A stretch of 64,000 bases of DNA, taken from the NCBI RefSeq assembly GCF_009674775.1, contig NZ_WKKE01000002.1, positions 1 through 64,000 of the forward strand. Reading direction: 5' to 3'. The stretch's first letter is position 1; every line of letters starts with the position of its first letter. Positions 1 through 64,000 of this stretch are shown here, piece after piece. The DNA is from Flavobacterium sp. LC2016-23. Its GTDB lineage: Bacteria; Bacteroidota; Bacteroidia; Flavobacteriales; Flavobacteriaceae. The translations under genes and the position numbers were made by a program. The notes below the pieces were generated by a model that saw only the letters and a program-made list of their open reading frames with translations, was not told the origin of the DNA and did not search any database.

Positions 1-64
1 GGCTATAGATGTAAAGGCAGTAATGTCATAGTCGAGTAGTACTAATAATCCGTAAGCTTATGTA
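1..64 (+). rRNA. 23S ribosomal RNA, 3' end (partial)
   Basis: The first bases carry the conserved 3'-terminal 23S segment (GTCGAGTAGTACTAATAATC, then CCGTAAGCTTATG) seen in Flavobacterium rRNA operons. Only the end of the gene lies in the window and its 5' part is upstream of base 1. The exact 3' terminus is estimated. A 5S gene follows after about 146 bases, which supports the call. Confidence 0.85.
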
Positions 65-148
65 CACCCTTTTCCCCAGTGGCAACACTGGGGGAGAAAC
101 TTTCTAAAACACAAAACTTTCTTTATCTCAGTATGTTAAGATATTGTT

Positions 149-176
149 TTAATTATCAATTGTTAATTATCAATTG
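149..176. repeat. Tandem 14-bp repeat in the 23S-5S spacer
   Basis: The unit TTAATTATCAATTG occurs twice in perfect tandem (149-162 and 163-176), followed by a partial third copy. It lies in the 23S-5S spacer. No function is evident. It resembles the other short word-like repeats of this window. Confidence 0.8.
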
Positions 177-210
177 TCAATTAAAAAGTTACCTCAAGTA
201 ACAACGACCT

Positions 211-319
211 TAAGGTGGTTATTGCGGCGGGGCTCACCTCTTCCCATCCCGAACAGAGTAGTTAAGCCCGCCTGCGCAGATGGTACTGCAGTTATGTGGG
301 AGAGTATGTCGTCGCCTTT
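211..319 (+). rRNA. rrf: 5S ribosomal RNA
   Basis: The segment has the 5S hallmarks: a central TCCCATCCCGAACAG motif, GTTAAGCCCGCC, and GGGAGAGTATGTCG near the 3' end. The 5' end (AAGGTG) can pair with the 3' end (CGCCTTT) to form helix I. Its length of about 109 nt is normal. It is followed at once by an intrinsic terminator. Ends are good to a few bases. Confidence 0.93.
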
Positions 320-324
320 CTTTT

Positions 325-358
325 AAAAACCCTGTTTCTAACGAAACGGGGTTTTTTG
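325..358 (+). terminator. Intrinsic terminator of the rRNA operon
   Basis: AAAACCCTGTTTC, a short loop, then GAAACGGGGTTTTTT forms a stem followed by a T run, directly after the 5S gene. This ends the rRNA operon. Confidence 0.88.
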
Positions 359-509
359 TTTTAAGGCTCTTGTCAGTTTTAACCGCAAAGTGCGCGAAAG
401 GTCTTTAAAAATGACGTTAAATCGCAAAGGTCGCAAGGCCTATGCGTGAAGCATTGGAATTTGGAGTTTGTGCCGAAAGCTTGTCAGTATTGGAATTTGT
501 ATTTAACCT

Positions 510-627
510 TAGTGCGTTAGGGATCGCAGCGGTATCCTTTTGCGGGGAAACTAAACCTGTGGCGAAGCCATCCTGAACCAATCCCGCAAAAGATTTAGCG
601 AAGAGCCCGGCCCAGAGGGAAACGCCC
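510..627. repeat. Structured intergenic element after the rRNA operon
   Basis: The 338-base gap between 5S and the next gene holds no credible gene. From about 510 it has a GC-richer block with a perfect 10-bp stem (CTTTTGCGGG at 537-546 with CCCGCAAAAG at 583-592). An outer arm GGGATCGC faces GCGAAGAGCCC. From memory, blocks of the type TTAGGGATCG...CATCCTTTT...AGCGAAGAGCCC recur in flavobacterial intergenic DNA. A 70-codon reverse-strand ORF overlaps it and is judged an artefact. Confidence 0.5.
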
Positions 628-657
628 AAAAATATAATTACATATTAAGGATATTTC

Positions 658-1071
658 TTAAGGGGTTATCTTTTTTTTAAGATATTCAAGCATTGGTTGT
701 GTTATCGGCTTGGAAAGAAAGTCTATAATGATGGGGTATTTCTTTGCTTTAAGTAAATCTTCGGGGTCAATAGTAGAAGATAATACAATTACATTTGCCT
801 TGTTGAATTCGGTATAATCCGAAGATGTAAAATGATCAAGAAATTCCCAGCCTCCCATAACGGGCATGTTTAAGTCTAAGAAAATTAACTCGGGCTTTTT
901 AGTAATCGTATTTTTGCTGTTGTTGTATTTTAAGATGTTAAAATGGTGTAATGCTTCTTCGCCATTTTGTGCTGTGATAACTTCTTTTGAAAAGGAAGAT
1001 TTTGAAATTACTTTTTTGCATAACATTAAGGTGATCGGGTCGTCGTCGATGCATAAAATTTGCTCAAGCAT
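658..1071 (-). CDS. CheY-like response regulator receiver protein
   Basis: A single receiver domain fills the 137 residues and there is no output domain. The acidic pocket is D9-D11, the phosphoacceptor is D66 (in FLDLNMP), the switch Thr/Ser is around S99/T100 and the conserved lysine is K121 (in LSKP). The gene starts 8 bases after the stop of the upstream histidine kinase, so the two form an operon and are probably partners. Stand-alone receivers of this kind act through protein contacts or in phosphorelays. The target is unknown. Confidence 0.9.
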   Translation of the reverse strand: MLEQILCIDDDPITLMLCKKVISKSSFSKEVITAQNGEEALHHFNILKYNNSKNTITKKPELIFLDLNMPVMGGWEFLDHFTSSDYTEFNKANVIVLSSTIDPEDLLKAKKYPIIIDFLSKPITQPMLEYLKKKITP

Positions 1072-1079
1072 AATTGGTG

Positions 1080-2792
1080 TTAGTTTTTAAATGTTATGGT
1101 AAATGTAGTTCCTTTGTTCACCTCGCTATCAATGCTTATTGTTCCTCCCATGGTTTCTACCTGCGATTTTACGAGATAAAGGCCTAATCCTTTACTGTCA
1201 GGGTAATTATGAAACCTCTGGTAGAGCCCAAAAACTTTATCTCTGTTTCGTTCTAAATCGATACCAATTCCGTTATCCTTAAAGGTTAATATAGCCTTGT
1301 GATCTATTTGTTCTGCTATTATGGATATTTTTAATTTTCTGTTTTCTGATTTGTACTTAATCGAATTGGTGAGCAAATTAAGCAAAATACTTTCTATATA
1401 AGCTTTGTTTGTGTTTAATAATGGAACCTTATCAAATTTGAGTTTAATGATGGGTTTATGAAGTTCTATCTGAAAGGATAACTGGCTAAAGACATTCTCG
1501 AAAACTTCTTTTAACGAAACTTCTTCTTTTTGCATTGAAGGGTTGTCTTTTATTATAATGACCTTTACTAAATCGTTGATTGTTTCGTTTAATAAATGTG
1601 TTGATTTGTTGAAGCCTTTTAAGATTTCATCAAGCTCGGGATTTTCTACTGGGATATCTTCTATAAGATTTAAAAGACCAATTAAATTAGATAATGGTGC
1701 ACGCAGATTGTGTGATGTTATGTAAGAAAATTGCTTTAGATCCTTGTTGTTTTGGGTCAATTCACGAATGAGGTGCTCTTTTTCTGTTTCTAACTTTTTT
1801 TCGTCGGTAATGTCTCTTTGGATGGAGATCCAATGGGAAATTACGCCGTCATTATTAAAAATCGGAATCATAGAGAACCGGACCCAGTATTCTTCTTTTT
1901 GTTTGGTATAGCTAATGGTTTCTATTAAGCATTCTTCTTCATTTTTGATGGCTCTTAATAGTTTTTTTAGTTCTTCGGAATCTGAATTTGGTCCTTTGTT
2001 GAATATATTTGTAGATTTTCCTATGATCTCATTAGGTTGATAACCTGACATTTGAGAGAAAGCAGGATTGATGTAAACTATTTTTGGAATTCTTCCGTTG
2101 GCTGAATTTGCTTCCGTAATTAATATTGAATCTTTAGATTGTGTGATTACGGTTTCTAAAAGTTTTAATCGTTGTTCTTCTTCTTTTTGCTTTGTAATAT
2201 CCTGAATGGCTCCAATCATTCTGATGGCTCTTCCGTTTTCGTCTTTCAGTAAAAAGCCACGGTCTAAAACATATTTGTAAGTTCCGTCGGCGCATCTGAA
2301 GCGATATTGATCCTGCCATTTTTCGGTTTTCTGTTCTATAAATGAATAGAGTTTAATTGACATTCGTATACTATCTTCAGGATGGATTTTGTCAAACCAC
2401 CATTTTGATGTTTTTCCAACTTCTGTCTGTTTGTACCCGAAAACACTTTCAATGCCTTTGTTCCAGCCGATACTGTCTTCCTGAATTTTCCAATCCCAAA
2501 TCGTATCACTCGTTGCTTTTGCTACAATGTCATATTTTTCATTTGACTCTTTAATTTCTTCATTTGTTTTTTTTAATTTTTCAAAAACAGCAATATTTTT
2601 GCTTTCGTTTTTAGAGAGTATGTATTTGAAAATTAGAGCTGTAATTAATATAAATAAGATATCTTTTATGAAAAATAAATAAAAATATTCTTTGGTTGAG
2701 ATAAAACTGGTTAGTAATTTATGACAGAAAATGGCCATAAATAACGAAATGATAATATAAATTAGAGTAATAGGGATAGTTTTACTTTTCAT
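1080..2792 (-). CDS. Membrane PAS-PAS sensor histidine kinase
   Basis: The protein has 570 residues. Two membrane helices lie near residues 5-24 and 38-58. A PAS domain of the PAC/PAS3 type follows at about 84-205 and a second PAS at 210-330. The HisKA dimerisation helix holds the phosphorylated H361 in SHNLRAP. The ATPase domain shows the N box (LLNLLTNSIKY), DNGIGID and GLGLYLV. The order is membrane anchor, sensor, kinase, and the receiver encoded just downstream is the likely phosphate acceptor. A -7 element TATATTTG (2797-2804, reverse strand) ends 4 bases before the ATG, so the transcript may be leaderless. The signal sensed is unknown. Confidence 0.92.
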   Translation of the reverse strand: MKSKTIPITLIYIIISLFMAIFCHKLLTSFISTKEYFYLFFIKDILFILITALIFKYILSKNESKNIAVFEKLKKTNEEIKESNEKYDIVAKATSDTIWDWKIQEDSIGWNKGIESVFGYKQTEVGKTSKWWFDKIHPEDSIRMSIKLYSFIEQKTEKWQDQYRFRCADGTYKYVLDRGFLLKDENGRAIRMIGAIQDITKQKEEEQRLKLLETVITQSKDSILITEANSANGRIPKIVYINPAFSQMSGYQPNEIIGKSTNIFNKGPNSDSEELKKLLRAIKNEEECLIETISYTKQKEEYWVRFSMIPIFNNDGVISHWISIQRDITDEKKLETEKEHLIRELTQNNKDLKQFSYITSHNLRAPLSNLIGLLNLIEDIPVENPELDEILKGFNKSTHLLNETINDLVKVIIIKDNPSMQKEEVSLKEVFENVFSQLSFQIELHKPIIKLKFDKVPLLNTNKAYIESILLNLLTNSIKYKSENRKLKISIIAEQIDHKAILTFKDNGIGIDLERNRDKVFGLYQRFHNYPDSKGLGLYLVKSQVETMGGTISIDSEVNKGTTFTITFKN

Positions 2793-2932
2793 TACTCAAA
2801 TATAGTTAAATTAACCATAATTAAACAATAATTAAACTCATTTTGGCCCCTAAATTTACATTGATTTAATCAACTAATTACTTGTCTATACGCAAACTAT
2901 CGCAGAAACGTTTTTTATATCAAAATAAAGTG

Positions 2933-2940
2933 TACCTTTG
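2933..2940 (+). promoter_or_regulatory. -7 promoter element of typA
   Basis: TACCTTTG matches the Bacteroidota -7 consensus TAnnTTTG and lies 19 bases upstream of the typA start codon. Confidence 0.75.
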
Positions 2941-2959
2941 CACCCATTAAAAATCTCAG

Positions 2960-4756
2960 ATGGAATCTATTAGAAACATTGCAATTATTGCCCACGTCGA
3001 TCACGGTAAAACCACTTTGGTTGATAAAATTATGTATCACTGTCAATTATTTCGTGACAACGAAAATACAGGTGATTTAATTCTTGATAATAACGATTTA
3101 GAGCGTGAGAGAGGTATTACTATTACTTCTAAAAACGTATCAGTTCAATATAAAGGAACAAAAATCAATATTATTGACACTCCTGGCCACGCGGATTTTG
3201 GAGGTGAAGTTGAACGTGTATTAAACATGGCCGATGGTGTATGTTTGTTAGTAGATGCTTTTGAGGGCCCAATGCCACAAACGCGTTTTGTACTACAAAA
3301 AGCTATTGATTTAGGTTTAAAACCTTGTGTAGTTATCAATAAAGTTGATAAAGAAAACTGTACTCCTGAAGAAGTTCACGAAAAAGTTTTTGACTTAATG
3401 TTTGAATTAGGTGCTGAAGAATGGCAGTTGGATTTTCCAACAGTTTATGGTTCTGCTAAAAACAACTGGATGTCTGATCATTGGGAAAACGTAACTGATA
3501 ATGTGGAAGCATTATTGGATATGGTTGTTGAAAATGTACCTGCTCCTAAAGTTTCTGAAGGAACACCACAAATGTTAATTACTTCTTTAGATTTCTCAGC
3601 CTTTACAGGTCGTATTGCTATCGGTCGTCTGGAAAGAGGAGTTTTGAATGAAGGTATGCCAATCTCATTAGTAAAAAGAGATGGTACAATATCTAAATCC
3701 CGTATCAAAGAACTTCATACTTTTGAAGGACTTGGCCGTAAAAAAGTACAACAAGTTATTGCCGGAGATATTTGTGCAATCATTGGAGTTGAAGGTTTTG
3801 AAATTGGTGATACTATTGCTGATTTTGAAAATCCTGAAGGTCTAAAAACAATTGATATCGACGAGCCTACTATGAGTATGTTGTTTACAATTAATGACTC
3901 TCCTTTCTTTGGTAAAGAGGGTAAATTTGTAACTTCTCGTCATATTAGAGAGCGTTTGACAAAAGAATTAGAGAAAAATTTAGCAATGAAATTGGGTGAA
4001 ACTGATTCTGCTGATAAGTTTATGGTTTTTGGTCGTGGAGTACTTCACTTATCTGTTCTTATTGAAACAATGAGAAGAGAAGGGTATGAGTTACAAATCG
4101 GTCAGCCGCAAGTTATCATCAAAGAAATTGATGGTAAAAAATGTGAGCCTATCGAGGAATTGACGATCGATTTACCAGAAAGCCTTTCAGGTAGAGCGGT
4201 TGAGTTCGTTACAATGCGTAAAGGTGAAATGCTAAGTATGGAAACTAAAGGGGACCGTATGATTGTAAAATTCAATATCCCATCACGTGGAATTATTGGA
4301 TTGCGTAATCAATTGCTTACTGCTACTGCTGGTGAAGCGATTATGGCACACCGTTTTATAGGATACGAACCTTACAAAGGAGAAATTGCCGGACGTAACA
4401 AAGGTTCATTGATTTCTATGGAGAAAGGAAAAGCTATTCCATATTCTATCGATAAATTACAAGATCGTGGTAAGTTTTTTGTTGAACCAAATGCTGAAAT
4501 CTACGAAGGTCAGGTAATTGGAGAAAACTCTCGTGGTGATGATATGTGTGTAAACGTAACTAAAGAGAAAAAACAATCTAACGTTCGTTCTTCAGGAAAT
4601 GATGAAAAAGCAAGAATTATTCCACCGATTATTTTCTCATTAGAGGAAGCTTTAGAGTACATTCAAAAAGATGAATATGTAGAGGTTACACCAAAATCTA
4701 TTCGTTTAAGAAAAATCTACTTAACAGAGACAGACAGAAAAAGATTTAAATTCTAA
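2960..4756 (+). CDS. typA: Translational GTPase TypA/BipA
   Basis: This ribosome-binding translation-factor GTPase is involved in ribosome assembly and stress adaptation. At 598 residues it has the usual family length. The P loop is AHVDHGKTT (11-19), the switch II motif is DTPGHADF (73-80) and the base-specificity motif is NKVD (127-130). The EF-G-like domains and the TypA-specific C-terminal domain follow (KGEMLSME and [11 protein letters not shown] are typical). It is monocistronic, with its own promoter and terminator. Confidence 0.97.
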
Positions 4757-4774
4757 TATTTGAATTTTATATAT

Positions 4775-4807
4775 AAAAAAAGCCATCCGACTCGGATGGC
4801 TTTTTTT
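4775..4807. terminator. Bidirectional terminator between typA and the T9SS gene
   Basis: AAAAAAAGCCATCCGA pairs with TCGGATGGCTTTTTTT across a very short loop. A and T runs flank both sides, so it can serve the convergent genes on either strand. Confidence 0.9.
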
Positions 4808-4830
4808 ATGTCTTAAAGTTGTTAGCAGTA

Positions 4831-7167
4831 TTATCTTTTTATGCTAAAATGGCCTTTGACGTTTTTGCCATTTGTAAAAATTAAATCAAACCAGTAATCG
4901 TCAGAAGGAAGTTGCTGACCGTTAAACTGGCCATTCCATCCCGGGCTGTTTTGATTCATCTGTTTTAACAACTTTCCATAACGATTAAAGATAGAAAGCC
5001 TGTAGTCCGGAAGCTGGTCCAGATTTTTAATTGCCCATACATCATTAATACCGTCTCCGTTTGGTGTGAAAAATTTAGGATAATCTAAAACATACACCAA
5101 ATAATAATTAGAGATACCGCAATCATCTTTACTTTGTGCAAGTGCATTATAAATTCCCGGACTCACATTAGCGAAGAAAGGGGCATCCTGAAAATCAATT
5201 CCATTTAGGGAGAATTCATAATTGCCAATTCCTGTATATTGTAAGGTAACCGAATTGTCAGTGCCGGAAAAGTCCCTGATAACAGCTCCTGTAATCGAAG
5301 CAGGTTCAGATAAAATGACTTTGAATTTTTTAATTTTTTCACAACCGAATTCATTGGTGACTTTTACGGAATATTCTCCGGCTTCAGAAACAGTGATATT
5401 AGAAGCTGAGTTATTAGTATCAACATTCCAGAGATAAGAGCTAAAAGTACTGTCTACGGTCAAATCGATTTGGGTGCCTTTGCATAAGCTTTTAGTTTCG
5501 TCCTCAAATGCAGGAGGATCAAATGTGTTTACGACAAGCGTAATTGGTGTTATCGCATAACAGTCAGCTCCGTTTACGGCACGGGCATAAATAGTCTGAG
5601 AGAAAGCGGTTGTGTTTTTGAAAATGTTGGGCAATACATTTGTTTCTGCCAAGGCATCAGCAGCATTTAAATAATAGTGTATCACTAATCCGGCTGGCAG
5701 CCCTGTTCTGACTTGAGGAGTTACCTGCAAATCAAGATCAAACTGATAAAAACCATCCTGATTATTATCTAAGTCACAGGTTGCTATCGGATTCTGATCT
5801 GGAATCGTTGCGCCTGAAACTTCCAATGTTATCTGAGGCGTCTTAAAACAGCCATATTTGTTTTCAATTCGGGAAAAAATAACCTGATTAGCACTTTTAT
5901 TGGTGTATTTTTCAGGAGCAGCAATTTCATTCGTTTTTGATTCAGCATCGGCTAATGATTCATAAAATCCTTTATTTAGAATCTCTGTATCATTATTTTT
6001 AATAATATCAACGACTTTCGTTAAATTGAAAACAGAGGTTCCGTCTGTGTTATCATCGCATTGAATCAATTTTGTATTGTTTGCTATAATTTCAGGAGTA
6101 AATTCAAGTTTAATTTCACCTGTTAGCACACAAGCTGAAGCTGTTACTGTTGCTTCTACTTTATATGTTCCGGACGCTGTGGCCTTATAGACCGGACCAT
6201 TTTCCGAATTTATAAGAACTCCATCCTTAAACCATTTATAGGAGTAAGCAGCTGGTAATTTTGTATCTAAAGTTATGGATTCACCAAAACACACGGGATT
6301 ACTGGTTAGCGCTGTCTGATCGGGACCAAAATCAATTTTTGAAGAAAAGCTACCCGATTGTAAAAAAACTGCAGAGTCATACAATCTATTATCATCATCG
6401 GCAATGACCAGTTTTACATGGTATTTTTTTCCGGTAATTACATTTGTCTGAGCATTCATGACAATGGTCTGTCCGGCATAGTTTATAGGACTTGTATTGG
6501 TGTTAAGTCCGTTGAAATAATGTATGTTGGATTCGGGACATCCGGGATAAGGATCTCCGTTAATATCATAGCCAGGCTGAATGGTGGGACGAATATTGAT
6601 AGAAGAAACAGGTGTGTCAGTACCCGGCAGCACAGCCAGATTTTTGTACTCGTCATTGGTTCCGGCTTCTTTGATTAAAAAAGCAAATCCGTCTGAATAA
6701 CGACAAGGGAAGAAAGACTGATATTCATTCGAAGCAAAAATATAATTGAAGCTCAAAAAATCCGTTAGGGGAACGAAGTCAAATTCCAGTACAGTAGCAT
6801 TTATAGAATTAATTCCTAAGATCTGATTCAGCTCAAAATCTCCTTGCCATTTGACATCTCCGCCGCCCTGATTGCTTATATAAGGTCCTCTCGCAGATGA
6901 ACTTGTTGAAGTGGTCAGAACAACACCTTCTTTAAAAGGAAAATTACTTGTTCCGGCATTAAAATACGCAAAACTGTTTTTTCCGGGTGTAAAAGTGTCC
7001 CCTGTTCCGGACACATTTGTAACCGAAACACAGGAACTATTTACTAATGTATTTTCTATTAACTGCTGTGGTGTTCTCTGATCGTTAATACTTATAAATT
7101 GTGCATTTATCCTGGCAGACGAGCAAAATATAAAGGAAACGAATAAAATTCTCTTAAAATAATTCAT
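4831..7167 (-). CDS. Secreted choice-of-anchor L protein with T9SS type B sorting domain
   Basis: The protein has 778 residues. A signal peptide ends near residue 22 (CSSARINAQ). The N-terminal third has the choice-of-anchor L pattern (VVLTTSTSSSARGP, then NYIFASNEYQSFFPCRYSDG). Ig/PKD-like repeats follow. Residues 698-778 form the gliding-motility-associated C-terminal domain that directs type IX secretion (FTPNGDGINDVW, then SIFNRYGKLL). The product is expected on the cell surface or released, perhaps in adhesion or gliding. A -7 box TATATTTG (7175-7182, reverse strand) sits 7 bases before the ATG, so it probably has its own transcript although the ABC genes are just upstream. Confidence 0.92.
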   Translation of the reverse strand: MNYFKRILFVSFIFCSSARINAQFISINDQRTPQQLIENTLVNSSCVSVTNVSGTGDTFTPGKNSFAYFNAGTSNFPFKEGVVLTTSTSSSARGPYISNQGGGDVKWQGDFELNQILGINSINATVLEFDFVPLTDFLSFNYIFASNEYQSFFPCRYSDGFAFLIKEAGTNDEYKNLAVLPGTDTPVSSINIRPTIQPGYDINGDPYPGCPESNIHYFNGLNTNTSPINYAGQTIVMNAQTNVITGKKYHVKLVIADDDNRLYDSAVFLQSGSFSSKIDFGPDQTALTSNPVCFGESITLDTKLPAAYSYKWFKDGVLINSENGPVYKATASGTYKVEATVTASACVLTGEIKLEFTPEIIANNTKLIQCDDNTDGTSVFNLTKVVDIIKNNDTEILNKGFYESLADAESKTNEIAAPEKYTNKSANQVIFSRIENKYGCFKTPQITLEVSGATIPDQNPIATCDLDNNQDGFYQFDLDLQVTPQVRTGLPAGLVIHYYLNAADALAETNVLPNIFKNTTAFSQTIYARAVNGADCYAITPITLVVNTFDPPAFEDETKSLCKGTQIDLTVDSTFSSYLWNVDTNNSASNITVSEAGEYSVKVTNEFGCEKIKKFKVILSEPASITGAVIRDFSGTDNSVTLQYTGIGNYEFSLNGIDFQDAPFFANVSPGIYNALAQSKDDCGISNYYLVYVLDYPKFFTPNGDGINDVWAIKNLDQLPDYRLSIFNRYGKLLKQMNQNSPGWNGQFNGQQLPSDDYWFDLIFTNGKNVKGHFSIKR

Positions 7168-7182
7168 AGTAAAGCAAATATA

Positions 7183-8019
7183 CTATAAATCTCTATTTTT
7201 TAATAGCTTGTAAGAAAAATGAATAAATAAAAATGTCCAGACCAATACAATCAGTATCGAAAGATAATGTACACTATAATCTTTGCTGCTCTCAACACCC
7301 ATTTGGCTTCCGATGGTTTTTATTACGGATAATCTTGTAATGGGTTCTACGATCAAATTTGACATTGCTTCCAATGGAAGGAATTGCATAATATAATCTC
7401 CGGTATTGCTGTTTGGAAAAATTTTGAAAACTAAAAGGCCTTTAATAATGCCTTCAATGATACTCCATACCAAAAGAAAACCTAATGCAAATGCAGATCG
7501 TTTTACTAAAATTCCTAAAAATAAACAGAAAGAAAAGAAACCGGTCAGTTTTACAAAAAAGGCTAACAGGTAATCTAAATCAGTAAAAATGATTCCAAAT
7601 TCATTATAAGAGGAAAAGGATAATCCTAGAATCAAAGTCATCACAAAAACGAAAATGGTAGAGCAAAAGGCAAAAAGTACTACAGTTAAAAATTTAGACA
7701 ATATAAATTCCTTTTTACTCAGACCGTCAATTAGATTTTGCTTTAAAGTTCCGTAACTGTATTCGTTAGCCATCATGGAAACGATTACAATGGCCAGGAA
7801 AAATTTCAGCCAGGCAGCAACATAAGTATTAAAGTGCCAGATAAAAGGAAAATTAAAAATTCCCATTTCTGCTAAATGAAATTTAAATATCCCAATATCA
7901 AATTTTATCGAAGCTATTAAGGCTATAAAGGAAAGTAAAATGAAATAGGTTAATGTAAGGACACGACTGGCTTTGTTTTTCCAGATTTTCTGTAGTTCTA
8001 TAGAGATAAGTCTTTTCAT
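7183..8019 (-). CDS. ABC-2 type transporter permease
   Basis: The 278-residue membrane protein has about six hydrophobic segments, the first at about 20-40 and the last near 252-268. It has the ABC-2 permease pattern MANEYSYGTLKQNLIDGLSKKEF. It starts 3 bases after the ATPase gene, so the two are cotranscribed and form one exporter. The substrate is unknown. Lipid, peptide/antibiotic or polysaccharide export are all possible for this family. Confidence 0.88.
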   Translation of the reverse strand: MKRLISIELQKIWKNKASRVLTLTYFILLSFIALIASIKFDIGIFKFHLAEMGIFNFPFIWHFNTYVAAWLKFFLAIVIVSMMANEYSYGTLKQNLIDGLSKKEFILSKFLTVVLFAFCSTIFVFVMTLILGLSFSSYNEFGIIFTDLDYLLAFFVKLTGFFSFCLFLGILVKRSAFALGFLLVWSIIEGIIKGLLVFKIFPNSNTGDYIMQFLPLEAMSNLIVEPITRLSVIKTIGSQMGVESSKDYSVHYLSILIVLVWTFLFIHFSYKLLKNRDL

Positions 8020-8022
8020 GGC

Positions 8023-8934
8023 TTAGTTGTTTTTTATAGTGGCGGTTTTGGTTAATTCTAAAAACTGTGCTTCCAGACTATTTTTGCGTTTTACTAAATG
8101 GCTTAAGGCAATGTTTTTAGAAAATAAATACTGATTCAGTTCAGCTGCAGACCATTCTGATTTTAAATACACCAGAATTTTTCCTTCTTCTTCTGTTATT
8201 CGGTCTACATTCGGATGCTCTTTCAGAACATTTTTCAAAGCTTCGTTATGATCGGCCTGAAGTTCAAAAAAGCCTTCATTGGCAGACATGCCGTCAACTG
8301 AGCCTGAGTATAGAATTTCACCTTTTCTTAATACAATTACATGCGAACATACTTTTTCCACTTCGTCTAATAAATGGGAGGCTAATAAAATAGTTGTTCC
8401 CTGAGCCGCAATTTTTCTGATAATATCACGGATCTGATGAATTCCCTGTGGATCCAGACCGTTTGTTGGTTCGTCTAAAATTAAAATTTCAGGATCGTTT
8501 AACAAGGCCGATGCAATAGCCAGACGCTGTTTCATTCCTAAAGAAAAGGTACTGAATCTGCTGTCTTTTCTTTCTGTAAGTCCTACTAAATCAAGTTTTT
8601 CGGTTATTTTAGAATAGTCAATACTTTTTATTTTACAAACCAGTTTCAGGTTTTCCTCGGCGGTCATGTACGGATAAAAGTTGGGTCTTTCAATGATGGC
8701 TCCTACTTTTTTTAAGGCTTCATGTGTCTGCATTTTGCCATTAAACCAACTGTAATTACCTGATGTTTTGTTTACAACGTTTAAAACAATTCCCAAAGTG
8801 GTAGATTTTCCACTTCCGTTCGGACCTAAGATGCCGTAAACACGGCCTTTTTGTATTTCAAAAGATACATTTTTTAAGGCCTGAATGCGCCCGTATCTTT
8901 TGTGGAGATTTTCGATAGTAAGAATGGTTTCCAA
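8023..8934 (-). CDS. ABC transporter ATP-binding protein
   Basis: The 303-residue ATPase has Walker A GPNGSGKST (37-45), the signature SLGMKQ (131-136) and Walker B LILDEP (151-156) followed by TNGLDP and a switch histidine (LLASHLLDE). A C-terminal extension after about residue 215 is typical of CcmA/BcrA-type exporters. It is the first gene of a two-gene operon with the ABC-2 permease. Confidence 0.95.
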   Translation of the reverse strand: METILTIENLHKRYGRIQALKNVSFEIQKGRVYGILGPNGSGKSTTLGIVLNVVNKTSGNYSWFNGKMQTHEALKKVGAIIERPNFYPYMTAEENLKLVCKIKSIDYSKITEKLDLVGLTERKDSRFSTFSLGMKQRLAIASALLNDPEILILDEPTNGLDPQGIHQIRDIIRKIAAQGTTILLASHLLDEVEKVCSHVIVLRKGEILYSGSVDGMSANEGFFELQADHNEALKNVLKEHPNVDRITEEEGKILVYLKSEWSAAELNQYLFSKNIALSHLVKRKNSLEAQFLELTKTATIKNN

Positions 8935-9025
8935 ATTTATTTCGGTTTTAGTTTTTAGTATGACGATTCAATTGGCTTATTGTTACGCTAAATTTTATTT
9001 ATGTGTTTAAAATTATAATTTACTG

Positions 9026-9033
9026 TAAATTTG
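9026..9033 (+). promoter_or_regulatory. -7 promoter element
   Basis: TAAATTTG matches TAnnTTTG, 27 bases before the ATG of the kinase-like gene at 9061. Confidence 0.65.
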
Positions 9034-9060
9034 TACTAAAGATATTCAAAAGATATTAAA

Positions 9061-10113
9061 ATGAGCGAACCTTTAATGGTCCTAAAAAAACCGTCTTATC
9101 CTTTAACACTATCTCTTTTAAGTTATTTGGAACGATACGAACGAATTTCGAAAGTATCGGTGTTCTATGATGACTTATTGCGATTTTCAGGTTCGATAAA
9201 TGTCTACGATAAAAATGAAACGGATACCTTATGGATTCGTGTCTATTACAATGAATTTGAACGAAATGAGATTGACCTGAACCTGAAACGAATTTATTCG
9301 CTGCTGCATTCAGATGGAAACAGTGAAATCATTCAGTTTCTGAATATTGATGCTATAGATTACTGTACTTTCGGAAATTCGAAACCTTTCCGAATAAAAG
9401 TCCGAAATATTCTCAATGACAATTATGTTCATTTTTATATTAAAAAAGCAGATGCTTCCCGAATTTACGGATTGGAACTCGAAGATATCCTATCGCCGGA
9501 TAAAATCAATTTTCTGGTTTATAAAGATACTTTGATCGAAGAACATATTATCGGAATTCCCGGTGATGTTTTTATGGATACTTTGCTGCATAATTGTACC
9601 GAAATGGAAAAATCCCAGATAGCAAAAGAATTCGTAAAATTTAATGAACGCTGTATGATCCGTCTTTTAGGCGATATGCGGGCTTATAATTATGTTATTG
9701 TCCCTATTCATGATTTTGACCAGGTCGTTTATAAAATCCGCCCTATTGATTTTGACCAGCAATGTTATGAAGGTAATTTTAAGGTGTATCGTCCGCAGTT
9801 TTTCAAGGAAAACTATCCGATGATAAAACTAATTAAAGAGAAATTAGAGGAACGTTCGATCATTCAGTACAAAGATGAAGAAAGGGCGATTTTGGCAAAA
9901 CGGATTCATTCGGCTGAAAACAGGATCAAAAAGTTATTGAATATCATGTGCCACGATACTATTTCGACAGAAGAACATCTGAATCAACTAAAAATGGAAT
10001 TGTACCGTTATACCAATGATATGAAATTTAAAAACGCCAAATCGATGGGACACATTATGTTTGCTGCCTTTGAATTTATTACACGTAATTTTAAAAACAC
10101 CAATTTAGTTTGA
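9061..10113 (+). CDS. Uncharacterised protein with protein-kinase-like signature
   Basis: I do not recognise a named family for this 350-residue soluble protein. Its central part reads like a divergent protein-kinase fold: a candidate ATP lysine in VHFYIKKAD (K128/K129), a hinge-like EEHIIGIPGD (160-169), a catalytic-loop-like GDMRAYN (204-210, Asp followed five residues later by Asn, as in HGDLHPGN of aminoglycoside-type kinases), and IDFDQQ (229-234) in place of DFG. The C-terminal third is charged and helical. No signal peptide or membrane segment is visible. It has its own promoter and no operon partner. The kinase reading is inference from motif spacing, and it could be a pseudokinase. 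Confidence 0.7.
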   Translation: MSEPLMVLKKPSYPLTLSLLSYLERYERISKVSVFYDDLLRFSGSINVYDKNETDTLWIRVYYNEFERNEIDLNLKRIYSLLHSDGNSEIIQFLNIDAIDYCTFGNSKPFRIKVRNILNDNYVHFYIKKADASRIYGLELEDILSPDKINFLVYKDTLIEEHIIGIPGDVFMDTLLHNCTEMEKSQIAKEFVKFNERCMIRLLGDMRAYNYVIVPIHDFDQVVYKIRPIDFDQQCYEGNFKVYRPQFFKENYPMIKLIKEKLEERSIIQYKDEERAILAKRIHSAENRIKKLLNIMCHDTISTEEHLNQLKMELYRYTNDMKFKNAKSMGHIMFAAFEFITRNFKNTNLV

Positions 10114-10140
10114 TTTTTAGCACCGGATTTTTATTCGATT

Positions 10141-10148
10141 TACTTTTG
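10141..10148 (+). promoter_or_regulatory. -7 promoter element
   Basis: TACTTTTG matches TAnnTTTG, 53 bases before the ATG of the lipoprotein gene at 10202. Confidence 0.55.
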
Positions 10149-10201
10149 TGAAATCATTTTAATCTATGTAATCCGTGGCTGAATAATTTAAAAATAATAC
10201 T

Positions 10202-11059
10202 ATGAAAAAGTCTTTTTTGCTTGCCCTTTCAATTGTTTTATTAGCCTGTCAGCAACAATCTGACAGCGATTTGAAAACACTTTTCTCGCTTCCAAAAAAG
10301 TTAAAGGAAGTTTCGGGAATCACTTATTTTCCTAAAACCAATCTGATTTATACTTTGGAAGACAGTGGAAATGCCAATAAAATTTACGCTTTGGGTGCTG
10401 ATGGAAAATTAAATAAAACGATTACCATTTCAAACGCTAAAAATGTAGACTGGGAAGATATTACAAAAGATAAGGCCGGAAATATTTATATAGGTGATTT
10501 CGGAAATAATGATAACGAACGAAAAGATTTGTGTATTTATAAAGTTGCGAAAGGTGAGCTTAATAAAGAAAATGCTGTAGCCGAATATAAAGTGTCTTTT
10601 TCGTATCCGGAACAAACGGAGTTTCCACCAAAGAAGAAGGAACTATTTTATGATGTTGAAGGTTTTTTTGAACATGGAAACTATTTTTACCTTTTTACAA
10701 AAAACAGGAGCAAGGGCTTTGACGGGACTGCTTTTATCTACAAAATTCTAAATGCTCCCGGAGTTCAGAAAGCCACTAAGATCGGAACATTTAAAACCTG
10801 TGATACTTATAATCATTGCGTGCTGACAAGCGCTACAATCAGCCCTGACGGAAAAAAAGTGGCTCTGCTAAGCCATGACAAAATTGTTTTGTTTCAGGGA
10901 TATAAAGGAGATGCTTTTCATAAAGGTTCCCAAACCGAAATAAAACTGAATCACTTTTCCCAAAAAGAAGCGATTGTTTTTAAAGACAACAAAACCTTAC
11001 TTATCGCCGACGAAAAAACCAACAAAATAGGAGGTAAGGTGTATGAGTTTTTTTTATAA
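10202..11059 (+). CDS. Predicted beta-propeller lipoprotein
   Basis: The 285-residue protein has a lipoprotein signal (IVLLAC, lipidated C16). Repeats of the SGITYFPKTNLIYTLEDSG and KAGNIYIGDFGNN type suggest beta-propeller blades like those of SdiA-regulated or SMP-30-type proteins. It probably faces the periplasm at a membrane. The ligand or substrate is not evident. It is a single gene with its own promoter, and its downstream gap contains the word-like repeats. Confidence 0.75.
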   Translation: MKKSFLLALSIVLLACQQQSDSDLKTLFSLPKKLKEVSGITYFPKTNLIYTLEDSGNANKIYALGADGKLNKTITISNAKNVDWEDITKDKAGNIYIGDFGNNDNERKDLCIYKVAKGELNKENAVAEYKVSFSYPEQTEFPPKKKELFYDVEGFFEHGNYFYLFTKNRSKGFDGTAFIYKILNAPGVQKATKIGTFKTCDTYNHCVLTSATISPDGKKVALLSHDKIVLFQGYKGDAFHKGSQTEIKLNHFSQKEAIVFKDNKTLLIADEKTNKIGGKVYEFFL

Positions 11060-11305
11060 GGCTCTAAGGTTCTGAGTCGCTAAGTTTCTAAGTTTTTTTT
11101 TAAGTGTTTAAGTTAATAGCTAATAGTGAAATGTATTAAATGTTTTTTTTGAAACACTAAAAGTATTTTCAATTTTGAATAACGATTACATAAAATAAAA
11201 ATGTCTGCTTTTATATTTTAAAAGCAGACATTTAACTTTGTTCCTTTGAACCTTTGCGACTTTGAGCCTTAAAAAACCTTAGTACCTTAGCTACTCAGAA
11301 CCTCA
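11060..11305. repeat. Inverted pair of word-like repeats around a hairpin
   Basis: The left part (AAGGCTCTAAGGTTCTGAGT, then CGCTAAGTTTCTAAG) and the right part (CCTTAGTACCTTAGCTACTC, then AGAACCTCAGTACC) are inverted versions of the same motif. Between them lies a strong hairpin, AAATGTCTGCTTTT with AAAAGCAGACATTT (about 11199-11234), which can terminate transcripts from one or both flanks. No gene is present. Confidence 0.7.
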
Positions 11306-11309
11306 GTAC

Positions 11310-14300
11310 CTAGAAACTATAAGCTGCCCCAAAAATAACTCTTCCCACTTCGTCAGGAGATTTAAAATAAGAGATTCTGGCTGTAATTACGTTGACTGCA
11401 TTTAGCCAAAGTCCGCCACCATAATCCTGGTGCCATTTTTTTGAATTTTCTCCGTCAAGCCAAATTCTTCCGTAGTCAAAACCACCCAGGATTCCGTAGG
11501 TAAACGGAACTATGGTACGGTTAATTTTGCCGAGGCTTAGTCGCAGATCGCTACTTTGTGAGAAATATGAACTTCCTAGAAAACGTTCGTTTCTGTAACC
11601 GCGTAAATCGGTATCTCCACCCAAAGTAGCACCCTGATAAAATTCGTAGTTGTTGTTTAAGATTGCTTTTCCTTTCACATAAGTAGCCAAAATCAATTTT
11701 CCACTATGATCTATTCGGTGTGTAAAACCTAATGCACTTTCAATGGCAGGGAAATTTTGTTTGGTATCATCCAGATTAGTCGTCCAGCTTGCCATAACCA
11801 TAAAAGCCATACCTAAAGTTGGTTTTGCTTTAAAATCCGAGTTTTTAAAAGTATATTTAATTCGTGCTCCACTGTAAGACTGACCTTCAAAAATGGTCGG
11901 ATTTATAATGCCGGGAGTATTGATAAATCTTCCTTCTGTATCTTCGACCTTCATTTTTTCGAAAAAAGGCTGAAAAGTCAATTCGCTTCCATAACGTCCT
12001 ACATGTCTAAGGGCCGGAGCCACTTTAATCTGCTGGATACGAACTCTGTTATAATCCATTCCGAAATCCTGGTCGTTATTAGGCGTTTCATTTCCATACC
12101 CAAAGTAATTCTTGGCAAAATTCGGAGTAGTATATTGTGATTCTACATCAATGACCCATTTTCCTAATAGTCCCGGAAAATGCGCTACATAATTAAATTC
12201 AAGACCACCGGTTGCAAAATAATAAAAGGCGTTTAACACATGTCTTTGCGTATACGGATTTTGTTTGAAATTATTGACGGTGTAATTAAAATTAATACCC
12301 ACTTTTACCCCATCATCAGGGTTAAAACCAATGTTTGGAAGTCCTGAAACTACATTGTATTTTGGCTTTTCATAGTTGTATAAATTGACATCATAATCAT
12401 CCGTTAACTGGGTTTGGGTCTTTGAATCCAGGTTATAAGTGTTTTCCTTTGATTTGAAATCATAGACAATCACTCTTTTTCCGTTTTCAATGTTGTAAAT
12501 ATCATTGTTCTGACCCCCAATCAAACGAATTTTTATATTCGATTTGTGATTTCCGGTTACCTCAAAAGTATCGTTGTCATCTAAACCATAAATCCAAAGG
12601 TTGGAAGTTTTGCTGTCTGTTACATTTTTCGTGTAAATTAATTCATCACCTTCTTTCTTACTTCTGTAGACATTAATTTCTAAACTCTTTTTTGCATTAT
12701 GATTGATGACAAATTTGTCTTTTCTATCTGTTCCGGCAATCATTATGGTGTGACTCAGGACATCAAAATATTTCGAAGCATATTTCTGCAGCTCTTTTTT
12801 CCTGTTTTTTAATTTTTGCTCAATGTCTTTAATTGTGGCATCCTGAACTTCTTTAGGCAAATTTTTAAAAGCATTATCGATATCATTATCAGATAAGTTT
12901 TGCTGAATAAATTTCGCCTGTTCGATCCAGTCTTTCTCATCAGCCGTTTTCAGAAAAGCTAAATCTAACGGATAAGGTTCTCTGTTAAGCCATTTTACAT
13001 TATCGATTTCGTTTTTAAATGTTCGCATGTGGCGAAGTGCCGGAATATTCATTAAAATAGAAAGTAACGTTCCGTCATATTTCACAAAGGCCTGATCGCG
13101 ATCACGCGGAATTGGCCGATAAACAATCTTGTCCCCAATTTTATATTCTCCCCAACGCCATTGGTCGCTGTGTCGGTCCCAATCGCCAATCAGCATGTCA
13201 AACAAACGGGCTTTGATGTATTCTTTTTCATCAACGGTATATTTTTCATCTTTGTGAAGATTTTTCATCATATCATCGGTACTGATGATGTCTCTCGGAT
13301 GTCCAAAACTTTTGGCATCCAAATGATTGTCGGCTGCTCTCTCTTCAACCATGTATAATTCATCTCCGAAATTTGAATTGAATTCTTTCAGGCCATCCTG
13401 CTTCGGAATATAGTACAAAACGGGATTGCTGTGCGCAAGGCCTAATTTGTCTGCCATAGTTCCAACAGCAAATGGAGTGTAGGGATGAGAAGTAGTATAG
13501 AAATCCAGTAAAAAACCTTCAGCATACGTATCTTCAAAATCATTTACAATATACTGATCTTTAAAAGCAACAGATTGCAGGAATTGGGTGGCACTTTTTT
13601 TCATGGCACGCAATACATATTCACGGCCTTTATCGTCAGACATTCGTAACGATTTAGACTGATGGCCTCCACCTTCACGAATCGGTTTCAAACCTCCCAT
13701 CAAAGTGTCCAAAGTTGCTGTTTTGGCTTCAATTGGTAAGCTGTAATAGGCTCTGTAATGATTTCCGAATAAGAATCTGTGAAACAGACTTTTCTTCGTC
13801 ATTTCTTTAGTATAGATAGAAGTGGTTATCGTTTTTGGAAAATTGGTGCTATTGGCAGCCCAGTTAATTTCTTTTGCTTTTATGATTTCATGTTCGAAAA
13901 GTAATTTTTCTTTTTGATTTTCTTTTCCAAAGAAATTAACTTTTGCATCGCCGCTTTTAAATAGTGTCAGTGTTGCGTAGCCATTTCCTCCGTACGAAAA
14001 ATCATTTGCTCCTGTAGCCCTTGCTGCTTCGGATTTCGAACCTGCACCACTAATAATTTGCCTGATATTTTCCCTGTTGATATATTGCAGATTATGATCG
14101 TGTCCCGAAACTACAATTACATTTTTCTGTCCCTGGAGTAAGGTTTTTATTCGCTTTGCGTAAATCGTGTATTGTTTATTTTGTAAATCCTGCGGACTTA
14201 TACCGGATGTCTTTCGTAATAAATTAATAAAAGAACCAATAATAGGAAGCGGAATTTTATTTTCCAATGGGAATAATTGTTTTTCCAGCGAAAACTGACC

Positions 14301-15041
14301 ACCATGTGTCCCATTACTCATTAAAGGATGATGAATAGCAAGAACTACCGTTTTTTCCTGGTTTTTGTTTAAAAGATTTTCAAGTTCATCAAAGAAGTCT
14401 TCTCTTGTTTTGATATCACAATTGTCATTAATAGTAGGGTGATGATCCCAGTTTTCGAGATACCATTCACTGTCTACCGTAATTAATGTCGAAGTACTGT
14501 CAATTTTCACATCTTCAATCGGACAGCCTTTGCGTGGTAAAAAAGCTTTTTTATCATTAAGGTATTTTGTTACAAAATCGGCCTGACGTTCCAAGCCGCT
14601 AATACCGCTGTACCAGTCATGATTTCCGGGAATAAAGATCGTTTTTCCTTTAAATCCTTCGGTTAGTTTTAATTGATTTTTAAGTTTTGTCTCTGCGGTC
14701 GCTTTTTCTGCAGCATTATTATCACCGGGGAAACCTTTCGGATATATATTGTCTCCCAAAAACACTAAAGTCGATTTTTTATTTGCTTTTTTTAGCTTTT
14801 TATGCAATAATTCAAGTGTCTGCTGCGCTTGTGCTTCGTCAGCATTTCCGGCATCTCCGACTAAAAAAAGAGTGTGGGCAATTTTTATGGTATCTGTTGC
14901 GTTTTCATTTTCGTTGGCGCTTACATTTTTTCCGTATTCTGCTTTATGTGTAGCACACGAGTGAAGTATTAACACAGAGGTTATTACCAAAGAATAGTTT
15001 TTAATCTTAGTAATAAAATGGTTATCCAAAAACAATTTCAT
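11310..15041 (-). CDS. Metallophosphatase / kinase-like / outer-membrane barrel fusion lipoprotein
   Basis: The protein has 1243 residues. Its N-terminus carries a lipoprotein-like signal (LILHSC, C29). Residues 55-370 are a calcineurin-type metallophosphoesterase: GDAGN (62-66), GDN (96-98), GNHD (139-142), HH (237-238) and GHDH (313-316). Residues about 440-660 are not phosphatase: REYVLRAMKKS, then DMLIGDWDRH (615-624) and PRDRDQ (645-650) resemble the lysine, catalytic loop and metal-binding Asp of HipA/FAM20-type atypical kinases. From about 870 to the end it is a BamA-like surface-antigen beta-barrel finishing in the terminal Phe (GAAYSF). It probably sits in the outer membrane with its enzymatic part in the periplasm. 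The kinase reading is inference. Confidence 0.85.
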   Translation of the reverse strand: MKLFLDNHFITKIKNYSLVITSVLILHSCATHKAEYGKNVSANENENATDTIKIAHTLFLVGDAGNADEAQAQQTLELLHKKLKKANKKSTLVFLGDNIYPKGFPGDNNAAEKATAETKLKNQLKLTEGFKGKTIFIPGNHDWYSGISGLERQADFVTKYLNDKKAFLPRKGCPIEDVKIDSTSTLITVDSEWYLENWDHHPTINDNCDIKTREDFFDELENLLNKNQEKTVVLAIHHPLMSNGTHGGQFSLEKQLFPLENKIPLPIIGSFINLLRKTSGISPQDLQNKQYTIYAKRIKTLLQGQKNVIVVSGHDHNLQYINRENIRQIISGAGSKSEAARATGANDFSYGGNGYATLTLFKSGDAKVNFFGKENQKEKLLFEHEIIKAKEINWAANSTNFPKTITTSIYTKEMTKKSLFHRFLFGNHYRAYYSLPIEAKTATLDTLMGGLKPIREGGGHQSKSLRMSDDKGREYVLRAMKKSATQFLQSVAFKDQYIVNDFEDTYAEGFLLDFYTTSHPYTPFAVGTMADKLGLAHSNPVLYYIPKQDGLKEFNSNFGDELYMVEERAADNHLDAKSFGHPRDIISTDDMMKNLHKDEKYTVDEKEYIKARLFDMLIGDWDRHSDQWRWGEYKIGDKIVYRPIPRDRDQAFVKYDGTLLSILMNIPALRHMRTFKNEIDNVKWLNREPYPLDLAFLKTADEKDWIEQAKFIQQNLSDNDIDNAFKNLPKEVQDATIKDIEQKLKNRKKELQKYASKYFDVLSHTIMIAGTDRKDKFVINHNAKKSLEINVYRSKKEGDELIYTKNVTDSKTSNLWIYGLDDNDTFEVTGNHKSNIKIRLIGGQNNDIYNIENGKRVIVYDFKSKENTYNLDSKTQTQLTDDYDVNLYNYEKPKYNVVSGLPNIGFNPDDGVKVGINFNYTVNNFKQNPYTQRHVLNAFYYFATGGLEFNYVAHFPGLLGKWVIDVESQYTTPNFAKNYFGYGNETPNNDQDFGMDYNRVRIQQIKVAPALRHVGRYGSELTFQPFFEKMKVEDTEGRFINTPGIINPTIFEGQSYSGARIKYTFKNSDFKAKPTLGMAFMVMASWTTNLDDTKQNFPAIESALGFTHRIDHSGKLILATYVKGKAILNNNYEFYQGATLGGDTDLRGYRNERFLGSSYFSQSSDLRLSLGKINRTIVPFTYGILGGFDYGRIWLDGENSKKWHQDYGGGLWLNAVNVITARISYFKSPDEVGRVIFGAAYSF

Positions 15042-15067
15042 AATTTCGTGGTATAAAAATATTCTTT

Positions 15068-16246
15068 ATGAATTTAATAGAACAATCCGAAGATTTCGTC
15101 AGTAATTTACTCAAAGATAACCTTTCTAATCTATATTCTTACCATAATATTAACCATACTTTTAATGTAGTAACTGCGGTTAATAAGCTTTGTACGAAGG
15201 AAAATGTGGGGGGTGCCGAAAAAGAAATGCTTTTAGTGGCTGCATGGTTTCATGATACGGGTTACATAAAAGGTGTAGAAGACCATGAAAATGAGAGCGT
15301 AAAGATCGCAACGGCCTTTTTGAAAACGAAAGACCAATCAGAGGCATTTATAGCGGAAGTTTCGAAACTTATTTTGGCTACCTCAAAAACGTATGTTCCG
15401 CAAACACACCTGGAAAAGATTATAAAAGATGCTGATTACGTTCATATTACAAGTTTAGAATACGAATCCACGTGTGAATTGCTGCGTTTTGAATTAAAAA
15501 ACACCCTGAACCTTTCTTTCTCCAGCTTAGACTGGGCAAAGGAAAACCTTAGTTTTTTGATAAACAAACATCGGTTTTATACGGATTATGCGCTGAAAAA
15601 ATGGCAGCCTCTAAAAGAGAAAAATATTGCTACGGTTCAGAAAAGGTTAAATAAGGAGGAATTGAAAAAAGCAAAAGAGTCTGAAGCCGAAGAAAAAAAG
15701 AAAGATAAAGTAGAAAAACCGGACCGTGGTGTAGATACTTTATTTCGTGTCACTCTGGGAAATCATACCCGTCTCAGCGGAATTGCAGATAGTAAGGCGA
15801 ATATTCTCTTGTCAGTAAATGCGATTATTATTTCGATTGCGCTTTCTTCAATTATACCAAAATTAGACAGTCCAAAAAATGCGCATCTGGTGATTCCGAC
15901 TTTTATTATGCTGATGTCGAGTGTGATCACTATTATTTTTGCTATTCTGTCTACACGTCCAAAAGTAACTTCGGGTTTTTTTACACGTGAGGATGTTGAA
16001 GCTAAAAAAGTAAATTTGATGTTTTTTGGAAATTTCTACAAAATGCCGCTTAAAGATTATGACTGGGCCATGAATGAAATGATGAAGGACCGTGATTATC
16101 TGTATTCGACCATGATCAAAGATTTATATTATCTCGGATTGGTATTACAGCGCAAATATAATTTACTGCGAATTGCATACAACTTTTTTATGGTTGGCAT
16201 TATCATCACCGTTATTGCATTTGTGATCGCTTTTAAAAGCTTATAA
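15068..16246 (+). CDS. HD-domain phosphohydrolase fused to Pycsar-type (PycTM) membrane domain
   Basis: The protein has 392 residues. Residues 15-170 form an HD domain with metal ligands in YHNINH (H26, H30), FHD (H62, D63), DHE (H73) and KDAD (D121). A charged lysine/glutamate linker (about 190-220) leads to a domain with GNHTRLSGIADSKANILLS (231-249) and membrane helices near 248-264, 274-294 and 368-390. That domain matches the Pycsar effector membrane domain (PycTM) family. Known PycTM effectors depolarise membranes in anti-phage defence when bound by cyclic pyrimidine nucleotides. Here an HD domain, which could degrade a nucleotide, replaces a separate sensor, and no cyclase is nearby. 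It diverges from the metallophosphatase gene by 26 bases. Confidence 0.85.
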   Translation: MNLIEQSEDFVSNLLKDNLSNLYSYHNINHTFNVVTAVNKLCTKENVGGAEKEMLLVAAWFHDTGYIKGVEDHENESVKIATAFLKTKDQSEAFIAEVSKLILATSKTYVPQTHLEKIIKDADYVHITSLEYESTCELLRFELKNTLNLSFSSLDWAKENLSFLINKHRFYTDYALKKWQPLKEKNIATVQKRLNKEELKKAKESEAEEKKKDKVEKPDRGVDTLFRVTLGNHTRLSGIADSKANILLSVNAIIISIALSSIIPKLDSPKNAHLVIPTFIMLMSSVITIIFAILSTRPKVTSGFFTREDVEAKKVNLMFFGNFYKMPLKDYDWAMNEMMKDRDYLYSTMIKDLYYLGLVLQRKYNLLRIAYNFFMVGIIITVIAFVIAFKSL

Positions 16247-16283
16247 AAAAAAAGCTCAACTAGTTTAAAGTTGAGCTTTTTTT
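16246..16283. terminator. Bidirectional terminator
   Basis: AAAGCTCAACT pairs with AGTTGAGCTTT, flanked by an A run and a T run. It lies between the convergent HD-PycTM and GAF genes and serves both. Confidence 0.9.
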
Positions 16284-16289
16284 ATAAAA

Positions 16290-18659
16290 CTAGTTGAGTT
16301 CATCCAGTAAATCCTGATAGGTAATTTTTTTAGCATTGGCATTGGTAATGTTATTAATTACTTTTACGCGTATGGCTCTCAAGCCTGAAACACCCTGTAA
16401 ATCTTCCACTTCAAATTGCTCGATTGCAGGTTCCAGTATTTTTTTGTGCTGTAAATATTTAATGTATTTCAGATATTCAGCTTCTTCGCTATTTTGGGAA
16501 TATACGATCGTAATTTTTTCTTTCTCCGTAATTCTGTCTTTTGTGCCTTTGATATTTGCTTTGTCAATACGCTTTTTAACCACCTCATATCTTGCGTTAT
16601 AAGTTCCATCAACATCAAAACGTTTTTCATCCATTCTGAAACGAATAGAAAGCGCGGAACTGAAGACGAGAATTAAAGATGTTACATCCAGTTCATATGG
16701 TAAAGATTCTTTAAGCTGATGATGTTCCAGTTCCATTTCACATAAAGTCTGCAGCTGCCATAAACGCAGGTTGTGCAGATACATGATGTCAAAAGGTTTT
16801 GTTGGTGCTATGGAAGCTCCGATATATAAATTATGCTCAACACCATCGGTTTTAAAACGCTCGTAATAATGCGGGTAGATCTGCTGGGCTTCCAATTGTT
16901 TTTTGTCCAGTACAGAAGCCAGTTTTTTATTGATGATGGACATCGCATTATCAAATTTCTTTCTTTCCTGGTAAAACATTCCTGTTTTTTCATCTAAGCT
17001 TTCAAAATACAACTGCTCTAATTTTTCATTTTTAGCGGTGTCTTTTGTGTTTTTTAGAAGAGGATGAATTTCTTCTTCGATATAACGCTGAATATGTTGT
17101 TCGGTATCTGCTTTTAAAGGCTGATCCAATTCGTCCCGAAGCGATTCCAATTCAAATTTACGCTGTTCCAGAAGCATCAGGTTGCTGTTGGGTTTCTGGT
17201 TTCCGAAAATTTCCAAAATGGTCGTAAGCTGATTTTTTAAATCTCTCTTAACCGTTTCATTTCGATGCTCTGAAGAACCTTTAATGTCAATTTGTCCGTA
17301 TAACGGGAAAACGTTTTTAAATACAATTTCCTTAAAAATATAATCTTTAGCAGGATTGTTGTTTTGAAAGTAATTTTGGGATTCTTTTTTAAATTTCCAA
17401 TACACACTTGGGTGAATTGTGGTGTATTCACGCTGAATAATCGCTTCCACCTGATGTTGCATGTCCGTATTATAACGATCGATAGTGTCGGTTAAATAAG
17501 GCAGGACCAATTCCAGTTTGGTAGCGTTTACGCTGTTTAAGCTTCTTGGATTTTCAGAAACCAGTTCGACAACACCCAGTAAATGCCCGTCTTTGATGAC
17601 CGGAGCAAAAACACAACTCTGAATGTTTTGTTTTAGTAAATGTTCACCCAGTCTCTTATTTGGAGATTCTTCCATGAATTTTTTAACATTGGAAATAACA
17701 AAAGGCTCCTGTTTATCCAATAAATTTTCAAAAGAACATCCGAAAAAAGCATTTTTGCAATCGACTTCCTGATCGGTTGAAAGTAAAAAACTTTGCAGCT
17801 GATTATCATATTTAATTGGTCTTATAAATTTTTCTTCCTCCGGATTATAGATGATAAAACCCACTTTTAAATCAGGAACTTTAAAAATAGATTTAAAAAT
17901 ATTTTCGATAATATCATTGGATGCTACCGTTTTTGTATCGGGTTTCAGAAGATTGCTTTTTAAATTGGAGATGGCACTTTCCGTAGTGGCGTCAAATAAA
18001 GAAACAATTCCGAAACCTTTTAGCATCCAGCTTCCGGGAGGAAATTTTGATTTCCATAATTCCGTATCATTATAATTGTCAATTAACAGATCGATATCAT
18101 CTTGTGTAAGCGAAACAGAACGTTCTGTTGGCGTGATTTCCATAAAATCGGCATTATACAGAATACGATAATGTTTTTCAATTCCGTTTTCATCCGGAAT
18201 ATCATAAAAAAAGATTTTATTGAAATCTATATTTTGTCCATAATAACTGCTCAGAATCAGGCAGCAGTTATTAATATAGAACTGGTGATTATCAAAATCA
18301 CGAATTTCCATATAAAACTCATCACCGGCATTACGCAATATTCTTTTGAAACGTTCTGTATAATTGAAGGAAATGTTTTGAAACGGAATAGTAACCGCTT
18401 TTATTTCATTGTAAGTCAAAGCTGTCGGGAATAAATCAGCCAGTATGTTTTTAATTAAAGCCTCATTGTTTTTGATAATACTGAAATCTTCAATTCCAGT
18501 CTTCAACTGAGGTATAGATTCTATTTGTTTTAAAATAGCTTTCGCATAGTTCGAACGATAATCTACATCAGATAAAGCAATTTCTTCAAAAGATTCAATT
18601 AGTTTATGAAAGGAGATTATGGTTTTGAAAGGACTTTCTGCGTGCAAAAGAGTATCCAT
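16290..18659 (-). CDS. Large orphan GAF-domain protein
   Basis: The soluble protein has 789 residues. Residues about 250-390 look like a GAF domain (LKVGFIIYNPEE, CVFAPVIKDGHLLGVVEL). The N-terminal 240 residues and C-terminal 390 residues match nothing I recognise, apart from mainly helical charged segments. No kinase, cyclase, GGDEF or DNA-binding motif is visible, so the output is unknown. A reverse-strand -7 box TAATTTTG (18679-18686) lies 19 bases before the ATG. It converges on the HD-PycTM gene and probably stands alone. Confidence 0.75.
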   Translation of the reverse strand: MDTLLHAESPFKTIISFHKLIESFEEIALSDVDYRSNYAKAILKQIESIPQLKTGIEDFSIIKNNEALIKNILADLFPTALTYNEIKAVTIPFQNISFNYTERFKRILRNAGDEFYMEIRDFDNHQFYINNCCLILSSYYGQNIDFNKIFFYDIPDENGIEKHYRILYNADFMEITPTERSVSLTQDDIDLLIDNYNDTELWKSKFPPGSWMLKGFGIVSLFDATTESAISNLKSNLLKPDTKTVASNDIIENIFKSIFKVPDLKVGFIIYNPEEEKFIRPIKYDNQLQSFLLSTDQEVDCKNAFFGCSFENLLDKQEPFVISNVKKFMEESPNKRLGEHLLKQNIQSCVFAPVIKDGHLLGVVELVSENPRSLNSVNATKLELVLPYLTDTIDRYNTDMQHQVEAIIQREYTTIHPSVYWKFKKESQNYFQNNNPAKDYIFKEIVFKNVFPLYGQIDIKGSSEHRNETVKRDLKNQLTTILEIFGNQKPNSNLMLLEQRKFELESLRDELDQPLKADTEQHIQRYIEEEIHPLLKNTKDTAKNEKLEQLYFESLDEKTGMFYQERKKFDNAMSIINKKLASVLDKKQLEAQQIYPHYYERFKTDGVEHNLYIGASIAPTKPFDIMYLHNLRLWQLQTLCEMELEHHQLKESLPYELDVTSLILVFSSALSIRFRMDEKRFDVDGTYNARYEVVKKRIDKANIKGTKDRITEKEKITIVYSQNSEEAEYLKYIKYLQHKKILEPAIEQFEVEDLQGVSGLRAIRVKVINNITNANAKKITYQDLLDELN

Positions 18660-18809
18660 TTGTTTTTGATTTAGAATGCAAAATTAAGCAAAAATTAAGA
18701 ATGTTACTTCTTTTGCCATCTCTTTCGCTTATGGTTTGATAGATTTTTATAGGCTGGAAACCAAAGGATTCAGCGCTTCTTTTTTATTTAACAAAATATT
18801 AACCTGATA

Positions 18810-18844
18810 AATAACGGAACGATCATTCCGTTATTGTATCTTTG
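18810..18844 (+). promoter_or_regulatory. Palindromic operator and promoter of the SDR gene
   Basis: ATAACGGAA, six bases (CGATCA), then TTCCGTTAT (18811-18834) is a 9-bp perfect inverted repeat. The -7 box TATCTTTG follows at 18837-18844, so a bound repressor would block RNA polymerase. The core GGAACGAT..TTCC recurs upstream of the TetR gene. Confidence 0.85.
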
Positions 18845-18887
18845 CACCATAATAATTGAATAATCAATACTTTAAAAACAAATAAAA

Positions 18888-19640
18888 ATGAAAAATTTAG
18901 AAAAAAAAGTTGCCCTTATAACAGGTGGAAATAGCGGAATAGGTTATGCTGCCGCAGCGGAATTTGTAGAAAGAGGCGCAAAAGTAATTATCACAGGAAG
19001 AAACAAGGAAGCTTTGGTGAAAGCAGAAAACGAACTGAATGTAACCGGAATTGTTGCTGATCAGGGAAATTTAAAATCGATTGATAATCTGGTAGCTGAA
19101 GTTGCCGCAAAATTTGGTAAAATTGATATTGTATTTTTAAATGCCGGAGTGGCTTCATTTGCACCTTTGGAGTCTGCATCAGAAGAACATTACGATTCTA
19201 TTATGAATGTAAATGTAAAAGGCGTTTATTTTACGCTTCAGAAATTATTGCCCATTTTGAATGACGGAGGTTCCGTAATTTTCAATACTTCTATCAATGC
19301 AAGTGTGGGTATGCCGAATTCAGGTGTTTATGCCGCTAGTAAAGCAGCTCTTTTATCTTTAAACAGGGTATTTGCAACTGAATTGGCGCCAAGAAATATC
19401 AGAATCAATGCGGTTTCTCCAGGACCTGTTGAAACACCGCTTTACGGAAAATTAGGTTTGGAAAAAGAAGAAGTGGAAGGTTTTGGAACTATTTTAGGAG
19501 AGAAAATATTATTGAAACGTTTTGGTAAAGCTTCAGAAATTGCAAAAACTGTAGCTTTCCTGGCTTCTGATGATGCATCGTTTATTACCGGTACCGAAAT
19601 TGTTGTCGACGGTGGATTAATCGTTAACGCTGTTGTTTAA
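18888..19640 (+). CDS. Short-chain dehydrogenase/reductase
   Basis: This classical SDR enzyme of 250 residues has the NAD(P)-binding TGGNSGIG (12-19), NAG (85-87) and catalytic S135, Y148 and K152 (YAASK). The C-terminal ASFITGTEIVVDGG is typical. The substrate cannot be told from sequence. It is followed 77 bases later by a TetR-type regulator whose promoter contains the same operator core, so it is probably the regulator's target and responds to a small electrophile or carbonyl compound. The latter part is inference. Confidence 0.95.
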   Translation: MKNLEKKVALITGGNSGIGYAAAAEFVERGAKVIITGRNKEALVKAENELNVTGIVADQGNLKSIDNLVAEVAAKFGKIDIVFLNAGVASFAPLESASEEHYDSIMNVNVKGVYFTLQKLLPILNDGGSVIFNTSINASVGMPNSGVYAASKAALLSLNRVFATELAPRNIRINAVSPGPVETPLYGKLGLEKEEVEGFGTILGEKILLKRFGKASEIAKTVAFLASDDASFITGTEIVVDGGLIVNAVV

Positions 19641-19663
19641 TTTTTTTTTTTTACTTTAATTCA

Positions 19664-19695
19664 GGAACGATTGTTCCGTATTTTATGTATCTTTG
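19664..19695 (+). promoter_or_regulatory. Operator and promoter of the TetR gene
   Basis: GGAACGATTGTTCC (19664-19677) is nearly palindromic and shares GGAACGAT and TTCCGT with the SDR operator. A -7 box TATCTTTG lies at 19688-19695, 22 bases before the ATG. This indicates autoregulation. Confidence 0.8.
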
Positions 19696-19717
19696 CAAAG
19701 AATTTAATTAGGGAGTC

Positions 19718-20299
19718 ATGGCCAGAACGAAAGAATTTAACGAAGAGAAAGCTTTGGATAAAGCTATTGAGATTTTCTGGCACAAAGGGTATAACGGAAC
19801 TTCGGCTCAGGATCTTGTAACCCATTTGGGTTTAAGCCGCTCCAGTTTGTACGATACGTTTGGTGACAAGCAAAAGCTTTTTTCTATGGCCCTGAAAAGA
19901 TATCAAAAGCAAGGTGAGGATTATGTAAGAGAGCTTCTGCAAGAATCTGAAGATATCAAAGCAACCCTGACAGAAATCTTTAAGCAGGCTGTTGCAGAAA
20001 GTCTGGAAGACCGTATTACAAAAGGCTGTTTTATGGTAAATTCCTCGGTAGAACTTGCCATGCATGACGAAGAAATTGCCAAAATAGTGAATGATAACCG
20101 AGTGACTATGCAGGATATTTTTCTAAAAGCCGTAACAAAAGGGCAGGAGGCAGGACAAATTTCGACGAAACAGAATGCCAGAACGCTGGCTCGTTTTATC
20201 TTTAATAATTATACCGGAATCAGGGTTTTGGCCCGTTCGGGAGAGAAAGACAAACAAGCTTACGATGATATTCTCAAAGCAATGTTTTCGTTGTTTTAG
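19718..20299 (+). CDS. TetR/AcrR family transcriptional regulator
   Basis: The protein has 193 residues. The N-terminal helix-turn-helix lies at about 9-52 (EIFWHKGYNGTSAQDLVTHL, then GLSRSSLYDTFGDK). The C-terminal ligand-binding domain includes KGCFMVNSSVELA, typical of the YcdC/AefR-like branch. The shared palindrome before this gene and the SDR gene suggests it represses both. The ligand is unknown. Confidence 0.93.
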   Translation: MARTKEFNEEKALDKAIEIFWHKGYNGTSAQDLVTHLGLSRSSLYDTFGDKQKLFSMALKRYQKQGEDYVRELLQESEDIKATLTEIFKQAVAESLEDRITKGCFMVNSSVELAMHDEEIAKIVNDNRVTMQDIFLKAVTKGQEAGQISTKQNARTLARFIFNNYTGIRVLARSGEKDKQAYDDILKAMFSLF

Positions 20300-20315
20300 T
20301 TGGGAAGTATTTAAT

Positions 20316-20354
20316 TAAAAAACGGCAATTACATATAGTAGTTGCCGTTTTTTG
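20316..20354. terminator. Intrinsic terminator
   Basis: AAAAAACGGCAA with TTGCCGTTTTTT around a 13-base loop, after the TetR gene and facing the convergent gene at 20386. It can act in both directions. Confidence 0.88.
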
Positions 20355-20385
20355 TTTAAGTAAGTAATAGAAAATGAATGACTTT

Positions 20386-21444
20386 TTAGCTTTTTTCTTC
20401 TTTATTGAAGTAAACTAAATAGTAATACATTTGTTTTTCTTCATCCCACCCTTTTTCAACGTATTTTTCTGCGCTTTCCGGATTGATGAAATCCATTTTT
20501 ATCTGAATATGCGTATCCAGATTAATCACATTTTTAATCGATTTTCGGGCGTCAGAAACTGCTGCATTGGCAATTGGGAATGAGGTTACATCTTCGATGC
20601 TGTATTTTTCTCCTTTATCCACTTTATAGTTTTTGAATTCAGGAATTAAGTCAGGGTTGTCCAGTACTTCGTTTAGGAAATTTTGTTCTTCAAACTGATC
20701 GTTTTTGGCGAAATAATTCACAGAACGGTTCATAAACATCACCTCTTCTTTTTTGTCTTCTGCCGGTAAAACGACGTCTTTAGCGAAGTTCTGACAGAAT
20801 TTTAAGTACTTTTTAGTGATAAAATTTTCATCTTCAAAAGCATCAACAGATAGAAAATGCTCCAGCCAGTAACGTGCGTCATAACGGTTGCTGTCTACGG
20901 TAAGAATTTTATATCCTTCTTCTTTTTTATAATTAAAGATCAGACATCCTTTATCTAATTTGCTTAGGTTGATTCCTTGTTGCAGGATCATTTCAAGGTT
21001 GCTGTCTTTTTCCTCGAATTGTAAAAAGTCAGCTTGTAATTCACTTTTAAAAATTCCGATAGCATCCACAACATTGTTGTCAATACTTAAATTGGTCAGA
21101 TAGGTCACATACACCTCTCCGTTCTTAATATGCGGGTGATTGGACTGCTCGAATAAATGTGTCGTGATTTTTTTGGAAATTTCCTGCACATTTGCCGGAT
21201 TAGCAAAAATCTCGGTAGCATATTTAAACATGTCATTGTAATCCAAATCTACTTCGTGCGCAAACTGATAATAGTTTTCTTCTTTTTCTCTAAAAGGCTT
21301 AAAGAAGTACTCTTTTATCAAAGGCACAATTTCATCATTTAAATTAAATGGCTGTTCCGATAAAAAAATCGCTTCGTTTCTGCTTTTGTTTCCTACGCGG
21401 TGTATCGAAAGCGTCTCGATGTGGGTGTTGAATAAGTTGATCAT
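20386..21444 (-). CDS. 37-kDa nucleoid-associated protein family
   Basis: The 352-residue protein matches the nucleoid-associated protein (NdpA/YejK-like) family in length and pattern: GVYVTYLTNL-like VYVTYLTNLSIDNN, DAIGIFKS, and a C-terminal IKMDFINPESAEKYVEKGWDE. Members bind nucleoid DNA, and their precise role in Bacteroidota is unclear. It stands alone downstream of a repeat-flanked gene. Confidence 0.85.
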   Translation of the reverse strand: MINLFNTHIETLSIHRVGNKSRNEAIFLSEQPFNLNDEIVPLIKEYFFKPFREKEENYYQFAHEVDLDYNDMFKYATEIFANPANVQEISKKITTHLFEQSNHPHIKNGEVYVTYLTNLSIDNNVVDAIGIFKSELQADFLQFEEKDSNLEMILQQGINLSKLDKGCLIFNYKKEEGYKILTVDSNRYDARYWLEHFLSVDAFEDENFITKKYLKFCQNFAKDVVLPAEDKKEEVMFMNRSVNYFAKNDQFEEQNFLNEVLDNPDLIPEFKNYKVDKGEKYSIEDVTSFPIANAAVSDARKSIKNVINLDTHIQIKMDFINPESAEKYVEKGWDEEKQMYYYLVYFNKEEKS

Positions 21445-21448
21445 ATTT

Positions 21449-21491
21449 AAAGGTTCTGAGGTTCTGAGTCGCTAAGGTTCTGAGTTTTTTA
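21449..21491 (+). repeat. Left copy of the inverted repeat around the four-helix-bundle gene
   Basis: AAAGGTTCTGAGGTTCTGAG continues TCGCTAAGGTTCTGAG. Its reverse complement recurs at 21901-21940 with about four differences over 40 bases, so the gene between is bracketed by inverted repeats. Confidence 0.85.
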
Positions 21492-21848
21492 GTTTCTGTC
21501 TTTTATTTTTTTTATAAACGAAACTAGCATTCTCTCTACTTCCCGGCTGTCCTCATATAAATTATTAAATTCTTGTTCGTTAAGATAGGTTATATTTTTA
21601 GCAATTTCTAACTGAGTCTGCATTTCAAATAAAGAAGCTATTGCTATATTTAAAAAGCGCAAAAAATCTTTATCACTTTCTCGTCCGTATCCTTCTGCAA
21701 TATTGCTTGGGATTGAAATCGAACTTCGTCTGATTTGTGAAGTTAATCCGAAGATTTCTTCTTTCGGGAAATGGTTTGTTGAAAAATAGATTTTGGTAGT
21801 GAGGGCAACTGATTTCTGCCAGATTAAAAGTTTTCTAAAGTCACTCAT
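21489..21848 (-). CDS. Four-helix bundle protein (S23/Avd-like)
   Basis: This protein of 119 residues is of the family first known as 23S rRNA intervening-sequence proteins (FRKLLIWQKSVALTTKIY, FPKEEIFGLTSQIRRSSISI, NIAEGYGR). Members form four-helix bundles with a basic surface; the biochemical role is not settled, and relatives act as accessory proteins in diversity-generating retroelements. Here it is free-standing rather than inside rRNA, and an inverted pair of about 42-bp repeats flanks it closely, which looks like a mobile cassette. Confidence 0.9.
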   Translation of the reverse strand: MSDFRKLLIWQKSVALTTKIYFSTNHFPKEEIFGLTSQIRRSSISIPSNIAEGYGRESDKDFLRFLNIAIASLFEMQTQLEIAKNITYLNEQEFNNLYEDSREVERMLVSFIKKIKDRN

Positions 21849-21898
21849 TTTTTATTAATTTATTAAAGTTAATAAAAATAAGAAAAAACCTTCAAAAT

Positions 21899-21940
21899 AA
21901 AAACCTTAGAATCTTAGCGACTCAGAACCTCAGGACCTTT
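21899..21940 (-). repeat. Right copy of the inverted repeat around the four-helix-bundle gene
   Basis: AAAACCTTAGAATCTTAGCG continues ACTCAGAACCTCAGGACCTTT. It is the reverse complement of the left copy at 21449-21491 with few changes. Confidence 0.85.
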
Positions 21941-21944
21941 CCGT

Positions 21945-22484
21945 TTAATTCCAATTCTCCTCAAACCCGAAATCCTCAAAGCTGTCGTCTCCTTCAAACA
22001 TATCCAGATCATCTTCGTCTAAATCATCTTCAAATTCGCCGTAGATATCGTCATGCATATCAGCTTCAAAGTTTTTTTCGATGGCTTCGTCCGGCATTTC
22101 ACCGTGAGAGAATAGCGTTTCCGGATAAATTGCGGTAGCCGATTGCTCTTCTACAGCGGCCAATTCTACAAGGAAAGTCCACATATTGATGAAATCGTAC
22201 ACATAGATAATTTTGGTATTTTCTTTGTCTAAAATATCAGATAATGCGTAATCGCTCATGGTTTTTTGTTCGCCGGGAACGTCTCCGGTATCAAAAAGCG
22301 GAATTTCATCTTCCTGATTCCAAGTTTCATCGCAGGTATAAAACGAAGCTACTTCCATTCCGTCAAAACCAAAAGCGTTGAAGATCGCATTGTGTAAATC
22401 CTCAAGGGTATCGTCCTCAAGAATTGCAATGTCTCTGAAAATATCTTCTTCGGCGTCTAGAATTACTCTAAATTTATAAACCAT
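21945..22484 (-). CDS. Plasmid pRiA4b ORF-3-like protein
   Basis: The 179-residue acidic protein matches the pRiA4b ORF-3 family (KFRVILDAEEDIFRDIAILE, TLEDLHNAIFNAFGFDG, ASFYTCDE, DFINMWTFLVEL). The final 50 residues are nearly all Asp and Glu (ending FEDFGFEENWN). The family has a beta-grasp-like fold and unknown function and is often carried by plasmids and mobile DNA. A reverse-strand -7 box TACCTTTG lies 23 bases before the ATG. It sits between two repeat-rich gaps. Confidence 0.85.
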   Translation of the reverse strand: MVYKFRVILDAEEDIFRDIAILEDDTLEDLHNAIFNAFGFDGMEVASFYTCDETWNQEDEIPLFDTGDVPGEQKTMSDYALSDILDKENTKIIYVYDFINMWTFLVELAAVEEQSATAIYPETLFSHGEMPDEAIEKNFEADMHDDIYGEFEDDLDEDDLDMFEGDDSFEDFGFEENWN

Positions 22485-22507
22485 AATCTTTGTATTTTTT
22501 GAAAAGT

Positions 22508-22515
22508 CAAAGGTA
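22508..22515 (-). promoter_or_regulatory. -7 promoter element
   Basis: On the reverse strand this is TACCTTTG, 23 bases before the start of the pRiA4b ORF-3-like gene. Confidence 0.6.
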
Positions 22516-22612
22516 AAATATAAAAAACGAAATACGAATTTTGAATTACGATTTGTTGAAAAGATTTTAGAAAGGGATTAATCTTAACGAATGAAGTTGG
22601 TATTACCCCGTG

Positions 22613-22677
22613 TGTCAGGCTGAGCGGAGTCGAAGCCCATTACAATTCGCATACCTTCGACTTCGCTCAGGATGACA
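22613..22677. repeat. 65-bp inverted-repeat element, copy 1
   Basis: TGTCAGGCTGAGCGGAGTCG...AAG and CTTCGACTTCGCTCAGGATG...ACA are imperfect inverted arms with a 19-base centre. The 359-base gap between the neighbouring genes holds two copies of this element and no gene. From memory, similar GTCAGGCTGAGCGGAGTCGA elements are scattered through many bacterial genomes. Confidence 0.85.
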
Positions 22678-22758
22678 CCAGGTCAACATGCTTCCTTTAA
22701 GGTTTTCAAAACCTTACAGATTTTAATAATGACTAAAGTTTAAAATTTTCGTTGTGAC

Positions 22759-22824
22759 TGTCAGGCTGAGCGGAGTCGAAGCCCCGTTCCAATTGACAAG
22801 CCCTCGACTTCAATCAGGATGACA
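22759..22824. repeat. 66-bp inverted-repeat element, copy 2
   Basis: This is a second copy in the same orientation as the one at 22613-22677. The left arm (TGTCAGGCTGAGCGGAGTCG) is identical. The right arm is decayed (CCCTCGACTTCAATCAGGAT, then GACA). Confidence 0.85.
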
Positions 22825-22843
22825 ATCATTTTTCGAATAAAAA

Positions 22844-23443
22844 TTACTTCCCAACCAATCGCTTTCTGATCTTATGATAACGTTTGTGATATGTGCTATG
22901 ACTTGGATAGGTTCTGCCTGAAGTCATGTTATTAAAAATTAGCGCCGTTATAAATAGAATTAATACACCGTCTAAAACGGGAGAAAGTACATACATATAA
23001 CCTAAATTTTTTATCTGAGCAGAGCCTGTAACTGCAATAAGTGCGGTTGCACCTCCGGGTGGATGAAGTGTTTTAGTAATTTGCATAAAAATAATAGAAA
23101 GCGAAACCGCAAGTGGTGCAGCTAACCAAATAATATCAGGCACCAGCTTGTTTACTGTAACGCCAATAATCGCCGAGATCAAATGGCCACCAATTAAATT
23201 TCGGGGCTGTGAAAACGGACTTTGGATAATTCCATAAACTAATACGCTTGATGCTCCAAAAGAACCAATTAAAAAAACAATATCGCTGCCGGAAAAGCGA
23301 ATAGATTCCAGATAAGCGAGGATTCCAATTCCGATAAAGGAACCTAAAAAGGACCAAAAATGTTCTTTATAATCAATTAAGGTTTCTTTGTAAAGGATAT
23401 AACGGGTTTTGCGATAACTTCTTTTTATTTTCTGAACTGGCAT
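22844..23443 (-). CDS. HPP family integral membrane protein
   Basis: The protein has 199 residues from the ATG at 23443 (MPVQKIKRS). A longer in-frame reading to 23572 would lie inside the ClC gene and is rejected. Four hydrophobic segments and the family signature TLHPPGGATAL are present. Some plant and cyanobacterial HPP proteins transport nitrite; the role here is unknown. It starts 2 bases after the stop of the ClC gene, so the two are cotranscribed and may handle anions together. Confidence 0.85.
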   Translation of the reverse strand: MPVQKIKRSYRKTRYILYKETLIDYKEHFWSFLGSFIGIGILAYLESIRFSGSDIVFLIGSFGASSVLVYGIIQSPFSQPRNLIGGHLISAIIGVTVNKLVPDIIWLAAPLAVSLSIIFMQITKTLHPPGGATALIAVTGSAQIKNLGYMYVLSPVLDGVLILFITALIFNNMTSGRTYPSHSTYHKRYHKIRKRLVGK

Positions 23444-23445
23444 GC

Positions 23446-24726
23446 TTATTTTATTAAACTTGGAGAATACGTATAAACAGTATATGGATAAATCATTTTC
23501 GCTGTGTATTTCGAAATCAGGCAAACACCTAAGATGGGAAGGAATAAGGTATAATCGTTTGTTAATCCGCACACTAAAAATATAGCAGTAAAAGGCGCAT
23601 GAATGCTGGCACTTAAAACAGCTGCCATTCCGATGATCATAAAATTAACCGGGATTACCTGCGTGTTAAAAAACGTATTTAAAACTGAAGCTACCAATAA
23701 ACCCAGAAAAGCACCGATAAAAAGGCTCGGGGCAAAAACACCTCCATCGCCGCCGGAAGCCAGTGTTACAGAAGTTACAATTGGTTTCAGGATTAAAATT
23801 CCAATGAAAGTCAATGCTAAAGTTATGGTTAACGGAAGCTCGCTTGAATTTCCAAAAATCATTTTAATAGCATGATAGCCTTCCCCGTACAATTGCGGAA
23901 ATACAAATAGAGAAACACTCAGCACAGTTGAACCTAAAAGAATTTTGTAATAATGCGTTTGAATTTTACCAAATTGAGATTTAAAAAACAAGACGCAACG
24001 GGTTAGGTAAACTGAATTTATTCCGGCCAGAATGCCTAAAAGAATAAAATACGGAATCGCTTTCAGATGCCAGGTTGTAATCGACACGCTAAATAAAGGT
24101 TCTTCTTTTAGAATGGACAGTAAACCAAACGCTATCGAAACAGCAATTACATTGGTAAGGATAAAAGCACGCGTTATTTTTCGGGAAATGACTTCAACAG
24201 CAAATAAAATTCCCGCAATCGGACTGCTGAATAAGGCGGTGATCCCCGCGGCAACGCCCGCACAAATCAATTCTGTTTTGTATTTACGAAAGACATTTTC
24301 TTTTTGCTGTGCAACGGAACCAATTGTCGCAGTAGCCACAACAGTGGAGACTTCGATTCCGGTTGAGCCTCCAAAAATTACGGTTAATAATCCGTTTATA
24401 AAATGGGATGGAATTTTGTAGGAAGGAAGATTTTTTGAACCTGAGTTAGTGCTTTCAAAAACTTCTTTAATGCCTTTGTTTTCTTTTTTCTTAAAAAGGT
24501 ACTGTCTCAAAAAATAGATTACAGACAATCCGAAAACGGGAAAAATAAGGCAGAATACAGGGTTTACGGTCACTTCGTGAAAGAAGATTTCTTCGTAGTA
24601 TTCGGTTATTTTTTTTAATGAAATTCCTAAGAATGCGGAAAGAAAACCAATTAAAACAGAAACTATAACTAATTTTCGGAAAACAATGAATTGATGATTT
24701 TTTTTGATTTGTGCCGTTTTGTTCAT
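23446..24726 (-). CDS. ClC family chloride channel/transporter
   Basis: The 426-residue membrane protein has about ten helices. The gating-glutamate motif reads GGSTGIEVS, where many ClC proteins have GREGP: the Glu is kept and the following Gly-Pro is replaced. The third anion-site motif is GGDGGVFAPSL. There is no C-terminal CBS pair. It heads an operon with the HPP protein. A reverse-strand -7 box TAATTTTG lies at 24770-24777. Confidence 0.93.
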   Translation of the reverse strand: MNKTAQIKKNHQFIVFRKLVIVSVLIGFLSAFLGISLKKITEYYEEIFFHEVTVNPVFCLIFPVFGLSVIYFLRQYLFKKKENKGIKEVFESTNSGSKNLPSYKIPSHFINGLLTVIFGGSTGIEVSTVVATATIGSVAQQKENVFRKYKTELICAGVAAGITALFSSPIAGILFAVEVISRKITRAFILTNVIAVSIAFGLLSILKEEPLFSVSITTWHLKAIPYFILLGILAGINSVYLTRCVLFFKSQFGKIQTHYYKILLGSTVLSVSLFVFPQLYGEGYHAIKMIFGNSSELPLTITLALTFIGILILKPIVTSVTLASGGDGGVFAPSLFIGAFLGLLVASVLNTFFNTQVIPVNFMIIGMAAVLSASIHAPFTAIFLVCGLTNDYTLFLPILGVCLISKYTAKMIYPYTVYTYSPSLIK

Positions 24727-24769
24727 CAGAGTTAAATTTGAGAATCGCAGCGTTTTATTTGCGATTTCA

Positions 24770-24777
24770 CAAAATTA
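24770..24777 (-). promoter_or_regulatory. -7 promoter element of the ClC-HPP operon
   Basis: On the reverse strand this is TAATTTTG, 43 bases before the ClC start codon. Confidence 0.5.
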
Positions 24778-24917
24778 GAGATTCATATTCGTTTTTTAAT
24801 AGATTTGGCTCTTTATAAAATGTTAAATTTATTTATTCTGGAAAAATCCTGCAAAGCCACAAATTAGCAAAGTCTAATTTAATACCAGTAATAAAATGCC
24901 ACCCTTACGTAATTATT

Positions 24918-25307
24918 CTATCGCTCGTAAAACTCAATGGGCAATAAATCCGGATCAGCGATAAAAGTAAATCGCTTATCAGTCGTTTCATCAATTCTGA
25001 TAGGTTCTGAATCAATATTTTTCGAATTTAAAAAAGCAACGGTTTCCTCCAGATTAATGACTTCAAAAGCCAAATGACGCAAACCCACTGCTTCTGGTCT
25101 TGAAGGCCGTTGCGGTGGATTCGGAAACGAAAATAATTCTACGATATAACTTCCGTTTAATGCCAGGTCAAGCTTGTACGACTGCCTTTCTTCACGGTAG
25201 ATTTCGCGAATAATAGTTAAGCCTAAAACTTCGGTATAAAAAGTTTTGGATTTTTGATAATGAGAACATAAAATGGCAATATGGTGGACTTTGTTTAAGG
25301 TAAGCAT
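24918..25307 (-). CDS. VOC family protein, YaeR/GloA2-like
   Basis: The 129-residue glyoxalase-fold protein has paired beta-alpha-beta modules: KVHHIAILC at the start, GLRHLAFEV in the middle and PIEFYER at the end supply the usual His/Glu metal ligands. It is close in pattern to the E. coli YaeR/GloA2 group, whose physiological substrate is not firmly known. Its ATG overlaps the stop of the acetyltransferase gene by one base (TAATG), so the two are translationally coupled. Confidence 0.88.
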   Translation of the reverse strand: MLTLNKVHHIAILCSHYQKSKTFYTEVLGLTIIREIYREERQSYKLDLALNGSYIVELFSFPNPPQRPSRPEAVGLRHLAFEVINLEETVAFLNSKNIDSEPIRIDETTDKRFTFIADPDLLPIEFYER

Positions 25308-25882
25308 TATGATTTTGATTCAGGTTCCTGATTTAATTTTCGAATGATTTTTGCGGGATTTCCAACAGCCAGTGAGTTGTCCGGAATGTCTTTCGTAACA
25401 ACCGATCCGGCGCCGATAACGCATCCTTTCCCGATCGTTACGCCCGGACATATAACAGAATTTCCGCCAATCCAGCAATCGTCTCCAATAGAAACTGGCC
25501 GTGCATTTTCTAATGTTTTGCGTAATTCGGCGTCAAGCGGATGAGTCGCCGTATAAATTTGAACGTTTGGAGCAAAAAACACATTCGATCCGATATGTAC
25601 CGGCGCGCAGTCTAAAACCACACAATTGACATTGAAATAAACGTTGTCTCCACAGAAAATATTGTATCCGTAATCACAATGAAAGGGAGGTTCGATATAA
25701 AAACTTTTACCCGTATTCGGAATTAATTCGGCTAAAATCTCCTTTGCTTTTTTGGTCAGGCGGTATTCTATTACGTTGAGCCGGTGCAATAAGTTTTTGG
25801 CTTTTCGTCGTTCTTTTACTAAAACAGAATCTCCTGCAAGGTAATATTCGCCCGAAATCATTTTTTCTTTTTCAGTCTTCAT
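25307..25882 (-). CDS. maa: Maltose/galactoside O-acetyltransferase-type enzyme
   Basis: The 191-residue protein combines the N-terminal Mac domain (EKMISGEYYLAGDSVLVKER) with a left-handed beta-helix of hexapeptide repeats (IGDDCWIGGNSVICPGVTIG). The catalytic His is in TATHPLD. It transfers acetyl from acetyl-CoA to sugars, probably in detoxification; the true sugar is uncertain. It is coupled to the VOC gene downstream and follows the YciI gene by 9 bases. Confidence 0.9.
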   Translation of the reverse strand: MKTEKEKMISGEYYLAGDSVLVKERRKAKNLLHRLNVIEYRLTKKAKEILAELIPNTGKSFYIEPPFHCDYGYNIFCGDNVYFNVNCVVLDCAPVHIGSNVFFAPNVQIYTATHPLDAELRKTLENARPVSIGDDCWIGGNSVICPGVTIGKGCVIGAGSVVTKDIPDNSLAVGNPAKIIRKLNQEPESKS

Positions 25883-25891
25883 ACACTAGGG

Positions 25892-26350
25892 TTATATTTT
25901 TGTCTTCGCGATTTTTTCATGAATTTTTAAGGTTTCCTGCAAGGCTGCGGTGGCGTACCAGGGTGTTAATTCAGCTTCAAGTAAATTTGCTTTTATTGTG
26001 GGATCCGTGACAACAAGTGCTTTTGCCTCTTCAACAGTTTCTACATTAAAAATATAAATGCCCCTGTAGTTTCTATCGTTTTTCATGAAGGGGCCTGCGA
26101 CAATCAGTTTGCCTTCCTGAGCTAATTTGTTGATATTGGCCATGTGTCCTTCAAATAATTTTTTGGTCTCTTCTTTGGAGGCACTGGTGTTCGTTCCTGA
26201 TTTTAGAAGGCAAAAAACGTATTTTTTCATTCCGTAATCATCGGCATGCAAGGATTTTGCCAGATTTTCATCGAATTTTACTTCTTTTTGCTGCGAAAAA
26301 CCAATTGCAGTTAAAAGTAAAAAGACGGGCAATAGTATTGATTTTTTCAT
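25892..26350 (-). CDS. Secreted YciI-like (YCII-related) protein
   Basis: The 152-residue protein has a signal peptide (MKKSILLPVFLLLTAIGFSQ). The mature part has the YCII fold (YVFCLLKSG, HMANINKLAQEGKLIVAGPF, RGIYIFNVETVEEAKALV). YciI proteins are usually cytosolic and small, so an exported version is somewhat unusual but is seen in Bacteroidota. Function is unknown. It is transcribed with the genes on both sides (gaps of 9 and 11 bases). Confidence 0.85.
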   Translation of the reverse strand: MKKSILLPVFLLLTAIGFSQQKEVKFDENLAKSLHADDYGMKKYVFCLLKSGTNTSASKEETKKLFEGHMANINKLAQEGKLIVAGPFMKNDRNYRGIYIFNVETVEEAKALVVTDPTIKANLLEAELTPWYATAALQETLKIHEKIAKTKI

Positions 26351-26361
26351 AGGCTTGATTG

Positions 26362-26820
26362 TTACAGTAATTTTTTCAAAATCACAATCTGACCCAAATG
26401 ATAAACATCATGCTGAATGATTCCATGAATGTGTTCGTAATAGGTGTGGTTGTTATTAATGTATATTTTTTCTAAATCGGAATCATTAAAATCTTCAAAA
26501 AAGGCATTCCACAATTCCTGCGATTTCGCCAGACTTTGAAGCGATTGTTCCCAGGCTGCTTCGGAAGAATCTAAAACCGGAACAAAATAATTATGGTCAG
26601 GAGTCAACACGGTTTCTCCCTGAACGCGTCTTAGAATGTTTCTTCTCCATTGGATAAGATGGTTGACAATTTCCCAAATGGTATTTAAATTCGGATTTAC
26701 TTTCCGGTAAGCCTGCTCTGCCGTTATATTTTCTAAAGTATGTGCCAGAGTTACTTCCAGCCACGGATTTCCATTATAAATGGATTGATATAAATTCGAG
26801 ATTCTTTTGTTTTCTGACAT
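26362..26820 (-). CDS. DinB family protein
   Basis: The 152-residue four-helix-bundle protein has three conserved His ligands, one in IVNHLIQW and two in QHDVYHLGQI. DinB/YfiT-type proteins bind a metal and may act as thiol-dependent transferases; the partner thiol in Bacteroidota is unknown. It sits 11 bases upstream of the YciI gene in a leftward run. Confidence 0.88.
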   Translation of the reverse strand: MSENKRISNLYQSIYNGNPWLEVTLAHTLENITAEQAYRKVNPNLNTIWEIVNHLIQWRRNILRRVQGETVLTPDHNYFVPVLDSSEAAWEQSLQSLAKSQELWNAFFEDFNDSDLEKIYINNNHTYYEHIHGIIQHDVYHLGQIVILKKLL

Positions 26821-26867
26821 AACTACTATGGTTTTTGGTTTTTTCTTAAAATGTAATTTTAGTTTTT

Positions 26868-27629
26868 TTAGTGATTATCAAAGGTGTAAAGTGAATTCTC
26901 TTCAATAATACGTGTTGTAATTTCTTCTGTTTGGGTATTGAAAACAATAATGCCTTGATTTTTATGATTAAGTTGTCCTGCTAATTTTCCTTCTTTTGTC
27001 CAGACAGCACTATAACCAGCACTTATAAAATTATCACATTGGCCAATACAATTTGACATTAAAACGGGCATAGCATATTTTTGAGCAACTTCGGGATAAT
27101 GTACAACAGCTTTTTCTATTCCGTTTTGTGATTTGGCTACGCTGGCGACATAAATTTCTCCGCCCATGTTGCTTGCTTTTTCAGCATGTGCTATTTGCAG
27201 GCTTTCATAGCAAATAGCGGGAATAATTTTTTGGTCTTCAATTTCAATTAGTATTTGTTCATGACCTTTTTCAAAATAAGGAAATTCATCCTCATGAAGC
27301 TGTTGCTTGGAGTAGGTAAGTCTTTCCTGATTGGGTCGAAATACAATCATACTGATTCGGATCCTGTTTTCAGCCTTTGTTGGAATTCCGACTCCAATCG
27401 TAATCTCTTTACGATTCGAAATTTGCTGAAAAGTATTCAGTCGATCATCTTCCGGATCAGTTGCAAGGGCTTTGGAAAGTTCCGGTTCATAACCTGTTAA
27501 AGAAAGCTCCGGGAAAAATATGGAAGTTGCTTTGAGGGAAGAAGCAATTTCGATAAATTGAATGTGCTTTTCTATATTGGCCGGGATGTCTCCCTTTACA
27601 GGTTTTATCTGTGCGACTGCTATGTTCAT
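26868..27629 (-). CDS. Carbon-nitrogen hydrolase (nitrilase superfamily)
   Basis: The protein has 253 residues with the catalytic triad E41 (FPELSLTGYE), K108 (YSKQQLHE) and C140 (PAICYES). It hydrolyses a C-N bond in an amide or nitrile. The substrate is unknown, with omega-amidase-type substrates possible. A paralogue with the same catalytic positions lies at 44747-45484 inside the trp operon. Confidence 0.9.
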   Translation of the reverse strand: MNIAVAQIKPVKGDIPANIEKHIQFIEIASSLKATSIFFPELSLTGYEPELSKALATDPEDDRLNTFQQISNRKEITIGVGIPTKAENRIRISMIVFRPNQERLTYSKQQLHEDEFPYFEKGHEQILIEIEDQKIIPAICYESLQIAHAEKASNMGGEIYVASVAKSQNGIEKAVVHYPEVAQKYAMPVLMSNCIGQCDNFISAGYSAVWTKEGKLAGQLNHKNQGIIVFNTQTEEITTRIIEENSLYTFDNH

Positions 27630-27748
27630 TTATTCTTTATTTTAAAATGCGACGAACTAAAAGCTAAGATACAAATAAGTAATTTACAACTCATCCCCGA
27701 ATTTCTACAATTGGGTTATTTAATATTTTTTAACTAAAACTGTTAAAA

Positions 27749-27756
27749 TACATTTG
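27749..27756 (+). promoter_or_regulatory. -7 promoter element of the TonB-dependent receptor gene
   Basis: TACATTTG lies 36 bases before the ATG at 27793. It shows that a longer reading starting with a TTG at 27754 is within the promoter and is not the true start. Confidence 0.75.
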
Positions 27757-27792
27757 CATCATCAAAAACCAATACTATATAAACCAACAGGT

Positions 27793-29958
27793 ATGAAAAC
27801 CAAATTACTTTTTACAATTATCGTTTTATTTTTTGGAGCTATTGTTTCTGCTCAAAACACCATTTCGGGGAAAGTGGTTGACCAGAAAGGAAAACCAGTT
27901 CCCGGAGCTAACATTTACATTGACGGAACGTACGATGGGGCTACAAGTTCTGAAACGGGTGAGTTTTCTTTTGAAACGACAACAACGGGAAATCAGTTTT
28001 TAATTGTGAGCTTCCTGCTGTATGACACCTTCAGACAAGAAATTGATGTTGCCAATTATAAAAACCAGACGGTTAAATTAAGAGAAAATGTAAATGCTCT
28101 TGACGCGGTTGTAATCACAGCCGGAACCCTGGAATCTGGAGATAAGGCGAGGGTTTCAGTACTAAAACCCTTAGACATTGTGACTACTGCGGGTTCTGCC
28201 GGAAATATTATAGCCGCTTTGCAGACTTTACCGGGAACACAGACGGTGGGGGAAGATGGACGATTGTTTGTTCGTGGAGGAGAAGCCAGCGAAACACAGA
28301 CTTTCGTTGACGGACTTCGTGTCGCGCAGCCTTACGGAGCAAGTACGAATAATTTGCCAACCAGAAGCCGTTTTTCTCCTTTTTTGTTTAGCGGAATCGC
28401 GTTTTCTACCGGTGGTTATTCTGCAGAATACGGGGAAGCTTTATCGAGTGTTTTGCTTTTGAATACACAGGACGAACCGGATCAGAATAAGACAGATATC
28501 GCTTTAATGACCGTTGGTCTGGGAGTAGGAAATACGCAAAAATGGAAAAAAAGCTCGTTCAGTATCAATACCAATTACATCAATCTGGCACCTTACCAGG
28601 CCGTTATTCCACAAAATGTAGACTGGAATAGTCCCTACCAGTCTTTGGGTGGAGAAGCCGTTTATCGTTATCATTTTACGAATGGAACCTTTAAATTATA
28701 TGCTGCTTTTGATTCTGAAAAATTCGATCTGAATCAGAAAAACATAAATTTTGCTGACCCTGTCCGAACGGATTTAAACAATAATAATTTTTACTTTAAT
28801 GCTTCTTACAAAGGGAATTTTGGAACCGGCTGGCAACTGACTTCAGGAATCAGTTACGGGTACAGCAAAAACAAAGTTAAATTTAATATCAACGATGTGG
28901 ACAGTGATGAAAATGCGGCACAACTGAAATTGAAATTGAAAAAGAATGTTTCCAATTACTTTAAATTATCTTTTGGAGCTGATTATTTCATCACAAAATT
29001 TAATGAGAACTTCAATGACAATATTTCGACAAAAGTGACAAACGGTTACGACTCCAATATTGCGGCTTTTTACACAGAGGGTGATATTTTATTTTCAAAG
29101 AACCTTGCCCTGAAAGTAGGTTTGAGACTTTCGAATAATAGCTTACTGGATGAAACTAATCTGGCACCAAGGGCTTCCGTAGCTTACAAGGTTTCTAAAA
29201 ACAGCCAGTTCTCTTTTGCTTATGGGGATTTCTCCCAGACACCTGTGGTGGATTATATCAAGTATTCAAAATACCATCAGTTTGAAAGCGAAAAAGCACA
29301 GCATTATATTCTGAATTATCAATTTACCAAACCGGGGCAAACTTTCAGAGCCGAGGCTTATTATAAAGATTACAGCAATTTGGTTCAGTATAATACTAGA
29401 GATATTCAATACAATTCGGTTTTCAATAATAATGGTTCGGGTTATGCCAAAGGACTGGATTTATTCTGGAGAGACAGTAATCTGCATAAAAACCTGGAAT
29501 ATTGGATTTCTTATTCGTACATCGATTCAGAAAGACAGTATAAAAACTTTCCGAATATGGCGACACCAAATTTCGTTGCGAATCATAGTTTATCCATCGT
29601 AACCAAATATTTTATTACCGACTGGAAATCACAAATTGGTTTCACGAACAGTTACAGTTCCGGAAGACCTTATAACGATCCGAACCAGACCCAATTCATG
29701 AACGGGAAAACGAAATCCTACAATAGTTTAAGCTTTAACTGGGCGTACTTATTAACCACACAAAAAATATTGTATTTCTCTGTTTCAAATGTGTTAGGAA
29801 GCCAAAACGTTTTCGGATACGATTACGCTAAATTGCCGGATGCAAACGGAGTTTACAACAGACAGGCGGTTACCCCAACAGCAGACAGATTCTTCTTTGT
29901 TGGTTTCTTCTGGACGATTAGTCAGAATAAAAATGAGAATCAGTTGAAGAATTTATAG
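27793..29958 (+). CDS. TonB-dependent receptor with carboxypeptidase-like domain
   Basis: The outer-membrane protein has 721 residues from the ATG at 27793 (MKTKLLFTIIVLFFGAIVSAQ, signal peptide). A carboxypeptidase-D-like regulatory domain follows (ISGKVVDQKGKPVPGANIYI). The plug domain comes next (RVSVLKPLDIVTTAGS, LPGTQTVGEDGRLFVRGGEA), then a 22-strand-type barrel. The substrate is unknown. Position ahead of the DUF2141/TPR/LytTR cluster suggests it belongs to a conserved envelope regulon. Confidence 0.93.
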   Translation: MKTKLLFTIIVLFFGAIVSAQNTISGKVVDQKGKPVPGANIYIDGTYDGATSSETGEFSFETTTTGNQFLIVSFLLYDTFRQEIDVANYKNQTVKLRENVNALDAVVITAGTLESGDKARVSVLKPLDIVTTAGSAGNIIAALQTLPGTQTVGEDGRLFVRGGEASETQTFVDGLRVAQPYGASTNNLPTRSRFSPFLFSGIAFSTGGYSAEYGEALSSVLLLNTQDEPDQNKTDIALMTVGLGVGNTQKWKKSSFSINTNYINLAPYQAVIPQNVDWNSPYQSLGGEAVYRYHFTNGTFKLYAAFDSEKFDLNQKNINFADPVRTDLNNNNFYFNASYKGNFGTGWQLTSGISYGYSKNKVKFNINDVDSDENAAQLKLKLKKNVSNYFKLSFGADYFITKFNENFNDNISTKVTNGYDSNIAAFYTEGDILFSKNLALKVGLRLSNNSLLDETNLAPRASVAYKVSKNSQFSFAYGDFSQTPVVDYIKYSKYHQFESEKAQHYILNYQFTKPGQTFRAEAYYKDYSNLVQYNTRDIQYNSVFNNNGSGYAKGLDLFWRDSNLHKNLEYWISYSYIDSERQYKNFPNMATPNFVANHSLSIVTKYFITDWKSQIGFTNSYSSGRPYNDPNQTQFMNGKTKSYNSLSFNWAYLLTTQKILYFSVSNVLGSQNVFGYDYAKLPDANGVYNRQAVTPTADRFFFVGFFWTISQNKNENQLKNL

Positions 29959-29959
29959 T

Positions 29960-30200
29960 TTCTAAGCGACTAAGTTGCTAAGGTTCTGAGGGAGTAAGAA
30001 AAAAAACTTAGAAACTAAGAACCTTAGCATCTTAGAACCTTCCAAAAAAACAATTCAGTCACCAAATTCAACAACTCGGTATCATTTAATTTTAAAACAA
30101 TAATATCCGGTATACTTTTGAAGTATAAATTAATAACAGAGTTTTAATCATCAATAAAAACGCAGTAACTCAGAACCTTAATTACTTAGAACCTTAAAAA
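29960..30200. repeat. Hairpin-forming word-like repeats downstream of the receptor gene
   Basis: TTTCTAAGCGACTAAGTTGC, then TAAGGTTCTGAG (29960-29991) faces CTTAGAAACTAAGAACCTTA, then GCATCTTAGAACCTT (30009-30043) as an inverted repeat. A third partial copy (ACTCAGAACCTTAATTACTT, then AGAACCTTAA) lies at 30169-30198, inside the untranslated leader of the next gene. Confidence 0.75.
30111..30127 (+). promoter_or_regulatory. Promoter overlapped by a palindrome
   Basis: TATACTT, TTG, AAGTATA is a perfect 7-bp inverted repeat that contains the -7 box TACTTTTG (30113-30120). It is a candidate operator for the DUF2141/LytTR cluster. Confidence 0.6.
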
Positions 30201-30209
30201 AAAGAAATC

Positions 30210-30620
30210 ATGACCAAAATTATTACACTAATCACCTTTTTTATCTGCAGTTTAATGTCTGCACAAAATGTAAATCTTACTGTTTCTGTTTCAGGTTTGA
30301 AAAACAATACAGGAGCTGTCAAAGTAGGTTTATACAACTCAGACGGCACATTCCTGAACACGACTTACAAAAGCATTGTTTCTGAAATTAAAAATAATGA
30401 GTTAACCGTTACCTTTAAAGGTATTCCAAAAGGAGAATACGGGATTTCAACGTATCATGATGAAAACAGTAATGGAAAGCTGGATAAAAATATGATGGGA
30501 ATTCCTTCTGAAGCCTATGCATGTTCGAATAATGCAAGAGGATTTATGGGGCCTCCTTCGTACAAAGATGCTAAATTTACGGTTAGCAAAGACTCGAAAA
30601 TAGCTATTGTATTCAACTAA
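30210..30620 (+). CDS. Exported DUF2141 protein
   Basis: The 136-residue protein has a signal peptide ending at FICSLMSAQ. The rest matches DUF2141 (GAVKVGLYNSDGTFL, PKGEYGISTYHDENSNGKLD, GIPSEAYACSNNARG). The fold is a small beta sandwich of unknown function, common in Bacteroidota and Proteobacteria. It opens a rightward run through the LytTR regulator. Confidence 0.9.
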   Translation: MTKIITLITFFICSLMSAQNVNLTVSVSGLKNNTGAVKVGLYNSDGTFLNTTYKSIVSEIKNNELTVTFKGIPKGEYGISTYHDENSNGKLDKNMMGIPSEAYACSNNARGFMGPPSYKDAKFTVSKDSKIAIVFN

Positions 30621-30660
30621 AAAATAAATAATTAATTAACAACCATTAAAATAAATCAAA

Positions 30661-31284
30661 ATGAAAAAAATAATTACCACCATCGCATTATTTGTAGCCG
30701 TAATAAGTTCAGCACAAACACAATTTGAACAGGGAATGGGAAAAGCATTCGGACTTTGGAAAGAAGGAAAAAATACAGAAGCTTCGGCAATGTTCGAAAG
30801 AATAGCGTCTGCAGAAAAAAACAGCTGGCTGCCTAACTATTACGTTGCCTTAGTGAACACAACAAGTGCTTTTGCAGAAAAAGATAAATCTAAAGTTGAT
30901 TTATTACTGACCAAAGCACAGGATGCCCTTGATGTTGAATTTATAAAAGACCAGAACAACGCAGAATTGTATGTTTTACAGGCTTTGCTTTACACGGCAT
31001 GGGTGGTACAGGATCCGATGACAAACGCTCAAAAATATTCCGGTAAAATAATGGAGAATTATGCTAAAGCTAAGGCCATAGATCCTAATAATCCGAGAGC
31101 TGTTTTTGGTGAAGCCGATTATCAGTTAGGCGGAGCAAAATGGACAGGTGTGGATACAAAACCATTGTGTGCTCAGGTTGATAAAGCTGTCGAACTTTTT
31201 GCTACATTTAAACCGGAAACTCCTTTTTCACCAAAATGGGGATTAGACAGAGCATTGGAAACGCAAAAAAGTTGTAAAAAATAA
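30661..31284 (+). CDS. Exported TPR-like protein
   Basis: The 207-residue protein has a signal peptide (MKKIITTIALFVAVISSAQ). The remainder is helical with TPR-like pairs (FGLWKEGKNTEASAMFERIA, YAKAKAIDPNNPRAVFGEAD). Probably periplasmic. It lies 40 bases after the DUF2141 gene and 18 bases before the histidine kinase, so it belongs to the same operon. Function unknown. Confidence 0.82.
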   Translation: MKKIITTIALFVAVISSAQTQFEQGMGKAFGLWKEGKNTEASAMFERIASAEKNSWLPNYYVALVNTTSAFAEKDKSKVDLLLTKAQDALDVEFIKDQNNAELYVLQALLYTAWVVQDPMTNAQKYSGKIMENYAKAKAIDPNNPRAVFGEADYQLGGAKWTGVDTKPLCAQVDKAVELFATFKPETPFSPKWGLDRALETQKSCKK

Positions 31285-31302
31285 TATCATATTAGTTCAA
31301 AA

Positions 31303-32661
31303 ATGAAAGACCATAGAAATACATTCGCAAATTTGAGAACCGGAACAATCATGTGTTTCAAAATCTCTATGGTCTTTACAGTCATCTTCTCCGCTTTTTT
31401 AGGAGCCGATTTAAATGTTCAGAATGTACTGCTTACGTTCTTTTTAAGTTGTCTTTATTCCTTTGGACTCGGTTTTGGAAATGGCTTTCTGAATGTTCTT
31501 TTAGATAAAAAATGGGATTGGCTGGAACAAACAAACCTCAGGGTGTATTACGGCATTCTCTGTACTGTTTTATATACGGTCCCGGCTGTTTTAGGAATCA
31601 ACTATATCATCTTTGTAGTGGTACAGCATCTTCCTTTAGAGAAGTTTTTTAGCGAAAGAATGATTTGGGTACACCTTTTTTATATCATTTTATCGTTGGG
31701 AGTTTCGACTTTCATGCAGGCCAGAAGCTTTATGGTAAAGTGGAAACAAGCCTCTAAATTTGAAATAACGCAACAAAAGATTATTGCGGGAACGGCAAAT
31801 GCTAAATTCGAAAGCTTAAAAAATCAGATAGACCCGCATTTTCTCTTTAACAGTTTAAATGTGCTAAGTTCCCTGATTGAAGAAAATCCGGATAATGCAC
31901 AGCGTTTTACCACTTCCTTGTCTAAAATCTACCGCTATGTTTTAGAGCAAAAAGATAAAGAACTGGTTTCTGTTGAAGAAGAATTATCGTTCGCCAAAAC
32001 CTATATGAATTTGCTGAAAATGCGTTTCGAAAACAGTTTGTTTTACGAGTTGCCGACAGAAGGTATAAATCCGGATGCTAAGGTCGTTCCGCTGTCTTTA
32101 CAGCTTTTGCTCGAAAATACAGTAAAACACAATGTGGTAAGCGAACAAAAACCATTGCATATCAAAATTTTTATTGACGGTGACTGTCTCGCGATCCAGA
32201 ATAATTTTCAGAAGAAAGAAGTACTGCAGGATCGTCAGGGGGTTGGTTTGCAAAATATCGTAAACCGATACGGAATTGTAACCGACAGAAAAGTTTTGAT
32301 CGAACAAAATGAAAAAAATTTTACCGTTAAAATTCCGATTTTAACCAAACAAATTTCAGTTATGGAAACAAGTGCAGAATATAGTGATGAAAATAAAGCC
32401 TATTTCAGGGCTAAAAAGAGAGTAGAAGAGTTAAAAGGATTTTATGCAAACGTAATTTCATATTGTTGTGTGATTCCGTGTTTAATTTTTGTAAATTTAA
32501 CCTACTCTCCTGGATTTCAATGGTTTTGGTTTTCGGCCTTAGGCTGGGGATTTGGACTTACCATGCACGCTTTCAAAGTGTTTGGGTACAGCTCTGATTG
32601 GGAAGAACGAAAAATCAGGGAAATTTTAGAAAAAGAAAACAACCAAAAAACCTGGAAATAA
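31303..32661 (+). CDS. LytS/YehU-type histidine kinase fused to a 2TM domain
   Basis: The protein has 452 residues. Four membrane helices lie in the first 140 residues. The His_kinase domain has the phosphorylated H179 (LKNQIDPHFLFNSL) followed by an ATPase part with N272 (LLLENTVKHN) and GVGLQNIV (313-320). Unusually, residues about 360-450 add a 2TM domain (AKKRVEELKGFY, HAFKVFG, WEERKI) that also occurs as three separate proteins encoded directly downstream. The cognate regulator is the LytTR protein that ends the cluster. Confidence 0.93.
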   Translation: MKDHRNTFANLRTGTIMCFKISMVFTVIFSAFLGADLNVQNVLLTFFLSCLYSFGLGFGNGFLNVLLDKKWDWLEQTNLRVYYGILCTVLYTVPAVLGINYIIFVVVQHLPLEKFFSERMIWVHLFYIILSLGVSTFMQARSFMVKWKQASKFEITQQKIIAGTANAKFESLKNQIDPHFLFNSLNVLSSLIEENPDNAQRFTTSLSKIYRYVLEQKDKELVSVEEELSFAKTYMNLLKMRFENSLFYELPTEGINPDAKVVPLSLQLLLENTVKHNVVSEQKPLHIKIFIDGDCLAIQNNFQKKEVLQDRQGVGLQNIVNRYGIVTDRKVLIEQNEKNFTVKIPILTKQISVMETSAEYSDENKAYFRAKKRVEELKGFYANVISYCCVIPCLIFVNLTYSPGFQWFWFSALGWGFGLTMHAFKVFGYSSDWEERKIREILEKENNQKTWK

Positions 32662-32663
32662 GT

Positions 32664-32993
32664 ATGGAAACGAATTGTAACAAGAATCGTGAAAGATTTG
32701 AGTTTCAACAAATCTTCAGAAAAAAAGCAGTACAGCTAAAATCCTTTTATACGCATGCGTTTATGTATGCAGCAGGAGTAGTGATTTTTGTAGTAAAGGA
32801 GTATTACGGAGTTCCATTGAACTTCTTTCCGTTCCAATATTTAAATCATGTTGTAATGATAATCTGGACCTCAGTGTTTTTATTTTCAGCAATAGATTTA
32901 TTTCTTTCTTTTAAAGTTTTTGGAAAGGTATGGGAGGAACGTAAACTGAAACATATTTTAGAGAAAAGACAAAAAAAACAAAAATGGGTGTGA
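32664..32993 (+). CDS. 2TM domain protein
   Basis: The protein has 109 residues from the ATG at 32664, two bases after the kinase stop. It has two membrane helices (about residues 29-48 and 61-84) and the family ending KVFG..WEERK. It is the most diverged of the local copies (QLKSFYTHAFMYAAG). It probably interacts with the kinase's own 2TM domain, which is inference. Confidence 0.85.
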   Translation: METNCNKNRERFEFQQIFRKKAVQLKSFYTHAFMYAAGVVIFVVKEYYGVPLNFFPFQYLNHVVMIIWTSVFLFSAIDLFLSFKVFGKVWEERKLKHILEKRQKKQKWV

Positions 32994-33301
32994 TCATGGA
33001 GATAAATTATAACGAAGAAGACAGATACTATCTTGCAAAAAAGAAAGTAGAAAATATTAAAGGCTTTTATAGTAATCTTACCGCCTTTATTGGTGTGAAT
33101 ATTATTTTGATTGTCATTAATTTGTGGACATCTCCACAGTATTTATGGTTTTTCTGGCCACTATTGTGGTGGGGAGTAGGAGTTCTTTTTCATGCATTAA
33201 AAGTTTTTGAAGTATTTCCGGTTTTAGGTAAAGATTGGGAAGAAAGAAAAATTAAGGAATTGATGGAAAAAGAAAAAGAGAACAAAAACAAATGGCAATA
33301 A
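32984..33301 (+). CDS. 2TM domain protein
   Basis: The protein has 105 residues, or 101 if the ATG at 32996 is used. Its ATG lies within the previous gene's end (10-base overlap), so translation is coupled. It keeps the family pattern AKKKVENIKGFYSNL, two membrane helices, HALKVFE and WEERKIKELMEK, and ends in Trp-Gln. Confidence 0.87.
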   Translation: MGVIMEINYNEEDRYYLAKKKVENIKGFYSNLTAFIGVNIILIVINLWTSPQYLWFFWPLLWWGVGVLFHALKVFEVFPVLGKDWEERKIKELMEKEKENKNKWQ

Positions 33302-33318
33302 TATAAATCAATAAAAAA

Positions 33319-33687
33319 ATGGGACGATTTAGAAGACGTATGTACGAAGAATATGCAAACGAATTTAGCACAGACGAAAGTTATAACAGAGCTTACAGAA
33401 AAGTAAAAAAAATAAAAGGATTTTATTCGCATTTGAAGGTTTATATTATAGTGAATGCTATTATCATTATTTCAAGTTTAAACAGAGACTTTGTTGGAAA
33501 TCATTTTGAATTGAGAGGCTTTCAGAATTGGGAAATCTATTCGACCGCATTTTATTGGGGAATTGCTTTAGCCATTCATGCCTTTACCGTTTTTGGGCCT
33601 GATATCTTTTTCAATAAAGATTGGGAGGATAAAAAAATCAAAAAATATATGGAGAAAGAAGTAGAGAGTAAGAATAAATGGGAGTAA
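33319..33687 (+). CDS. 2TM domain protein
   Basis: The 122-residue protein begins with a basic leader (MGRFRRRMYEEY), then YRKVKKIKGFYSHLKVY, two membrane helices, HAFTVFG and DWEDKKIKKYMEK. It is the last of three free 2TM proteins and lies 38 bases before the LytTR regulator. Confidence 0.87.
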   Translation: MGRFRRRMYEEYANEFSTDESYNRAYRKVKKIKGFYSHLKVYIIVNAIIIISSLNRDFVGNHFELRGFQNWEIYSTAFYWGIALAIHAFTVFGPDIFFNKDWEDKKIKKYMEKEVESKNKWE

Positions 33688-33725
33688 CTTTAAAATTTAT
33701 TTTTTCAAATTTTGCATATCAATAG

Positions 33726-34493
33726 ATGATCACATTAATTATAGAAGACGAAAAACCAGCGGCAAGATTGTTGCAGCGGAAACTTGAAAAGTTAGATATT
33801 GCCGTAGAAACCATGTTGCACTCTGTAGAAGAATCAATTCAGTGGTTCAGCAATAACAAACATCCCGATTTAATTTTTCTGGATATTCAGCTATCGGACG
33901 GTTTGTCGTTTGAAATTTTTGAAAAAGTAAACATTACAAGTGCCATTATTTTTACTACCGCTTACGATGAATATGCTTTAAAAGCCTTTAAGCTTAACAG
34001 TATCGATTATTTGCTGAAACCGATTGACGAAGATGATCTGGATGTTGCTGTTACCAAATTCAGAACCCGTCTTCCAAAATTAGAAACAGAAACTACCAAC
34101 CTTCAGCTCGATTTTGAACAAATCAGGAAAATGCTTTCCAATCCATTTGAAAAGAATTATAAAAAGCGATTTACGGTTAAAATAGGGCAGCACCTAAAAG
34201 TGGTTACAACAGACGAAATCGAATGTTTTTTTAGTGAAAATAAAGGAACCTACATTCATACCTTCGACAACCGGAACTATTTAATCGATTCGACTTTAGA
34301 AATCCTCGAGCAGGAACTGGACGGGAAAGATTTCTTTCGTGTAAGCAGAAAGTTTATTGTTCCGCTTACAGCCATAAAAGAAATTCAGGTATACACCAAT
34401 TCACGGCTAAAAGTTATTTTGCCTTCTTATAAAGAAGATGAGGTTATCGTGAGCCGTGAAAAAGTTCAGGATTTTAAGAGTTGGCTGGGATAA
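33726..34493 (+). CDS. LytTR family response regulator
   Basis: The protein has 255 residues. The receiver domain has E7/D8, phosphoacceptor D53 (LIFLDIQLSDG), IIFTTAYDEYAL and DYLLKPID. The LytTR DNA-binding domain covers about 145-255 (RFTVKIGQHLKVV, IECFFSENKGTYIHT, FFRVSRKFIV). It pairs with the LytS-type kinase at the head of the 2TM cluster. Confidence 0.95.
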   Translation: MITLIIEDEKPAARLLQRKLEKLDIAVETMLHSVEESIQWFSNNKHPDLIFLDIQLSDGLSFEIFEKVNITSAIIFTTAYDEYALKAFKLNSIDYLLKPIDEDDLDVAVTKFRTRLPKLETETTNLQLDFEQIRKMLSNPFEKNYKKRFTVKIGQHLKVVTTDEIECFFSENKGTYIHTFDNRNYLIDSTLEILEQELDGKDFFRVSRKFIVPLTAIKEIQVYTNSRLKVILPSYKEDEVIVSREKVQDFKSWLG

Positions 34494-34568
34494 CAGCCGA
34501 AGGTCAGATTAAAATTTCATCCTGTTAATCCGTAAGGTTTGGGATTAAGCTGATAACATATACTAAAT

Positions 34569-34597
34569 AAAAAAATCCTTCAGCGAAGGATTTTTTT
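34569..34597. terminator. Bidirectional terminator
   Basis: AATCCTTC, three bases, GAAGGATT, flanked by A and T runs, between the convergent LytTR and ctaA genes. Confidence 0.88.
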
Positions 34598-34613
34598 ATA
34601 TTTTCAAAGTTTT

Positions 34614-35639
34614 TTATTTACTCAGTCGGTGCAACGTATAAGTCATGGCGCTTAAAAGGAAAAATGCCATAATTTGATGAATTAATCCTAATGCCAGAGG
34701 AACACTGTATAAAAGTGTAAATACGCCCAACGCAAACTGAATGAATACAAAAAGAACTAACGTTTTTATTCCGTTTTTTTGCGTTCTGGAAAGCGGGAAT
34801 TTTGTGCTTTTGTAATATAAAAATAGAATAAAAGCGACTACAACATAAGCAAAAGTTCTATGCACAAACTGAACACCGCTTTTACCTTCAATTAAATTTT
34901 TGACAAGGCTCGACTGTTCAATAAAAACAGAATCGTGTATGAATTGCCCGTCACTCATTAAAGGCCAGTGATTATGGATTAATCCGGCATTTAAACCTGC
35001 CACAAATCCGCCGTAAATAATCTGGATCAATAAAGCAACCAGGGCAAATCTGGCAATATTGCGAAGTGGCACTATTTTATTGAAATTTCTTTCCGGATAG
35101 ATTAAATCAAGGGCAACCCACAACGTATAAGCAAAAGTGATAAACGCAAAAGTAAGGTGTAAGGACAGTCTAAAGTGACTTACATCCGGATTGTCGATTA
35201 GGCCGCTGCGAACCATAAACCAGCCCAGAAAGCCCTGAAATGCTCCCATTGCCAGAAGAACGATACACTTTTTGACAGTTGCACGATCCAGTTTTTTCCT
35301 GATGAGGAAATAAACAAAAGGAACAAAGAAAACCAATCCTATGATACGACCAATAAAGCGGTGGAACCATTCCCAGAAATAAATAAATTTATAATCGGAT
35401 AGCTGAAAATCGTTATGGATATTGATTTTCTGATATTCCGGAAATTTCTTGTACTGTTCAAAAGCTTCGTTCCATTTTGCCTCTGTTAAAGGCGGAAAAG
35501 TATCGGTTACCAAATGCCAGTCGGTCATTGATAATCCTGAATTGGTCAGACGTGTAATACCGCCCACGACCACCATTAAAAACAATAAAACACAGCCGGA
35601 TAGTAACCAAATAATTACTGATTTATTCTCTTTTTTCAT
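34614..35639 (-). CDS. ctaA: Heme A synthase
   Basis: The 341-residue polytopic membrane protein oxidises heme O to heme A for cytochrome c oxidase. It has eight hydrophobic helices, the family pattern GGITRLTNSGLSMTDWH near the N-terminus, EWFHRFIGR and VQFVHRTFAY with the conserved heme-ligand histidines. It starts 17 bases after the cca stop, so the two are probably cotranscribed. Confidence 0.94.
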   Translation of the reverse strand: MKKENKSVIIWLLSGCVLLFLMVVVGGITRLTNSGLSMTDWHLVTDTFPPLTEAKWNEAFEQYKKFPEYQKINIHNDFQLSDYKFIYFWEWFHRFIGRIIGLVFFVPFVYFLIRKKLDRATVKKCIVLLAMGAFQGFLGWFMVRSGLIDNPDVSHFRLSLHLTFAFITFAYTLWVALDLIYPERNFNKIVPLRNIARFALVALLIQIIYGGFVAGLNAGLIHNHWPLMSDGQFIHDSVFIEQSSLVKNLIEGKSGVQFVHRTFAYVVVAFILFLYYKSTKFPLSRTQKNGIKTLVLFVFIQFALGVFTLLYSVPLALGLIHQIMAFFLLSAMTYTLHRLSK

Positions 35640-35656
35640 TGTATAAATACTTATTC

Positions 35657-37084
35657 TTAAACTTTTTTCAAACCTAACTTTTCAGCTTTTTTCTGCATAA
35701 AGGCAAAAGCAGCGTCATATTCATTTGGAATTTCGCCTTCGAGAATGGCTTCTTTAATAGCTTCTTTCAAAACACCGATTTCACGTGAAGGCTTTAAATT
35801 ATAATATTCCATAATTTCTTCTCCTGAAATTGGCGGTTGAAAATTACGTACCTGATCGCGTTCTTCCACTTCAACAATTTTCTTTCGGACGATTTCGAAA
35901 TTCTTGTGATACTTTTTAAATTTTGCCGGGTTTTTGGTGGTAATATCGGCTTCGCATAATATCATTAAATTTTCAACATCTTCCCCTGCATCAAAAACCA
36001 GACGGCGAACGGCACTATCGGTTACGATATCCTGTGCCAGAACAATTGGACGCGAACTCATGATGACCATTTTTTGCACAAATTTCATTTTGTGATTTAA
36101 GGGCATGTGCAGGCGTTCGAATATTTTTTTAGCCATTTTTCCACCCAGAAATTCATGTCCGTGAAAAGTCCAGCCCTGTTTTTTATTGAAACGTTTTGTC
36201 GGTGCTTTTCCGATATCGTGCAGCAAAGCCGACCAGCGCAGCCAGACATCATCGGTGTTCGGGCAAATATTATCGACAACTTCAAGCGTGTGATAAAAGT
36301 TGTTTTTGTGGGTATGTCCTTCAATTTCTTCGACCTGGTTCAACGCTGTTAATTCAGGTAAAATAATATCCAGAAGTCCGGTTTTATATAAAAGTAAAAA
36401 TCCGATCGAAGGTTTTGGCGTCGAAAGAATTTTGTTTAATTCATCCACAATTCTTTCTCCTGAAATGATATTTATTCTTTCGGCATTTTTGGTAATCGCG
36501 TCCAATGAATTTTTCTCGATCTCAAAACCCAGCTGAGTCGCAAAACGAATCGCACGAAGCATACGCAGCGGATCATCAGAATAGGTAATGCTAGGCTCCA
36601 AAGGTGTTTTTATGATTTTGTTTTCTAAATCAGCCAGACCACCAAAAGGATCTGAAAGATCTCCAAACGTTTTTTCGTTTAAGGATAAAGCCAAAGCATT
36701 TATAGTAAAATCACGACGATTCTGATCGTCTTCCAGAGTTCCGTTTTCAACAAGCGGGTTTCTGCTCTCAAAATTATAAGATTCTTTTCGGGCACCTACA
36801 AATTCAATATCAGTGTCTTCAAAACGTAACATGGCAGTTCCGTAAGTTTTAAAAACCTGAACTTTTGGTTTTTTAGGAAGTAACTCCGATACTTTTAAGG
36901 CCAGTTCGATTCCGCTGCCCACCGCTACCACGTCAATGTCTTTTTTAGAACCACGGTTTAAAAGTAAATCCCGGACAAAACCGCCAATCACGTAAGTATC
37001 GACATTTAGTTCCTGAGAGGCCTGCGAAATGATTCCGAAGATTTTATGTTGTAAAGCTGTTTTATAATTTGTCTGTATAGCCAC
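35657..37084 (-). CDS. cca: tRNA nucleotidyltransferase (CCA-adding) with HD domain
   Basis: The 475-residue class II nucleotidyltransferase has GGFVRD (34-39) and the catalytic DVD (D49, D51), RRDFTINALAL, and RMLRAIRFATQLGF. An HD hydrolase domain follows (HTLEVVD, WSALLHDIGKAP). It builds or repairs the tRNA 3' CCA end. The gene is first in an apparent two-gene unit with ctaA, and a reverse-strand -7 box TAAATTTG (37139-37146) lies upstream. Confidence 0.93.
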   Translation of the reverse strand: MAIQTNYKTALQHKIFGIISQASQELNVDTYVIGGFVRDLLLNRGSKKDIDVVAVGSGIELALKVSELLPKKPKVQVFKTYGTAMLRFEDTDIEFVGARKESYNFESRNPLVENGTLEDDQNRRDFTINALALSLNEKTFGDLSDPFGGLADLENKIIKTPLEPSITYSDDPLRMLRAIRFATQLGFEIEKNSLDAITKNAERINIISGERIVDELNKILSTPKPSIGFLLLYKTGLLDIILPELTALNQVEEIEGHTHKNNFYHTLEVVDNICPNTDDVWLRWSALLHDIGKAPTKRFNKKQGWTFHGHEFLGGKMAKKIFERLHMPLNHKMKFVQKMVIMSSRPIVLAQDIVTDSAVRRLVFDAGEDVENLMILCEADITTKNPAKFKKYHKNFEIVRKKIVEVEERDQVRNFQPPISGEEIMEYYNLKPSREIGVLKEAIKEAILEGEIPNEYDAAFAFMQKKAEKLGLKKV

Positions 37085-37085
37085 G

Positions 37086-37330
37086 AATTCACGAATTTTA
37101 AATAGTACGTTTTATTGCTGAAGAGAATCGAACGTCTGCAAATTTACAACATAGAAAATGCCTATTATAATCTACGGCTCACTTTTTTGAAGAAATTCAC
37201 AGTTTGAAGTGCAGAATTTTATGAAATAAAAAAGGTTTCCTCGAATTTCACGAATTTCCACGAATCATACTGCATTTCCAAAAATAAAAATTAGCGGCAA
37301 TTCGTGTAATGGGTGGCAAAAAAAAGCCCG
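37086..37330. repeat. Gap with CACGAATT-type short repeats
   Basis: The 340 bases between cca and yaaA hold no gene. They contain scattered copies of the word CACGAATT (CACGAATTCACGAATTTTAA at 37082; TCGAATTTCACGAATTTCCA at 37241), a common style of repeat in this genome, and promoters at both ends. Confidence 0.6.
37139..37146 (-). promoter_or_regulatory. -7 promoter element of cca
   Basis: On the reverse strand this is TAAATTTG, 54 bases before the cca start codon. Confidence 0.55.
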
Positions 37331-37396
37331 TAAAGGGGAATTATGGGAGTATCAAACAAATCAATTGCAATACTGTTTTTTTAGCAATTCAATTTG

Positions 37397-37404
37397 TATT
37401 TTTG
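37397..37404 (+). promoter_or_regulatory. -7 promoter element of yaaA
   Basis: TATTTTTG lies 20 bases before the ATG at 37425, which favours that ATG over a longer reading that would start inside or above the promoter. Confidence 0.6.
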
Positions 37405-37424
37405 AATCACTTAAAAATGCACAA

Positions 37425-38183
37425 ATGAAAATTGTTATATCACCTGCGAAGTCATTAAATTTTGAAAAAGAATTACCCACTCAACATTATACAGAACCTT
37501 CTTTCCTAAAAGAAGCACGTCAGGTTCATAAAGTTTTAAAACCCAAAAAGCCAGGTGATTTAGCGGAATTAATGTCGATTTCCGAAAAACTGGCCGATTT
37601 AAACTGGCAGCGAAACCAGGAATGGAAAACGCCTTTTACACCTGAAAATGCACGTCCGGCAGTTTATACTTTTGATGGTGATGTTTATACGGGTTTAGAT
37701 GCGTATACCATTCCGCTGGAAAAATTAGAAGTTTTGCAAGACAAACTCAGAATTTTATCGGGACTTTACGGTGTTTTAAAACCACTTGATCTTATGCAGG
37801 CCTACCGTCTCGAAATGGGAACAAAACTGCCCATCGGCGAGCATAAAAATCTGCATGATTTCTGGAAAGGACCGGTTACCAAAGCGTTGAATAAAGAGCT
37901 GTCAAAAGGGGAGTTGTTTGTGAATCTAGCCAGTACTGAATATTTTTCCGCTGTTGATGTGAAAGCTTTAAAAGTGCCGGTAATTACGCCCGATTTTAAA
38001 GATTATAAAGATGGGAAACTTAAGATAATCAGTTTCTTCGCAAAAAAGGCAAGGGGAATGATGGTGCGCTATATCATCGATACCAATGCTGAAACGATTG
38101 ACGATTTAAAAGGGTTCAATTACGAAGGATATCAGTTTGATGCCAATCTTTCGGTGGGAAATCATCTGGTGTTTACGAGATAG
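37425..38183 (+). CDS. yaaA: Peroxide stress protein YaaA
   Basis: The protein has 252 residues from the ATG at 37425 (MKIVISPAKSLNF), the usual start and length of the family. Conserved blocks are RPAVYTFDGDVYTGLDA, ILSGLYGVLKPLDLMQAYRL and FFAKKARGMMVRYI. YaaA limits iron-driven damage during hydrogen peroxide stress and has DNA-binding ability in E. coli. It is a single gene with its own promoter. Confidence 0.94.
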   Translation: MKIVISPAKSLNFEKELPTQHYTEPSFLKEARQVHKVLKPKKPGDLAELMSISEKLADLNWQRNQEWKTPFTPENARPAVYTFDGDVYTGLDAYTIPLEKLEVLQDKLRILSGLYGVLKPLDLMQAYRLEMGTKLPIGEHKNLHDFWKGPVTKALNKELSKGELFVNLASTEYFSAVDVKALKVPVITPDFKDYKDGKLKIISFFAKKARGMMVRYIIDTNAETIDDLKGFNYEGYQFDANLSVGNHLVFTR

Positions 38184-38194
38184 GTTTTTTTTTG

Positions 38195-38270
38195 AAGTTG
38201 CAAAGTTGCAAAGGTTCAGAGGTTTTTTAGGGTGTGAGTTGTTTAGGTGCTAAGTTACTAAGTCTTTTTT
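38195..38270. repeat. Word-like repeats after yaaA
   Basis: AAGTTGCAAAGTTGCAAAGG, then TTCAGAGG, and further on TTTAGGTGCTAAGTTACTAA form degenerate copies of the family also seen near 11060, 21450 and 29960. No gene lies in the 291 bases between yaaA and the efflux operon. Confidence 0.6.
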
Positions 38271-38413
38271 GTTACCTTAATTAATATTCTGGCTTTCGGT
38301 TTGGAATTTCAATTGCCTCCGGCTTTAGCTGGAGATATGTGGTTGAATTCATAAAAAGGCTTTAGTCAGACTATCTTATTTAAATATTATTTCGTTCGGG
38401 AAATTAAAATAAA

Positions 38414-38442
38414 AAAGCCGGGTTCAAATAGAGCCCGGCTTT
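38414..38442 (-). terminator. Terminator of the efflux operon
   Basis: AAAGCCGGGTTC pairs with GAGCCCGGCTTT. On the reverse strand a T run follows, ending the tetR-tolC-emrA-emrB transcript. Confidence 0.88.
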
Positions 38443-38474
38443 CCGTATTATAAATCAATTTATTATAATTATTA

Positions 38475-40064
38475 TTAATGCATCGCATCGGCGGGATTAA
38501 TCTTGTTTTTTCCTTTCTTGATGAAAAGAATAATGGGTATACAGCATAAAAACATTACTCCTAAGTACATGAAAATATCGATATATGACATTACGGTACT
38601 TTGTTTTAAAACGGCGTAATCTATTGCCTGATAGGCTTTTTTAAGCGCAACATCGGCGCTGTAGCCTTTAGCTTCAAACGCTCTTTGCATTCCTGTGATA
38701 CGTTGTTGAACCTGATAGTTTGCAGGATCTACATTTGTCAGTAGATTAACTCTGTGCTCCTGGCTAAAACGCGTGATAAAAGTGGTAATGATAGCAATAC
38801 CAAATGATCCTCCTAACTGACGCATCATTCCGGTAAAAGCAGCTCCTTCACCAATATGTTTTCCTTTTAAAGTCGAAAGCGAAAGCGTCGTAATAGGTAC
38901 GAAAAGCAATCCTAAACCGACTCCTCTCAAAATCAAAGGCCAGTACATATGTTCTACACCGGTATCAGGTGTAATTCGGGTTTGCATCATAAAGGTAAAG
39001 AAGAAGAAAACTAAAAATCCTACTCCAACCATATACCCCTGAGGTACTCCTTTTTGAATCATGTTTCCCACAAATGGCATCATGATCGCTGTTGTAATCG
39101 AACCCGGGATCAGTAATAATCCGGCATCGGTTGCTGTCCATCCTAAAATAGACTGTGTATAAATCGGTATAATTAAGGTAGATCCGTATAAACCGAAACC
39201 AAGAATAAAACACATAATGGTTCCGATTCTTAAGTTTCCGTCTTTTAAGACACTTAAATTTACAATAGGATGTTTGTACGTAAGCTCTCTCCAGATAAAA
39301 AGTATTAATCCAAAAACTGTAATTACGCTTAATGATGTAATTAACGGGTCATTAAACCAGTCATCCTGCTGTCCGTGCTCCAAAACAAATTGCAGTGATC
39401 CGATAAAAGTAGCCAGCAGAACAATTCCCCACCAATCTACCTGATTTGCTTTTAATTTTTCTCCGTATTTCGGACTTCTTACAAAAGTAATGGCCAGAAT
39501 AGTAGCAATAATTCCCAACGGGATATTGATATAAAAAATATAAGGCCAGGAATAATTATCTACTAAATATCCTCCCAATGGCGGTCCTAAAGTCGGCCCC
39601 ACAATTACTCCCATTCCGTAAATTGCCTGTGCCATACCACGTTTTGCTACAGGGTAACTTTCTGTAATAATAGTCTGTGCTGTTACAAGCAGGGCGCCAC
39701 CACCCATACCCTGAACGAACCTAAAAGCTACTAATTCCCAGATATTACTGGCATTTCCACATAAAAAAGAACAAACGGTAAATATGATGATAGAGGCCAC
39801 AAAATAATTACGTCGTCCAAATTGCTGTGATAGCCAGCTCGTCATCGGTATTACAATAACATTCGCAATTGCGTATGCTGTAATAACCCAGGCCACATCA
39901 GTCAAAGTAGCACCAAGGCTACCCCGCATGTCTGTTAGTGCTACGTTTACAATGGTTGTATCAACGATTTCAAGCAAGGCACAAAGTACTGCTGTAATCG
40001 TGATAATGACACGTCTGTAACCGTATTCTACTAAATCATCATCTCCTTGTACTGCTGCTGTCAT
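38475..40064 (-). CDS. DHA2 family drug:H+ antiporter, EmrB/QacA type
   Basis: The 529-residue protein has 14 predicted membrane helices. Typical DHA2 motifs are WLSQQFGRRNYF (motif A), LVTAQTIITESYP, and YGMGVIVGPTLGPPLGG (motif C). It works with the HlyD-type adaptor encoded 4 bases upstream and the outer-membrane TolC-like protein to pump drugs out of the cell. It is last in the operon and followed by a strong terminator. Confidence 0.94.
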   Translation of the reverse strand: MTAAVQGDDDLVEYGYRRVIITITAVLCALLEIVDTTIVNVALTDMRGSLGATLTDVAWVITAYAIANVIVIPMTSWLSQQFGRRNYFVASIIIFTVCSFLCGNASNIWELVAFRFVQGMGGGALLVTAQTIITESYPVAKRGMAQAIYGMGVIVGPTLGPPLGGYLVDNYSWPYIFYINIPLGIIATILAITFVRSPKYGEKLKANQVDWWGIVLLATFIGSLQFVLEHGQQDDWFNDPLITSLSVITVFGLILFIWRELTYKHPIVNLSVLKDGNLRIGTIMCFILGFGLYGSTLIIPIYTQSILGWTATDAGLLLIPGSITTAIMMPFVGNMIQKGVPQGYMVGVGFLVFFFFTFMMQTRITPDTGVEHMYWPLILRGVGLGLLFVPITTLSLSTLKGKHIGEGAAFTGMMRQLGGSFGIAIITTFITRFSQEHRVNLLTNVDPANYQVQQRITGMQRAFEAKGYSADVALKKAYQAIDYAVLKQSTVMSYIDIFMYLGVMFLCCIPIILFIKKGKNKINPADAMH

Positions 40065-40068
40065 TCTA

Positions 40069-41148
40069 TTATTTTAAATGTACGTCTACGTCAACATTCA
40101 TTCCCGGACGTAATAATTTTACTTTCTCAGGATCGTTTGATTCATCTAAGCTAATTTTCACTGGTAATCTTTGAATCGTTTTTACGAAGTTTCCTGTTGC
40201 ATTATCAGGAGGTAATAAAGAAAAACGGGATCCTGTAGCTGGTGAGAATGAGGTTAAAGTTCCTTTGAATTCATAGTTCGGATAAGCATCAACTTTTAAG
40301 CTCACTTTCTGACCCACAACCATTTTGTTTAATTGTGTTTCCTTGAAGTTAGCGACAACCCATGCTTCCGTATTATTGATGATATAAAATAAAGATTGTC
40401 CCGGCTGTACCAGTTGTCCCGGCTGAATATCAACTTTAGAAACCTGACCATCAATAGCAGCAGTTACAACTGTGTACGTAAGGTTTAGTTTCGCTACATC
40501 CAGCATTGTTTTTGCTTTTTTGATGTTGGCAGCGGCAACTTCAGTTTGTTTATCAGAAACTTTCGATTTAGACTGAATCACTGATTTTTGAAAAGAACTT
40601 GCTCTTTGTTGCTGTTCTAAAACACGTACCTGGTTTTCAGCTTCGTCTTTTGCAGTCTGAGCCTGCTCAAATTGCTGTTTTGTGATCGTATGTGTTTTAT
40701 ACAAATTGTTGTAACGGTTGAAATCGTTGGTAAGCTGTCTCAGTCTGATTTTTGCACTTTCGATAGAACCGCCAGCAGATTTCACATTGGCATCAGAAAC
40801 AGAAATACTCGCATGCGCACTTCCAATATCCGCTTTAGCAGCTTCGTATTGGCCTTCAGCTCCTAAAAGTGCCGCATTTGCTTCATCAATTTTTAATTGA
40901 TAATCTCTTTTGTCAATAGTAAATAAAGTATCTCCTTTTTTTACAAAATCATTATCTTTCACATAAACTTTACTGATATAACCGGATACTCTTGGGATGA
41001 TCGGGTTCATTTTTTTCTCGATCTGTGCATCATCCGTCTCTTCATGAGCTTGTGAATGCATGTATTTTGTTATTCCGTAAGTTCCGCCCACTAAAACCAA
41101 AACGGTTAGTATAATGATGAATTTAGTATTTGTTTTTTTCTTTTCCAT
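40069..41148 (-). CDS. HlyD/EmrA-type membrane fusion protein
   Basis: The 359-residue protein has one membrane helix at about residues 9-27, a biotinyl-lipoyl-like domain (ARVSGYISKVYVKDND-type), a long coiled-coil hairpin (about 80-215) and a barrel domain (VQPGQSLFYIINNTEAWVVA). It bridges the inner-membrane pump and the TolC-like channel. It sits 12 bases after tolC and 4 before emrB. Confidence 0.93.
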   Translation of the reverse strand: MEKKKTNTKFIIILTVLVLVGGTYGITKYMHSQAHEETDDAQIEKKMNPIIPRVSGYISKVYVKDNDFVKKGDTLFTIDKRDYQLKIDEANAALLGAEGQYEAAKADIGSAHASISVSDANVKSAGGSIESAKIRLRQLTNDFNRYNNLYKTHTITKQQFEQAQTAKDEAENQVRVLEQQQRASSFQKSVIQSKSKVSDKQTEVAAANIKKAKTMLDVAKLNLTYTVVTAAIDGQVSKVDIQPGQLVQPGQSLFYIINNTEAWVVANFKETQLNKMVVGQKVSLKVDAYPNYEFKGTLTSFSPATGSRFSLLPPDNATGNFVKTIQRLPVKISLDESNDPEKVKLLRPGMNVDVDVHLK

Positions 41149-41160
41149 GAGAGCTATCGA

Positions 41161-42489
41161 TTATATTTTAGAAAGATTGAATGATTGTGATAATTGTCCT
41201 GATACTGACAGTAATTCGTAATATTTTTGAATAATGGCTGCTTTAGATAAAGCAGTGTTTATTTTCGCATTTAGTTGTTCTACATCAGCTTCAACCAAGT
41301 CATTGGTGTCCGATAAACCATTATCAAATTTGTCTTTTACAAGCCTGTAGTTTTCTTCTGCCTGCTGAAGTGCTTCGTCATAAACAACGCTCTGGTTGAT
41401 CGCTAAGCTGTAATCTTCAATAGATTTCTGAACTTCTACTTTGATTCGGTCTGTCATAATAGCTTCCGTGTTTTTTACTTCCAGAGCTTTGCTTTCAGCC
41501 TCACGTACATGAGCACTGTTTTTCAGGATTCCGGATAAGTCATATCTTAGACCAACCCCAAAATTCATGGCGTATTTTACCGTAATAAAATCTTTAAGGT
41601 CTAAAGCCGTATAGCCACCCAATAAGGCAAGAGAAGGATAATAGCCTGATTTTGCGACTCTAATGCTGGCCTCACTGGCTTTTTGCTGGAAACGAATCGC
41701 TTCTAAATCTTTTCTGCTTTCAAGCGCTAAAGCATCTGAAGTAGGTGCATTAGTAGTTTTTAAATTGAAGAAATCAGATTCATTCACCTGAAGTTTTACG
41801 GTAGGATCTAATTTTAACAGGGTAGTCAGGTAAAAATTGATGTTATTGAGGTTGTTGTTCGCTTCATCAATCGACAATTTCGTTTTAGAAACCAATAACT
41901 GCGCTTTCAGTAAATCATTTCTCGGAATGATTCCGTTTTTCTCCAGTTCCGTAAAATCAGTTACACGCTGTTGCGCCTGTTTTTGATTTTCGTTTAAAAG
42001 ATCTAATGTTTTTTGTGCTTTGTATAAAGCAGTGTAATAGGTAATCACACGTAAAGCGACATCTTCTTTGGTTTTAGCGGCATTTGCACTTTCGGCCTCA
42101 TAAAGATTATCGTAAGCTTCAATACTGCTCTGGATTTTAAATCCTGAAAAAATCGGAAGACTCAGATTCGCCATACCAAACATGGCACGATCCGGAGAAG
42201 CCATTGGTTCTGCACTTGCTTCGTCATTGTGCATGTCGATGGAAGCTTTTGTTAACCTTTGGTACTGCCCTTGAATTTTCAAATCAGGATATTGGTTGTT
42301 TTTAACCGTTTGTAACTCATACTTTTTTGTGTTTACCCTAGTGTTGGCAAGAGTAACTTCGTTACTTTTTTCCCAGGCCAGTTTAACGGCTTCGTCTAAG
42401 GTTAAACTTGTTTTTTCTTGTGCTTCTATTGATGATATTCCGATAAAGAAAATCCCAAAGAGCATTAATTGACTAATTTTCATAAACAA
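41161..42489 (-). CDS. TolC family outer-membrane efflux protein
   Basis: The 442-residue protein has a signal peptide (ISQLMLFGIFFIGISSIEAQ) and two repeats of the outer-membrane factor domain, each with long helices (EAVKLAWEKSNEVTLANTRV; EAESKALEVKNTEAIMTDRI). It forms the exit duct for the EmrAB-type pump. Its start overlaps the end of the TetR gene by 17 bases. Confidence 0.93.
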   Translation of the reverse strand: MFMKISQLMLFGIFFIGISSIEAQEKTSLTLDEAVKLAWEKSNEVTLANTRVNTKKYELQTVKNNQYPDLKIQGQYQRLTKASIDMHNDEASAEPMASPDRAMFGMANLSLPIFSGFKIQSSIEAYDNLYEAESANAAKTKEDVALRVITYYTALYKAQKTLDLLNENQKQAQQRVTDFTELEKNGIIPRNDLLKAQLLVSKTKLSIDEANNNLNNINFYLTTLLKLDPTVKLQVNESDFFNLKTTNAPTSDALALESRKDLEAIRFQQKASEASIRVAKSGYYPSLALLGGYTALDLKDFITVKYAMNFGVGLRYDLSGILKNSAHVREAESKALEVKNTEAIMTDRIKVEVQKSIEDYSLAINQSVVYDEALQQAEENYRLVKDKFDNGLSDTNDLVEADVEQLNAKINTALSKAAIIQKYYELLSVSGQLSQSFNLSKI

Positions 42490-43102
42490 GTAGCGCTTTT
42501 ATAGTTTGTTGAATGTGCTTTGTAAGACTGTTTTTAATGTAATCGTTGTATAACGTTTCTGTATTTAAATTTAAAAGCTCCTCAAAGAAAGGTTTATTCA
42601 TATGAAAATGAAAAAAAGTTCCCATTATCGTTGGAGTAATCAACGGAATAATAACATCTTTCCTGAAAATCCCTTTTGACTGGCCTTCTTTAACGATTGT
42701 TTCAAGCGATTTTAAATTCCCTTTTTTTAATTCGGTGAAAGCGGCAAGATTTTCTTCTCTCTTTTTAGAAGTAAGTTCAAAATGTAAGATTCTGTAAATC
42801 CCTCTGTTACAATTAATTCGGTTAATGTAAATTTCGATTAATTTATTGACTTTATCAAGAGGTTCCAGATTTTCATGCAATAAAAGTTCGATTTGCAGTT
42901 TTAAGTCAGAAGTTTTGTATAGAAGTAAAGCCTCCAGTAATCTTTCTTTAGAACCAAAATAATACGAAACCATGGCAATATTAATTTTTGCCATTTTCGA
43001 TATATCCCGTATGGATGTACCCTCAAATCCTTTCTCGGAAAATAGCTTCTCCGCGACCTCAAGGATCTGAATTTTTTTATCGTTTAATTCGACTTTAGAC
43101 AT
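42473..43102 (-). CDS. TetR family repressor of the efflux operon
   Basis: The protein has 209 residues from the ATG at 43102 (MSKVELNDKK). The upstream in-frame alternative is a TTG inside the promoter region. The helix-turn-helix is FSEKGFEGTSIRDISKMAKI, then NIAMVSYYFGSKERL. The C-terminal domain resembles TetR_C of pump regulators. It is the first gene of the tetR-tolC-emrA-emrB operon and a 39-bp palindrome overlaps its promoter, so it most likely represses its own operon. Confidence 0.92.
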   Translation of the reverse strand: MSKVELNDKKIQILEVAEKLFSEKGFEGTSIRDISKMAKINIAMVSYYFGSKERLLEALLLYKTSDLKLQIELLLHENLEPLDKVNKLIEIYINRINCNRGIYRILHFELTSKKREENLAAFTELKKGNLKSLETIVKEGQSKGIFRKDVIIPLITPTIMGTFFHFHMNKPFFEELLNLNTETLYNDYIKNSLTKHIQQTIKALLVYEN

Positions 43103-43123
43103 GGTATCATTTATAATCGGGTA

Positions 43124-43164
43124 CAAAATTAAACAAGCGTTTAATTTAAACGCTTGTTTAATTT
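43124..43164 (-). promoter_or_regulatory. 39-bp palindromic operator over the efflux operon promoter
   Basis: AAATTAAACAAGCGTTTAA (43126-43144), one base, then its perfect reverse complement (43146-43164). The reverse-strand -7 box TAATTTTG (43124-43131) overlaps one end, so binding would prevent transcription. Confidence 0.9.
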
Positions 43165-43165
43165 A

Positions 43166-43226
43166 TTTTTAACACAATATTAACAGAAAACCATGTAGTT
43201 GCCTTAAGATAATATTGTGTTAAAAA
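43166..43226. repeat. 17-bp inverted repeat between toxin gene and efflux promoter
   Basis: TTTTTAACACAATATTA (43166-43182) and its perfect complement TAATATTGTGTTAAAAA (43210-43226) with a 27-base loop. It can form a long AT-rich hairpin that may end the toxin-antitoxin transcript. It could also be the trace of a small mobile element. Confidence 0.75.
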
Positions 43227-43246
43227 AATAATTAGGAAAGAAAGGA

Positions 43247-43564
43247 TTATTTTCCTGAAGAAAGCTTTTGAGGATTTTGTCTTGTATCAAAAATAGTAGA
43301 TACAAATACGATCTGCCGGACTTCATCAATCCAATAAATAATTTTGTAATTTTTAAAAACTATATATCTGAAATCTTCGATTCTTTCAGATAAAAGGGCT
43401 TCTTTTTGTCCGCCATAAGCGTTGATTTCCAGGGATAGCGAACTGTCAATTATACCATTTACTAAATCTTGTGAAACTCTTATCCCAGCTTTGAATTTGT
43501 AATATTCAAAAATATCTTCAAGTTTATTTTCTGCAAATTGAGTCCAATAAACAGTTAGCCCCAT
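43247..43564 (-). CDS. ParE/RelE family toxin
   Basis: The 105-residue protein has the RelE/ParE fold pattern: VYWTQFAENKLEDIFEYY at the start, IEDFRYIVFKNYKIIYWID and FVSTIFDTRQNPQKL at the end. Family toxins either poison gyrase (ParE) or cut mRNA on ribosomes (RelE); the sequence favours ParE-like but does not decide. It overlaps the antitoxin gene by 10 bases. Confidence 0.88.
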   Translation of the reverse strand: MGLTVYWTQFAENKLEDIFEYYKFKAGIRVSQDLVNGIIDSSLSLEINAYGGQKEALLSERIEDFRYIVFKNYKIIYWIDEVRQIVFVSTIFDTRQNPQKLSSGK

Positions 43565-43797
43565 TTTTGAATTTTAGATTTTAAGTCTTTTCCAGATACA
43601 ATTCTTGCATTTCTGGCATCATCTAAGGATTGATCAATTTCTTTATTAAATTGTTCAATATTCATTGATTTCATTTCCTGATCTAAAAGTTCAACTTTTT
43701 GTTTATGAAGCAAGTTTTCAAGATCAATGACTATTTCTTCACTTTGAAGTCTTAGAAATTCCTGAACGAAAGATATTTTGCGGGCTTCTAAATCCAT
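43555..43797 (-). CDS. Antitoxin of the ParE/RelE module
   Basis: The 80-residue charged helical protein (MDLEARKISFVQEFLRLQSE; FNKEIDQSLDDARNAR) has no obvious DNA-binding motif. It is encoded directly upstream of, and overlapping, a ParE/RelE toxin, which is the standard antitoxin position. A reverse-strand -7 box TACATTTG (43814-43821) lies 16 bases before its ATG. Confidence 0.82.
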   Translation of the reverse strand: MDLEARKISFVQEFLRLQSEEIVIDLENLLHKQKVELLDQEMKSMNIEQFNKEIDQSLDDARNARIVSGKDLKSKIQKWG

Positions 43798-43813
43798 GAT
43801 AATTGATTTTATT

Positions 43814-43821
43814 CAAATGTA
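43814..43821 (-). promoter_or_regulatory. -7 promoter element of the toxin-antitoxin operon
   Basis: On the reverse strand this is TACATTTG, 16 bases before the antitoxin start. Confidence 0.65.
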
Positions 43822-43845
43822 CAAAATAATTGTAAATGTTGTTGG

Positions 43846-44607
43846 TTATCGGATCCCTCCAACAAATTCCGAAATTTTGCCAGAACCACTTTCACTCAAA
43901 TGTTTAATAAAAGCACTCCCGATAATAGCGCCTTTGGCAAATTTGGTGGCCTGGTTAAAAGTCTCCTTATTCGAAATTCCGAAACCAATGATTTGTGGAT
44001 TTTTCAGGTTCATGCCTGCAATTCTTTCGAAATAATCTTCCTGAACATTTCCAAAACCGGATTGAGACCCCGTAACACTTGCCGAACTTACCATATAAAT
44101 AAAGCCGTTTGAAACACTGTCGATAAAACGAATGCGCTCGTCTGACGTTTGCGGGGTAATCAAAAATACGTTTATTAAACCGTATTTATCGAAAATAGCT
44201 TTGTATTCGTCTGCATAAACATCAACCGGAAGATCCGGAATAATTAAGCCGTCGATACCGATTTCAGCACATTTTTTGCAGAATGCCTCAATGCCGTATT
44301 GTAACATCGGATTGAAATAGCCCATAATGATCAACGGGATTTTTACGCTTTCGCGAATGTCTTTCAACTGATCAAAAAGGATTTGTGTTGTCATTCCGTT
44401 GTGCAGCGCCTGTGTTGAACTCGCCTGAATTGTTGGTCCGTCTGCCAGAGGATCGCTGAAAGGTAAACCAATTTCAATTAAATCCACTCCGTTTTTTTCT
44501 AAGTCCTGAATGATTTGAACCGTATCGTTTAAATTAGGATATCCCGCCGAAAAATAAATAGAAAGGATCTTTTTATCTTCCTGTAATTTTTGAGTTATTC
44601 TGTTCAT
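43846..44607 (-). CDS. trpA: Tryptophan synthase alpha chain
   Basis: The 253-residue TIM-barrel enzyme splits indole-3-glycerol phosphate to indole. The catalytic Glu is in DLIEIGLPFSDPLADGP and the catalytic Asp in GLIIPDLPVDVY. It is the last gene of the trp operon and is separated from trpB by two unrelated genes, which is unusual because alpha and beta usually adjoin. Confidence 0.97.
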   Translation of the reverse strand: MNRITQKLQEDKKILSIYFSAGYPNLNDTVQIIQDLEKNGVDLIEIGLPFSDPLADGPTIQASSTQALHNGMTTQILFDQLKDIRESVKIPLIIMGYFNPMLQYGIEAFCKKCAEIGIDGLIIPDLPVDVYADEYKAIFDKYGLINVFLITPQTSDERIRFIDSVSNGFIYMVSSASVTGSQSGFGNVQEDYFERIAGMNLKNPQIIGFGISNKETFNQATKFAKGAIIGSAFIKHLSESGSGKISEFVGGIR

Positions 44608-44746
44608 TTTATATTTTTTATTTGCTCCCGACAGGTTTTTAACCTTACAGGGTAATTATTTATTTTTTTGCCACAGATTAAAATATTTTAATGATCTTTT
44701 GAGAATTTAATCTGTGAGAATCTGTGTAATCAGTGGCATTCTTTTT
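44608..44746. repeat. Repeat-containing gap before trpA
   Basis: CCACAGATTAAA and AATCTGTG...AATCAGTGG are inverted partners (44672-44737). Related TCTGTGTAATCAGTGGC-type words occur at 10165 and 37296. No gene is seen. Confidence 0.55.
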
Positions 44747-45484
44747 CTAATTGATAATGACCTGACTCGTCCAGTTATCATTTTGATTTTCTACAATTAA
44801 AAGTCCGGAATCCGAATCGTTCATTTGTGCAACCAGTTCTCCTTTGTTGTTCCAGAACGCACTTTTTCCGCCTGAAGGATAACCCCATGATTCGCCGCTG
44901 AAATTAGACATCAGAACATTCATTTTATGTTTTTGGGCATAACTTTGTAAATCACGGTACGCATTTGGAATCCCGTTTGGCGAAAAGAAAATACTGGCGA
45001 TATAAATCGAAGTTTCATTTTGACCAGCGTTTTCAGCATGCAGCGGATTGTCTATATCAGCGCAAATGGCAAATGAAATTTTCTGGTCTTCAATCGTAAT
45101 CATCGGATTATAATCAAAGGAAGGCTGGAAAAACTCATCTTCCCCTTCATGCAAAAATTGTTTGGTATATATCGAAACCGAATTATCGGGAAAAATAATA
45201 AATTCACCGATATACAATTCTGATTCATTCTGAATGGGAGCACCCGCAACAATGGTGATATTATAATCGACTGCCAGTTCTTTTAAATGGTCTATCCTGT
45301 AATCGTCTTTTGTAAAGGCCAATTCCGCTGCATTTTCTCTTTCGTAACCTGTAATCGACAATTCCGGAAACACAATTAAATTGGCGCCTTTTTCTGCAGC
45401 CAGTCCGATCAAACGATAATGATCCAATAAATTAGAGGCTATATCTCCACGTTTTGGTTTTGTTTGTGCTGCTGCTAAAATCAT
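44747..45484 (-). CDS. Carbon-nitrogen hydrolase (nitrilase superfamily), guest in trp operon
   Basis: The protein has 245 residues with catalytic E41 (FPELSITGYE), K108 (YTKQFLHE) and C141 (FAICADI). It is clearly paralogous to the enzyme at 26868-27629, sharing the opening AAQTKPKRGDI pattern and all triad positions. It sits between trpB and trpA with no evident role in tryptophan synthesis. Substrate unknown. Confidence 0.9.
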   Translation of the reverse strand: MILAAAQTKPKRGDIASNLLDHYRLIGLAAEKGANLIVFPELSITGYERENAAELAFTKDDYRIDHLKELAVDYNITIVAGAPIQNESELYIGEFIIFPDNSVSIYTKQFLHEGEDEFFQPSFDYNPMITIEDQKISFAICADIDNPLHAENAGQNETSIYIASIFFSPNGIPNAYRDLQSYAQKHKMNVLMSNFSGESWGYPSGGKSAFWNNKGELVAQMNDSDSGLLIVENQNDNWTSQVIIN

Positions 45485-45531
45485 TATGATGTATTATTTT
45501 TTAGTATTTATGGGTTGAGGTTTCTCGATCT

Positions 45532-45849
45532 TTAACTTTCAATGTAAATCCATGCCGTTACGCCAGATTTCAGTTTGATCTGAACTCTTTTGTAGGCATT
45601 CGATTCGAATAAATCTGCTTTTGCCAGATCTTTACTGGATATCGTATACACAATTCCTTTGATAAAATCGGAAGTATTTTCGCTGGGCATGGCTACAAAA
45701 TAATCTGTCATTCCAAATTCTTCCTCTATTTTTAAATCCTTTAGTTTATAACCTGTCAGCTGGTCCGGTGTTCCGGGCAAAATCTTATTAAAAACCTGCA
45801 TCTGAATTTCTTTTGACTGTAATGTTCCGTAAGAAAATAGCTGTTCCAT
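45532..45849 (-). CDS. Gamma-glutamylcyclotransferase (AIG2) family protein, guest in trp operon
   Basis: The 105-residue protein begins with the substrate-loop motif FSYGTLQ and continues KGIVYTISSKDLAKADLFES with the catalytic-type Glu. The family cyclises gamma-glutamyl amines. Specificity cannot be told. It is transcribed with trpB upstream and the nitrilase gene downstream. Confidence 0.85.
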   Translation of the reverse strand: MEQLFSYGTLQSKEIQMQVFNKILPGTPDQLTGYKLKDLKIEEEFGMTDYFVAMPSENTSDFIKGIVYTISSKDLAKADLFESNAYKRVQIKLKSGVTAWIYIES

Positions 45850-45904
45850 AAATATTGTTTTGTGTTGTTACTGGTCTGCAATGACGCCCAAATTACAATT
45901 TTTA

Positions 45905-47086
45905 TTATAATTTAAAATATTCGATATAATTGTCTAAATCTTTGTCACCACGTCCCGAAAGACTGATGACCACGACATCTGTTGGTTTGAATTTTTTCTG
46001 GTCCAGAACGGCAAAGGCATGCGCGCTCTCGATCGCCGGAATAATTCCTTCTAGTTTTGTCAGTTGTAAACCGGCATTCATCGCTTCATCATCGGTTACG
46101 GAGAAGAATTCCCCACGGCCCGTTTGTGCCAAATGTGCATGCATTGGTCCGACTCCCGGATAATCAAGACCTGCGGAAATAGAGTAGGGCTCTGTAATTT
46201 GTCCGTCCGGGGTCTGCATCAAAAGTGTTTTGCAACCGTGAATGACACCGACTTTCCCTAACTTACTTGTGGCAGCACTATGACCACTGTTGACGCCTTT
46301 TCCGGCAGCTTCGACAGCAATGATGCCCACTTCAGTCTCGTGTAAAAAATGATAAAAAGTTCCCGCTGCGTTACTTCCGCCACCGATACAGGCGACGACG
46401 TAATCCGGGTTTTCGCGTCCTTCTTTTTCTTTCAGCTGCCATTTGATTTCTTCTGAGATAATACTCTGGAAACGGGTGACCATGTCCGGATAAGGATGTG
46501 GTCCAATTGCAGATCCGATAATATAATGCGTATCAACCGGATTGTTAATCCAGTCACGGATGGCTTCGTTTGTAGCATCTTTTAAGGTTCTTGAACCTGA
46601 AAGTGCCGGACGAACTTCTGCGCCTAACATTTTCATTCTAGCCACATTCGGAGCCTGGCGTGCAATGTCAATTTCACCCATGTACACAATGCACTTCAGT
46701 CCCATTAAGGCACAAACCGTTGCTGTTGCCACACCATGCTGACCTGCACCGGTCTCTGCAATAATTCTTTTTTTGCCCAGACGTTTGGCAACGAGTATTT
46801 GTCCGATAGTGTTGTTGACTTTATGTGCTCCCGTGTGGTTTAGGTCTTCTCTTTTCAGGTAGACTTTGGTATTGTATTTTTCAGACAGACGCTTGGCGAA
46901 ATATAGCGGGCTTGGACGGCCAACGTAATCTTTTAGTAATTGGTTAAATTCTGCTTTGAAATCGGGCTCAGCGATGATTTTTAAATATTGCTGGCGTAAC
47001 TCTTCTACATTCGGATACAGCATTTCGGGAATGTAAGCTCCTCCAAATTCGCCGTAGTATCCTTTTTCGTTAACATTATAGTTCAT
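45905..47086 (-). CDS. trpB: Tryptophan synthase beta chain
   Basis: The 393-residue PLP enzyme condenses indole and serine to tryptophan. The PLP lysine is K89 in HTGAHKVNN. The phosphate-binding loop is GGGSNAAG, and the N-terminal GYYGEFGGAYIPEML is typical of TrpB1. It starts 3 bases after trpF. Confidence 0.98.
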   Translation of the reverse strand: MNYNVNEKGYYGEFGGAYIPEMLYPNVEELRQQYLKIIAEPDFKAEFNQLLKDYVGRPSPLYFAKRLSEKYNTKVYLKREDLNHTGAHKVNNTIGQILVAKRLGKKRIIAETGAGQHGVATATVCALMGLKCIVYMGEIDIARQAPNVARMKMLGAEVRPALSGSRTLKDATNEAIRDWINNPVDTHYIIGSAIGPHPYPDMVTRFQSIISEEIKWQLKEKEGRENPDYVVACIGGGSNAAGTFYHFLHETEVGIIAVEAAGKGVNSGHSAATSKLGKVGVIHGCKTLLMQTPDGQITEPYSISAGLDYPGVGPMHAHLAQTGRGEFFSVTDDEAMNAGLQLTKLEGIIPAIESAHAFAVLDQKKFKPTDVVVISLSGRGDKDLDNYIEYFKL

Positions 47087-47089
47087 AAT

Positions 47090-47758
47090 TTATTTGTTTT
47101 TTATTTCCTGGAGGCGGGCACGTACAGCTGCACTGGCGTGTGTCTCTAGATATGCCTCTCTGCACAATTTTACATTTTTTAATCCGGGTTCCATCTCAAA
47201 TTTACTGTTTATATCAATGGCATAAATGGGTAATTTAAGATTTTTTATCAAAGGTATTTCATCCATTCCGATACCGCCGCTTAAGAAAAACGGTTTCCCG
47301 GATTTGTATTTTTCTAATATCGTCCAGTCGAAAGTTGTTCCGTTTCCGCCGGGTAATTTTCCTTTGGTATCGAATAAAAAATAATCACACAGTTTTTCAA
47401 AAGGAGTTAAAAGATCAAAATTAAAATCTTCTCCGACAGAAAAAACTTTTATGATTTCGACTTTCGCATCAATTTTGGCATCGATTTTCTTTTTTAGTTC
47501 CTGACAGAATTCAACGGATTCATTTCCATGCAGTTGGACAGCCTGTAAATGGTATTTATTGACTTTCGACATGATATAATCGACCCTTGCATCTACAAAA
47601 ACACCTGTTTTTTTGATTGTTTTGATCAGTTCCGGAATCGTTGCGTCAAAATAGCGAGCGGATTTTTCGTAGAAAATAAATCCCATATAGTCGGGCAGGA
47701 GCGCTCCTACTTCGAGAATATTATCGGGATATTTCATTCCGCATATTTTTAGTTTCAT
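47090..47758 (-). CDS. trpF: Phosphoribosylanthranilate isomerase
   Basis: The 222-residue TIM barrel has catalytic Cys in KLKICGMK and Asp in TGVFVDA, plus LQAVQLHGNES and PFFLSGGIG. A short extra C-terminal tail (AAVRARLQEIKNK) follows the usual end. It is 3 bases upstream of trpB. Confidence 0.96.
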   Translation of the reverse strand: MKLKICGMKYPDNILEVGALLPDYMGFIFYEKSARYFDATIPELIKTIKKTGVFVDARVDYIMSKVNKYHLQAVQLHGNESVEFCQELKKKIDAKIDAKVEIIKVFSVGEDFNFDLLTPFEKLCDYFLFDTKGKLPGGNGTTFDWTILEKYKSGKPFFLSGGIGMDEIPLIKNLKLPIYAIDINSKFEMEPGLKNVKLCREAYLETHASAAVRARLQEIKNK

Positions 47759-47761
47759 TTT

Positions 47762-47923
47762 TTTTTTTTTTGCTTTACGCTTTAAGCTGTAGGCTCTAGG
47801 CTAATTTTAATAATGTTGAAAAGGCTATAGGCAATAAGCTTTAAGCTTTAGGCTGTGGCAGTAGGTTAATTTGAATGCTGAGAAAAACTTTAAGCCTATA
47901 GCTTAAAGCTTAAAGCGTACAGC
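47762..47923. repeat. Inverted word-like repeats between trpC and trpF
   Basis: TTTACGCTTTAAGCTGTAGG, then CTCTAGGCT faces the inverted AGCCTATAGCTTAAAGCTTA, then AAGCGTACAGCC. A middle partial copy GCTATAGGCAATAAGCTTTA lies between. The repeat unit is a variant of GCTTTAAGCTNTAGGC. The 165-base gap has no gene and can fold into a large hairpin. Confidence 0.75.
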
Positions 47924-48703
47924 CTAAAGCTCTCTAATAAATTCCCTTGCGGCTTTTCCCGCATTATCGGTTTTCATGAAATTTTCTCCAATCAGGAAAC
48001 CGCTGTAACCGTAAGGTCTTAGTTCTGAAATGGCTTCAACTGATGAAATGCCGCTTTCGGAAACTTTTACAAATTCATCCGGAATCTGAGAGGCCAGTTG
48101 TTTGCTGAAATCCAGACTTACTTCGAAGGTTTTCAGGTTTCGGTTGTTCACGCCGATCATATCCAGCGTTGGCATAATCGATTTTTCTAACTCTTCCTTA
48201 TTGTGGACTTCCAGTAAAACTTCTAAACCTAGTTTTTTAGCGAATTCAGACAATGATTTGATTTCTTCGCGGGTTAAAACCGCTGCGATCAGTAAAATTA
48301 AATCGGCTCCAAAAGCTTTGGCTTCCAGAATCTGGTATTCGTCTACAATAAATTCTTTTCGCAAAAGCGGAATAGCTACAGAAGCTCTTGCCAAAAGTAA
48401 ATCGTCCAGTGAACCGCCAAAATACTTTCCGTCCGTTAAAACAGAAATTCCGCAGGCACCTGCACTTTCATATCCTTTTACCACTTCTTCAACCGTAAAA
48501 TTATGATTTATTACTGATTTTGAAGGCGAGCGGCGTTTGTGTTCTGCAATAATTCCGGTTTTGCTTTGTCTTAATTTTTGACTTAAAGAGATCGTCTTTC
48601 TTTCAAAAAATACCGAATTTTCCAATTGTGCAACCGGAATGATTGATTTCTTAAGGACAACTTCCCGTTGTTTATCGAAGATTATTTTATCTAAAATATT
48701 CAT
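47924..48703 (-). CDS. trpC: Indole-3-glycerol phosphate synthase
   Basis: The 259-residue TIM barrel has the catalytic KRRSPSK block (AEHKRRSPSKSVIN), LRKEFIVDEYQI, and VGVNNRNLKTF-type IGVNNRNLKTF. It closes the indole ring from CdRP. It is not fused to trpF, unlike E. coli. Repeat-filled gaps flank it on both sides. Confidence 0.97.
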   Translation of the reverse strand: MNILDKIIFDKQREVVLKKSIIPVAQLENSVFFERKTISLSQKLRQSKTGIIAEHKRRSPSKSVINHNFTVEEVVKGYESAGACGISVLTDGKYFGGSLDDLLLARASVAIPLLRKEFIVDEYQILEAKAFGADLILLIAAVLTREEIKSLSEFAKKLGLEVLLEVHNKEELEKSIMPTLDMIGVNNRNLKTFEVSLDFSKQLASQIPDEFVKVSESGISSVEAISELRPYGYSGFLIGENFMKTDNAGKAAREFIREL

Positions 48704-48713
48704 GATTTATTTT

Positions 48714-48772
48714 TTGTTTCAGGTTTCAGGTTTCAAGTTCCAACAACCTGAAACTTGAAACCTGAAACTATT
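48714..48772. repeat. Hairpin repeat between trpD and trpC
   Basis: GTTTCAGGTTTCAAGTT faces AACTTGAAACCTGAAAC across a short loop, giving a 17-bp perfect stem. A further GTTTCAGG copy precedes it. The word GTTTCAGG also occurs between trpE and the lipoprotein gene (51471-51488). Confidence 0.85.
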
Positions 48773-48775
48773 TTT

Positions 48776-49768
48776 TTACTTACTTAATTCTTTCAGTTTG
48801 TTTAATACTTTCAGTCCTTTTCCGGAGAAGAGACTTTCTTTCGCCTGTTTAAAACCTTCCTGTGGAGAGCATTTTGTTACCGTTGAAATCGCCATTGCTG
48901 CATTCGCACAAACCACATTGTTTTGGGCTTCGCTTCCTTTTCCGGAAATGATACTGGTAAACATTTCTGCTGACTCTTCGATGGTTCTTCCGCCTTCGAT
49001 CTCACTTTGGGCTAAAAGGCGAACATTAAAATCTTCCGGTTTTAACATCCCTTCCATAGTGCTGGTGATGATTTTTGTCGGACCGGTTAACGAAATTTCG
49101 TCATAACCGTCAAGCGAATGCAGGATCGTAAAATTCACATCGGTATTCTGGTATAAATAAGCATACATTCGGGCTAGTTCTAAATTGAAAACACCCACCA
49201 GCTGGTTTTTAGGAAACGACGGATTTACCATTGGCCCTAACATATTGAAGAATGTTTTTACGGCCAGTTCTTTTCTGATCGGGCCTACATTTTTCATTGC
49301 CGGGTGAAATAACGGTGCATGTAAAACGCAAATTCCGGCCTGATCGATACATCTTTCCAGAAACTCCGGATCATTGCTAAATTTGATGCCCATTTTTTCC
49401 ATGACATTGCTGGATCCGGAAATAGAGGAAACCCCGTAATTTCCGTGTTTGGCCACTTTTATTCCGGCTCCTGCAGCGATAAAGGAAGCTAGAGTCGAAA
49501 TGTTGAACGTATCTTTTCCGTCACCACCCGTTCCGCATAAATCGATAGTATTATAGGCTGATAGGTCTATGCGAATGCATAATTCTAATAAGGCTTCACG
49601 AAAACCCGAAAGTTCGTCGATCGTTATACTGCGCATCATAAACACAGTTAAAAAAGCCGAAATCTGACTTGGATTGTAGGCTCCGCTTGAGATATTAATC
49701 AATACGGTTTTTGCTTCTTCTTTGGTAAGCATTTCGTGATTGATTAATTTATTTAATATATTTTTCAT
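48776..49768 (-). CDS. trpD: Anthranilate phosphoribosyltransferase
   Basis: The 330-residue enzyme has the PRPP motif CGTGGDGKDTFNIST, KHGNYGVSSISGSSNVMEK, and HNVGPIRKELAVKTFFNMLG-type blocks. It attaches phosphoribose to anthranilate. It is separate from trpG, as is usual outside enterobacteria. Confidence 0.97.
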   Translation of the reverse strand: MKNILNKLINHEMLTKEEAKTVLINISSGAYNPSQISAFLTVFMMRSITIDELSGFREALLELCIRIDLSAYNTIDLCGTGGDGKDTFNISTLASFIAAGAGIKVAKHGNYGVSSISGSSNVMEKMGIKFSNDPEFLERCIDQAGICVLHAPLFHPAMKNVGPIRKELAVKTFFNMLGPMVNPSFPKNQLVGVFNLELARMYAYLYQNTDVNFTILHSLDGYDEISLTGPTKIITSTMEGMLKPEDFNVRLLAQSEIEGGRTIEESAEMFTSIISGKGSEAQNNVVCANAAMAISTVTKCSPQEGFKQAKESLFSGKGLKVLNKLKELSK

Positions 49769-49771
49769 TTT

Positions 49772-49853
49772 TTCTTTGAGGTTCTAAGTTGCTGAGAGGC
49801 TAAGGTTCTGAGTTTTCTGCTAAGACTGTAAACTGATACTAACACTGTCTGCT
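49772..49853. repeat. Word-like repeats between the GNAT gene and trpD
   Basis: AGGTTCTAAGTTGCTGAGAG, then GCTAAGGTTCTGAG, followed by ACTGTAAACTGATACTAACA. Two repeat families (the TTCTAAG family and the ACTGTRA family) lie side by side. Confidence 0.7.
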
Positions 49854-49856
49854 TTC

Positions 49857-50264
49857 TCAATGTTCATTTCCCTGATAAATCCACATGGGTTCCGTTTTTC
49901 CTGCACGTTCGAATCCGTTCTTTTTGTAAAAGTCAACCGCTCGTCCGTCTGCGGTTAACATTTGCATGTGAAAGTGACTGTACTTCTCCTGCATTTTATC
50001 CATAATCAGTTTACCGATTCCTTTTCCCTGATATTCTGGAAGCACTAATAAATGAGGATAATAAACCGTTAAATATCCATCTGAAATGGCATTGCCAAGG
50101 CCGACCAGTTTTTTGTCTTGCCATGCGGTTATTAATGTTTCCGAATTCAAAAGAGCGTTATACAATTCGTTAGGTTTATTGGCCGAACTCCATTCGTTTT
50201 CTTTGTAAAGAACCAATATGTCTTCCAGGTTAATTTCTTTGGTATCTAAGATTTTTATGTTCAT
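49857..50264 (-). CDS. GNAT family N-acetyltransferase, guest in trp operon
   Basis: The 135-residue protein has the acetyl-CoA loop LPEYQGKGIGKLIMDKM, the C-terminal RAVDFYKKNGFERAG, and ends YQGNEH. Target unknown. It lies between trpG and trpD in the same orientation, between two repeat-filled gaps. Confidence 0.9.
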   Translation of the reverse strand: MNIKILDTKEINLEDILVLYKENEWSSANKPNELYNALLNSETLITAWQDKKLVGLGNAISDGYLTVYYPHLLVLPEYQGKGIGKLIMDKMQEKYSHFHMQMLTADGRAVDFYKKNGFERAGKTEPMWIYQGNEH

Positions 50265-50266
50265 TT

Positions 50267-50354
50267 TTTTTCTTTAAGGTTCTAAGTTTTTAAACTGTGA
50301 TCCCAATAGCTATGGGGAAAGACTGAATACTGCCACTGCGACTGTAAACCGGTA
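50267..50354. repeat. Word-like repeats between trpG and the GNAT gene
   Basis: AAGGTTCTAAGTTTTTAAAC, then an ACTGCCACTGCGACTGTAAA stretch followed by CCGGTACTAAC. The second word family is shared with 49821-49848, 50969-50998 and 51490-51512. Confidence 0.65.
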
Positions 50355-50921
50355 CTAACTCTTTATCCAATTCTCTAAAATCCTTTTTCCTTTTGGTGTC
50401 AGCACACTTTCCGGATGAAACTGAACACCTCTTACATCAAAAGTTTTGTGTCTCAGTGACATAATCTGTCCGTTTTCATCTATTGAAGTCGCTTCTAAAA
50501 CGTCCGGTAAATTACTGTCCACCACCCAGGAGTGGTAACGTCCTACTTCAAATTCATTTCCTAAACCTTCAAACAGGATTTCATCGGAAACTACTGTTTT
50601 TACGTTCGTGGCAACTCCGTGATATACTTTGTCAAGGTTTGAGAGTGTTCCTCCAAAAACTTCTCCGATTGCCTGTTGTCCCAGACAAACACCTAAAATA
50701 CTTTTGGTCGGGGCATATTTCTGAATTACAGCTTTTAGTAATCCTGCTTCATCAGGGATTCCGGGACCCGGCGATAGTAATATCTTATCGAAAGAAGCGA
50801 TTTCGTCTATGTCAAACTCATCGTTTCTGTAAACGGTAACCTCGCAATTTAAATCTTCTAAATAGTGCACGAGGTTGTAAGTGAAACTATCGTAATTGTC
50901 TATAACTAATATTTTTTTCAT
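50355..50921 (-). CDS. trpG: Anthranilate synthase component II (glutamine amidotransferase)
   Basis: The 188-residue class I amidotransferase has catalytic C79 (GVCLGQQAIGE), H169 and E171 (FHPESVLT). GRYHSW is the substrate-contact motif. It supplies ammonia to TrpE. In the operon it is separated from trpE by a small lipoprotein gene. It may also serve folate synthesis, as in Bacillus, which sequence cannot settle. Confidence 0.96.
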   Translation of the reverse strand: MKKILVIDNYDSFTYNLVHYLEDLNCEVTVYRNDEFDIDEIASFDKILLSPGPGIPDEAGLLKAVIQKYAPTKSILGVCLGQQAIGEVFGGTLSNLDKVYHGVATNVKTVVSDEILFEGLGNEFEVGRYHSWVVDSNLPDVLEATSIDENGQIMSLRHKTFDVRGVQFHPESVLTPKGKRILENWIKS

Positions 50922-50924
50922 TTT

Positions 50925-51005
50925 CTTAAGGTTCTAAGTTGCTAAGTTCCTGAGTTACTAAGATTTTAAACTGTGACTGCAAACTGTGACTGGCAACTAA
51001 TTTTT
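50925..51005. repeat. Word-like repeats between the lipoprotein gene and trpG
   Basis: AAGGTTCTAAGTTGCTAAGT, then TCCTGAGTTACTAAG, followed by AAACTGTGACTGCAAACTGT, then GACTGGCAAC. Both word families occur here in tandem. Confidence 0.7.
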
Positions 51006-51007
51006 AT

Positions 51008-51451
51008 TTATTTTTCTCTAACGTACTTCTCGACAATAATGCGGTCAACGCCTAATTTTTCCACTTTTTCTATTCCTTTTTGAATCAGCGTATCATTTTT
51101 AACTTTTACTACAAATTCAAACTTGTTGTTTTCCCATTGACGGTTATTAAAATATTCCAGATTTTCGGTATAAATACTGTCTTTCAACGTATATTTTCCG
51201 CCTCCTCCAAAAAATACAGCGGCTGTGGAATCTTTGCCGTTATTTAAATCATGATTGAAAAAAGCAAAGTGCGAATCATTTATAATTTTAATCATTTTTG
51301 TTTTGGAATTGAAAGTCGAAAAAGTCGAATCTTTCTCTGTGGTTTCTGCCGATACCAGACGCCAGGTTCCTTCAATAGGATTTTGTTTTTTCTCCGAAGT
51401 ACAAGCTGAAATGCTTAGTATTAAAATTAAAATTGATATTACTTTTTTCAT
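51008..51451 (-). CDS. Small lipoprotein, guest in trp operon
   Basis: The 147-residue protein has a lipoprotein signal (ILSISAC, C17). The mature part begins with a lipocalin-like EGTWRLVSAETTEKDS and an anti-parallel beta pattern. Function unknown. It lies between trpE and trpG in the same orientation, so it is expected to be expressed with tryptophan genes. Confidence 0.8.
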   Translation of the reverse strand: MKKVISILILILSISACTSEKKQNPIEGTWRLVSAETTEKDSTFSTFNSKTKMIKIINDSHFAFFNHDLNNGKDSTAAVFFGGGGKYTLKDSIYTENLEYFNNRQWENNKFEFVVKVKNDTLIQKGIEKVEKLGVDRIIVEKYVREK

Positions 51452-51530
51452 GGTTTTTATGGTTGGTTTTTGTTTCAGGTTTCAGGTTGTGACTGTGACT
51501 GCGACTGTGACTAATCGGAGCGATTAAATA

Positions 51531-52931
51531 TTAAATCTTCTCTGCCATTTCCAATGCTGTATTGAGCGCTCTTAACTTATTGTAAACTTCCTGCATCTCG
51601 CTTTCCTCATCTGAACTTGCCACGATTCCGGCTCCTGCCTGGCAGTGCAATTGATGGTTTTTACTAAGGAAAGTCCGAATCATAATGGCGTGATTAAAAT
51701 TGCCTTCAAAATCCATAAAGCCGATCGCGCCACCGTAGAAATTACGATTGGTTTTTTCATAGTCTTCAATCAATTGCATGGCTCTGTGCTTCGGTGCTCC
51801 ACTTAAAGTTCCTGCCGGAAAAGTATCAGCGACAACCTGCATTGTAGTTGCTTTTTCATGCAAATGCCCTGTTACTTTTGAAACTAAGTGAATGACATGA
51901 GAGAAAAACTGAACTTCTCTGTATTTCTCCACATTGACATCGTGACCGTTTCTGCTCAGATCATTTCTGGCCAGATCGACTAACATTACGTGTTCACTGT
52001 TTTCTTTTTTGTCTTCCGAAAGTTCTTTTGCCAGAAGAGCGTCGCGTTCGTCATTTCCGGTTCTTTTGAATGTTCCGGCAATCGGGTGAATTTCTGCTTT
52101 TCTGTTTTTTACGATAATCTGCGCTTCAGGCGAAGAACCAAATATTTTGAAATCGCCGTAATCAAAAAAGAATAAATAGGGAGAAGGGTTGATGCTTCTT
52201 AAAGCTCTGTAAACATTAAATTCATCACCTTTGAAACCTTGTGTAAAACGACGGGATAAAACCAATTGAAAAACATCGCCACGGAAACAGTGTTTTTTGG
52301 CCAATGCCACATTGTGTTTGAATTCGGCATCCGTCAGATTCGAAAATCCTTCACCTTCTTTAGTAAATTTATAAGAAGCTATATTTCTCGACTGCAATAA
52401 TTGTTCGATTTCAGAAATATTGTTTCTTCCGTCTACACTGTGGCAGAAGATATAAGCTTCATTTTTGAAGTGATTAATGGCGATAATGTTTTGATATACG
52501 GCATAAAAAACATCCGGAATTGAAGTCGCGTTGTCTTTTTTGGCAATAGTCACTTTTTCGAAATAACGAACAGCATCGTAGGAAATGTATCCGAATAAAC
52601 CGTTGTTGATGAATTTAAAATCATTTTTCTCCGATTGAAACTGGCTTGAAAATTCCTGAATGACCTCCGGAATATTGGTTGAAGCAGTAATGGAAATGGT
52701 TTCCGTTGTTCCGTCAGGAAAAGTTTTAGAGATGACCTCGTTTTCGATTTTAATTGTTGCAATAGGATTACAGCAGATGTAAGAGAAACTATTGTCATTT
52801 CCGTGATAATCGCTACTTTCCAATAATAGACTATTGGGAAACTTATCCCTGATTTTAAAATAGATACTTACCGGCGTTATAGTATCTGCCAGAATTTGTT
52901 TGTAGTGTGTGTGGAGTATAAAAGGTTTCAA
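51531..52931 (-). CDS. trpE: Anthranilate synthase component I
   Basis: The protein has 466 residues if read from the TTG at 52931, which gives the usual family beginning (M)KPFILHTHYKQILA. No ATG is available, and a longer reading to 53006 would begin inside the attenuator stem. The chorismate-binding domain has FQLVLSRRF, GSSPEAQI, PIAGTFKRTG and DTFPAGTLSGAPKHRAM. The N-terminal ESSDYHGNDNSFS carries the tryptophan-feedback type motif. First structural gene of the trp operon, behind an attenuator. Confidence 0.93.
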   Translation of the reverse strand: MKPFILHTHYKQILADTITPVSIYFKIRDKFPNSLLLESSDYHGNDNSFSYICCNPIATIKIENEVISKTFPDGTTETISITASTNIPEVIQEFSSQFQSEKNDFKFINNGLFGYISYDAVRYFEKVTIAKKDNATSIPDVFYAVYQNIIAINHFKNEAYIFCHSVDGRNNISEIEQLLQSRNIASYKFTKEGEGFSNLTDAEFKHNVALAKKHCFRGDVFQLVLSRRFTQGFKGDEFNVYRALRSINPSPYLFFFDYGDFKIFGSSPEAQIIVKNRKAEIHPIAGTFKRTGNDERDALLAKELSEDKKENSEHVMLVDLARNDLSRNGHDVNVEKYREVQFFSHVIHLVSKVTGHLHEKATTMQVVADTFPAGTLSGAPKHRAMQLIEDYEKTNRNFYGGAIGFMDFEGNFNHAIMIRTFLSKNHQLHCQAGAGIVASSDEESEMQEVYNKLRALNTALEMAEKI

Positions 52932-52980
52932 TGTATTTCGTTTTTTATAGTTTATTATTTTTTCATTTCGATTGTGACCA

Positions 52981-53013
52981 AAAAAAAAGGCTTGTCGTGA
53001 TGACAAGCCTTTT
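52981..53013 (-). terminator. trp attenuator terminator
   Basis: On the reverse strand AAAAGGCTTGTC, five bases, GACAAGCCTTTT, then more T residues. It lies between the Trp-rich leader peptide and trpE. Its 5' arm and loop (52994-53008) can instead pair with the end of the leader ORF (53043-53056). Confidence 0.92.
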
Positions 53014-53049
53014 ATATTTATAGTTTTAAAGTACCATAGGAAGCTTTGT

Positions 53050-53106
53050 TCACGACGTTTGACGTAAATTCTTCCACCACCAAGTATTGTTTAAAATTGT
53101 TTGCAT
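53050..53106 (-). CDS. trpL: trp leader peptide
   Basis: An 18-codon ORF on the reverse strand encodes MQTILNNTWWWKNLRQTS, with three consecutive Trp codons at positions 9-11. It lies 18 bases downstream of a -7 box and upstream of an intrinsic terminator and trpE. Codons 16-18, the stop and the following bases (reverse-strand GTCGTGAACAAAGC) are complementary to the terminator's 5' arm. This is the arrangement of a ribosome-mediated transcription attenuator: stalling at Trp codons would free that segment to form the antiterminator. Confidence 0.93.
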   Translation of the reverse strand: MQTILNNTWWWKNLRQTS

Positions 53107-53123
53107 TTCTTTTTTTGTTGTGA

Positions 53124-53131
53124 CAAAGATA
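53124..53131 (-). promoter_or_regulatory. -7 promoter element of the trp operon
   Basis: On the reverse strand this is TATCTTTG, 17 bases before the trpL start codon. It places the transcription start just upstream of the leader peptide. Confidence 0.8.
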
Positions 53132-53229
53132 TAAATGTAATTTGGATTAAAAGACATAAAATCTTAAAAAAATCTTTTCTAAATCTAGATTTTTGTTAAA
53201 TTCTAAAAAAGCAGAGGACTTTCAAATGC

Positions 53230-54510
53230 TTAATTTCCAATTGCAATCGTGTTGTTTTGGTTCGCTCTAAAGTCCGGATTTCCTTTGATGTTTGGCATGG
53301 TAAACAATTCGTTGTTTTTCATTTTTGTATATCCGATTCCAAACTCAGGTTTGTTGTACCAATTTTGAATAGATGGATCTGTACCACTTGCTTCACTTGT
53401 AATTCCTCCGTTGCAATTGTTTACAATTACGTTTTTGAATGTAATTTTAGATAAGTTGGCATCACTGCTTCCAATGTTTTCTTCCAGTAAAACAAAAGGG
53501 GTAAAGCCCGAAGCAATGCTGTTGGTTAAGTTGAAAAATGTATTTTCCCTAATATGGATGGATTCTCTTACCAATCCCTGATTGTTTTCTTCCAGATTTA
53601 CAAGTGTAATATTACTTGCATTTATACGAGTCAGTTTCTTGCTCATATCTGTATTTTGAATTTTATCATAAGAATCTACCTCAAAACATCTTGATCCTGA
53701 AACATCTGAAGAGAAAGGATGGCGGATAGCAATACTGTTGCTGATGTTGATCTGGGCTCCTTGTGTAAAATCAAAATCATCATCGGTAGTACGGTACGAA
53801 ACCAGGTTGCTCATATTAATATCTCCTCCGTAACATTCGAAAGAGTCATCATTCGAAAAACTAATCTGAATATTGTTTAAAACCGTTTTTCTCCCTACTC
53901 CGGCTAAAGAAAGCCCGTTAAGTTCTTTTAAAGCACTTAATTTTCTTCCTGCATATTCAATACGTACATATTTCAGGATTCCGGAATTGTCTTCTGCATC
54001 AGGACCGCCATAATGATTGAGAATAGGATCTAAGTCGAAAGGCAACGTATGTAAGCCTCCCAGAGTATTTATTGGCGCTTTTCCTAAAATAATGATACCG
54101 CCCCAGTCGCCCGGTTTTCGTTCTGTTTTTTCTTTATTTGAAGTAAAAACAATCGGATCTGTTTCTAAGCCTTCAGCCACGATTTTTGCCCCATTGGTGA
54201 TCACCAGTGTTCCGCAGGTTTTATCGTCTCCTCGAATAACAGTTCCCGGTTCTATTGTAAGGGTAGCATTGTTGGTAACATATACAACACCTACTAATTG
54301 GTAGGTATTGCGTTTTAAGAGTTTGGTATCTTTATCTATTGTTCCGGCGATTATATTGGTAGCTTCGCCATATTCATTGGCAACAGGTTTAAAATTGGTC
54401 CAGTTATTCATCCAGTTGTTGGTTCCAATAATTCCTTTGGTTTGTTGTTGGGCGTGTAGAAAAAAACTGCTGATAAGAGCAATAAGTGCAAAATGTACTT
54501 TTGTTTTCAT
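53230..54510 (-). CDS. Secreted right-handed beta-helix-like protein
   Basis: The 426-residue protein has a signal peptide (MKTKVHFALIALISSFFLHA). The body contains beta-helix style repeats (VVYVTNNATLTIEPGTVIRG; TLVITNGAKIVAEG; GDWGGIIILGKAPIN; DDSFECYGGDINMSNLVSYR). There is no C-terminal T9SS domain, so it is probably periplasmic or exported another way. The family is common in Bacteroidota and its function is not known to me. A reverse-strand -7 box TAATTTTG lies at 54564-54571. Confidence 0.8.
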   Translation of the reverse strand: MKTKVHFALIALISSFFLHAQQQTKGIIGTNNWMNNWTNFKPVANEYGEATNIIAGTIDKDTKLLKRNTYQLVGVVYVTNNATLTIEPGTVIRGDDKTCGTLVITNGAKIVAEGLETDPIVFTSNKEKTERKPGDWGGIIILGKAPINTLGGLHTLPFDLDPILNHYGGPDAEDNSGILKYVRIEYAGRKLSALKELNGLSLAGVGRKTVLNNIQISFSNDDSFECYGGDINMSNLVSYRTTDDDFDFTQGAQINISNSIAIRHPFSSDVSGSRCFEVDSYDKIQNTDMSKKLTRINASNITLVNLEENNQGLVRESIHIRENTFFNLTNSIASGFTPFVLLEENIGSSDANLSKITFKNVIVNNCNGGITSEASGTDPSIQNWYNKPEFGIGYTKMKNNELFTMPNIKGNPDFRANQNNTIAIGN

Positions 54511-54516
54511 AACTAT

Positions 54517-54544
54517 TTGATTTCTAGTTTTTGATTTCTAGTTT
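54517..54544. repeat. Tandem 14-bp repeat before the beta-helix gene
   Basis: TTGATTTCTAGTTT occurs twice in perfect tandem (54517-54530 and 54531-54544), between the promoter and the start codon, so it would lie in the transcript leader. Confidence 0.8.
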
Positions 54545-54663
54545 TTGAATTTTTTTAATGATCCAAAATTAAAGGCCTCATGTTAATCAAAACCGTGATC
54601 AGTATTACCAAAATGTTATGTGAATATTACGAACGTTATTTTTTTGAATATATAGCAAAAAAG

Positions 54664-54694
54664 AAACCCCAATAGCCTAAACTATTGGGGTTTT
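54664..54694 (-). terminator. Terminator after yceI
   Basis: AAACCCCAATAG pairs with CTATTGGGGTTT. On the reverse strand it lies 32 bases after the yceI stop and is followed by a T-rich run. Confidence 0.88.
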
Positions 54695-54725
54695 CTGAAT
54701 ATTATGAATCAGTAAGCGTCAAATA

Positions 54726-55292
54726 TTAGAATTTTAAAGCTACAGTCAATTCGAAATCGTCATTGATCGTTTTGTCTCCTAAACCTTCAAAGAAGTTTCC
54801 TGAACCGTATTTGATATCGTATTTAGTTCTGTCTACTTTAAATGCAGTAGTTGCAGTATTTCCGGCTACAGCGATGTCAAAAGTTACTGGTTTAGTGATT
54901 CCTTTGATCGTTAAATCAGCAGTTACCGTATAAACATCAGTTGATTTAGCACCGATAGTTTTGAAAACTAATTTAGCAGTTGGGAATTTGTCAGTTCCGA
55001 AGAAATCGTCAGCTTTAAGGTGACCGTTTAATTTTCCTTGGTATTCTCCGGTTAAGTCAGTAGAAGTTAAAGAAGTCATGTCAACTGTAAAGCTACCTCC
55101 AACTAATTTTTTTCCTTTGAAAACTACAGCACCATCTTTGAAGTTTACTGTTCCGGAGTGTTCTCCTGTTACTTTTTTACCTACCCATTTGATAGTAGAT
55201 GCTTTTACATCTATTTTCTTTGTTTGTGCGTTTACTGAAACGCTAGCCACTGCTACGAATAATGCTATTGCAATTGTTTTTAAATTTTTCAT
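54726..55292 (-). CDS. YceI family periplasmic protein
   Basis: The 188-residue protein has a signal peptide ending at SVSVNAQ. The YceI lipocalin-like barrel follows (STIKWVGKKVTGEHSGTVNF; TADLTIKGITKPVTFDI; INDDFELTVAL). Members bind polyprenoid or other lipids. It lies 33 bases after the nitroreductase gene and probably belongs to the MarR-controlled operon. Confidence 0.93.
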   Translation of the reverse strand: MKNLKTIAIALFVAVASVSVNAQTKKIDVKASTIKWVGKKVTGEHSGTVNFKDGAVVFKGKKLVGGSFTVDMTSLTSTDLTGEYQGKLNGHLKADDFFGTDKFPTAKLVFKTIGAKSTDVYTVTADLTIKGITKPVTFDIAVAGNTATTAFKVDRTKYDIKYGSGNFFEGLGDKTINDDFELTVALKF

Positions 55293-55325
55293 GTTGTTAA
55301 AATTGATTTTGATTGTTATTAATAA

Positions 55326-55958
55326 TTATAGTGTGATAAATAATTCTTCGTTTGATTTTCTAACTTTTTTGTAATGTTGAGCATCGTCTGCATCATGTCT
55401 GTATCCTACAGCTGCAATAACAGCAGCATTTAGGCCTAATTTATCGAAACCTAAGATTTCGTTGAATGCAGCAGCATTAAAACCTTCCATTGGAGTGGCA
55501 TCGATTTTTAATTCAGAAGCGGCACTTAGCAAGTTTCCTAATGCGATATAAGTTTGTTTTGCTGTCCACACATTTTTTGATTCAGCAGGTAAGCTGGAAA
55601 TCATACCTTTCATCATGTCACTGAATCCGGCAAGTGCATCGGCAGGAACTCCTCTTGTTTCGCTAATATTACTGATGTATTTGTCTACAGAGTCCGCTCC
55701 TGTGTTTACGTCATTTGCAAAAATAAACAGATGAGAAGCATCTGTGATCTGCGTCTGACCATAAGCAGCAGCTTTTAATTGCTCTCTTAATTCAGGATTT
55801 TCTACAATTACAACTTTATAAGGCTGTAATCCGTAGGAAGAAGCACTTAATCTAACGGCCTCTTTAATTGTTTTTAGATCTGCATCAGAGATTTTTTTTG
55901 TTGCATCATATTGTTTTGTTGCATATCTCCAATTTTGATTTTCTAAGAATGTACTCAT
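55326..55958 (-). CDS. NAD(P)H-dependent nitroreductase family oxidoreductase
   Basis: The 210-residue flavin enzyme has the NfnB-type pattern RYATKQYDATKKI, RLSASSYGLQPYKVVIV, and PMEGFNAAAFNEIL. It reduces nitro compounds or quinones with NAD(P)H; the natural substrate is unknown. It begins 5 bases after the MarR gene, so both are under the same operator. Confidence 0.93.
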   Translation of the reverse strand: MSTFLENQNWRYATKQYDATKKISDADLKTIKEAVRLSASSYGLQPYKVVIVENPELREQLKAAAYGQTQITDASHLFIFANDVNTGADSVDKYISNISETRGVPADALAGFSDMMKGMISSLPAESKNVWTAKQTYIALGNLLSAASELKIDATPMEGFNAAAFNEILGFDKLGLNAAVIAAVGYRHDADDAQHYKKVRKSNEELFITL

Positions 55959-55963
55959 AAATA

Positions 55964-56425
55964 TTAATTTTTTTGGGTTCGGTATTTTTCTAATAACTGA
56001 TTTAATAATTCTAATTCTTCAGGGCTAATATTCTCTGCAAATACGCGTTCGTGCTCATCTACCTTAGGGTCCAATTCTTTCAGTACATCTAATCCTTTTT
56101 GGGTAATCAGAACTTCAATTTTGCGTCGGTTGCCAGGGCAAACATTTCGGGTAACAAAATCCTTCAGTAATAATTTATCTACCAATCGGGTTGTATTACT
56201 TGTTTTGGCCAGCATACGTTCTTGTATTACACACATATTAGCAGGATTCCCTTTTTGTCCTCTTAATATACGTAACACATTATATTGCTCCCCGGACAGA
56301 TCATACGGTTTTATTAACTCGTTGAAATGATCCTGAATCACATTTTGCGTGTACATGATATTCAGAATAACTTTTTTCGCATTATCCATCTTAACTGTAC
56401 TTTTTATAACCTCTTCAATTGTCAT
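55964..56425 (-). CDS. MarR family transcriptional regulator
   Basis: The 153-residue protein has the winged helix (LSGEQYNVLRILRGQKGNPA; RMLAKTSNTTRLVDKLLLKD; RKIEVLITQKG). It is the first gene of marR-nitroreductase-yceI and two copies of a palindrome cover its promoter, so autorepression is very likely. MarR proteins of this type often sense phenolics or redox stress. The ligand here is unknown. Confidence 0.93.
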   Translation of the reverse strand: MTIEEVIKSTVKMDNAKKVILNIMYTQNVIQDHFNELIKPYDLSGEQYNVLRILRGQKGNPANMCVIQERMLAKTSNTTRLVDKLLLKDFVTRNVCPGNRRKIEVLITQKGLDVLKELDPKVDEHERVFAENISPEELELLNQLLEKYRTQKN

Positions 56426-56440
56426 AGTCGTAAGTGTATA

Positions 56441-56485
56441 ATTTGTATATACAAATGTATAGCTTTTAATAGTTGTATATACAAA
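56441..56485 (-). promoter_or_regulatory. Twin MarR operators over the promoter
   Basis: ATTTGTATATACAAAT (56441-56456) is a perfect palindrome. TTGTATATACAA (56473-56484) is a second copy with its centre exactly 30 bases away. The reverse-strand -7 box TACATTTG (56452-56459) overlaps the first, and a -33-type TTTG (56482-56485) overlaps the second. Confidence 0.9.
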
Positions 56486-56648
56486 TGTTGTGTTAATTTT
56501 TTGTTAATTGAATTCATGCAAAATTACCACCTATCTAATTCCTATATAATTAGTATAAATGTATTACAAAAAATTAGTTTAAAATATTGATTTTATGATA
56601 TTTAACGATTCTTTAAAATTGCGGCTGACTTCCGGGTTGAAAAAAGAA

Positions 56649-56680
56649 ACCCCGACGGATTTTTAAACCTGTCGGGGTTG
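56649..56680 (-). terminator. Terminator after the sulfur-transport genes
   Basis: AACCCCGAC pairs with GTCGGGGTT across a 14-base loop. On the reverse strand it lies 22 bases after the last YeeE/YedE gene and is followed by TTTCTTTTTT. Confidence 0.88.
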
Positions 56681-56702
56681 GTATTATTTCCGGGATAAAA
56701 AA

Positions 56703-57182
56703 TTAATGAGGAAGTTTATCTTTAATAAGACCATAAACCCAGGTTCCTGCTATAGCACTTATCAAAGTAATAACAATTACCGTAACTCCGGTCCCGATCT
56801 GAGCAAATAAAGGTCCGGGACAAGCTCCTGTCAATGCCCATCCAAAACCAAACAGTAAACCGCCGTAGATTTGTCCTTTGCTGAATGTTTTTGGCTGAAT
56901 TTCAATTTTTTCGCCCTGAATGGTTTTAATATTCAATTTTTTAATCAGCTGAACCGATATAATTCCGACCACAACTGCGCTTCCAATGACACCATACATA
57001 AAGAAGGATTGCAACTGAAACATTTCCTGAATGCGAAACCAGCTGATGATTTCTGCTTTTACGAATATGATTCCAAATAGAATTCCAACGAAAAGGTACT
57101 TAAGATTTGAGAAACCGGAATCTTTTAACTGGCTTCCGTTGATTCCTTCGGTATCGGTATTTTTATTTTCTAAATTATTCAT
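56703..57182 (-). CDS. YeeE/YedE (DUF6691) membrane protein, smaller half
   Basis: The 159-residue membrane protein has four helices and the motif WALTGACPGPLFAQIG with the conserved Cys. In two-gene systems this half pairs with the larger YeeE/YedE protein encoded 10 bases upstream to move thiosulfate or another sulfur species. Transport direction and substrate are inferred from family and from the persulfide dioxygenase next door. Confidence 0.9.
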   Translation of the reverse strand: MNNLENKNTDTEGINGSQLKDSGFSNLKYLFVGILFGIIFVKAEIISWFRIQEMFQLQSFFMYGVIGSAVVVGIISVQLIKKLNIKTIQGEKIEIQPKTFSKGQIYGGLLFGFGWALTGACPGPLFAQIGTGVTVIVITLISAIAGTWVYGLIKDKLPH

Positions 57183-57192
57183 TTGTAGATTT

Positions 57193-57756
57193 TTAAAGTG
57201 AAAGAATATAGGGTAAGATCAAATTGGCCATGATAAAACCACCAATCATAAAACAGATGGTGGCAACCAATGACGGCCATTGCAAGTTTGAAATTCCCAT
57301 AATCGCATGACCACTTGTACATCCGCCGGCATAACGCGTTCCGAAGCCTACTAAAAATCCACCGACCACCATCATGATAAAACCACGAAGTGTCAATAAA
57401 CTTTCCCATGAAAAAAGTTCTTTGGGCATTAACCCCGAACGATCCGTGATTCCGTACCTGGCTAATTGCTCTGAAAGTTTGGCCGTAATTTCAACCGGAT
57501 TTGGATTCGCCAGGAAATAAGCCGCAATAACTCCGCCAAGGAAAATTCCGAAAACGAAAAATAAATTCCAGCTTTCTTTTTTCCAGTCGTATTTAAAGAA
57601 GGAGATATTTGCCGGAATGCAAGCCGCGCAAATGTGTCGCAAGGAAGAGCTAATCCCAAAAGATTTATTTCCGATAATTAATAAAACAGGAACAGTCAAC
57701 CCGATTAACGGACCCGAAACGTACCACGGCCAAGGTTCTTTTATAATTTCTAGCAT
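57193..57756 (-). CDS. YeeE/YedE sulfur transporter-like membrane protein
   Basis: The 187-residue membrane protein has the family motif GFGTRYAGGCTSGHAIMGIS near residues 139-158, which carries the substrate-handling Cys, and a second Cys pair in RHICAACIPA. It is encoded between the CstB-like enzyme and the smaller half, all in the same orientation. Confidence 0.92.
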   Translation of the reverse strand: MLEIIKEPWPWYVSGPLIGLTVPVLLIIGNKSFGISSSLRHICAACIPANISFFKYDWKKESWNLFFVFGIFLGGVIAAYFLANPNPVEITAKLSEQLARYGITDRSGLMPKELFSWESLLTLRGFIMMVVGGFLVGFGTRYAGGCTSGHAIMGISNLQWPSLVATICFMIGGFIMANLILPYILSL

Positions 57757-57761
57757 ATTTT

Positions 57762-57860
57762 TAAGGTTCTAAGTTGTTTTAAAGGCTCAAAGGTACAAAG
57801 TAACAAAGGTCCAGAGGTAAAATCTTTGTTGCTTTGAGCCTTTGTATCTTTGTACCTTTA
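57762..57860. repeat. Inverted word-like repeats between the persulfide dioxygenase and transporter genes
   Basis: AAAGGCTCAAAGGTACAAAG, then TAACAAAGGT faces ATCTTTGTTGCTTTGAGCCT, then TTGTATCTTTGTACCTTT as an inverted pair. Just before it lies one AAGGTTCTAAGTTG word. The element lies inside an operon and may fold in the transcript. Confidence 0.75.
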
Positions 57861-57865
57861 AAAAA

Positions 57866-59281
57866 TTATTTTAATACTTTACTCTGGCAAACAAAATCGG
57901 ATTTTGGGATTTCAGTTTTAGAGATCGCTCCAAAACCACCTTCCACTTCTGAAAAATTTCTAAATCCGCGTGCCTGCAATATAGAAGCCGCAATCATACT
58001 GCGGTAACCTCCGGCACAGTGCAGGTAAAAATGCTCATTTGGATTGATATCTTTTACCCAGTCGTTAATATAAGCCAAGGGTTTGCTGTAAGCGTCATCA
58101 ATATGTTCTGCAGCATATTCGGTTTCTTTGCGAATATCGATTACTTTATCTTTTTCAGGTTTAAATTCAGTTGCAAATTGAGCAGCGGTAATTCGGTTAA
58201 CGGTATCAATTTCAAAACTGGCTTTCTGCCAGCTTTCAAAACCACCTTCCAAATGTCCGATTATTGCATCAAAACCCACACGGCTTAAACGTGTTACCGT
58301 TTCTTCTTCGAGACCAATTTCTGTAACCAGTATAATAGGTTGTTTTACATTGGCAATTAAAGTTCCAACCCAGGGCGCAAAATCGCCATTGATTCCAATA
58401 TTAATAGACTGTGGAATAAATCCTTTGCTAAAATTGGCAGCACTTCTGGTATCCAGGATCAAAGCTCCGGTTTCTTCGGCTACAGCCTCAAATTCTGTTG
58501 CTTTTATAGCTTTCATTCCGTTATGCAAAACCGATTCAAAACTTTCGTAGCCTTGTTTGTTCATAGCTACATTCATACTGAAATAGGCTGGAGGAGGTAA
58601 TAATCCGTCGGTAACTTCGGTAATAAATTCGGCTTCGGTCATATTCGCGCGCAAAGCATAATTGGTTGCTTTTTGATTTCCGATTGTTGAAACGGTTTCT
58701 TTGCTCATATTTTTTCCACAGGCGCTTCCGGCTCCATGTGCAGGATATACAATCACATCATCGGCCAGAGTCATGATTTTATCCCTTAACGAATGAAATA
58801 AAATTCCGGCCAATTGGTCCTGTGTCATTCCGGCTGCTTTTTGAGCTAAATCCGGTCGACCGACATCTCCGATAAATAAAGTATCTCCGGAGAAAATCGA
58901 ATGATCTTTACCGTTTTCATCCATCAGTAAATAGGTGGTACTTTCCATAGTATGACCGGGAGTGTGCAGAACTTTAATCGTAATTTTTCCGATTTTAAAT
59001 TCCTGTCCGTCTTTCGCTGAAATGCAGTCAAATTCGCAGGCCGCATTAGGTCCGTAAACAATTGGTGCCTGAGTTTCTTTGCTTAAATCGATATGTCCTG
59101 AAACAAAATCAGCGTGGAAATGTGTTTCAAAAATATATTTCAATTTTACGGCATCACGTTCTAAACGATCTAAGTAAGGCTGAATTTCTCTTAAAGGGTC
59201 AATAATGGCCGCTTCACCGTCTGAAGTTATATAATAAGCACCCTGCGCAAGGCATCCGGTGTAAATTTGTTCTATTTTCAT
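57866..59281 (-). CDS. CstB-like persulfide dioxygenase with two rhodanese domains
   Basis: The protein has 471 residues. The metallo-beta-lactamase-like domain (1-250) has H54, H56 and D58 in THFHADF and further ligands H110, D133 and H182, as in ETHE1-type non-heme iron dioxygenases. A first rhodanese (about 262-355) lacks the active-site Cys, so it is a pseudo-rhodanese. The second (about 365-465) has C422 in HCAGGYR. This is the CstB layout that oxidises persulfide to sulfite/thiosulfate. It is cotranscribed with two YeeE/YedE genes, and a reverse-strand -7 box TATCTTTG (59308-59315) precedes it. Confidence 0.93.
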   Translation of the reverse strand: MKIEQIYTGCLAQGAYYITSDGEAAIIDPLREIQPYLDRLERDAVKLKYIFETHFHADFVSGHIDLSKETQAPIVYGPNAACEFDCISAKDGQEFKIGKITIKVLHTPGHTMESTTYLLMDENGKDHSIFSGDTLFIGDVGRPDLAQKAAGMTQDQLAGILFHSLRDKIMTLADDVIVYPAHGAGSACGKNMSKETVSTIGNQKATNYALRANMTEAEFITEVTDGLLPPPAYFSMNVAMNKQGYESFESVLHNGMKAIKATEFEAVAEETGALILDTRSAANFSKGFIPQSINIGINGDFAPWVGTLIANVKQPIILVTEIGLEEETVTRLSRVGFDAIIGHLEGGFESWQKASFEIDTVNRITAAQFATEFKPEKDKVIDIRKETEYAAEHIDDAYSKPLAYINDWVKDINPNEHFYLHCAGGYRSMIAASILQARGFRNFSEVEGGFGAISKTEIPKSDFVCQSKVLK

Positions 59282-59307
59282 GATTTGGGAATCTAAATAA
59301 TGGTTTA

Positions 59308-59315
59308 CAAAGATA
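59308..59315 (-). promoter_or_regulatory. -7 promoter element of the persulfide dioxygenase operon
   Basis: On the reverse strand this is TATCTTTG, 26 bases before the start codon. Confidence 0.7.
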
Positions 59316-59389
59316 ACTTGGTTTTTCTAAAGAATAAGTGACTAATGTTACAGAAATTCATTTTTGAAATAAAAAAAAGGGAATTTTAG

Positions 59390-59466
59390 CATGTAAGTGA
59401 TGTGAGTTCATTTAAAGAGCCTCATGCTGTATGTTATGCCAAAATGAACTTAAATAACCTTACATG
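59390..59466. repeat. Long imperfect inverted repeat upstream of cydA
   Basis: CATGTAAG (59390-59397) pairs with CTTACATG (59459-59466). Inside it AGTTCATTT (59405-59413) pairs with AAATGAACT (59442-59450). The 316-base gap between the divergent operons has no gene. The palindrome may be a regulator site or a decayed mobile element. Confidence 0.75.
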
Positions 59467-59562
59467 GTAGAAAAAAAATAAATGTTGTAAAAACACTAAA
59501 AAGTTTAACAAATATCGGGCGATAAACTTTTTTTTAAGGTATTTACTTTGGGTTTTAATGGG

Positions 59563-59570
59563 TAAATTTG
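59563..59570 (+). promoter_or_regulatory. -7 promoter element of cydAB
   Basis: TAAATTTG lies 27 bases before the ATG at 59598, which favours that start over a GTG at 59568 inside the promoter. Confidence 0.75.
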
Positions 59571-59597
59571 TGGGACTTCATAATTAAAATACCACTC

Positions 59598-60944
59598 ATG
59601 GAAGAAATGCTTTTTTATGACCGAATGCAATTCGCCTTCACCATTACCTTTCACTACCTTTTTCCGCAGCTTACAATGGGTCTCTCGCTGATCATTGTTT
59701 ATTTCAAGTGGAAATACTTAAAAACCAAAGACGAACAATACAATCACGCCACGCATTTCTGGATGAAAATCTTTGCGTTGAATTTTGCCATGGGTGTCGT
59801 AACCGGAATTCCAATGGAATTTCAGTTCGGAACCAACTGGGCCAAATTCTCTGAACTGACGGGAGGAATTATCGGTCAGACACTGGCGATGGAGGGGATG
59901 TTTTCGTTTTTCCTGGAATCTTCTTTTCTGGGAATATTTTTATTTGGTGAAAAAATACTGGGACATAAATGGCACTTTGTAACCGGAGTATTAATCATGA
60001 TCGGTTCCTGGGCCAGCGGCTATCTGATTATAGCCACACACTCCTGGATGCAGAATCCGGTGGGTTATGAAATCCTTGAAAATGGAAAATTTGTACTGAC
60101 CAACTTTAAAGCTTTATTTCTCAATCCGTGGTTGTGGCCTTCTTATCTGCACAATCAGGCTGCCTCTTTGGTAACGAGTTCGTTTGTGGTGGCCGGAATT
60201 GGCGCTTTCTATATTCTGAGTCAGAAGAATGTTTCTTTTGGAAAATTGTTCCTTAAAACAGGAGTAATTTTCGGATTGATTTCGAGTATTATTGTGGCAG
60301 TTCCCACCGGAGATTTACTGGCCAAAAATGTAGTGAAATACCAACCGGTGACTTTTGCCGCAATGGAAGGAATTTTTCATACCGAGAAAAAAGGTTCTGA
60401 AATTGTTTTAATCGGTCAACCCGATGTAAAAGACAAAAAACTGGATAATAAAATTGCCGTTCCCAATATTTTGAGTTTCCTGACGTATGGAAACTGGGAA
60501 CAGGAAATAAAAGGACTGGATCAGTTTGAAGAAGATCTGCATCCGACCAATATTTCGGGATTGTATTATGCGTATCATATTATGGTCGGACTCGGGACCT
60601 TGTTTATTGGTTTGATGGTTTTGGCGCTTTTTCAGTTAATTCGGGGAAAATTATACCAGACCAAATGGATTTTATGGTCGTTGATGTTTATGATGCCGTT
60701 CCCTTATATTGCCAATACTACAGGCTGGTATACGGCTGAATTAGGCAGACAGCCCTGGTTGGTTTATAATTTATTACGCACTTCTGCAGGGGCATCTCCA
60801 ACAGTGTCGTCCGGAAATACCTTGTTTACCTTATTGGGTTTTATCGGATTGTATCTTTTACTCGGAATGCTGTTTTTGCTTTTGATTGGAAAAATTATCA
60901 ATAAAGGGCCTCATCATGTGGAACTTTCAACAGAAAAAATATAA
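59598..60944 (+). CDS. cydA: Cytochrome bd ubiquinol/menaquinol oxidase subunit I
   Basis: The protein has 448 residues from the ATG at 59598 (MEEMLFYDRMQFAFTITFHY). The heme-ligand His is in FTITFHYLFPQLTMG. The quinol-binding region is GIPMEFQFGTNW, and EGMFSFFLESSF, NQAASLVTSSF and YHIMVGLGTLFIG are conserved. The Q loop is short. It reduces oxygen at low tension with menaquinol, as expected in this phylum. Cotranscribed with cydB (2-base gap). Confidence 0.96.
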   Translation: MEEMLFYDRMQFAFTITFHYLFPQLTMGLSLIIVYFKWKYLKTKDEQYNHATHFWMKIFALNFAMGVVTGIPMEFQFGTNWAKFSELTGGIIGQTLAMEGMFSFFLESSFLGIFLFGEKILGHKWHFVTGVLIMIGSWASGYLIIATHSWMQNPVGYEILENGKFVLTNFKALFLNPWLWPSYLHNQAASLVTSSFVVAGIGAFYILSQKNVSFGKLFLKTGVIFGLISSIIVAVPTGDLLAKNVVKYQPVTFAAMEGIFHTEKKGSEIVLIGQPDVKDKKLDNKIAVPNILSFLTYGNWEQEIKGLDQFEEDLHPTNISGLYYAYHIMVGLGTLFIGLMVLALFQLIRGKLYQTKWILWSLMFMMPFPYIANTTGWYTAELGRQPWLVYNLLRTSAGASPTVSSGNTLFTLLGFIGLYLLLGMLFLLLIGKIINKGPHHVELSTEKI

Positions 60945-60946
60945 GT

Positions 60947-62023
60947 ATGGAATTTTTTTGGTACGTCGTTTTAATGGGAATTCTGGCCGTTTACATTGTT
61001 TTGGACGGTTATGATTTTGGGGCAGGAATTATTCATTTATTTCTGGCTAAAACAGAGAAAGATAAAAAAGCAATTACAAGCGCTATTGGTCCTTTTTGGG
61101 ATGCCAACGAAGTTTGGATTATTGCGGCCGGAGGTGTATTGTTTTTTGCTTTTCCGACTTTGTATGCTTCTTCTTTCAGCGGATTCTATCTGCCGTTGAT
61201 TATGATTTTATGGTTGCTGATTTTTCGTGCGATTGGTTTGGAAATGCGCGGACAGGTACATCACCCGATGTGGGAAACAATCTGGGATAAAGCTTTCGGA
61301 ATCGCGAGTCTACTTCTGGCTTTGTTCTTCGGGATTGCTTTGGGAAATATCGTGCGCGGAGTCAATCTCGGAATGGTAACCAACGGCGTTTCGACACAGG
61401 AAGCACATTATTTCTTTTTGCCTTTGTGGAATCCGACTTTCAGTCCGCAAGCCAATGAATTGGGTATTATCGATTGGTTTACCCTGTTTCTTGGCATTGT
61501 GAGTGTGGTAGCTTTAACAATTCACGGCGCCAACTGGATTATCTTTAAAACCAATTCGTCTTTGAATCCGCAGCTTAAAAATCTGGTTTTTAAACTGAAT
61601 ATTGTTTTATTGGTTTTGGTTTGCATTTCGTTGCAGATCTGGCATTTTATTGAGCCGGAACCTTTTCATAATTTCGTTGAAAATCCGATTCTTTGGTTTT
61701 TTCCTGTGATGACTTTTGTAGGGATTTTAGGGTTGTTTAAAGTGCGTTCGTATAAAAAAGACGGACACGGTTTTATATTCTCAACTTTATTTCTCGTTGG
61801 CGGATTTGCTTCGACGGCCGTTTCTATTTTCCCGAATGTTTTGCCTTCAACGAATAAAGTAAATCCTTCTTTAACCATTTACAATACCGCCGCCGGAGCT
61901 TACGGATTAAATGCCGGACTGAGCTGGTTTTTTGTCGCGTTGTTTCTGGTAATTATTTATTTTATTATTCAGTACCGTGTTTTTAATGGGAAAATGGATG
62001 ATGTAGGGTATGGGGAGCATTGA
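60947..62023 (+). CDS. cydB: Cytochrome bd oxidase subunit II
   Basis: The 358-residue protein has nine or so membrane helices. Conserved blocks are VLDGYDFGAGIIHLF, IGPFWDANEVWIIAAGG and FRAIGLEMRGQVHHP. It partners CydA. It follows cydA by 2 bases; no cydX-like small subunit was found in the 76 bases after it. No terminator is obvious before the next promoter. Confidence 0.96.
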   Translation: MEFFWYVVLMGILAVYIVLDGYDFGAGIIHLFLAKTEKDKKAITSAIGPFWDANEVWIIAAGGVLFFAFPTLYASSFSGFYLPLIMILWLLIFRAIGLEMRGQVHHPMWETIWDKAFGIASLLLALFFGIALGNIVRGVNLGMVTNGVSTQEAHYFFLPLWNPTFSPQANELGIIDWFTLFLGIVSVVALTIHGANWIIFKTNSSLNPQLKNLVFKLNIVLLVLVCISLQIWHFIEPEPFHNFVENPILWFFPVMTFVGILGLFKVRSYKKDGHGFIFSTLFLVGGFASTAVSIFPNVLPSTNKVNPSLTIYNTAAGAYGLNAGLSWFFVALFLVIIYFIIQYRVFNGKMDDVGYGEH

Positions 62024-62087
62024 TTTTAAATATTTATTGGGTTCTCAGTTTTATAGTTTATGACCAAAATTTTTCATCAGAAAAGCA

Positions 62088-62095
62088 TAGATTTG
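62088..62095 (+). promoter_or_regulatory. -7 promoter element close to the methyltransferase start
   Basis: TAGATTTG ends 4 bases before the ATG at 62100, so transcription would start at or beside the start codon (leaderless). Confidence 0.6.
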
Positions 62096-62099
62096 CAAA

Positions 62100-63281
62100 A
62101 TGAATATAGATACAGAAAAAGAATTTAAGACTGGTATTTTCTCCTTTTTTGCTGGAGCAGGTTTTCTTGACCTAGGTTTCGAAATGACAAAAGGTTTCGA
62201 AACTCTTTTTGTTAATGAGTATCATGCTCCCTTCATGGAAATATATAAATCTTCTCGTAAAGATTTAGGAATAAAACAACCTAAATTTGGACATCATGTA
62301 TGTGATATAACAAAATTTCTTGAAGATGATAAATCTCAATTTTTAAGTCAAAGTATTAGCTCTGCAAAGGAAGCCTATAACCTTGTTGGATTTATTGGCG
62401 GACCGCCATGTCCAGACTTTTCAGTTGGTGGAAAAAATAAAGGAATTAAGGGAGAGAATGGTAAATTGTCAGGTACTTACATAGAGTTGATTATAAAAAA
62501 TTCTCCAGATTTTTTTCTTTTTGAAAATGTGAAAGGATTGTACAGAACTAAAAAACATCGAGAGTTTTTTGATTCTATAAAACTAAAGCTTATTTCAAAT
62601 GGTTATTGTCTAACTGAAAAGCTTATCAATGCAATTGAATATGGAGCTCCTCAAGATAGAGAAAGAATTATTTTGATTGGATTTAAAAGAGATGTTTTGA
62701 CTGAATTAGGACTAGAAGTAAACGAGTCATCAATTTTAAAATCTTTTGATTGGAATAATAATTTAAAATATTCCGCATCTGAGATATTGGCTCAAAATTG
62801 GCCTAAAAAAGAGTCTTTTTTGGAAGATTCTAAAAAAGATTGTCCTAAAGAAATAGATAAAAAGCTAACAGTTGAATATTGGTTTAATAAAAATGATGTT
62901 CAAAATCATCCAAATGCAAAACATTACTTTCAACCTCGTGCAGGTTTAGCAAAGTTTTTAATAATTGAAGAAGGTGATGATTTGAAAAAATCATATAAAA
63001 GATTACATCGTTGGAGATATTCTCCAACTGCTGCTTACGGAAATAATGAAGTTCACTTGCATCCATATAAAGCGAGAAGAATTTCTGCTGCCGAGGCTTT
63101 AGCAATTCAATCATTACCAAAGAAATTTGTAATGCCTGAATCAATTTCATTAACAAATATGTTTAAATCAATAGGAAACGGTGTGCCATATTTGGCAGCT
63201 AAGGGATTAGCTGAAACTATCTATAATTTCGTAGAACAGACTAAAACAAACAGTAATTATGAGGAAGTTATCAGCCAGTAA
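62100..63281 (+). CDS. DNA (cytosine-5) methyltransferase
   Basis: The protein has 393 residues. Motif I is FSFFAGAGFLDLGFE (15-29), motif IV is GPPCPDFSVGGKN with catalytic C104, motif VI is ENVKG (142-146), motif VIII is GAPQDRERIILIG and motif X is SIGNGVPYLAAKGL. A target-recognition region lies between about 220 and 330. It is the modification half of a type II system with the overlapping downstream gene. The DNA is more AT-rich than the neighbouring cyd genes, which suggests recent transfer. Confidence 0.95.
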   Translation: MNIDTEKEFKTGIFSFFAGAGFLDLGFEMTKGFETLFVNEYHAPFMEIYKSSRKDLGIKQPKFGHHVCDITKFLEDDKSQFLSQSISSAKEAYNLVGFIGGPPCPDFSVGGKNKGIKGENGKLSGTYIELIIKNSPDFFLFENVKGLYRTKKHREFFDSIKLKLISNGYCLTEKLINAIEYGAPQDRERIILIGFKRDVLTELGLEVNESSILKSFDWNNNLKYSASEILAQNWPKKESFLEDSKKDCPKEIDKKLTVEYWFNKNDVQNHPNAKHYFQPRAGLAKFLIIEEGDDLKKSYKRLHRWRYSPTAAYGNNEVHLHPYKARRISAAEALAIQSLPKKFVMPESISLTNMFKSIGNGVPYLAAKGLAETIYNFVEQTKTNSNYEEVISQ

Positions 63282-64000
63282 TTTAGTTGCTTCAATCAAC
63301 CAACTTGATAAAAATACATTTTTCAATTATATAAATCCTAAAACAAAAGGATTAATCAAAATTGATAGTGTTGATTTACCAGAAGGACCTATTAGAATAA
63401 AAAGATGGGATTCTTCGAAAGGTGGTTCTGAAGCTAAAACAAAAGTTGAAACGATATCCTCAGAAATGATATGGAGAGTTGCTAATTCATTTCATCAAAA
63501 CCAACCAATAAATTTAGATAGAGTGCTAGGAGGAAGTTACAATACACGAAGTGTTTTAGAAGCTTTATTAGCTTATACTCCTGAATTTTATTTTTGTTAT
63601 CCAGGTAGAATTGAAAATAAAGCTGGCTTTACTTCTATAAAACATGGACACAAACATTTAATATGGAAACCTGATTTACCACATAGAATAGGAGTTATAG
63701 AAAAAATTAATACAGAAATCGTTATTTCTGAAATGCCAGCTTTAGACGCTTTCTATGATTCATTAGTTTTAACTGAAAATAATATTGAAGCAAAAGAACT
63801 TGATATAGCTATACAACGGAGACATGCTCAAATACAAATTGCTTTGTATTTTATTGGACATCAGTTAAACTTTCGAACTTGGATTGCTCAAAATGATAAA
63901 GGAATACTTTATCAAAATAAAAAGATTGGAGAATACGATGGAGTAATATCTTCATTAAAAGATGAAAAGCTAATGTCTGCCTATGGTGATGCTGTTCAAG
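63259..64000 (+). CDS. Putative restriction endonuclease (partial, runs off window)
   Basis: An open frame from the ATG at 63259 (MRKLSASNLVASINQLDKN) overlaps the methyltransferase by 23 bases and reads without a stop to the window end (247 codons). I do not recognise a named family. Residues 187-213 (RRHAQIQIALYFIGHQL, then NFRTWIAQND) resemble the Q..L...G...GF.TWIA.ND pattern of predicted nuclease or modification-dependent enzymes, and GEYDGVIS follows. Position and AT-rich composition suggest the cognate restriction enzyme. The catalytic centre may lie beyond the window. Confidence 0.75.
   Translation, partial: MRKLSASNLVASINQLDKNTFFNYINPKTKGLIKIDSVDLPEGPIRIKRWDSSKGGSEAKTKVETISSEMIWRVANSFHQNQPINLDRVLGGSYNTRSVLEALLAYTPEFYFCYPGRIENKAGFTSIKHGHKHLIWKPDLPHRIGVIEKINTEIVISEMPALDAFYDSLVLTENNIEAKELDIAIQRRHAQIQIALYFIGHQLNFRTWIAQNDKGILYQNKKIGEYDGVISSLKDEKLMSAYGDAVQ

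Follow-up and report, generated by a model that had tools for sequence, protein, structure and literature searches.

The trp operon of Flavobacterium sp. LC2016-23 is very probably preceded by a ribosome-mediated transcription attenuator belonging to the Bacteroid-trp family (RF01692). The element lies on the (-) strand of the window (the whole stretch of 64,000 nucleotides that was analysed), between trpE and a gene that ends at 53230, and its parts are collected in Table 1. Downstream of it is a trpEGDCFBA cluster in which trpE and trpF score under the curated NCBIfam cut-offs yet far from chance. Small genes are interspersed among the trp genes (51008-51451, 49857-50264, 45532-45849 and 44747-45484), and from inspection by eye we take their products to be a lipoprotein, an acetyltransferase, a gamma-glutamylcyclotransferase-like protein and a C-N hydrolase-like protein. 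Elsewhere the window carries a 5S rRNA and then a Flavo-1 RNA (RF01705, 50.3 bits), at 211-320 and 501-616 on the + strand.

Table 1. Positions in the window of the putative attenuator parts and of the trp genes.
Feature	Positions	Strand	Basis
-7 box TATCTTTG	53124..53131	(-)	read directly; matches Bacteroidota -7 consensus TAnnTTTG
Leader ORF MQTILNNTWWWKNLRQTS, 18 codons, ATG at 53106, stop UGA 53052-53050	53050..53106 (including stop)	(-)	read directly
Three tandem Trp control codons of leader	53074..53082	(-)	read directly
5' strand of proposed protector (1:2) hairpin, partner 53049-53054	53063..53068	(-)	folding; evidence mixed
Region 2, GTCGTGAACAAAGC, overlapping leader end and stop, partner 52994-53010	53043..53056	(-)	folding, own-versus-exchanged pairing, alignment
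Region 3, partner of region 2, from terminator 5' arm through loop into 3' arm	52994..53010	(-)	folding, exchanged pairing
Intrinsic terminator with T run (hairpin 53013-52985, nine Ts ending 52980)	52980..53013	(-)	read directly, folding, covariation
RF01692 Bacteroid-trp, full-model match	53002..53126	(-)	Rfam search
trpE (putative TTG start)	51531..52931	(-)	TIGR00564, E 7.8e-132, 440.5 bits, curated cut-off 517.7 not reached
trpG	50355..50921	(-)	TIGR00566 above cut-off
trpD	48776..49768	(-)	TIGR01245 above cut-off
trpC	47924..48703	(-)	NF001377 above cut-off
trpF	47090..47758	(-)	NF002295, E 3.6e-37, 127.9 bits, cut-off 216 not reached
trpB	45905..47086	(-)	TIGR00263 above cut-off
trpA	43846..44607	(-)	TIGR00262 above cut-off

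The original prediction described an 18-codon leader with three consecutive Trp codons, a -7 box 17 bases upstream of it and a terminator, and direct reading finds each of them where it was placed, including the spacing of 17 bases from the box (53131-53124) to the leader ATG (53106). TAnnTTTG, which the box matches, is given as the Bacteroidota -7 consensus in PMC6414381. The leader frame is the only ATG-initiated ORF of 8-40 codons in the window to contain WWW (two start codons, one frame), and the leader scaffold occurs once in its own genome, at the trp leader. The segment from 53040 to 52980 folds with z = -6.90, and none of 200 shuffles folds equally well. The predicted complementarity between region 2 (53056-53043) and GCTTGTCATCACGAC (53008-52994, (-) strand) also reads as placed. 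Its description needs adjusting at the edges, since the target takes in the terminator 5' arm and loop as proposed but runs on for three bases into the 3' arm, and region 2, proposed to be made of the last two codons and the stop, covers the last codon and the stop but just one base of the codon before. The antiterminator was expected to contain one bulge; RNAfold instead gives a 3x4 internal loop between 7 bp (GUCGUGA:UCACGAC) and 6 bp.

A search of the whole window with RF01692 returns a full-model match at the trp leader with 75.9 bits against a gathering score of 49 (E = 9.5e-8), and, as expected of the family, the trp genes are preceded by a Trp-rich leader peptide, here a WWW leader before trpE. 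The element likewise has the short ORF, with control codons for the amino acid of its own pathway, that is typical of leader-peptide attenuators. In other bacteria, trp genes are also controlled by direct-sensing RNAs or by protein-binding attenuators, and a T-box, riboswitch or TRAP-like attenuator with an incidental ORF could in principle stand before trpE here. We consider this highly improbable, given the conserved tandem Trp codons described below and an Rfam scan of the window with three matches at gathering score, none of them a T-box or a riboswitch. On that scan, a direct-sensing RNA of known family was rejected.

Within the genus, 103 of 149 genomes have an RF01692 match, in a scan with stricter filters at which weak matches are lost; across the phylum 29 of 296 sampled genomes have one, 28 of the 29 being within the same order. 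The RF01692 hits make up a set of 131 loci, from which the second copy of one genome (G160) was left out, its DNA being contained in locus L138. A tandem-Trp leader (TGGTGG) with an in-frame ATG is present in 129 of the 131, with starts taken by a nearest-ATG rule that shortens some leaders; it has WWW in 126 cases and WW in three, and seven residues separate the last Trp from the stop in 111/129. At L080 a GTG start replaces the ATG, and the leader of L110 has no tandem Trp. The N-terminus of TrpE comes next on the same strand in 123/131 loci, and trpB takes its place in six (L018, L048, L091, L092, L104 and L111), with trpE directly after trpB at L048. L021 is one of the two RF01692 copies in G160, and opposite-strand genes separate it from the second copy and trpE. 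In the corresponding region (L138, G160:C1:2979000-2990500) the two copies are about 3.9 kb apart and only the second adjoins trpE. TrpE was matched in all of the first 20 RF01692-positive genomes of the list, although the G020 match has just 50% identity and lies apart from the element. Among the 46 RF01692-negative genomes of the genus, 20 were searched for TrpE; 14 were without it at E <= 1e-60 and six had it. All six have another tandem-Trp leader with a terminator before trpE, for example MTTNILNNNWWWFTINIVNS, as judged from peptides read by eye. The TrpE proteins of Rfam-negative genus genomes L112-L117 are only about 50% identical to that of the window.

These distributions bear on the simplest alternative, that the gene upstream simply has its own terminator, beside an ORF whose three Trp codons arose by chance, and that nothing is regulated. 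A terminator would be useful to that gene, which runs on the same strand and ends at 53230, but chance is hard to reconcile with a tandem-Trp ATG leader in 129/131 loci, almost always before trp genes, or with the other tandem-Trp leaders of the six TrpE-bearing genomes that lack RF01692. Because the leader is part of the model with which the 131 loci were found, its conservation among them is not independent evidence, whereas the six Rfam-negative genomes are independent. Leader conservation and the trp-gene context led us to reject this explanation, which we regard as extremely unlikely, in favour of an attenuator.

The locus without tandem Trp, L110 (G080:C26:24106-24236; 46.2 bits with RF01692, under the cut-off), carries MNTWIIKKGKKQYLRRTS on the same scaffold, upstream of aspartokinase and lysA. 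When 40 genomes were searched for aspartokinase, three of the seven matches at E <= 1e-80, all of the genus, had a Lys leader before the gene (L157, which is the L110 locus, L158 with MYQIKTNKVKKQYLRPTS and L159 ending IMKKGKKQYLRPMS); no such leader preceded the gene in the four matches from other families. When GTDB genomes were scanned with AARCARTAYYTACGTCNNANGTCGTGA, 20 loci turned up, the records bearing the names Flavobacterium, Myroides, Chryseobacterium or Flavobacteriaceae; not all of the loci are new, as several share leader and spacer with genus genomes already sampled. All 20 have K-x-KK-QYLR and the same kind of terminator; the pattern fixed KQYLR and the scaffold, and hence the seven residues from the last Lys to the stop, but left the preceding K-x-K, the terminator and the following gene free. 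The next ORF has an aspartokinase-like start in 16 of these loci, while first codons are visible in three and the start codon alone in one; lysA was confirmed in L140, the one locus checked. The Lys loci are those labelled L110, L157-L159 and L168-L191, and three of them (L174, L178 and L158) gave no Rfam match at E <= 0.1. A further pattern that does not require Lys, HNNNNNNNYTACGTCNNANGTCGTGA, matched six of 398 genus genomes, and all six matches are Lys leaders with terminator and gene. The backward control matched 3/398, so that a few chance matches are to be expected, and no other amino acid was found on the scaffold among the HNNNNNNNYTACGTCNNANGTCGTGA matches in the 398 genomes, control codons with G at the tested position being excluded by the pattern. 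The scaffold pattern occurs in 60/296 genomes of the order, at most once in each (control 0), and its match in the GC-rich genome G838 may be due to chance. The shared sequence suggests that the Trp and Lys leaders have a common origin. It is likely that the scaffold, CTTACGTC-NN-ANGTCGTGA followed by a CTTGTC-TCACGAC terminator, is a modular platform retargeted by exchange of its control codons, with a Trp form before trpE or trpB and a Lys form (K-x-KK-QYLR) before aspartokinase; the latter would be an undescribed lysine attenuator of the Flavobacteriales. Within titles and abstract openings among the matches listed, a Lys leader on this scaffold is not named.

In an alignment of 40 Trp and 16 Lys rows picked for variety, the terminator is paired in 100% of the 56 rows with 15 both-side changes, a number matched by none of 500 shuffles. 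In the aligned scaffold rows, pairing of the antiterminator core (GUCGUGA:UCACGAC) stands at 94.1%, but its sequence is nearly invariant, and no covariation signal was found for it within the scaffold, 46/500 shuffles reaching its score and 60/500 its pairing percentage. Its support comes instead from divergent leaders. Of 137 loci given to a pairing test, L048 and L076 were dropped as their terminators were not located. Across the 36 distinct targets, region 2 paired with its own terminator at a mean of -14.65 kcal/mol, compared with -12.72 (sd 0.36) after exchange, a mean reached by 0/5000 permutations. Among the ten most divergent targets, which lack the common arm, the values were -11.98 and -8.50 (3/5000 permutations as low), in a permutation that ignores kinship and with targets that include the close pairs L112/L113 and L070/L071 and the Lys locus L110. 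Stretches of 7 to 10 contiguous pairs between region 2 and terminator, in differing sequences, occur in L069, L112, L115 and L117, and the duplexes are weak in other divergent leaders (L070 -7.3, L019 -9.0 kcal/mol). Comparison with relatives, put forward in the original prediction as the check, thus finds the ORF kept and the terminator covarying but the antiterminator core nearly invariant, and the mutually exclusive antiterminator and terminator expected of an attenuator are, for the former, indicated by the divergent leaders and not by scaffold covariation.

Leaders that act on translation or stability exist elsewhere, and the putative trpE start is only 48 bases past the T run, so that this leader could act mainly on the translation or stability of the trpE mRNA and not on termination. 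Against this stands a terminator with covarying arms between leader and gene (folds extended to 52980), and we judge such a mode of action unlikely. Under transcription attenuation, the leading ribosome would stall on UGG UGG UGG when charged tRNA-Trp is scarce; region 2 would then be free to pair with the emerging terminator 5' arm and loop, and RNA polymerase would continue into trpE. When charged tRNA-Trp is plentiful, a ribosome at the UGA would cover region 2 and the terminator would form. Folding is consistent with this scheme if the ribosome footprint is assumed to reach from 18 bases upstream of the A-site codon start to 14 bases downstream of it. For a transcript ending at 52994, the antiterminator is the best fold with the ribosome at the first, second or third Trp codon (-15.8), is absent with the ribosome at the stop (-5.7), and also forms with no ribosome (-18.6). 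Full-length RNA folds into protector and terminator with no ribosome, and the terminator is present in every ribosome state; because the full-length folds always end in the terminator, the switch would have to be kinetic, decided while RNA polymerase moves. The proposed logic of alternative 2:3 and 3:4 pairing is therefore partly supported, by conservation over the 131 loci, own-versus-exchanged pairing and constrained folding, but not by antiterminator covariation in the scaffold.

A protector hairpin inside the leader may additionally hold region 2, and such a hairpin is possible. Its inner 1:2 helix pairs 53068-53063 with 53054-53049 in the full-length fold and is 94.9% paired over the 56 rows, the first pair being C-G in 32 and U-A in 20, with both kinds among the Trp rows and C-G only among the Lys rows. 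The covariation score of the 1:2 structure, 0.159, is close to those of slid controls (0.157 and 0.154), its number of both-side changes is reached by 408/500 shuffles, and the fold of 53104-53005 is not better than shuffles (z -0.43, 58/200). The preference of ribosome-free partial RNA for the antiterminator counts against a protecting role. The outer protector helix of the window's fold was rejected as a general feature, as it is 47.5% paired across relatives.

The element was taken in the original prediction to be undescribed for Flavobacterium, but it is already known there as RF01692. A 2010 list of motifs already included Bacteroid-trp as a cis-regulatory element of Bacteroidetes (PMC2864571), and in 2019 the RF01692 element was noted upstream of the Flavobacterium psychrophilum trp operon and likened to E. 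coli attenuation (PMC6414381). RNA-seq of F. psychrophilum pointed strongly to leader-peptide attenuation upstream of amino-acid operons (PMC9723704, 2021), in a report whose main text contains neither trp nor tryptophan. The statement of a 2010 survey (PMC2965389) that its authors knew of leader-peptide systems demonstrated in Proteobacteria and Actinobacteria alone has been overtaken by these later reports on Bacteroidota leaders (PMC6414381, PMC9723704). As the element belongs to a catalogued family, the value of our analysis for the window is mostly confirmatory, with comparative support added for a 2:3 antiterminator absent from the Rfam model. A single scaffold bearing either Trp or Lys codons would, if true, be a natural case of attenuator retargeting by control codons.

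The element of the window resembles the F. psychrophilum attenuators reported in PMC9723704 in its leader-peptide features before an amino-acid operon. With the E. coli-type trp attenuator (RF00513, Trp_leader) it shares a tandem Trp leader and predicted 2:3 and 3:4 helices that are mutually exclusive; it differs in that the Rfam scan found no RF00513 match in the window, and L112, a divergent leader of the genus, obtains 34.8 bits where the cut-off is 41. To RF01692 it is alike in its full-length match above the gathering score and in the same placement before trp genes. The RF01692 model covers the leader-side pairing and ends inside the terminator 5' arm, and its structure is without the terminator and without the 2:3 antiterminator.
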